From positions 1-25,256 of IMG/VR virus record IMGVR_UViG_3300035698_022058: 25,256 nucleotides of DNA; one strand, 5' to 3'. This stretch comes from a virus. The notes below the pieces were generated by a model. The model had not been told where the DNA came from, ran no database searches, and was given only the letters and a program-made list of their open reading frames with translations. The translations under genes were made by a program, and so were the position numbers. Shown here piece by piece: positions 1 through 25,256 of this stretch. The first letter of the stretch is position 1. The number at the start of each line of letters is the position of its first letter.

Positions 1-97
1 CCAGAGGGTGGAGAAGAAATGCCAGCAGTAGATGCCGAACCAGAGGGTGGAGAAGAAATACCCGATTTAGGTGCTGACCCTGAAGGTGGAGAAGAAA
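1..97 (+). repeat. 13-codon tandem repeat, three copies, cut by left edge
   Basis: The 20 bases at 1-20 recur exactly at 40-59, and a third copy with two changes lies at 79-97, giving a period of 39 bp (13 codons). Each unit encodes Pro-Glu-Gly-Gly-Glu-Glu followed by an acidic or small linker. The repeat is in frame with the coding region and appears to continue to the left of the window, so the copy number is unknown. Confidence 0.85.
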
Positions 98-1521
98 GTG
101 AAGAATTAAGAGAATTAAAGAAAGATGCTGGTAAAGTAATTGAAGAACTGAGAGGTACTGAATTGACTGAACCAGATGTTAAATATTTTGTTAACTCATT
201 CTTATCAGCGTTTGAGGATAAATTCCAAGAAGTTGAAATTGAAGATAGAAAAGAAATGGCTAATAAAATTCTTAAAGTCGTTCCTGATGATGAGCATGCA
301 CAATTAGGTGATGATATGGAAGCTGATCCAAATGTTGATGAAACTGATCTTGAGGGTGTTGAAGGTGAAGAAACTAAAGCTAATCCATTTTTAGAATATA
401 TGAGTTCTAGAGGTTATGATTCAAGTGATTCTGTAAGAGAAGCCGATCCTGATGAAATGACAAATGCAGTTAGCGGATATGCTAATGATTATGTTGATGG
501 AAATAATGAAGGTGGTTTTGAAGACGTTGCTTTAATTATTAAAGTAATTAATCCTCAAATGGCAGATTCATTGAAAAACGACTATGGTCATGAAGACTAT
601 GTTGAAAAATTACAACCATCAATCGATTCAATAGAAGGTAGTGATGAAGAAAACGATGAAAAACTTAATGAACTATTTGGTGGTCTAAAGAATTTAGGTA
701 AGGCTGCAATGGGTGGTATTAAAAAAGTCGCTAATAAGGTTGGAGATAAAGTAGGACAAGCTGCAACAGCAGTTTCACAAACTTACCATAGTGGTGAACT
801 TGAGGGTGAGAGGAAGAAATTGGAAAAATTCGCAATAAATTTAGGTCAGCAAATTTCGGCATTAAGCCGTAGACTAGAAAAGGCAGGGGAAGACCCACTA
901 AATATTAATGGTATAATAGCTGGACTAAAGGATAAAATTATGAAAGGTGTTGACGGTACTATGGAAGAAATGAGTGATCCTGCAAATATTGAAACACAAC
1001 CGAATCTTGTAGATAACATCACTGAAGAAGAAGAAATTCTTGATGATAAGAGCGATGTAGAAACACCAGATGTAGAAACACCAGATATGGATACTACAGG
1101 ATTAGAGGATGTTATGGACACTAAGGTTGATGATACTGAAATAGAAGCTCCAGAAGACGAAACTTCAGTAGGTATTGATACTGCAGAATTAGGAAAAGGA
1201 ATGGACACTACTGGAATAAAACGTGGCGTAAATTTTGCCCCACCTGCAGATACACTAGGAGTAGTTGGTGCAAATACAGATGTCAATGCAAGTGTTGACA
1301 ATGGTGATGCAAATGTCAACGTAGATGTTGACGCAACGAACAAAACTGTTAATATACAGATGAACGAAAGCGAAGCGAAAGTAAGAAAATACATTAATAG
1401 AAGACTTAAAGAGAAAACTGGATTAGTGAAACCATCAATTAATGAAAACAAGAAGAGTAAAAAAATGATTGAGTTGGATAATATGATCGATAAATTGTTC
1501 GAACATTATAAGAAGAAATAA
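1..1521 (+). CDS. Very acidic repeat-bearing protein, probable virion or prohead component (5' partial)
   Basis: The frame is open to base 1, so the gene starts outside the window; the ATG at 19 is internal to a tandem repeat and is unlikely to be the real start. About 506 residues are visible. The N-terminal part is Pro/Glu/Gly repeat, then an Asp/Glu-rich region. Around 660-950 there is a basic, glycine/alanine-rich stretch (GKAAMGGIKKVANKVGDKVG) followed by helical sequence. Residues near 1050-1090 contain a short repeat of Asp-Val-Glu-Thr-Pro. The C-terminus is Lys-rich and helical (SKKMIELDNMIDKLFEHYK). I do not recognise the family. Acidity, length and position upstream of the terminase and portal genes would fit a head-core or internal virion protein. 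It carries a Met-Asn-Glu-Ser motif (1360-1371) like the proposed protease sites in scaffold and capsid. An intrinsic terminator follows directly. Confidence 0.7.
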   Translation, partial: PEGGEEMPAVDAEPEGGEEIPDLGADPEGGEESEELRELKKDAGKVIEELRGTELTEPDVKYFVNSFLSAFEDKFQEVEIEDRKEMANKILKVVPDDEHAQLGDDMEADPNVDETDLEGVEGEETKANPFLEYMSSRGYDSSDSVREADPDEMTNAVSGYANDYVDGNNEGGFEDVALIIKVINPQMADSLKNDYGHEDYVEKLQPSIDSIEGSDEENDEKLNELFGGLKNLGKAAMGGIKKVANKVGDKVGQAATAVSQTYHSGELEGERKKLEKFAINLGQQISALSRRLEKAGEDPLNINGIIAGLKDKIMKGVDGTMEEMSDPANIETQPNLVDNITEEEEILDDKSDVETPDVETPDMDTTGLEDVMDTKVDDTEIEAPEDETSVGIDTAELGKGMDTTGIKRGVNFAPPADTLGVVGANTDVNASVDNGDANVNVDVDATNKTVNIQMNESEAKVRKYINRRLKEKTGLVKPSINENKKSKKMIELDNMIDKLFEHYKKK

Positions 1522-1546
1522 GAAACTAAACTAACATTAAATTTAA

Positions 1547-1575
1547 AACCTGAAAGAAATTTCAGGTTTTTTTTT
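1547..1575 (+). terminator. Intrinsic terminator after the acidic protein gene
   Basis: A perfect 9-bp stem, AACCTGAAA (1547-1555) with TTTCAGGTT (1560-1568), closes a GAAA tetraloop and runs into a T tract to 1575. It lies 25 bases after the stop codon and just before the next promoter motif. This is the clearest terminator in the window. Confidence 0.92.
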
Positions 1576-1579
1576 GTTA

Positions 1580-1591
1580 AACTATTTATTA
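1580..1591 (+). promoter_or_regulatory. Putative late promoter motif (CTATTTATT)
   Basis: AACTATTTATTA sits directly behind the terminator at 1547-1575 and 12 bases ahead of the ATG at 1604. The core (C/G)TATTTAT(A/T) recurs ahead of most structural genes here. A terminator on the left and a start codon on the right support a promoter role. Confidence 0.6.
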
Positions 1592-1603
1592 ATAAATTGT
1601 TCT

Positions 1604-2086
1604 ATGGTTTATAACGACAAGGATTTAAAACTGATATATATTTTAAAGATAGGGTATAATTCAAACAACGAAGGATTATATGAATTTATTTTTACATCTA
1701 ATGAAAATAATATTGATATTGAGGGTTGGTCTTGGGATTTATCTCCAGCAGTAGACCATGCATTACCACCAACTAAAGACTATATTGATAAGATTGTACA
1801 TTTAAAAACAAAAAGTTTTGATTTATTCTGCCTACATGAGAGTGTTGAGAGAGAATATATGCATGGTTATCATACAATACAAGCATTAGGTTATGAAATT
1901 GAACATGAAGAGAATGATAAGGGGTTTAGTAGTTATGATGCTATGTTTGAAAATAATAACGATGATTTACCATTATTAGTATTTCACTATGGAATGACAT
2001 TAGCAAAGATTACTGATATGTTATCGGCACGTAGTATTGCGTTAAAAGATGGGGAATTTATAGAAACGTCATCAATAAAATTATAA
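1604..2086 (+). CDS. Unknown protein preceding the large terminase
   Basis: The frame can be extended to a TTG at 1574, but that would place the promoter motif inside the coding region, so the ATG at 1604 is preferred, giving 160 residues. No family is recognised. The sequence is acidic, mixed alpha/beta in appearance, with aromatic-rich stretches (EGWSWDLSPAVDHALPP) and a C-terminal segment that looks helical (FHYGMTLAKITDMLSARSIAL). There is no signal peptide or membrane segment. The gene ends 9 bases before the terminase start, so the two are probably co-transcribed. In T4 the small terminase gene 16 occupies this place and has a similar length, but I see no clear coiled-coil or DNA-binding helix-turn-helix, so a small terminase role is only a positional guess. 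Confidence 0.75.
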   Translation: MVYNDKDLKLIYILKIGYNSNNEGLYEFIFTSNENNIDIEGWSWDLSPAVDHALPPTKDYIDKIVHLKTKSFDLFCLHESVEREYMHGYHTIQALGYEIEHEENDKGFSSYDAMFENNNDDLPLLVFHYGMTLAKITDMLSARSIALKDGEFIETSSIKL

Positions 2087-2095
2087 GTAATTAGG

Positions 2096-4144
2096 ATGAG
2101 TAACGATTTATCTAACGAAGAAACGAAAAATATTAATGATCAGGAAAATGAAGCACCTGAACACGTACCTGCTATTTCATATGATACTATAAGAGAACGT
2201 CAAAAAGAAGAACAGAGAAAATTAATTAAAGAGTTAAGAAAAAAATCTTCAAAATATGTTCCAGTTATTATAACAGATGATGGTGTTAAAAAAGTAACTG
2301 ATATTACTTATGGTGAACAAGAAAAGGAAATTGTTAAATGTATTTCTAATCCAATATATTTTATTGAAACATACTTAACTGTTTTCGATCAAACACAAGG
2401 TGAAGCTGGTGAAATAGTACCATTTAAATTATTTACCTTTCAAGATAAATTAATTAGAAGTTATGTTGCTAATAGATTTTCAATTACAAACAAATACAGA
2501 CAGGCAGGTATATCTACAACAACATGCGCATATATTGCGTGGTATGTTATGTTTAATTCGAATAGGAGTGTTGCGATTGTTGCTGATAAGTTAGAAACTG
2601 CGAGAGATGAACTAATGAATGATGTTGTTGGTTTTATTGATAGTTGTCCTAGTTGGTTAAGACCTAAAACAGGTAAAGAAACGGATGAGAAGTTTAAGGA
2701 TACTCAAAAATTAAAAAGATACGATAATGGTTCATCTCTAGGTGCTTTCTCATCTAAAGGTTTACGTGGTTATACACCAACATTACTATTCTGGGATGAA
2801 ACTGCATGGACTGAGAAAGCTGATAAGTTCTGGACTTCAGCGAAACCAACACTACAAACTGGTGGAGCTGCAATTATGGTATCTACCCCATCTGGATTAG
2901 ACCCTGTATTCTATAAAACATTTGACGGTGCACGTAGAAAGGAAAATAACTTTTTTGCTGTTGAAATTTGGTGGTTTAATGATCCGAGATACAATAAAGG
3001 TTTATGTTGGTATAAGAATAAAGGTAGAGAAGATGAAATAAGATTGGTCGATGAGAATTGGACTGCCGAGAAAAGAATTCAATTACAGGATGAAAAATGG
3101 ACAGCATCATCTCCTTGGTTTGAAGAACAGGTGAGAGATGCTAACGGTGATATGCGTAAAATTAATCAGGAGATTCTTTGTAGTTTTGTGGGGTCGGGTG
3201 ATAATTTTATTGCAGAAGAATATTTAACGAGAATTGAAGAGCATGAGGTTATAACTCCAATATCTGAAGAATATTTAGATAAAAATATGTGGATATTCGA
3301 AGAAGCAATTGCTGGCGAAGAATATATTATGGCTATTGATGCTTCTTCTGGTCATGGTGATGACTTTTCAACAATTAATATGCTTAAACTGAATGAAATT
3401 ATTGAAGAAAAACTCATTACGAGAAATGGTAAAACAAAAAAACATAAAATAAGAAGACATAAAGTTGAAGAGGTTGCTGAATATTACGGTAAATTATCAC
3501 CTCAAATGTTAGCTGAAGTATCTTACCAATTCGGTATACGTTATAATAAAGCATATGCTGTTGTTGACATCACTGGTGGTTATGGAATTCAAACTATTGA
3601 AAAGTTAATTGAATATGGTTATGAAAATGTTCACTATTCTGAAGTAACTCATAAACCTTCAAGAGATAGATTATCAGGTTACGTAAAAAAAGGACAGAAA
3701 AAAATGCCTGATGGAAGTATGGTTACTGTAGATTTAATCCCCGGTTTTTTCATTGGTAATAATCGTCCTTCCGTATTGCTTGAAATGCAGAGAGCTATTC
3801 ATTTAGAGGATCTTATAATAAGATCATTTAGATTATTAAGTGAATTAAAAACATTCGTTACTGTTGCAGGTAATAGAGTTGCCGACCATAAAAGATCATT
3901 CCACGATGATTCCATTATGGGATTAGCTATTGGCTTGTATGTAATTAATTTCAATATTGAACGATTAAGAACAATATCGAAGCAATCCTCAGAAATATTA
4001 TTAAATGCATTATTAAGTGCTAATGATATTGATGAAATGGCTAAAAAAAAGAAAGAAATAGCAAACAGACCAAGAACTAGCATAGATTCGTCACTGAACG
4101 CATATAAAGAACACGGTTGGTTATTTGCTGGATTGAAGAAATAA
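2096..4144 (+). CDS. 17: Terminase large subunit (T4 gp17-like)
   Basis: A 682-residue packaging motor subunit, against 610 in T4 gp17. The N-terminal ATPase shows a degenerate Walker A (KYRQAGISTTT, about residues 133-143), Walker B with the catalytic Asp234-Glu235 (LLFWDETAW), and a coupling motif (VSTPSG). The C-terminal RNase H-like nuclease shows three acidic positions expected for metal binding: Asp415 in AIDASSGHGDD, Asp491 in AVVDITGG, and Asp604/Asp605 in FHDDSIMG. Together these give both ATP-driven DNA translocation at the portal and headful DNA cutting. The first 50 or so residues are Glu/Lys-rich and probably disordered. No inteins, frameshifts or missing motifs were seen. The gene follows an unknown gene by 9 bases and precedes the portal gene, as expected for a packaging module; T4 places tail genes 18 and 19 between 17 and 20, and these are absent here. 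Confidence 0.96.
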   Translation: MSNDLSNEETKNINDQENEAPEHVPAISYDTIRERQKEEQRKLIKELRKKSSKYVPVIITDDGVKKVTDITYGEQEKEIVKCISNPIYFIETYLTVFDQTQGEAGEIVPFKLFTFQDKLIRSYVANRFSITNKYRQAGISTTTCAYIAWYVMFNSNRSVAIVADKLETARDELMNDVVGFIDSCPSWLRPKTGKETDEKFKDTQKLKRYDNGSSLGAFSSKGLRGYTPTLLFWDETAWTEKADKFWTSAKPTLQTGGAAIMVSTPSGLDPVFYKTFDGARRKENNFFAVEIWWFNDPRYNKGLCWYKNKGREDEIRLVDENWTAEKRIQLQDEKWTASSPWFEEQVRDANGDMRKINQEILCSFVGSGDNFIAEEYLTRIEEHEVITPISEEYLDKNMWIFEEAIAGEEYIMAIDASSGHGDDFSTINMLKLNEIIEEKLITRNGKTKKHKIRRHKVEEVAEYYGKLSPQMLAEVSYQFGIRYNKAYAVVDITGGYGIQTIEKLIEYGYENVHYSEVTHKPSRDRLSGYVKKGQKKMPDGSMVTVDLIPGFFIGNNRPSVLLEMQRAIHLEDLIIRSFRLLSELKTFVTVAGNRVADHKRSFHDDSIMGLAIGLYVINFNIERLRTISKQSSEILLNALLSANDIDEMAKKKKEIANRPRTSIDSSLNAYKEHGWLFAGLKK

Positions 4145-4152
4145 TAATCTAA

Positions 4153-4163
4153 ACTATTTATAT
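4153..4163 (+). promoter_or_regulatory. Putative late promoter motif, distal copy
   Basis: ACTATTTATAT lies 9 bases after the terminase stop codon. It shares the (C/G)TATTTAT(A/T) core, but at about 60 bases from the portal start it is farther from an ATG than other copies; a closer copy follows at 4191. It may be a second promoter for the portal gene. Confidence 0.4.
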
Positions 4164-4190
4164 TTAGTTCAAATTTCTCTAAAAATTAGA

Positions 4191-4199
4191 GTATTTATA
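4191..4199 (+). promoter_or_regulatory. Putative late promoter motif of the portal gene
   Basis: GTATTTATA lies 22 bases before the portal ATG and matches the core found before the protease, scaffold and neck genes. The leader between motif and ATG consists almost only of A and T, and lacks a Shine-Dalgarno sequence. Confidence 0.6.
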
Positions 4200-4221
4200 A
4201 AAAACTATAAAATTTTATAAA

Positions 4222-6189
4222 ATGGCAGAAAGAAAGACAGACGATAAAACGATATACCAAAAATTAAACGGTTTTTTTAATGTTGGTGGATTTGATACTG
4301 ATAATCAGCAAGTCAATACATCACAATCTACAGTTCAAAAAGAAAAAAGTAAGGTTGTGATTAAAGGTAATACTCCTGAAGAAATACATAGGAAAGGTTT
4401 AGAACTTGAACAAAAAAGAACCCTCCAAGATAAATTCTTTAGAACAACTGATAGAGGTTTCCAAAAAGCTTTACAATATGAAGCTGCTAGATTACCAGCA
4501 TATATAGATTATGAAGGTATGGAATATTATCCAATCATTTCAAGTGCGTTGGATTTATATATGGAAGAGGCAACAAGCATCGGATTTAATGGTAAGATGC
4601 TAAACATCTATTCAGATAAGGATAGAATTAAAACATTATTGGATGATTTCTTCTATAATATTGTTAACGTGAACGTTAACCTACCATTCTGGACTAGAAA
4701 TTTAGTTAAGTATGGTGATAATTTCGTTTTATTATATGGTGAGAGAAAGAAGGGTATTAATCATGTAAAACAAATGGTTAATTATGAAATTGAAAGATTT
4801 GAGCGAATACAGAACGGTAAACCTGTTATAAAGTTTAAAGAAAGAATGACGGGTGATGAATTTAATGTTTTTGAGGTTGCACATTTTAGATTATTGGGTG
4901 ATGATAAATATTTACCTTATGGTTCATCAACGTTAAATAAGGTTAGGAGAGTTTTTAGACAATTAGTTATGGCTGAAGATGCGATGCTAACTTATAGAAT
5001 TATTCGTGCTGGTGAGAAGAAAGTATTTAAAATTGATGTTGGTAATATTGATGACGATGATATTGAAGATTACATCTACAAGGTAGCTACTAAGTTTAAG
5101 AAAGTTGGACAAGTATCGCCTAACGATGGTCAGATTGATTATAGATTTAATATTTTAGGTAACGATGAAGATTATTTCTTACCTGTAAGAAATGCTAATG
5201 TTCAGACAGGGATCGAAACTCTTGACGGTGCAAGCAACCTTGATGCAATACAAGATATTGAATACCTAAGAGATAATTTATTTATTGGATTGGGAATACC
5301 TAAACCATTTTTAAGTTTTCAAGATGCTGCAGGTGCTGGTAAAAATATGGCACAATACGATATACGTTTCGCTAAGAAAGTAAATAGAATTCAGCAAGCA
5401 TTAATACAGGAATTAAATAAAATGGCAATGATTCATTTATATTTATTAGGGTATAGTGCTGAAGATGTTGGAGATTTTACGTTAACGTTAACAAATCCAT
5501 CAATACAAGAAGAGATTTTAAAATCTGAATTGTTGAGGGATAAATCAACAGCATATGCTGATTTAACTCGTGGTGATGGTGGTATTGCTGCAATGTCACA
5601 TACACAAGCTAAGAAACTTATATTTAATATGAGTGATGCTGATATAATTACAGACCTGAAACAACAAAAGATGGAAAAAACTGTAATGCAAGAATTAGCA
5701 GATGCACCTATTAATGTTAAGAAATCTGGAATATTTGCCGATTTAGATGCTAGGTATGGTACTCCAAACGATGGTAGCGAACCTAATCCTGAAGAGGGAA
5801 ATCCAGAAGGTAACGAAGGTGGTGAAAATCCTATGGGTGGAGCACCTCCTGAAGGAATGGGCGGTGGTATGGATAATAGCGCTGCTGGTCTACCTGAACC
5901 TCCTGATGCTGGAATAGCTTTAGGTGAGGGTAATATGAATCTAGATGAATTTGAAAAATATGTTACTAATATGGTAAATTCAAGTTCTAAAGAGAAGATC
6001 GCCCAAACAAAGAAGAAGGAAGAAAAAAAACGTGTAATTACGGAAAATAATGACGCTGTTAAAGATCAAAATAATAAAGCGGTTGAAATGATTGGTGAGA
6101 TTGATGGTATATTGAAGACTTCGGAAACATTAAAAAATTACGATGATGAATTTGAGGGTATTGATTTAGAATCATTAAAAGAAGAATAA
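4222..6189 (+). CDS. 20: Portal vertex protein (T4 gp20-like)
   Basis: A 655-residue protein, against 524 in T4 gp20. Members of this family form the dodecameric ring at one capsid vertex on which head assembly starts, where terminase docks and where the neck is later attached. The recognisable core is DIEYLRDNLFIGLGIPKPFL (about residues 345-364), followed by the helical segment KNMAQYDIRFAKKVNRIQQA and further helices, which match the clip/stem/wing layout of T4-type portals. An earlier segment with YYPIISSALDLYMEEA (about 96-111) also fits. Residues about 515-565 form a Pro/Gly/Glu/Met-rich low-complexity linker, and the C-terminus is charged and helical; this extension explains the extra length. 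The ATG at 4222 follows a late-type motif and an AT-only leader. Confidence 0.92.
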   Translation: MAERKTDDKTIYQKLNGFFNVGGFDTDNQQVNTSQSTVQKEKSKVVIKGNTPEEIHRKGLELEQKRTLQDKFFRTTDRGFQKALQYEAARLPAYIDYEGMEYYPIISSALDLYMEEATSIGFNGKMLNIYSDKDRIKTLLDDFFYNIVNVNVNLPFWTRNLVKYGDNFVLLYGERKKGINHVKQMVNYEIERFERIQNGKPVIKFKERMTGDEFNVFEVAHFRLLGDDKYLPYGSSTLNKVRRVFRQLVMAEDAMLTYRIIRAGEKKVFKIDVGNIDDDDIEDYIYKVATKFKKVGQVSPNDGQIDYRFNILGNDEDYFLPVRNANVQTGIETLDGASNLDAIQDIEYLRDNLFIGLGIPKPFLSFQDAAGAGKNMAQYDIRFAKKVNRIQQALIQELNKMAMIHLYLLGYSAEDVGDFTLTLTNPSIQEEILKSELLRDKSTAYADLTRGDGGIAAMSHTQAKKLIFNMSDADIITDLKQQKMEKTVMQELADAPINVKKSGIFADLDARYGTPNDGSEPNPEEGNPEGNEGGENPMGGAPPEGMGGGMDNSAAGLPEPPDAGIALGEGNMNLDEFEKYVTNMVNSSSKEKIAQTKKKEEKKRVITENNDAVKDQNNKAVEMIGEIDGILKTSETLKNYDDEFEGIDLESLKEE

Positions 6190-6222
6190 TTAATTAAAAG
6201 ATAACATTTAAGTGTATTTAAA

Positions 6223-6231
6223 GTATTTATA
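6223..6231 (+). promoter_or_regulatory. Putative late promoter motif
   Basis: GTATTTATA lies 18 bases before the ATG at 6250. A partial copy (GTATTTA) lies just upstream at 6214. Same core as the other late-gene motifs. Confidence 0.55.
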
Positions 6232-6249
6232 TTAAATCCGTTCAGAAAA

Positions 6250-7029
6250 ATGAAAAATATTAATATTGGAATAGCAAATTTGATTGTTTCAAATAAGATA
6301 AAAAATTCTTATTTCGATCAAAAATATCTTAGCGAAGCTAAAGAAATAACAAGCAGTTTCTTAGATGTTATTAACAATTCAGAGATATTGCAATTAGAAT
6401 TTAAAGTTTTTGACAATATTGAAAAGATGTCTATTAATTCTGATGTAAAAGCAATGCGCTATATTGATAATAATGTTAAATTATTTGAAGTTTTTACTTT
6501 AGAGGAAATTGCTAAAGAACATGATAAGCTTCAAATATTTCTTACCGAATCTAAAATTGATAGTGTATTTAATGATAAAGTTAAGCTATATAATTCAATA
6601 TTCACATTAATAGAACAATCCCTAACAAGACCAGATCAGATAGAAATTGATATTTTACATGAATCATTTGATTATGTTTTAGAACATATAAAGAAAACTA
6701 AGAACGTAAGTAAATCTATTTATGAATCTAAATATTCCGCTGATGTTATTGATATTGCTATTAATAAATTTAATGAAAAATATTCAACCTTAAATGAGAA
6801 CGATAAAGAATTGTTAATGAAACTCATTAACTTTACATTAGATGAAAAGAAAGATTTGTTAGAAACATTTAAAAATGATAGTCTATTATTATTAAAGGAA
6901 TTAGATGAAAAGGATACCTCTACTAATATTACAGAGGCAATAAAAAAGGTTAATAATATGACATTTGACAGTAATACTATTAATAATCAAATTATTAACC
7001 TTTTTGAATTGAAAAAAGGGTTGCTTTAA
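6250..7029 (+). CDS. Unknown helical protein downstream of the portal gene
   Basis: A 259-residue protein, rich in Lys, Glu, Asn and Ile, that appears almost entirely alpha-helical, with no membrane segment or signal peptide. I do not recognise the family. T4 has the small prohead core genes 67 and 68 between the portal gene and the protease gene, so a head-assembly role is possible from position only. Residues 97-101 read Phe-Leu-Thr-Glu-Ser, the same five residues as at the capsid protein N-terminus, and FLTE is also the sequence before the known cleavage site in T4 gp23; this could be a protease site. The gene has its own late-type motif. It converges on the minus-strand lysozyme-like gene, with one base between the two stop codons, and part of a minus-strand terminator lies inside its 3' end. 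Confidence 0.8.
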   Translation: MKNINIGIANLIVSNKIKNSYFDQKYLSEAKEITSSFLDVINNSEILQLEFKVFDNIEKMSINSDVKAMRYIDNNVKLFEVFTLEEIAKEHDKLQIFLTESKIDSVFNDKVKLYNSIFTLIEQSLTRPDQIEIDILHESFDYVLEHIKKTKNVSKSIYESKYSADVIDIAINKFNEKYSTLNENDKELLMKLINFTLDEKKDLLETFKNDSLLLLKELDEKDTSTNITEAIKKVNNMTFDSNTINNQIINLFELKKGLL

Positions 7030-7059
7030 ATTATGAGTAGTGATTACTACTATCAACCC
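7012..7059 (-). terminator. Possible intrinsic terminator of the minus-strand tail cassette
   Basis: Read on the minus strand, GGGTTG (7059-7054) pairs with CAACCC (7023-7018) and is followed by six T (7017-7012). The loop encloses a second small hairpin, GTAGT/ACTAC (7037-7050). The structure overlaps the last codons of both convergent genes. The outer stem has only 6 bp and a long loop, so this is a moderate call. Confidence 0.4.
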
Positions 7060-7900
7060 CTGCAGTAAATGTGTTGAATTCTGAAATTGGTATGTCCATA
7101 CCTAATTCTTTATTTCCAAAACTATCGTATAGATGTCTAAATACTTTATGGACATAATTTATACCAGTTAACGTATATTCATCACCCTTCTTACGTCTCG
7201 TATTTGCAACGGTTTCGAAATATGTGTTTTTTATAAGAGCAGGACCTCTATTATAACCAAAAAGTGCATTGCTTGCTAATTTATGTTGGCTTGTGAGATT
7301 TGCTATATAATTCATATATCTTACTTGTAATTTTATTGATATTTTAGGGTTATCTATTACGTTTTGAAATAATATTTTTCTATATGGTATGTATTTACTG
7401 CCTGCTATATAATAATTCTTATCATTAGTGAACCCAATAGGTAATCCTACAGTAAGTCTATTTCTTTCATCTGTAGTTATTATTAACCCCCCCTTACTGT
7501 CATAATTATTACCTATTGCTGCCTCATAAAATGTGCTCATTAGAAATTGACCTAAACTCATCGATGTTGATTCCTTTGTAATGTCATCGGTTATTGGATA
7601 GTTCCAAACAATGTAACTCGATTCTAAGAATGTCTGTATTGCCATCATGTTAGCGTCAATCTTAGCTTCATTACAATAGAGATTATACCAATCAATGAGA
7701 TTCTCACCTAATTGTCCGTTTGTTGTTATACCTCCATTAATATTAGGGTCAGATGTCCAAACAGTGTCAGATGTTACTCCATCAGCGAAGGGTAATATCT
7801 TTCTTTTTTTACCTCTTAATAGTGAATTACCGCTACCATTACAATGTTTTCTGATAAATGCTTCCCCATCACTTGTTAAACTAAAATTTGGTATTGCCAT
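7031..7900 (-). CDS. Lysozyme-like lytic transglycosylase, probably tail-associated
   Basis: A 289-residue protein with the three-part signature of the lysozyme-like/transglycosylase fold. A helix carries a likely catalytic Glu93 (AIQTFLESSY); a glycine-rich segment SLGQFLMSTF (115-124) corresponds to the usual G-L-x-Q motif; FGYNRGPA (214-221) corresponds to the usual A-Y-N-x-G-P motif. Such enzymes cleave the glycan strands of peptidoglycan. There is no signal peptide, so it should reach the wall through the tail or through lysis. It starts 7 bases after the stop codon of the large hub-like protein, so the two are one transcription unit; this mirrors the T4 baseplate hub, where gp27 partners the lysozyme-bearing gp5. 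A tail-tip enzyme for entry is therefore preferred over a lysis endolysin, although no gp5-like OB or needle domain is visible. Confidence 0.72.
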   Translation of the reverse strand: MAIPNFSLTSDGEAFIRKHCNGSGNSLLRGKKRKILPFADGVTSDTVWTSDPNINGGITTNGQLGENLIDWYNLYCNEAKIDANMMAIQTFLESSYIVWNYPITDDITKESTSMSLGQFLMSTFYEAAIGNNYDSKGGLIITTDERNRLTVGLPIGFTNDKNYYIAGSKYIPYRKILFQNVIDNPKISIKLQVRYMNYIANLTSQHKLASNALFGYNRGPALIKNTYFETVANTRRKKGDEYTLTGINYVHKVFRHLYDSFGNKELGMDIPISEFNTFTAGVDSSNHYS

Positions 7901-7907
7901 ATTATTA

Positions 7908-10900
7908 TTATTTTATATAAGTACTATACATTGAATTATATTTCATTTTATCTACAAGCCCATTAGTATCAAATGCAGGACTAATATCATTATTATAAAT
8001 TGTATCGTCTGAGTTCACGTCAAAATTAAATAAAAATGATGGTTCAGTAACTCTAGGAATTGAATATTTCAATATTTTAGTTCCAGTAAAACTACTATTC
8101 ATATTATTTGCTGTAATTGTATGTTCAACATTTAAAATAAGATATGCACCATTAAATAATGGAACATTATCTAATTGAAAGTATTGAGTTGGTTGTATCA
8201 TAGGATTACCTAAACCCTTTATTGTTGCAGTATATGATCTATTCTCATAAATCTCATAAAGATTCTGTGCTTTAATATATGTTCTATTGTTACTATTATC
8301 TACCATATTCGATAACACTTGAATGGATTCGTTGGTTTCTGGATATTCTTTACCGTCAATCTTCATATCAGTAAACATTGATTGATTTTGTTCTCCGAAT
8401 CTAACTCTAAATGCTCTTACTGCTCTCCAAGGAAAATCATCATTTATTTTATTTAATTCATCGTTACTGGAAGAAGTGTTCGAACCCTCATTATTCGTTG
8501 TGACATTATTATTATCTTCATTTATTTTTGCTGTGCTGAAATCTGTTGCATTTTCCAATTCATCAAGTCCATCTTCTTTAAATTCGCCACCCTTTCCAAT
8601 ATTAGTAGGATAACTTGCACTACCCCCAACATACATACAAATAAACATTGGTACTACATCAGCTTTTGTACTAACATCGATTTTAAATGCAGCGTCCCAA
8701 CTATCTTTATCTTTTGAATTAATATAATTTTGTAAAGGAAAGAAAATGAAATTATTTGCCGATAAAATATTGGCAAGTGCTGTGTAAACACTAATTTCTG
8801 GATTATTATCGTAGAAATCTAATAAGATTTGAGGGTCAATAATCGTATCGTTTATTGGATTCAATGCCCTATCTACAAAAACGAAAGAATCTATTAAATC
8901 TTTACCTGACCTATTAAATGGATAACCTGAACTTGTATTTGAAGCATCATCATTACTTTTAGTTAACCATTTATCGTTAATATTTTTAAAAGAGTAATAC
9001 ATTTGATTTATTATGTCTACATCTTGAACAATATCCCTAGACTCTTCATCTTTATCGTTAATCTCATCCTTTTTCTTTTTAAGTTCAGTAGTTAAAGTAT
9101 TAAAGAATTTATTGAAGAAGATTTTATTAATATTAGTTCCACTTTGCTCAGATAATGGAGAATATGTAGTTTTTGAATCTTTTCTTTGGAACGCATTATC
9201 ATTATATAATATAAGATATGATTTACTTAAAAAGTTCGGAAATATCGATTTAAAAGTTAATTCATATCCCTTAACTACCTTTTTCGGACGAATTTGAGGA
9301 TTAATTAACGAATCATAAAGTTCTTTTTTAGTCTTAGTAGTGCCTGTATATGTGTTTACTTTATCATACAATTCTGCCACAGCACTTCTCATGCTTCTTA
9401 AATACGCATCTTTAGAGTTTACATATTCGTTTCTAAACGTTACCTTATCGGTAGGTGAAAGATATTTATTTATATCATATATGTCAGCAAATATTAAAAA
9501 ACCACTAGAATCTAAACGTCTACCTCCTCCTGTTAGGAAGAATGCTTTTAGAGCGTTGATAGATTCGTCAGTCATATCAACCAAAGCACCAACATACGCT
9601 TTAACGTAATTAGGCATTTCAACTATTGATGGATTCTTAAATAATGTTTTATTTAAATAGTTTGGTGCTCCATTGAAAATGCTTAAAGTATAACCGAAAT
9701 TAGATAAAACTAGAATATCCCCAATCTCACTAGTTATGTCATCAATTAAAACTGTTTTAAGTAATGTGTCGTTTTTCGATAATTGATCAACCCAAATATC
9801 AGGAATATTTCCATAATTTTTTAATTTAGCTCCGTAGTTAGCATTATTGCTTATATTATTACCATTTAATAAATAATCATCGATTGTTTTAGTCTTGGAT
9901 TTAACGTTCTTAAAAACAGTATCGCCTATTTTACCAACAAATCTCGTATATAATGGAATATTCTCATATTCCGTAGTTAATAATTTTTCCTTTTTATTAT
10001 CCTTTTTTACAATATCCTGAATTAATATAAGATTCTCTTTAGTTGTTTCATACACATTTTCAACATATTTTTTATTAAATAATTTCTGTAATCCTTTAGT
10101 CTTAACCACGTCAAACTCATTTAAAGGATTGTCGCTATCAGAGATATCACTGCCAATACCAATATCACCATTTGCAATATCAAAACCCTTATATTGGGTT
10201 TGAGATTTGTCAATAAAGTAATCATCAGCATTTGTATAACCATAACCTCCAAAATCAGATGAAATTGAATTTCCACTAAAATTATAAACGGCAGGAAGTT
10301 CATCCTCAATATATTTATAAAACTCATCAATATTGCCAACGTAAGTTCCACAAAATTCTTTTAGGTTGTCTGCTAAATCGCTATTGTTTATTGTAAGAAG
10401 TAAATTAATTGCTTCAGTTTCTCCATAAATATTAACATATGTATTATTAGTATAAAAATCCTCACTAAATGAATATTGACTCAATACATAAAATCTATAT
10501 AAAAATATTTTCATTATCTGATTTATTTTAGTATCAGTACTGTCGTTAACATACCCATTATTAGGGTCGATTGTAGCGTAGGGTGAATCTATTTCTGTCG
10601 AAGCTAAATTCGAATCTTGAGGTGAGAGCGGTATCCATTTATTATTGCCGTTATCATCTCTATTCCCCTTCATACCTTCATTTAACGCCCTATTTTTTTG
10701 TCCATTAAATGTTTGAATAAAATCTTTAATTAACGAAATTTCAGGCATTGGGTTTTCTCCTAGCTTATTACTTAATTCAATAGGAGCTGTTCTATTTATT
10801 GTTTTTGTGTTGTAATTATCTATTTTTACTTCAGTATGTAATGGATATGCGTATATTTTACTAGTTACATCATTTTCTAATGACCCAACCATTTCGGTTT

Positions 10901-12383
10901 TATGTAGTTCATGATGTGTCTCAGCATCTATTGAATTTTTTCTCATTATATTAAAAAAAGTATCTACATCATCTAATATTATTTTAAAAATATTATATAT
11001 TGTAGGTAACATACCTAACGTTTCCATAATGGTGCTGTTAATCTTTCCTTTTAAATCATTTGAGATTTCTTGTTTTCTTTTAATGTTTTTATCTCTAACA
11101 TTATATAACTTTAAATAATATTGTGTAATATCGAGATAATCATATTCTAAAGCTGCATTAGATTTAAGTGGTACGGCAATGCTAATCTCACTAGTAAGGT
11201 GACTTAGCACTAAATCACTTGCTGTTATTTCATCATTAGAGGCTACACTAATCTCGCCCGTCATTAACTTATTCTTATACGTATTTAATTTACCTCTCAA
11301 TTTTTCACTATTTTGTGTATTAGATATATATCCAATACATAATCTTTCAGAAGGATTAATAACTCTACTTCTCTGTCCGAATGATTTTATTATTTGATCA
11401 TAATCACTTAATGAGTCTATTTTTTTTATATAAATTACTGATTCTGAAGTTGCTTGTTCAGGCGTAAAACTAGATTTAAGTTTATTTGTAAAAAGATTAG
11501 GGTTATTTTCAGCATCATAAATAAAAATAAATGGTGCATTTTCTTTAAGAGTTAAATCATTAGAATATAATTTAATTTTTTCTATTAAAGATGTATTTGC
11601 CCTTAATGAATTATTTATTTTAACATATTCATCGTGCTCGGCACTTCCTTCGATTGTTTCGGTAATAGTATTATATAGTCGTTTTGTTTTAGCAATTAAA
11701 TCATCAGTATTATTTGGTTCTATTCCCAAACTAGGATCACTTGACTTACTATTATCGTTTAGAAATGGAAAATTAACGATATATCTAAATAAAACGTCTG
11801 ATAATGGTGCAAAGGTCATAGCGATAAATTTTGCATCAATGGTAAAATTACCATTATCTGAACTAAATTCACTACTGTATTCAACTAAATGTATTACATA
11901 TTCTATTGTTTTTCCAAAATATCCTTTAATTCTTAGAGTAAATATTGGCGGTGGAAAGTCATATAATATCCTGTATGGTGAGTCATCATCATTAAAGAAA
12001 GATAAACCTCTTAAATCAATAAACTTTATATTAATCTCTGGAACAAAAGAGCTATTAATTTTTATATTAATACTTTCAATTCCAAACGCTTCATATTGTA
12101 TTTCACTTCCAAATGTACTACCATCATAATAATTTGTTGTAAAATTAGCCTCGTTATTACTTCCCTCATTTTGGTTAATGCCCATCATGTTAATTTTTAG
12201 AGCATTAGAGGTTAGAAGTTTTTCTCCTTTATTTTGTAGAACACTTCTTCCCTTTCTTTCGGCAACAAGTTCTGCAAAAATAAACATATCCTCATAATTG
12301 GGAATTGCATTGGTTATGTTACTATTAATGTTTAATGAGTTAGGATCATCAACAACCATTAACACATTATCGTTTTTTTCCAT
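7908..12383 (-). CDS. Very large baseplate hub-like tail protein
   Basis: A 1491-residue protein. The N-terminal region (about 85-215) holds beta-rich sequence such as INIKINSSFVPEINIKFIDL and FTLRIKGYFGKTIEYVIHLV, which resembles phage hub domains of the gp27/late-control-D type. The C-terminal region (about 1370-1440) resembles the closing part of such domains: an Asn-Pro-x-Ile-x-Pro turn (GNPMIQPTQYFQL), then FNGAYLILNVEHTI. T4 gp27 has 391 residues, so the roughly 1100 residues between these ends would be a massive insertion or several added domains; they include Asn/Ser-rich linkers near residue 1290. The gene starts 14 bases after a late-type motif on the minus strand and is followed by the lysozyme-like gene. 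Hub identity is inferred from the two terminal patterns and the partner gene. Another large baseplate protein is the main alternative. Confidence 0.6.
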   Translation of the reverse strand: MEKNDNVLMVVDDPNSLNINSNITNAIPNYEDMFIFAELVAERKGRSVLQNKGEKLLTSNALKINMMGINQNEGSNNEANFTTNYYDGSTFGSEIQYEAFGIESINIKINSSFVPEINIKFIDLRGLSFFNDDDSPYRILYDFPPPIFTLRIKGYFGKTIEYVIHLVEYSSEFSSDNGNFTIDAKFIAMTFAPLSDVLFRYIVNFPFLNDNSKSSDPSLGIEPNNTDDLIAKTKRLYNTITETIEGSAEHDEYVKINNSLRANTSLIEKIKLYSNDLTLKENAPFIFIYDAENNPNLFTNKLKSSFTPEQATSESVIYIKKIDSLSDYDQIIKSFGQRSRVINPSERLCIGYISNTQNSEKLRGKLNTYKNKLMTGEISVASNDEITASDLVLSHLTSEISIAVPLKSNAALEYDYLDITQYYLKLYNVRDKNIKRKQEISNDLKGKINSTIMETLGMLPTIYNIFKIILDDVDTFFNIMRKNSIDAETHHELHKTEMVGSLENDVTSKIYAYPLHTEVKIDNYNTKTINRTAPIELSNKLGENPMPEISLIKDFIQTFNGQKNRALNEGMKGNRDDNGNNKWIPLSPQDSNLASTEIDSPYATIDPNNGYVNDSTDTKINQIMKIFLYRFYVLSQYSFSEDFYTNNTYVNIYGETEAINLLLTINNSDLADNLKEFCGTYVGNIDEFYKYIEDELPAVYNFSGNSISSDFGGYGYTNADDYFIDKSQTQYKGFDIANGDIGIGSDISDSDNPLNEFDVVKTKGLQKLFNKKYVENVYETTKENLILIQDIVKKDNKKEKLLTTEYENIPLYTRFVGKIGDTVFKNVKSKTKTIDDYLLNGNNISNNANYGAKLKNYGNIPDIWVDQLSKNDTLLKTVLIDDITSEIGDILVLSNFGYTLSIFNGAPNYLNKTLFKNPSIVEMPNYVKAYVGALVDMTDESINALKAFFLTGGGRRLDSSGFLIFADIYDINKYLSPTDKVTFRNEYVNSKDAYLRSMRSAVAELYDKVNTYTGTTKTKKELYDSLINPQIRPKKVVKGYELTFKSIFPNFLSKSYLILYNDNAFQRKDSKTTYSPLSEQSGTNINKIFFNKFFNTLTTELKKKKDEINDKDEESRDIVQDVDIINQMYYSFKNINDKWLTKSNDDASNTSSGYPFNRSGKDLIDSFVFVDRALNPINDTIIDPQILLDFYDNNPEISVYTALANILSANNFIFFPLQNYINSKDKDSWDAAFKIDVSTKADVVPMFICMYVGGSASYPTNIGKGGEFKEDGLDELENATDFSTAKINEDNNNVTTNNEGSNTSSSNDELNKINDDFPWRAVRAFRVRFGEQNQSMFTDMKIDGKEYPETNESIQVLSNMVDNSNNRTYIKAQNLYEIYENRSYTATIKGLGNPMIQPTQYFQLDNVPLFNGAYLILNVEHTITANNMNSSFTGTKILKYSIPRVTEPSFLFNFDVNSDDTIYNNDISPAFDTNGLVDKMKYNSMYSTYIK

Positions 12384-12391
12384 CTAGTAAT

Positions 12392-12406
12392 TTTCTAATA
12401 AATAGT
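12392..12406 (-). promoter_or_regulatory. Late-type promoter motif of the minus-strand tail cassette
   Basis: Read on the minus strand, ACTATTTATTAGAAA ends 8 bases before the start codon of the hub-like gene (12383). The same 15 bases occur in the opposite direction at 12443-12457 in front of the divergent plus-strand gene. This pair shows that the motif has direction and goes with the downstream gene. Confidence 0.72.
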
Positions 12407-12442
12407 GATAGCATAAAAATATAATTTTTTATTTAAACCTAT

Positions 12443-12457
12443 ACTATTTATTAGAAA
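12443..12457 (+). promoter_or_regulatory. Late-type promoter motif of the divergent plus-strand gene
   Basis: ACTATTTATTAGAAA ends 9 bases before the ATG at 12467 and is identical to the minus-strand copy at 12392-12406. The spacing from core motif to start codon is nearly the same on both strands. Confidence 0.72.
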
Positions 12458-12466
12458 GATATTAAA

Positions 12467-12850
12467 ATGGACATATTAGAATTAGTAATTATAATATTAT
12501 TGATATTAGCGAATATTGGTATTGTTCTTTATTTTAATATTAGGCATCGAAAAGATTTAAAGGATATTGAAGTGTTAAAACTAGAACATGTAGAAAAGAT
12601 TGAAAATCTAACTAAATCGTATGTGACAAGATTTGAATCTATGAGAATTGCTGTTATTGACGGTGAAATACATAGAAATAAACAATGGAGCACATCTGAA
12701 AGCACATTAAATGAGGTATTAAATAAGACTCGTATTGTTATGGAAAATGCAGCAACAAGTATTTTAACTAATAATACTGAAATAGATAAAAACCTTTTAA
12801 TTATAAATGAAAAGGTTAATAGAATTCTAAAAAACATTGAAAATGAGTAG
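12467..12850 (+). CDS. Small membrane-anchored coiled-coil protein
   Basis: A 127-residue protein. Residues about 4-24 (LELVIIILLILANIGIVLYF) form one hydrophobic segment, followed by a basic patch (RHRK), so the N-terminus is probably outside the cytoplasm or just embedded, with the rest on the other side. The remainder is charged and helical, likely coiled coil. Length and layout resemble an inner-membrane spanin (Rz-type), and a lysozyme-like gene lies nearby on the other strand, but the overlapping downstream ORF lacks the lipoprotein signal expected for an Rz1 partner. By position, between portal and protease genes, it could also be a head-core protein replacing T4 gp67/gp68, though a membrane segment argues against that. 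Function remains unknown. It has its own late-type motif. Confidence 0.7.
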   Translation: MDILELVIIILLILANIGIVLYFNIRHRKDLKDIEVLKLEHVEKIENLTKSYVTRFESMRIAVIDGEIHRNKQWSTSESTLNEVLNKTRIVMENAATSILTNNTEIDKNLLIINEKVNRILKNIENE

Positions 12851-12998
12851 TGTTGATGAAATATTTGATTCCAAAATGGAAGAAATAAATAAAACTATTG
12901 TAATGTTAGATGAAATAATAGAAAGATTCGAATTGAATCTCTTTTTATCTGAAGACAATAAAATTGTTTTAGATGATCAAGTCAAAGAACAGAAATAA
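12843..12998 (+). CDS. Small acidic ORF overlapping the membrane protein gene
   Basis: This 51-residue ORF starts at an ATG that overlaps the last 8 bases of the preceding gene in another frame, an arrangement typical of translational coupling. It ends at a TAA just before the next promoter motif, so it exactly fills the gap between two genes. The peptide is acidic and helical (SKMEEINKTIVMLDEIIERF) with no signal peptide, lipobox or membrane segment. I do not recognise it. Its small size, acidity and position before the protease gene recall T4 gp67, a small acidic prohead core protein, but that is a positional analogy only. Confidence 0.62.
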   Translation: MSSVDEIFDSKMEEINKTIVMLDEIIERFELNLFLSEDNKIVLDDQVKEQK

Positions 12999-12999
12999 A

Positions 13000-13009
13000 A
13001 CTATTTATA
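13000..13009 (+). promoter_or_regulatory. Putative late promoter motif of the protease gene
   Basis: ACTATTTATA overlaps nothing coding: it begins 2 bases after the stop codon of the 51-residue ORF and ends 12 bases before the ATG at 13022. The leader includes an AAAAAAAGG run, but this is only 2 bases from the ATG and is too close to act as a normal Shine-Dalgarno site. Confidence 0.65.
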
Positions 13010-13021
13010 ATAAAAAAAGGT

Positions 13022-13714
13022 ATGAGTAAGATATTACAAGCAGGAGAACAGGGTTTCGGTATACTTATAGAAAGAGACGCTGGAGTTATAAGTCCTGATT
13101 TAAATAAAGAGTTTTTAACGGAGGAATTTAAATTTAAACCCAACCAACCTATTCTAATAAACTGTATCCTACAAAAATGGGGAGTTAAGAATAAGAATGG
13201 TAGAATTTATACTAAAGATGTATTAGTTCCTCAAGTTAATGAATATCAACTTCTAATTGATACGAACTCTGCTGTTTCTGAAGCAGATCATCCAGATTCA
13301 TCGATTATATCATTACATAACATAGCACATATGATTACTAAAATGTGGTGGGGTAAGAATGAATTTGAAAATGTATTATATGGTCAGTTAAAATTAATTG
13401 TTACTCGTGGCTATCTTGAAATGGGTATTGTTTCGGTTGTTGGTGATAAAATACTACTATATCTTGAAAACGGTATTAAGTTAGGTATTTCATCAAGAGG
13501 GGTTGGTACGTTAAAAGAAATTAATGGTGAGAATATAGTTCAGAACGATTTCGAATTAATTGGATTTGATTTAGTTTCATCTCCAAGTACTCCCGGTGCA
13601 TATTTATTTCCAGAACAAAGTCCAAGTCTGAATAATTTTAACGAAACCATAGAAAAGGTAGAATTGATAAAAGATACTAAAGTAATTAACGCAATTAATA
13701 GATTTTTACATTAA
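13022..13714 (+). CDS. 21: Prohead core protease (T4 gp21-like)
   Basis: A 230-residue serine protease, close to the 212 residues of T4 gp21. It should act inside the prohead to cleave scaffold and capsid proteins before DNA packaging. Visible landmarks of the family are NKNGRIYTKDVL (about 57-68), EADHPDSS (87-94) with the likely catalytic His90, MWWGKNE (108-114), and GIKLGISSRGVG (151-162) with the likely catalytic Ser157 or Ser158, followed by FELIGFDLVSSPSTPGAYL. All key positions are present. It lies directly upstream of the scaffold and capsid genes, in the same order as T4 21-22-23, and has its own late-type motif. Confidence 0.93.
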   Translation: MSKILQAGEQGFGILIERDAGVISPDLNKEFLTEEFKFKPNQPILINCILQKWGVKNKNGRIYTKDVLVPQVNEYQLLIDTNSAVSEADHPDSSIISLHNIAHMITKMWWGKNEFENVLYGQLKLIVTRGYLEMGIVSVVGDKILLYLENGIKLGISSRGVGTLKEINGENIVQNDFELIGFDLVSSPSTPGAYLFPEQSPSLNNFNETIEKVELIKDTKVINAINRFLH

Positions 13715-13780
13715 AAGTGGTAATTTTTCGCAAATATACTAATAATTAGGGAGAAAAATATACTTTTTTATAAAAAAAAT

Positions 13781-13789
13781 GTATTTATA
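13781..13789 (+). promoter_or_regulatory. Putative late promoter motif of the scaffold/capsid unit
   Basis: GTATTTATA lies 32 bases before the scaffold ATG at 13822, a longer leader than for other copies. No other motif or terminator lies between here and the capsid gene, so this promoter may serve both scaffold and capsid. Confidence 0.55.
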
Positions 13790-13821
13790 TAAAAATTACA
13801 GCATTAGATACTATAAAAATT

Positions 13822-15273
13822 ATGGCAAAAGAAAAGAAAACGATAATTGATGAGGCTTTAACTGATTATAATATCATCAAAGAAGCTGCGGAAAATAAAG
13901 CTAAAAATGACTTAGCTAAAAAATTTCCAGAGAAGTTTAGTGAGTTAATTAAAGAAAACATAAATAATAAAAAAGCTAAAGAGTCAGAAGTAGAAGATGA
14001 CGAAACCGAAGAGTCTGATAAAAAGGACGATAGCGCTTCAAAACAAGATACTGATATGGAAAAAACCAAAAAAGAGACTAAAACGGTAGTCAAAGAAAAT
14101 GAAAAGAAAGCTACTCCTTTCGAAGAAAATCCAAAAGAAACGAAAAGTACTAGCGAAACGGAACACCAATCTGCAGATACACAAGCCACGTCAACTAAGA
14201 AATATAATGGCGATAAAGAATTTGTAGAAACGGAAGCCGAGACACCTAATATTAAAAAAGGTGAAAAAGAAAATGCTCCCTTTGATAAAAAGGTAAGTAA
14301 ATCTGAAGTATCTGAAATTAATGAAGAATTTGAAAATGCTGACAAAGAAGAATTCCTTACAATTGATGAAATTGAAGCAGAAATCAATGAATTAGAGCAT
14401 AAAGACACAGTTCAAGGCGTGACAGTACCTAGAGGTACTCCAACAGGTCAAGAAGGTGATTTATATACTAAATTAGTTGATATGAAGAATTTCCTTGATG
14501 AAGTTGTAGGTAATTTAAAGGGTGGTGAAAAAGAAGAAGTAGCTGGTGAGGAACTAGCAGCTCCACCTGAAGAAATTACTATCGATATGGGTGGAATTAC
14601 TGAAGAAGAAGACTTAGAAATAACTGATGCTGATATCGAAGGTATATTAGGTGAAGATGAAGTAGTAGAACAACATGGTGTTTCACACTCTGCTGGTACT
14701 ACTATGACAAGTAAATTACCTGCTGACGATTATTTAAGTACTAGTGAAAAACCTCGTAGACGTTTTAGTAAGTTTAATGAATCAAAAAATGTTAAAACAT
14801 TAATTGGCGATAATAAAAAACTCACTAAGAAAGTAAACGAAAGTAATAAGTATAAAAAAGAAGTTAGCACGTTACTAGAAAGCTATAAAACAGCTCTAAA
14901 AAAATATCGTACCCAATTAATGGAAATGACGGTATTCAATACAAATTTATCTCATGTTAATAACATTTTAGTTAATGAGTCTCTCGCATTAACTCAAAAC
15001 GACAAAATCAGTATTATTAACGATTTTAAGAAGATAAGCAACATTAACGAATCAGTTGATAAGTATAATAGTGTTGTAACTGATTTCTCAAGCAAAAAAA
15101 CTATAACTGAAGAAGTAGAAACTAAACTGAATGGTGATTCAATTCAAAATTCATCTAAGAATAAACTTGATGAGGTTGTTGAGAAAACTGCTTATGCGAA
15201 TAACGAACATATTAATAGAATGAAAAGTCTAATTAAATATGTTGAAACTGGGAGAACTAAAAAAATAATATAA
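13822..15273 (+). CDS. Prohead core scaffold protein (T4 gp22-like by position and composition)
   Basis: A 483-residue, very acidic and Lys/Glu/Thr-rich protein without Cys, longer than T4 gp22 (269). Residues 1-290 look mostly disordered or coiled; residues about 310-480 are helical and basic. This composition fits an internal scaffold that is later degraded. It lies between the protease and the major capsid genes, exactly where T4 has its main scaffold gene 22. The C-terminal half carries four hydrophobic-Asn-Glu-Ser motifs, ending at Glu320, Glu340, Glu386 and Glu410, that fit the T4-type protease rule (hydrophobic-x-Glu, cut after Glu). The capsid gene starts 24 bases downstream without an obvious separate promoter. 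The N-terminal start AKEKKTIIDEAL follows a late-type motif. Confidence 0.8.
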   Translation: MAKEKKTIIDEALTDYNIIKEAAENKAKNDLAKKFPEKFSELIKENINNKKAKESEVEDDETEESDKKDDSASKQDTDMEKTKKETKTVVKENEKKATPFEENPKETKSTSETEHQSADTQATSTKKYNGDKEFVETEAETPNIKKGEKENAPFDKKVSKSEVSEINEEFENADKEEFLTIDEIEAEINELEHKDTVQGVTVPRGTPTGQEGDLYTKLVDMKNFLDEVVGNLKGGEKEEVAGEELAAPPEEITIDMGGITEEEDLEITDADIEGILGEDEVVEQHGVSHSAGTTMTSKLPADDYLSTSEKPRRRFSKFNESKNVKTLIGDNKKLTKKVNESNKYKKEVSTLLESYKTALKKYRTQLMEMTVFNTNLSHVNNILVNESLALTQNDKISIINDFKKISNINESVDKYNSVVTDFSSKKTITEEVETKLNGDSIQNSSKNKLDEVVEKTAYANNEHINRMKSLIKYVETGRTKKII

Positions 15274-15297
15274 TAATCTAAAAAAATAAAAAAAAAA
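15274..15297 (+). promoter_or_regulatory. A-rich translation leader of the major capsid gene
   Basis: The gap between scaffold stop and capsid ATG is almost pure A, ending in a run of nine A immediately before the start codon, with no G at all in the last 23 bases. Bacteroidota ribosomes make little use of Shine-Dalgarno pairing and favour A-rich, unstructured leaders; this is the most extreme case in the window and precedes what should be its most highly expressed gene. Confidence 0.55.
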
Positions 15298-16980
15298 ATG
15301 GGATTTTTAACAGAAAGCGCTGAAGTTGGGAACATTGGTTTAAAGCAACTTCGTGAACAAAGAGAAATTACAACAAACCGTTGGGAAAAAATTGGTTTGT
15401 TAAAAGGTCTAGAAGGTAACGTAAAAGAGAATTGCGCACAGCTTTTCGAAAATCAGTTATCTTATATGATCAACGAATCTAGTGATTCAAGTAATTCAGG
15501 ACAATTCGAAACCGTAGCGTTTCCAGTAATTCGTAGAGTATTTGCGAAACTATTGGCTAATGATATCGTTTCTGTACAAGCTCTTAACCTACCTATTGGT
15601 AAGTTATATTACATCAACCCTAAGACTAGTGTTAGAGTAGAATCAGGTACTGCTACAACTACTGACGGTTATGAACACACATCACCAAACGGTGCATATA
15701 GTAATGCTGCTGAAAAAGCTGCAACATCATCAACACAATTCGAGACTCGTTCTCTATACGATGCATTTTATGCTAGTGAGTACAATGAAGAAGGTACTTC
15801 ATTATTTGATCGTTCAAAAGGTGCAATTACAATGGTTACTGGTGAAACTACAGGTTACACTTATACACAAGGTGATAAGTATCTTGAGGTTAAAATTGGT
15901 GGTTTCTTAGTATCTGATACTGGAAAATTAGTAGGACCTTCTGGTGTTCAAATGGACACTGAAACATTCCTAGCTGGATTGAAGATTACTTCAGACATTA
16001 ATTTTATCGCTCCTGCTGGATTTACTGACCAAACAATCACTTCTGGTGACACTATTCCTTTCAATATTAAGGTTCAAAAGTACGGACAAGCAATTGTTGA
16101 TACTACAGGTGTTATTACATTAGTTGTTGATCTACAATATGCTGGAACTAACGGTTACCAAGCATTAAGTGGTGCAACTGCAAGTCCTACATTCAATTAC
16201 GAATATAGAACTTATAGTGACCTTGAGGAAGATTCAAGAATGGCTGAAGTTACATTCCAATTGGATGAAGTAACTGTAAGTGTTGAGACAAGAAAAATGA
16301 GAGCTATGTGGACTCCAGAATTAGCTCAAGACGTTTCAGCTTTCCATAACATTGATGCTGAAGCAGAATTAACTGCTTTATTATCAGAACAAATGGCTGC
16401 TGAAGTTGATAGAGAAATTTTACGTGACTTACGTAGAGGCGCTGCATGGACTGCACGTTGGGATTATAATGGTTTACGTAGACAATCTAATACATATTAC
16501 GGAACACAAAAGGATTGGAATCAAACATTGATCACTAAGGTGAATCAGATTTCAGCACAAATCCATAAAGCAACACTTCGTGGTGGAGCATCTTGGGTAG
16601 TTGTATCTCCTGAAGTTTCTGCAGTATTTGATGACCTTGAGTATTTCCACGTATCTAATGCTGATCCAGAGCAGGATAAGTATAACATGGGTATTGAGAA
16701 AATCGGAACATTAAGTGGACGTTACATCGTGTATCGTGATCCTTATGCTACTGCTAACACAGTATTGATCGGACATAAAGGAACATCAATCCTAGAAACG
16801 GGTTACATATATGCCCCGTACGTGCCAATGCAGCTAACACCTGTGATGTATAACCCATTCGACTTTACTCCGTGTGGTGGTATCCTATCGCGTTATGCTA
16901 AGAAGATGGTATTGAACAGATACTTCGGACGTATCTTTTGTGATGGTTTACAGACATTTGGAATTGGTGACCTACAGTAA
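15298..16980 (+). CDS. 23: Major capsid protein precursor (T4 gp23-like)
   Basis: A 560-residue protein, against 521 in T4 gp23, expected to form the hexamers of the head. Recognisable family segments are ENCAQLFENQL (44-54), matching the AKIFENQ region of T4 gp23, RKMRAMWTPELAQD with NIDAEAELTALLSEQ and AEVDREIL (about 332-378), and a C-terminal APYVPMQLTPVMYNPFDFTP segment. Residues about 100-300, rich in Thr, Gly and Ser, probably hold the HK97-type loop and an inserted domain. The N-terminal propeptide is likely removed by the protease: MINE|SSDSS puts the cut after Glu60, near the aligned T4 site at Glu65; FLTE|S after Glu6 is a second match. The gene follows scaffold with an A-rich leader and is closed by a strong terminator, in line with high expression. 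Confidence 0.96.
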   Translation: MGFLTESAEVGNIGLKQLREQREITTNRWEKIGLLKGLEGNVKENCAQLFENQLSYMINESSDSSNSGQFETVAFPVIRRVFAKLLANDIVSVQALNLPIGKLYYINPKTSVRVESGTATTTDGYEHTSPNGAYSNAAEKAATSSTQFETRSLYDAFYASEYNEEGTSLFDRSKGAITMVTGETTGYTYTQGDKYLEVKIGGFLVSDTGKLVGPSGVQMDTETFLAGLKITSDINFIAPAGFTDQTITSGDTIPFNIKVQKYGQAIVDTTGVITLVVDLQYAGTNGYQALSGATASPTFNYEYRTYSDLEEDSRMAEVTFQLDEVTVSVETRKMRAMWTPELAQDVSAFHNIDAEAELTALLSEQMAAEVDREILRDLRRGAAWTARWDYNGLRRQSNTYYGTQKDWNQTLITKVNQISAQIHKATLRGGASWVVVSPEVSAVFDDLEYFHVSNADPEQDKYNMGIEKIGTLSGRYIVYRDPYATANTVLIGHKGTSILETGYIYAPYVPMQLTPVMYNPFDFTPCGGILSRYAKKMVLNRYFGRIFCDGLQTFGIGDLQ

Positions 16981-16998
16981 GAGTCATTATAACATAAC

Positions 16999-17031
16999 AA
17001 AAAAGGGGTTGATTATTTCAACCCCTTTTTT
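16999..17031 (+). terminator. Strong intrinsic terminator after the capsid gene
   Basis: GGGGTTGA (17005-17012) pairs with TCAACCCC (17018-17025) around the loop TTATT. The stem is extended by A6 against T6, and a T tract follows. The flanking A and T runs would also let it work on the opposite strand. It separates capsid transcription from the endonuclease gene downstream. Confidence 0.92.
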
Positions 17032-17126
17032 TATTTATATAATATTTTAAAATGTAAGAAAGTGATACAGGGAAAAAATATGATTATTTTTTTTTGATTT
17101 TACTTCTTTTTATGGATTATTTACCA

Positions 17127-17142
17127 TATGTTTGTATTTATA
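17127..17142 (+). promoter_or_regulatory. Composite promoter region: TAnnTTTG and late-type motif overlapping
   Basis: TATGTTTG (17127-17134), matching the Bacteroidota -7 element, overlaps by one base GTATTTATA (17134-17142), matching the late-type motif, 10 bases before the ATG at 17153. No convincing -33 TTG lies 19-21 bases upstream of the first element, so the late-type reading is the better supported. The late-type motif here is followed by AATA, making it a palindrome that also contains TATAAATA. Confidence 0.45.
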
Positions 17143-17152
17143 AATAAAGACT

Positions 17153-18811
17153 ATGAGAAAATTAGAAGTTGAGAATAACATTAAATTAGAAATATATAAT
17201 AAATTTTGTAGTGGGATTTCTATGAGAAAATTAGAAACTGAATATCCATACTCCTTCACGTTCATCCAGAAGCTAATTAGTTCATTTCAATGGGAAGATC
17301 AAATAAGTAAAAACTATCCCAAGAAAGAAGGATATAATATGGTAGCTATTTGTAGTGAAACAGGTAAGAAATTTAGTGATTATTCTAATGAATCTGGTGC
17401 TTTAACAACACATGTTTTAAAACTACATCCAGAAGAAAGTAAATTAAGTAAATATAAAAGGAAATCGATTGAATATAATAGTGGTAAATTTTGGTACGAT
17501 AAATATTTTACGTTTACATATGAAAAACCTAAAGAAGTAAAGAAATGTTTTTATTGTGATTGGACAACAACGGATATTGATAATTTATCTGGTGCGTATG
17601 AAAAACATTTACTATTAGAACATAATATCGACATTATTGATTATTTAAAGGAAAATTCCACAGACAAAGTATATTTCAAGCATTTTGAAATATTAGAACC
17701 TAAAGATGGTGTTGAATGTAAGATTTGCGGTAGGAAGTTTGATATTATAACACATAGTCATTTAAGAATGCATGGGATAACCAATTATGAGTATAAAGTC
17801 AAATATGGAAATAATATGGCTTCTGAAAGAATAAAAAAATTACAACATAAACACTGGGAAGTCAATCTAAAAGATTGTGGTTTTACTAAACAATCATCAT
17901 ATGAGAAAACAATATTAAATGAATTATCTGAAATAGATTTTGAAATATCGAATAGAAAAATACTTGACGGTTTAGAACTTGATTTGTACTATAAGGATAA
18001 GAATATTGCCATTGAGGTAGATGGTATATTTTATCATTCTGAAATAGGGGGAAAGAAAAATAAAAATTACCATTTAAATAAGACTCTTCTATGTGAAGAA
18101 AAAAATATTAATTTAATTCACATTTTTGAAGACGAATTAGTTTATAATGAAAAATTAGTAATTTCTAAATTAAAACATATCTTTAAGATTAGTAAAGATA
18201 TTAGAGTTCATGCGAGAAAATGTAATTTAGTTGAGATTAAAAATAGCGTTGCTAGAAACTTTTTCAATGAAAATCACATACAAGGGGGTAGTGTAAATAA
18301 TCCTATTTGTATAGGAGCTTTTTTTAACGATAAAATTATTGGTGTTATGTCATTTGATAATAAACGCTCAATGAATAAAGAAAAGAACCATGATTCAAGT
18401 TTCTACGAATTAACAAGATTTGCAATAAAGGATGGTTATGTTTCTGCGGGATTAGCATCTAAACTACTTAAATTTTTTATTATGAATTATAATCCATATA
18501 AGATATTATCATTTGCTGATAGACGATGGACACCAAATGCGAATGAAAACTTATATACTAAGTTAGGGTTTAAATTAACTAAGACTTTAAAACCTGACTT
18601 TACCTACCTTAAAAATTCCGAATCTAGATATAAAAGACTACATAAATTCGGCTTCAGCAAAGCCATGATTAAAAAGAGATTTCCAAGCGTTTACGATCCT
18701 ATTAAGACTGAATGGGAAATGATGCAAGAATTAGGCTATGATAGAATATGGGATTGCGGTAAGTTTAAATATGAGCTTATTCTGCATCACCATCAAACTC
18801 AATCAACCTAA
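17153..18811 (+). CDS. Zinc-finger, Vsr/EDxHD-like endonuclease with C-terminal GNAT-like domain (probable homing or mobile endonuclease)
   Basis: A 552-residue multidomain protein. Residues 8-48 look like a helix-turn-helix. Two zinc-finger-like units follow: Cys132/Cys135 with His152/His157, and Cys189/Cys192 with His203/His207, the latter ending MHGITNYEYKVKYG as in Ros/MucR-type fingers. Residues about 245-340 resemble a Vsr/EDxHD nuclease: Glu251, Asp278 in LELDLYY, Glu288 and Asp290 in IAIEVDGIFYH, His295, then INLIHIFEDEL. Residues about 360-540 resemble a GNAT/Mom-like acyltransferase: NHIQGGS, IIGVMSFD, FYELTRFAI, SFADRRWTPNANE, LYTKLGF and a C-terminal DCGKFKYEL. Such proteins are common in phages as free-standing homing-type endonucleases. 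It sits between the capsid terminator and a converging early cluster, which fits an insertion. The last 35 bases overlap the neighbouring minus-strand gene, and about ten residues follow the usual family end. Confidence 0.75.
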   Translation: MRKLEVENNIKLEIYNKFCSGISMRKLETEYPYSFTFIQKLISSFQWEDQISKNYPKKEGYNMVAICSETGKKFSDYSNESGALTTHVLKLHPEESKLSKYKRKSIEYNSGKFWYDKYFTFTYEKPKEVKKCFYCDWTTTDIDNLSGAYEKHLLLEHNIDIIDYLKENSTDKVYFKHFEILEPKDGVECKICGRKFDIITHSHLRMHGITNYEYKVKYGNNMASERIKKLQHKHWEVNLKDCGFTKQSSYEKTILNELSEIDFEISNRKILDGLELDLYYKDKNIAIEVDGIFYHSEIGGKKNKNYHLNKTLLCEEKNINLIHIFEDELVYNEKLVISKLKHIFKISKDIRVHARKCNLVEIKNSVARNFFNENHIQGGSVNNPICIGAFFNDKIIGVMSFDNKRSMNKEKNHDSSFYELTRFAIKDGYVSAGLASKLLKFFIMNYNPYKILSFADRRWTPNANENLYTKLGFKLTKTLKPDFTYLKNSESRYKRLHKFGFSKAMIKKRFPSVYDPIKTEWEMMQELGYDRIWDCGKFKYELILHHHQTQST

Positions 18812-19076
18812 TCTCTTCGAACACCATACCCAATTCTATTATATTATAGATTGCTTCTTTTAAATCTAAAATGGTTTCTTGAATATATTTTAAAATAATT
18901 TCATTATCATTAGTATAGTCATAATTGTTTTCTATAAAATTATTCCAACCATTATATTTATATTGTCCAATAATATCTATCTTCTTAGTTTTTATGTTAT
19001 ATTCAACTAATAACTTTAAATTGGGTTCGTTTTCAACATCAACAACCCATTTCCATCTCTTTACTTTTTCTATCAT
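18777..19076 (-). CDS. Small unknown protein, last gene of the helicase cluster
   Basis: A 99-residue protein. The frame extends to a TTG at 19103, but the ATG at 19076 is 5 bases after the helicase stop codon and is the better start. It begins with a basic stretch (MIEKVKRWKW), then beta-like sequence (KLLVEYNIKTKKIDIIGQY) and a C-terminal helix (ILKYIQETILDLKEAIYNII) ending in an acidic tail. No family is recognised. It should be translated from the same message as the helicase. Its 3' end overlaps the 3' end of the plus-strand endonuclease gene by 35 bases. Confidence 0.72.
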   Translation of the reverse strand: MIEKVKRWKWVVDVENEPNLKLLVEYNIKTKKIDIIGQYKYNGWNNFIENNYDYTNDNEIILKYIQETILDLKEAIYNIIELGMVFEEIRLIEFDGDAE

Positions 19077-19081
19077 AATAT

Positions 19082-20578
19082 TTATTCTTCTTCGTTTGTC
19101 CAATTATTATCAAAAACTAATTCTAACTTAGGTCTAGTATAAGCCACATAAGCCAAGTTCATTTCTTGCGCATATTGCCAACCCTTCATATTCGGTAATG
19201 GCAATAAGTCTGGTCTTACAATAAAAACCCTATCAGCTTCCAAACCTTTAATCTTATGTACTGTACTTAAACATATACCTTCAATTTTATCAGTAAAGAC
19301 TGCTTTTATTTTCTTTCTTAAATCCTCAATATCATTTGAATATCTAGCTAAGAAAAGTAATGTGTTAACCTTATCCTCCAGTGCTGTGTAACCTGAATGT
19401 TCATTAGGGTCGATAATACCTTCTTTCCTTAAAGTTTTCTTCATCTTTTCTAATTCATTTAACCAAAAACCTCTAAGTTCATCCAATGTTGTGATCTTAC
19501 CTATTAATTCGACTAAATGTATGCCAATATCAGAACCTTTAATAACCGCTTTCTTATGTTGCATTAAGAATTGGAAGAATAATGCAACTAAAGGCATAGT
19601 TGATCTACACAATACAAAATCACCGCTTTGTGCTTCTTCTAGAACATTTCCATCTCTAACAACACCATCGGGTGCATTATCTAATGCTTTAATATCTGGC
19701 ACTATTTCTTGTGCTTTAATGATAACATTCTTAGAACATCTGAATGATGTTGATAACGGCAATACTTTAATCTGCTCAAACTTCTCAAACCATTCGAAAG
19801 ACTTATCTGTTACCCCATTAAAGCCGTATATGCCTTGAAATTTATCACCTACGGCAATTAGTCTACCTTCAAGCTTCTTAGTCGTTCTATTACGCTTTAA
19901 TAGCTTCTCAACGATCTTAATTTGACATCTATTTAAATCTTGTACTTCATCAATGAATACATAATCTTGAGGGAACATCCAAATAGAATTATCTACTGCG
20001 GGTAGATAGATCATATCGGTATAATCATATGTTTTTCTATCGTTAGTCGCCTCATCCAATATTTTTAAGACACGTTTATGGTCAGAAGCTTTTCTGATGT
20101 TAATATCATATCTTTCTGCAACGTATGGTAAGTATTCAGGTTTTAAAGTTAATGTTAACCTGCAAAGATTAACCATTTTCTTTAAATTAGCCATATATAC
20201 GTATTTTAGTTCAGGTTTATCGAATTCCTGATCTAATTTCCATCTTTTAGCTTTTTTCTGGATTATCTTATCGATTTTAAATTCATCAAATTCAATACTA
20301 TCACCATATTTTCTCTTAATCGCACCTACACCTATTCCATATGTGGTATAACATCTAACATAACTAGGAAGTTTTTCTTTAAATTCTTCTTGGATATGTT
20401 TATTGAAAGCTAAGAACATAATTTTCTTATCTTGGGGTATTAAATCAATAGCTTTAACAATTGTTGTTGTTTTACCTGTACCTGCAAACGCCTTAATTAG
20501 AATATGTTCAGGTCTTTTCTTAATGAAATGAAATATTCTTTCCTGTTCTTTTGTTGGTTTAAATATCATACTATTCAT
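19082..20578 (-). CDS. UvrD/Rep-like superfamily 1 DNA helicase
   Basis: A 498-residue ATP-driven DNA translocase, shorter than cellular UvrD (about 720). All core motifs are visible: Walker A AFAGTGKTTT (30-39), Walker B VFIDEVQDLN (207-216), motif III VGDKFQGIYGF (243-253), motif IV STSFRCS (276-282), motif V STVHKIKGLEADRV (438-451), and motif VI NLAYVAYTRPK (474-484) with its arginine finger. The Asp-Glu-x-Gln box puts it with the UvrD/PcrA/Rep group, and the size is close to phage helicases such as T4 Dda and UvsW-independent repair helicases; I cannot assign it to one. A role in phage DNA replication, recombination or repair is likely. The start at 20578 overlaps the stop of the upstream gene by 8 bases, indicating coupling. 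Confidence 0.93.
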   Translation of the reverse strand: MNSMIFKPTKEQERIFHFIKKRPEHILIKAFAGTGKTTTIVKAIDLIPQDKKIMFLAFNKHIQEEFKEKLPSYVRCYTTYGIGVGAIKRKYGDSIEFDEFKIDKIIQKKAKRWKLDQEFDKPELKYVYMANLKKMVNLCRLTLTLKPEYLPYVAERYDINIRKASDHKRVLKILDEATNDRKTYDYTDMIYLPAVDNSIWMFPQDYVFIDEVQDLNRCQIKIVEKLLKRNRTTKKLEGRLIAVGDKFQGIYGFNGVTDKSFEWFEKFEQIKVLPLSTSFRCSKNVIIKAQEIVPDIKALDNAPDGVVRDGNVLEEAQSGDFVLCRSTMPLVALFFQFLMQHKKAVIKGSDIGIHLVELIGKITTLDELRGFWLNELEKMKKTLRKEGIIDPNEHSGYTALEDKVNTLLFLARYSNDIEDLRKKIKAVFTDKIEGICLSTVHKIKGLEADRVFIVRPDLLPLPNMKGWQYAQEMNLAYVAYTRPKLELVFDNNWTNEEE

Positions 20579-20759
20579 TATATAATATAGTTAGTGACCA
20601 CCCATAATCACTTGAATTTGTGTGAATTGAAATAATTTCAAATGTTGTGGTTGTGACATTATTAATCCACTCCTCACACATATTAGTTAAGTTAACACCC
20701 GCTATGTTATCATTGGGTGATTTACCTGACGTGAAAACTTTTATTCTTTGCTTTTTCAT
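20571..20759 (-). CDS. Small unknown protein upstream of the helicase
   Basis: A 62-residue protein from the ATG at 20759, one base after the preceding stop; an in-frame ATG at 20777 would add six residues and overlap that gene. The pattern is a basic start, a beta strand (RIKVFTSG), an amphipathic helix (LTNMCEEWINNV), then two strands (TTFEIISIHTNS, WSLTILYNE). This layout recalls the small Cse60-like proteins found in phages and sporulating bacteria, but the resemblance is by pattern only. It overlaps the helicase start by 8 bases. Confidence 0.65.
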   Translation of the reverse strand: MKKQRIKVFTSGKSPNDNIAGVNLTNMCEEWINNVTTTTFEIISIHTNSSDYGWSLTILYNE

Positions 20760-20760
20760 T

Positions 20761-20958
20761 TTATCTTTCTTTATCATGAAATTCGTTAATAATAAGACTT
20801 AAACAATCCTCACATATACACATAACATCATTAGTTAATGTATGTATATGTGCGGTAATTTTTAGCTCATTACAACAGTCACATAATAATTTATCATGAC
20901 TTATGTAAAGTAGAGCTACCTTTTTTATATTCCCATTTAATGTGTTATCGTATATCAT
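20761..20958 (-). CDS. Small zinc-ribbon-like protein
   Basis: A 65-residue protein from the ATG at 20958, one base after the preceding stop; a TTG at 20970 also opens the frame but is less likely. Two cysteine pairs are present: LLCDCCNEL with Cys-Asp-Cys-Cys, and MCICEDCL about 20 residues later, with a His pair (HIHT) between them. This is a treble-clef or zinc-ribbon layout. Small phage zinc-ribbon proteins are common and of mostly unknown role. It is the second gene of the cluster. Confidence 0.68.
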   Translation of the reverse strand: MIYDNTLNGNIKKVALLYISHDKLLCDCCNELKITAHIHTLTNDVMCICEDCLSLIINEFHDKER

Positions 20959-20959
20959 G

Positions 20960-21424
20960 TTATTTTTCAATTAAAAACCATTCTTCTTTCTTACCATCAT
21001 AAGAATAAATCTCATTAGTTTCCTTAACATGGATTTTAACATCATCATCAATAATATTAAAGATTTTATCTTCATATAATATAAAATGTTCGAACTTATC
21101 CAATTCCATTACTGTTTCAACTTCAATATTATAGATATTATCGAACATTAATGAGGTCTGACCTTCAGTTAATTTATTTTCAAAAACAATTTCACTTATT
21201 TCTTGTGAAATGCTTCCAATAAAATCTGTTGTTGTTTGGACTATTCCTTTCGTTTCGTCATCGAATTGATCGAGTCTACTCATATAGACATCATGAAGTA
21301 AATATTCAACAAATCTAAATGCGAAGAACTTATCTTCTGGTTGTGTTTCGTGCTCTTCTGGTAGTAATAGTCTTACGAATCTTCCTTCAGGACTAATATC
21401 AACATCAAATTCTATTTTATACAT
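20960..21424 (-). CDS. Unknown acidic protein, first gene of the helicase cluster
   Basis: A 154-residue acidic protein with mixed helix and strand character. It opens MYKIEFDVDISPEGRFVRLL and contains an Asp/Glu-rich middle. There is no signal peptide, membrane segment or cysteine motif, and I do not recognise it. It is the first gene after a host-type promoter on the minus strand (21461-21491), so it is likely expressed early, with the leader about 30 bases long. The next gene begins one base after its stop codon. Confidence 0.75.
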   Translation of the reverse strand: MYKIEFDVDISPEGRFVRLLLPEEHETQPEDKFFAFRFVEYLLHDVYMSRLDQFDDETKGIVQTTTDFIGSISQEISEIVFENKLTEGQTSLMFDNIYNIEVETVMELDKFEHFILYEDKIFNIIDDDVKIHVKETNEIYSYDGKKEEWFLIEK

Positions 21425-21442
21425 AAATTATAATTTTAAAAA

Positions 21443-21451
21443 GTATTTATT
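21443..21451 (+). promoter_or_regulatory. Putative late promoter motif of the neck cluster
   Basis: GTATTTATT lies 25 bases before the ATG at 21476. It shares the 51-base divergent gap with the -7 element of the host-type promoter on the minus strand, and lies about where that minus-strand transcript would start. Confidence 0.55.
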
Positions 21452-21460
21452 ATTAGTTAA

Positions 21461-21491
21461 CAAATATACGATATTATGGCATTAATAACAA
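21461..21491 (-). promoter_or_regulatory. Bacteroidota-type (early) promoter of the helicase cluster
   Basis: On the minus strand TTG (21491-21489) is followed by 20 bases and then TATATTTG (21468-21461), matching the Bacteroidota housekeeping consensus of a -33 TTG/TTTG and a -7 TAnnTTTG with 19-21 bases between. A start near 21454 would leave a leader of about 30 bases before the ATG at 21424. The -33 element lies inside the start of the plus-strand neck gene. Confidence 0.72.
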
Positions 21492-22594
21492 CTGTACAGA
21501 AAAATAAATTATTTTTACATATAAAACACGAACTCGGTTTCCCATTAAGACCCTTTGAAATTAATGATGAAATGATGGATTCTTATTTAGAAATGGTTGT
21601 TGAAGATTACTCAGCAATGGTTAATGGTTGGTTGATTGAACAGCAATGGGTATCATTAGAAGGTATGAATAAAGATAGTGGTGATTTCCTTTCAGCATTT
21701 ACCGTTAAATCTAATCATTATATGGAATCCTTTACTTATGCTTATTCAAGACAAGTAGGTTTAGGTACTAATGCACCAGCAGCCAATGGTTGGGAATTAA
21801 AGCGTGATTATATTACTACAGCAGCAAATACACAACATTATATAATACCAGCGGGTAGAGAAGTTAATGAGGTATTATGGGATACTCCACCAGCAATTGA
21901 CGGTGGTTTAGTTGATCCATTTGCAATGAATGCTTGGTCATCAGGAATGATGGGGTGGTCATATCTTGGTCGTCCAGCATCATATGTACAACCTACATAT
22001 TCAACATTACTAGGTGCTCAAGATCGTAGAATGAAACAAAGAGTATTACAATCCACTCTTACATATAGAATTACAGGTATGGCTGACGGAAGAAAGATGT
22101 TGCATCTTTATCCAATGCCCGGAGGTAGACACGAGATCGGTTCACATTGGGGTAAACATTATGCAGGTAGGAAGGTATGGTATTGGTATTATGACACTAA
22201 TGGTGAATCTAGAGATGATTGTGTTGATGCCAATGATGATGTGGTTAGATTACCTTCTGATCCACCAGCAAGTACATTGAAGTGGGATAAATTGAATGAT
22301 ATGGCTAAACAGCAAATAAGAGATTTATTAATTGCTAAAGTTAAAATGGTTTTAGGTGGGGTTAGAGGTTTTTATTCTGGTGAATTAGGTGTTGCTGAAA
22401 AACAATTAACATTAGATTATAGACACTTACTAGATGAAGGAACTTCATTGAAGGATGCTACTAAAGAAGAGGTATTGGCTCAATTAGATAAGATTAGTCA
22501 GGTTAATTTAACGCAAGCTCGTGCTGATATTGCAGAGAACGTCAACAGGGAGAGGGGTCTGCAGCCGCCTATGTTCCCAATCATTCCAATTTAA
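21476..22594 (+). CDS. Neck/head completion protein (T4 gp13-like)
   Basis: A 372-residue protein, against 309 in T4 gp13. The N-terminus (LFLHIKHELGFPLRPFEINDEMMDSYLEMVVEDYS) has the pattern of gp13-type neck proteins: a helix, Leu-Gly-x-Pro, then a helix of the putative subunit interface. The C-terminal part (AKVKMVLGGVRGFYSGELG, then HLLDEG and a charged helix) also fits, as in T4 gp13 where a similar segment precedes the end. The middle is aromatic-rich (Trp, Tyr, Pro, Gly). gp13 seals the filled head at the portal and allows tail joining. A late-type motif precedes it, and a second putative neck gene lies three genes downstream. Identity with another connector or neck protein is the alternative. 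Confidence 0.6.
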   Translation: MALITTVQKNKLFLHIKHELGFPLRPFEINDEMMDSYLEMVVEDYSAMVNGWLIEQQWVSLEGMNKDSGDFLSAFTVKSNHYMESFTYAYSRQVGLGTNAPAANGWELKRDYITTAANTQHYIIPAGREVNEVLWDTPPAIDGGLVDPFAMNAWSSGMMGWSYLGRPASYVQPTYSTLLGAQDRRMKQRVLQSTLTYRITGMADGRKMLHLYPMPGGRHEIGSHWGKHYAGRKVWYWYYDTNGESRDDCVDANDDVVRLPSDPPASTLKWDKLNDMAKQQIRDLLIAKVKMVLGGVRGFYSGELGVAEKQLTLDYRHLLDEGTSLKDATKEEVLAQLDKISQVNLTQARADIAENVNRERGLQPPMFPIIPI

Positions 22595-22614
22595 TTAATA
22601 ATAATTTAAAAATT

Positions 22615-22659
22615 ATGAAAAGAAATAATAAAGAGAGATTATTCGAAATGATGGAAAGG
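22615..22659 (+). repeat. N-terminal tag, copy 1 (possible capsid-targeting leader)
   Basis: The first 15 codons read MKRNNKERLFEMMER. They match the first 15 codons of the gene at 23224 in 12 of 15 residues, with all three changes conservative or polar, and in 39 of 45 bases. The two proteins do not otherwise resemble each other. Confidence 0.8.
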
Positions 22660-23211
22660 GTTGATCCATATTTTGAACCAAATACTAGAACTGACCCCAT
22701 AAGAAGTACTAATTCAGATAGTCAAGAATTAGATTTAAATAAGAAGTATCAGCAAAGGCAGATGACAAACAAGCCAGTAGGGTTATGGTATCAAATTGAT
22801 GATAGTTGGAATGAGTGGTGTAATTCTGAAATGCCACATTGGGTTAAAGAACATAATATTATTATTGATGTTAATATGGCTGATATTATAGTATTTAACG
22901 ATTACCCAACTGAAATTACTGCTTTCTCTGAAAAATTTAAAGACACTACAATGCCTAGTTTTTATGGTGATGATGAAATAAGGGCGATTGATTGGAATAG
23001 AGTTATTAGGGAAAGCGGAAAAAAAGGTATTGAAATTCCAAATATTGAGAATGTAAACCACCGTGACGGTAAATTATCGTGGATTTATGGATGGGATGTT
23101 GACTCTGGTTGTATTTGGGATTTAAGCGCTATTCGAACATATCGTGCAGAAAATTGTGATAGTTATAAAGAGGGGGGTGATTCTGATGATCCATATGATA
23201 ATTTTTATTAG
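22615..23211 (+). CDS. Tagged protein with conserved GLWY / GWDVDSGCIW domain, function unknown
   Basis: A 198-residue protein. Residues 1-15 are the shared tag. Residues about 52-75 (KPVGLWYQIDDSWNEWCN) and 154-180 (SWIYGWDVDSGCIWDLSAI), with GIEIPNI between, match from memory the layout of a protein family found scattered in phages and bacteria as uncharacterised proteins. The conserved Gly-Leu-Trp-Tyr near the start and Gly-Ile-Glu-Ile near the end recall the nucleotide-binding and catalytic-Glu positions of ADP-ribosyltransferases, but this is speculative. There is no membrane segment. The gene lies 20 bases after the neck gene, in the same transcription unit, so late expression and packaging are plausible. 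Confidence 0.72.
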   Translation: MKRNNKERLFEMMERVDPYFEPNTRTDPIRSTNSDSQELDLNKKYQQRQMTNKPVGLWYQIDDSWNEWCNSEMPHWVKEHNIIIDVNMADIIVFNDYPTEITAFSEKFKDTTMPSFYGDDEIRAIDWNRVIRESGKKGIEIPNIENVNHRDGKLSWIYGWDVDSGCIWDLSAIRTYRAENCDSYKEGGDSDDPYDNFY

Positions 23212-23223
23212 TATATTTGTTAC

Positions 23224-23268
23224 ATGAAAAATAATAATAAAGATAGACTATTCGAAATGATGGAAAAA
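23224..23268 (+). repeat. N-terminal tag, copy 2 (possible capsid-targeting leader)
   Basis: The first 15 codons read MKNNNKDRLFEMMEK and are nearly the same as those at 22615. Leu9-Phe10-Glu11 fits the Leu/Ile-x-Glu rule of T4-type prohead proteases, at almost the same distance from the start as in the 10-residue T4 leader. Confidence 0.8.
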
Positions 23269-23751
23269 ATTAACGGTTCAGACGAGAAACCCGAATTTAT
23301 TATACCCGTAGGTATTTCGGGTTCAGGCAAGTCTAGATGGATTAAAACATTAGATAATTCTTATACGATTATAAGTCCTGATGAGATAAGGAGAGAATTA
23401 ACTGGAGATGTTTCAGATCAAACAAAAAACGCTCTAGTTTTCGATACGGCATTTAAAAGAACAATTGATGCATTAAATGCGGCAAATAATGTCGTATTCG
23501 ATGCAACTAATATTAATTCTTTCCATAGGAAAAAAATGTTAGATACTTTAAGAGAAAAAGTTAGTGTTGATTTTAAAGCATATGCTAAGATTTTTGATGC
23601 TGATCCTGAAGTTACTAAAGAAAGAATTAGATTAGATATTGAAAATGGTGTTGATAGATCAAATGTTCCATCGCATGCTATTGATCGTCAATATAAGACT
23701 TTCAAGTCTGATTTAAATAAAATTGAAAGTGATGGGTATTTATTAATGTAA
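23224..23751 (+). CDS. Tagged P-loop kinase, polynucleotide-kinase-like
   Basis: A 175-residue protein. After the 15-residue tag it holds a single P-loop kinase domain: Walker A VGISGSGKS (29-37), SPDEIRREL (51-59), which is the substrate-side motif of the 5'-polynucleotide kinase/AAA_33 family, and VVFDATNIN (90-98) as the Walker B/base-binding strand. A lid region with Arg residues (KERIRLDIENGVDRS) follows. The family, which includes the kinase half of T4 PseT, phosphorylates 5' hydroxyl ends of DNA or RNA; there is no phosphatase half here, and other small-molecule kinase roles are possible. It sits 12 bases after the other tagged gene and overlaps the next gene by one base (TAATG). Location among neck genes, far from nucleotide metabolism genes, is unusual. 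Confidence 0.82.
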   Translation: MKNNNKDRLFEMMEKINGSDEKPEFIIPVGISGSGKSRWIKTLDNSYTIISPDEIRRELTGDVSDQTKNALVFDTAFKRTIDALNAANNVVFDATNINSFHRKKMLDTLREKVSVDFKAYAKIFDADPEVTKERIRLDIENGVDRSNVPSHAIDRQYKTFKSDLNKIESDGYLLM

Positions 23752-24305
23752 TGAAAAAGAAAAAACAAATAGTAGATTTAGAGGACGAAAGATATGGTTT
23801 ATTCATGTCAGAAAATTCGTTTGAATTAGATGTGGCTTATGGTCGTAATTTCTTACAGACTGATAATGCTCAATATGTCTATTTACATAAGATTAATGCT
23901 ATCAAAACAAAGTCTCATGATTTATATGGTCAGGCAAAAGCAAAAGATAAATCGTTCATGGCTAGAGTTAGATTAAATGTGATGGTTAGTGTTGAAAACG
24001 CTAGTCAAGCATATTATGGTGATAGTCAGGGTGGTATTGTTCGTGACGATACTGGTAATCTAATCTTCGGCATATATTTGAAAGAATTAGAAGAAAAACG
24101 TACCGATATTGTTAGAGGTGATATTGTAGAGTATAATATGAGCGGTCAGAAGAGTAGATATTATGAGGTTGAAAACGCTAATATGATTAGTGATGAAACT
24201 CAAAAAACTATTGGAGGTTTCAAACCTTACTGGAAAGAAGTAACTGCTGTGCCTGTTAAATCTGATGTTATTAATATTGATGACGGAAAGAAAGGTATTA
24301 AGTGA
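23751..24305 (+). CDS. Putative neck or structural protein (possibly T4 gp14-like)
   Basis: A 184-residue protein starting inside the stop codon of the kinase gene (TAATG). The middle (YVYLHKINAIKTKSHDLYGQAKAK, then a beta-rich stretch with YGDSQGGIVRDDTGNLIFGIYL and IVRGDIVEYNM) resembles connector or neck proteins of contractile-tailed phages; LYGQAK fits the Tyr-Gly-Glu pattern of gp14-like proteins. T4 genes 13 and 14 are adjacent, and here a gp13-like gene lies upstream with two tagged genes between. No signal peptide or membrane segment. The gene is closed by a hairpin terminator. Identity is tentative. Confidence 0.5.
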   Translation: MKKKKQIVDLEDERYGLFMSENSFELDVAYGRNFLQTDNAQYVYLHKINAIKTKSHDLYGQAKAKDKSFMARVRLNVMVSVENASQAYYGDSQGGIVRDDTGNLIFGIYLKELEEKRTDIVRGDIVEYNMSGQKSRYYEVENANMISDETQKTIGGFKPYWKEVTAVPVKSDVINIDDGKKGIK

Positions 24306-24325
24306 TAATGCACATTTAATAATAC

Positions 24326-24376
24326 AAAAATAGGCGATATTGTATATTTAATAATACATTATCGCCCATTTTTTTT
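24326..24376. terminator. Bidirectional terminator between convergent genes
   Basis: GGCGATATTGTAT (from 24333) pairs with ATACATTATCGCC (to 24367), with one mismatch, flanked by A5 on the left and a T tract on the right, so it can terminate in both directions. It lies in the 69-base gap between the plus-strand structural unit and the minus-strand small genes. A short direct repeat (TTTAATAATAC) occurs upstream of and within the loop. Confidence 0.85.
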
Positions 24377-24794
24377 AGTAGATTAAATTATCATCATGTA
24401 AATTATCCATGATAAATACTTCAATATCATCTAAGTCTTCAATACCTTCTGAACTGCAATAGAATCTAACGCCACCGTACTTAATTTTAATTTGTTGGAT
24501 TCTAAAAGTAGGGTCGGAATCTCTTAATAATTCTAAGACTTTATCTAAGAATTTAATCCATTCTTTATGAATTGGTTCACCTAAAGAGAATCCATACCAA
24601 CCTTTAGGTATAATATTACTATATTTATTTAGTAAATAACCATCACCATCTTCAGGAAAATATTTCTTAATGACATCATTATCCCTATTCTGACTAATGT
24701 AATCATAAAAGGATTTATATTCTTCTGGTACTGTGAATTTTTCCCAATAAGAATAGTTTTTGTAAATTTCTTCAACCTTATCTTTTAATTTCAT
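24375..24794 (-). CDS. Conserved phage protein of unknown function
   Basis: A 139-residue protein. The middle and C-terminal parts (IPKGWYGFSLGEPIHKEW, then FRIQQIKIKYGGVRFYCS and a C-terminal acidic LIY) match from memory a family of uncharacterised proteins common in large phages. The N-terminal 60 residues are charged and helical. There are no catalytic motifs I can name. It lies 17 bases after the next upstream gene (start 25090) in a minus-strand run that continues past the right edge, and is likely an early accessory gene. Confidence 0.75.
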   Translation of the reverse strand: MKLKDKVEEIYKNYSYWEKFTVPEEYKSFYDYISQNRDNDVIKKYFPEDGDGYLLNKYSNIIPKGWYGFSLGEPIHKEWIKFLDKVLELLRDSDPTFRIQQIKIKYGGVRFYCSSEGIEDLDDIEVFIMDNLHDDNLIY

Positions 24795-24811
24795 AATTTT
24801 ATATTTTTAAT

Positions 24812-25090
24812 TTAAAACATTTCATCATCGACAAACATTGGTGTTAACTTACCAACATATGCACCTATTACATTAAAATCGAAATATTCTCGTGCTGTTT
24901 CATAGTCCATACCATCTCTATGTATTAAGATTTCGATACATTTTTTTATGGAATAAACTAATACAAATTCTGCAGTATTTAAATGACTTCTATTTGAAAC
25001 ACCTATAAATGCTTCATCAAACCCATCAGCTTTTAGAAACTCTTGTTCATAAATTTCTGCAGTCTCGTCTATTATTTCTTTATTTGTCAT
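24812..25090 (-). CDS. Small conserved phage protein of unknown function
   Basis: A 92-residue acidic protein. The sequence FDEAFIGVSNRSH, then FVLVYSIKKCIEILIHRDGM and REYFDFNVIGAYVGKLTPMF, resembles small uncharacterised phage proteins, recognised by pattern only. No membrane segment or metal site. The start overlaps the end of the upstream partial gene by 11 bases, so it is translationally coupled to it. Confidence 0.75.
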   Translation of the reverse strand: MTNKEIIDETAEIYEQEFLKADGFDEAFIGVSNRSHLNTAEFVLVYSIKKCIEILIHRDGMDYETAREYFDFNVIGAYVGKLTPMFVDDEMF

Positions 25091-25256
25091 TTTTAAAGTA
25101 TTTCGTTCTTAATTTATTTAATTCTTTCGATAATTTTTCATGTTGATCTTTAGATTGTATACCTAAGTCATCAGCATAGTCAGTATATATATCTATTGTA
25201 AAATTAATTAGGTCTTTTTCTTTATCTGATAAGTATATACTTTTTTTCGTTAAGTA
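25080..25256 (-). CDS. Partial ORF at the right edge, C-terminal 58 residues
   Basis: On the minus strand the frame is open from the right edge to a TAA at 25082-25080, giving 58 residues rich in Lys, Asp and Leu, predicted helical (QHEKLSKELNKLRTKYF). Its stop lies inside the first codons of the next gene. The frame is the only open one over this stretch. The start and family are outside the window. Confidence 0.65.
   Translation of the reverse strand, partial: YLTKKSIYLSDKEKDLINFTIDIYTDYADDLGIQSKDQHEKLSKELNKLRTKYFKNDK

Follow-up and report, generated by a model that had tools for sequence, protein, structure and literature searches.

The standard example of a minimal phage sigma factor that reads a single A/T box is late transcription in phage T4. 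The T4 late promoters carry the sequence TATAAATA, which is read by gp55 acting with gp33 and the gp45 clamp, and their layout is that of a single box without a −35 in A/T-rich surroundings (PMC2988020). The late promoters of cyanophage S-PM2 have the sequence NATAAATA (PMC2984593). A survey of the Group 2 jumbo phages, in those of its passages that bear on transcription, describes phage sigma factors and gp33; the sigmas named there are of an RpoD-like type and of a minimal type with an HTH only (PMC7824862). Here we describe a box of the T4 late kind with an altered centre, which precedes genes throughout a group of giant T4-related phages.

A divergent pair of boxes among T4-type head genes

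The DNA analysed here (the window) is a complete IMG/VR record of 25,256 bases with a T4-type head block, consisting of genes for terminase, portal, prohead protease, a protein in the scaffold position and a gp23-type capsid; it further encodes a homing endonuclease and a helicase. The earlier note on this DNA had reported that the same 15-mer stands 8–9 bases before two divergent start codons, and its positions are confirmed. The sequence ACTATTTATTAGAAA occurs once on each strand, the plus-strand copy at 12443–12457 ending 9 bases ahead of the ATG at 12467 and the minus-strand copy at 12392–12406 lying 8 bases from the start codon that ends at 12383. The two copies form perfect 15-base inverted-repeat arms with a 36-base spacer, inside a divergent gap of 83 bases. 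We propose that the region 12392–12457 would constitute two divergent phage promoters belonging to one genome-wide class, with the consensus A(G/C)TATTTAT(A)NN(A)AA.

The window was scanned using a matrix of 35 columns, built from five large relatives with the window left out, at a cut-off of 10. There are 11 sites scoring at least 10, whereas in 20 replicates of order-1 Markov sequence the expectation is 1.0 and the highest count 3. The next-best score is 7.9; all 11 sites are in the sense orientation and at most 70 bases from an ORF start. These candidate promoter boxes are as follows.

12392–12406 (−): box ACTATTTATTAGAAA, core CTATTTATT at 12405–12397, ahead of the gene at 7908–12383 (−), 1491 aa, no family match; matrix score 15.8; box conserved in relatives at the homologous gap
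12443–12457 (+): divergent box ACTATTTATTAGAAA, core at 12444–12452, ahead of the gene at 12467–12850 (+); matrix score 15.0; box conserved in relatives at the homologous gap
1582–1590 (+): box CTATTTATT, ahead of the gene at 1604–2086, core start to ATG 22 bases; matrix score 14.6
4154–4162 (+): box CTATTTATA, the upstream one of two ahead of the portal gene at 4222–6189; matrix score 11.6
4191–4199 (+): box GTATTTATA, ahead of the portal gene at 4222–6189 (PHROG 213); matrix score 19.1
6223–6231 (+): box GTATTTATA, ahead of the gene at 6250–7029; matrix score 20.4
7916–7924 (−): variant box GTACTTATA, ahead of the gene at 7031–7900 (−), overlooked in the earlier note; matrix score 12.1
13001–13009 (+): box CTATTTATA, ahead of the prohead protease gene at 13022–13714 (PHROG 207); matrix score 14.4
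13781–13789 (+): box GTATTTATA, ahead of the scaffold-position gene at 13822–15273; matrix score 22.6, the highest in the window
17134–17142 (+): box GTATTTATA, ahead of the homing endonuclease gene at 17153–18811 (PHROG 3339); matrix score 19.6
21443–21451 (+): box GTATTTATT, ahead of the gene at 21476–22594; matrix score 15.3

The genes previously said to be preceded by the core, at 1604, 4222 (two boxes), 6250, 13022, 13822, 17153 and 21476, are thus all found again. The major capsid gene (15298–16980; PHROG 138) lies downstream of the box at 13781–13789 and the gene at 13822–15273, in the same orientation, and we note that the homing endonuclease gene behind it (17153–18811) has a copy of the box of its own. 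The bare core STATTTATW is only modestly enriched in the window, with 12 matches against 5.5 expected, a number reached in one of 100 shuffles. Two exact core matches look like chance occurrences: that at 10792 (+), which is antisense within the long minus-strand gene, and that at 23736 (+), which lies inside an ORF and has a matrix score of 5.8.

A genome-wide class in related phages

Approximately 160 related-phage loci were gathered by means of their capsid and portal proteins. In a motif-blind count of 8-mers over 848 upstream regions, GTATTTAT ranks first, being found in 430 regions in the sense and 128 in the antisense orientation, although the regions include orthologs from many relatives and these counts are therefore non-independent. 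Leave-one-genome-out scans of the five large relatives (genomes of 246–349 kb) find the box A(G/C)TATTTAT(A)NN(A)AA 62–123 times per genome against 6–19 expected, mostly in intergenic DNA. The genome-wide strand bias on which the promoter reading had been staked beforehand is present: in the tandem gaps of these genomes there are 269 boxes in the sense and 13 in the antisense orientation, while divergent intergenic DNA has 115 sites in 22.3 kb and convergent intergenic DNA has seven in 11.9 kb. The pattern was also set against a reversed-pattern control in 14 relatives, which we take as support.

Occurrence of the box is bimodal over the 83 ortholog clusters found in all five genomes, 45 of which never have it and 16 of which always do. 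All gene calls in this analysis are uncurated and simply take the longest ORF. There is no cluster with the box in at least three members together with the other promoter class, TGTAAC-N-CGTATAAT, in at least two. The phages that have the box in common number in the hundreds; they are giant, related to T4 and for the most part uncultivated. The orientation and placement of the box argue that it is very probably an oriented phage promoter.

Comparison with T4 late promoters

The eight-base sequence TATTTATA is present 40–64 times in the sense and 9–30 times in the antisense orientation in each of the five relatives. Flavobacterium phage immuto has 22 sense and seven antisense copies, and in Microcystis phage Mel-JY01 the sense to antisense ratio is 14:3 for TATTTATA and 18:0 for ATATTTAT. 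In T4, taken through the same pipeline as a control, there are 20 sense and seven antisense copies of TATAAATA. Because the sense-strand counts are opposite with the same script, we regard TATTTATA as the box of this clade in place of the TATAAATA of T4. In the same orientation the two differ at two of eight positions, the central positions 4 and 5, where an A is replaced by a T; the box is nearly palindromic, and its opposite forms therefore differ at just these two positions. The earlier note had called the motif a reverse-complement-like late promoter; the sense bias of TATTTATA bears this out, but the wording does not hold up as well, as two central A-to-T changes describe the box better.

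Alignment of 200 sites, one per gene family and with TATTTAT fixed by the search, reveals conserved columns with an A at −1 and a G or C at 0, and an A at box position 8 in two thirds of the sites. The A's at 11–13 downstream are also conserved (0.72 and 0.44 bits at 12 and 13). It seems plausible that these downstream A's mark the transcription start site, in which case the eight-base TATTTATA would occupy approximately −12 to −5, the place of TATAAATA in T4 late promoters. In this alignment no strong −35 is seen, only a weak T preference of at most 0.16 bits at −18 to −13. A bipartite promoter with CTTTTTC at −18 to −12 was apparent in 446 aligned sites, a set inflated by repeated orthologs, and we do not claim this element because so little of it is left when each gene family contributes a single site.

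The candidate promoters thus resemble T4 late promoters in having one 8-base A/T box at the −10 position, A/T-rich sequence downstream and a −35 region without conservation, in lying ahead of virion genes on either strand, with T4-like structural genes, and in having a probable reader that is recognisable as a sigma factor by domain 2 alone. They differ from T4 late promoters in that the box is preceded by a G or C and trailed by A's, and is found ahead of replication genes as well. The cyanophage late promoters are single-box and T4-related, as those of the clade are, yet keep the T4 orientation, so that both the clade and the cyanobacterial phage Mel-JY01, with their flipped centre, are unlike promoters of the S-PM2 type. 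No phage late promoter with TATTTATA was found in the literature searched, which covered few subscription papers.

Genes preceded by the box

The box precedes genes for the terminase, portal, protease, scaffold, tail sheath, tail tube, baseplate wedge and hub, and late expression of these genes is likely from their content. It is also present ahead of a DNA-repair exonuclease gene heading a run that includes a primase gene and an ECF-type sigma gene, and the box would therefore drive virion operons plus at least one replication operon. The name late promoter, which the motif had been given at the outset, fits the virion genes; because the exonuclease-primase operon also carries the box, it is a reasonable yet incomplete label, and the class cannot be purely late.

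A candidate reader of the box

A divergent gp55-like sigma factor had been suggested as the reader, and a fitting protein, with a distant sigma region 2, is indeed present in every relative examined in full. This protein of 250–290 aa, here called gp55L, was reached through a weak match in immuto; it is encoded by all five full genomes and absent from the 25-kb window record, and 80 copies were collected from viral contigs. In immuto its gene lies at about 78.2–78.8 kb of MW353175. Among 50,697 phage records its relatives are found in LR756508, immuto and Mel-JY01 only, where they are annotated as hypothetical or are unannotated. There is no significant PHROG for gp55L, and, in a further departure from T4, the gp55 profile PHROG 234 does not match it.

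An AlphaFold2 model of gp55L has a mean pLDDT of 73. Residues 12–120 of the model align to sigma region 2 of 4lup_C with a Z of 8.6 and an rmsd of 2.9 over 92 residues, and nearly all of the top rows of the structural alignment are sigma factors; 4lup_C is sigmaE bound to its −10 strand. These alignments were made by VIA-align on Foldseek candidates, which amounts to a second look rather than to a search, and middling Z values can arise by chance with helical models; Foldseek itself finds nothing significant for the model, the best E being 0.25, to the sigma factor WhiG. Alignment of gp55L with gp55 by hhalign covers region 2 with an E of 1.3e-4 and a probability of 53%, and a sigB-type profile scores nearly the same. 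As the gp55 and sigB profiles score so similarly, we conclude that gp55L looks like a domain-2 sigma, which may or may not descend from gp55 proper.

The association of gp55L with the box suggests that it is probably the reader. The box and gp55L are both present in immuto and in Mel-JY01, and in neither phage is there a Sigma70_r2 match, with ECF sigmas undetected; it is mainly for this reason that gp55L seems to us a better candidate than the ECF-type sigmas. What ties gp55L to the box is a correlation, to which LR756508 is the main exception, as it encodes gp55L yet has no TATTTATA bias in 220 kb. The huge phage LR756500 (L273, L275) has a related A/T box, ATTATATTTATA, in the sense orientation, and has no detectable gp55L, a match to the gp55 profile and four ECF-type sigmas. 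The explanation as a whole, a single genome-wide promoter class that is used divergently here and has gp55L as its probable reader, appears to us a good deal likelier than its competitors.

There are two forms of gp55L, distinguished by some 40 residues that one of them carries as an in-frame insert midway through its sigma region 2 domain:

G003:118404–119273 (−), L308, L344, L347, L349 and L355: gp55L of the insert form(s)

Judged by eye, there is no clear difference in box position 8 between phages with and without the insert. A shorter tandem paralog overlaps the 3′ end of gp55L in L304 (2241–2608), and a similar paralog is inferred from longer matches in L311, L312, L321, L326, L334, L338 and L343. 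Short ORFs of 108–118 aa that match the gp55 profile PHROG 234 are present in addition to gp55L in three of 14 relatives, too few for them to be general readers:

L216:1471–1815 (−): short PHROG 234-related ORF
G005:23379–23702 (−): short PHROG 234-related ORF, near a DNA ligase gene
L218:1450–1803 (−): short PHROG 234-related ORF

No matches were found with the PHROG 12791 profile. The gp45 model PF02916 recovers T4 gp45 and has no match in the clade or in immuto and Mel-JY01, although this model may be too narrow.

ECF-type sigmas and other promoter classes

Nearly all of the large relatives encode two ECF-type sigmas, which fall into two clades, sigB and sigA (loci L220–L233 and L247–L250 taken together). 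The sigB gene lies directly after the primase gene and its product has a long S/T/N-rich linker; in several genomes there are host-type TAnnTTTG boxes ahead of the sigA gene. A second promoter class, TGTAAC(C/A)nTTT-N-CGTATAAT, is found by its core in 20–32 upstream regions per genome (three genomes); it has an ECF layout and precedes, among other genes, homologs of rIIA and rIIB and a DUF932 gene:

Upstream of G003:315074–317368 (−) and 311836–313035 (−): TGTAAC-N-CGTATAAT class, genome-wide in G003, G005, G010, G001 and G002

In G005 this class often has CGTATACT followed by ATAAACCA. The AAC-type −35 and CGT-type −10 of ECF sigma promoters are present in the TGTAAC-N-CGTATAAT class and missing from the TATTTATA class, so that promoters of this kind occur in the same phage genomes and do not match TATTTATA. 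A third class, TTG-N-TAnnTTTG (16–24 sense against 5–7 antisense), resembles the host's own, and as TAnnTTTG is the flavobacterial SigA box, points to Bacteroidota hosts (PMC9723704).

The strongest competitor of gp55L as the reader of the phage promoter is sigB, with its regions 2 and 4, and we initially favored it since sigB-type genes are present in all 12 relatives in which Sigma70_r2 gives a match above the cut-off; that the sigB gene is in a box-preceded operon would also fit autoregulation. However, immuto and Mel-JY01 carry the box without any Sigma70_r2 match, for which we dropped sigB in favor of gp55L; moreover, the alignment of single sites per gene family lacks a −35 for region 4 to read, and the TGTAAC-N-CGTATAAT class suits ECF-type sigmas better. 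We therefore consider sigB an unlikely reader.

RNA elements, host sigma and the inverted repeat

An RNA-level role for the motif instead of a promoter, whether in the 5′ leader, in translation or in processing, would be in keeping with the core often starting 23–26 bases before the start codon, and translation in the Bacteroidota, which lack Shine-Dalgarno sequences, may depend in part on leaders rich in A (PMC6847099). The distance from core start to ATG nevertheless varies from 8 to more than 100 bases, the outward boxes in the 83-base gap leave little space for separate upstream promoters, and the layout of the box is the same as that of T4; on these grounds the RNA leader kept as an alternative in the earlier note is disfavored. 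The window is also without any Rfam family match, and we consider an RNA function very improbable.

It is just as improbable that the host's own sigma reads the box with no phage factor involved. A box this rich in A/T, placed much like a −10, might suit such a factor, but the flavobacterial SigA box TAnnTTTG (PMC9723704) does not match TATTTATA and forms a separate class in these genomes, and Flavobacterium and the cyanobacterium Microcystis, whose promoters differ, both have phages with the same box.

The homologous divergent gap keeps both boxes in most relatives, usually as GTATTTATA toward the long minus-strand gene and ACTATTTAT toward the plus-strand gene, and the two copies are non-identical among the 45 listed. 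Because the relatives keep both boxes and these are rarely identical, the perfect match between the two 15-mers, which had first drawn attention to this locus, is judged to be a coincidence between two conserved promoters and means nothing in itself. A hairpin or protein-binding palindrome peculiar to this one spot, for which the arms perfect over 15 bases and the 36-base spacer might speak, can be given almost no weight, as the arms differ in the relatives though the two boxes are kept, and many other genes are preceded by single boxes.

Implications

Like the Group 2 jumbo phages, as far as the matching passages of their survey describe them, these phages have jumbo genomes, a gp23-type capsid and a host polymerase that is presumably redirected by phage sigmas; neither gp55L nor the box is described in those passages (PMC7824862). 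Tentatively, we can picture a regulatory cascade in this T4-related jumbo lineage in which the host SigA would bring about expression of a phage ECF-type sigma, this sigma would open the TGTAAC-N-CGTATAAT promoters (the rIIA/rIIB class), and a gp55 counterpart would then read the flipped-centre box of the virion genes, with box and sigma extending to phages of Flavobacterium and Microcystis. The reader is probably a very distant and hitherto unrecognised cousin of the T4 late sigma. A flipped-centre box paired with a diverged sigma would be a natural experiment on how sigma domain 2 sets −10 specificity, and the cultured phages immuto and Mel-JY01 make the system experimentally accessible. In hundreds of jumbo-phage contigs from uncultivated phages, for which there is no isolate, the box also allows virion operons and promoter classes to be annotated.
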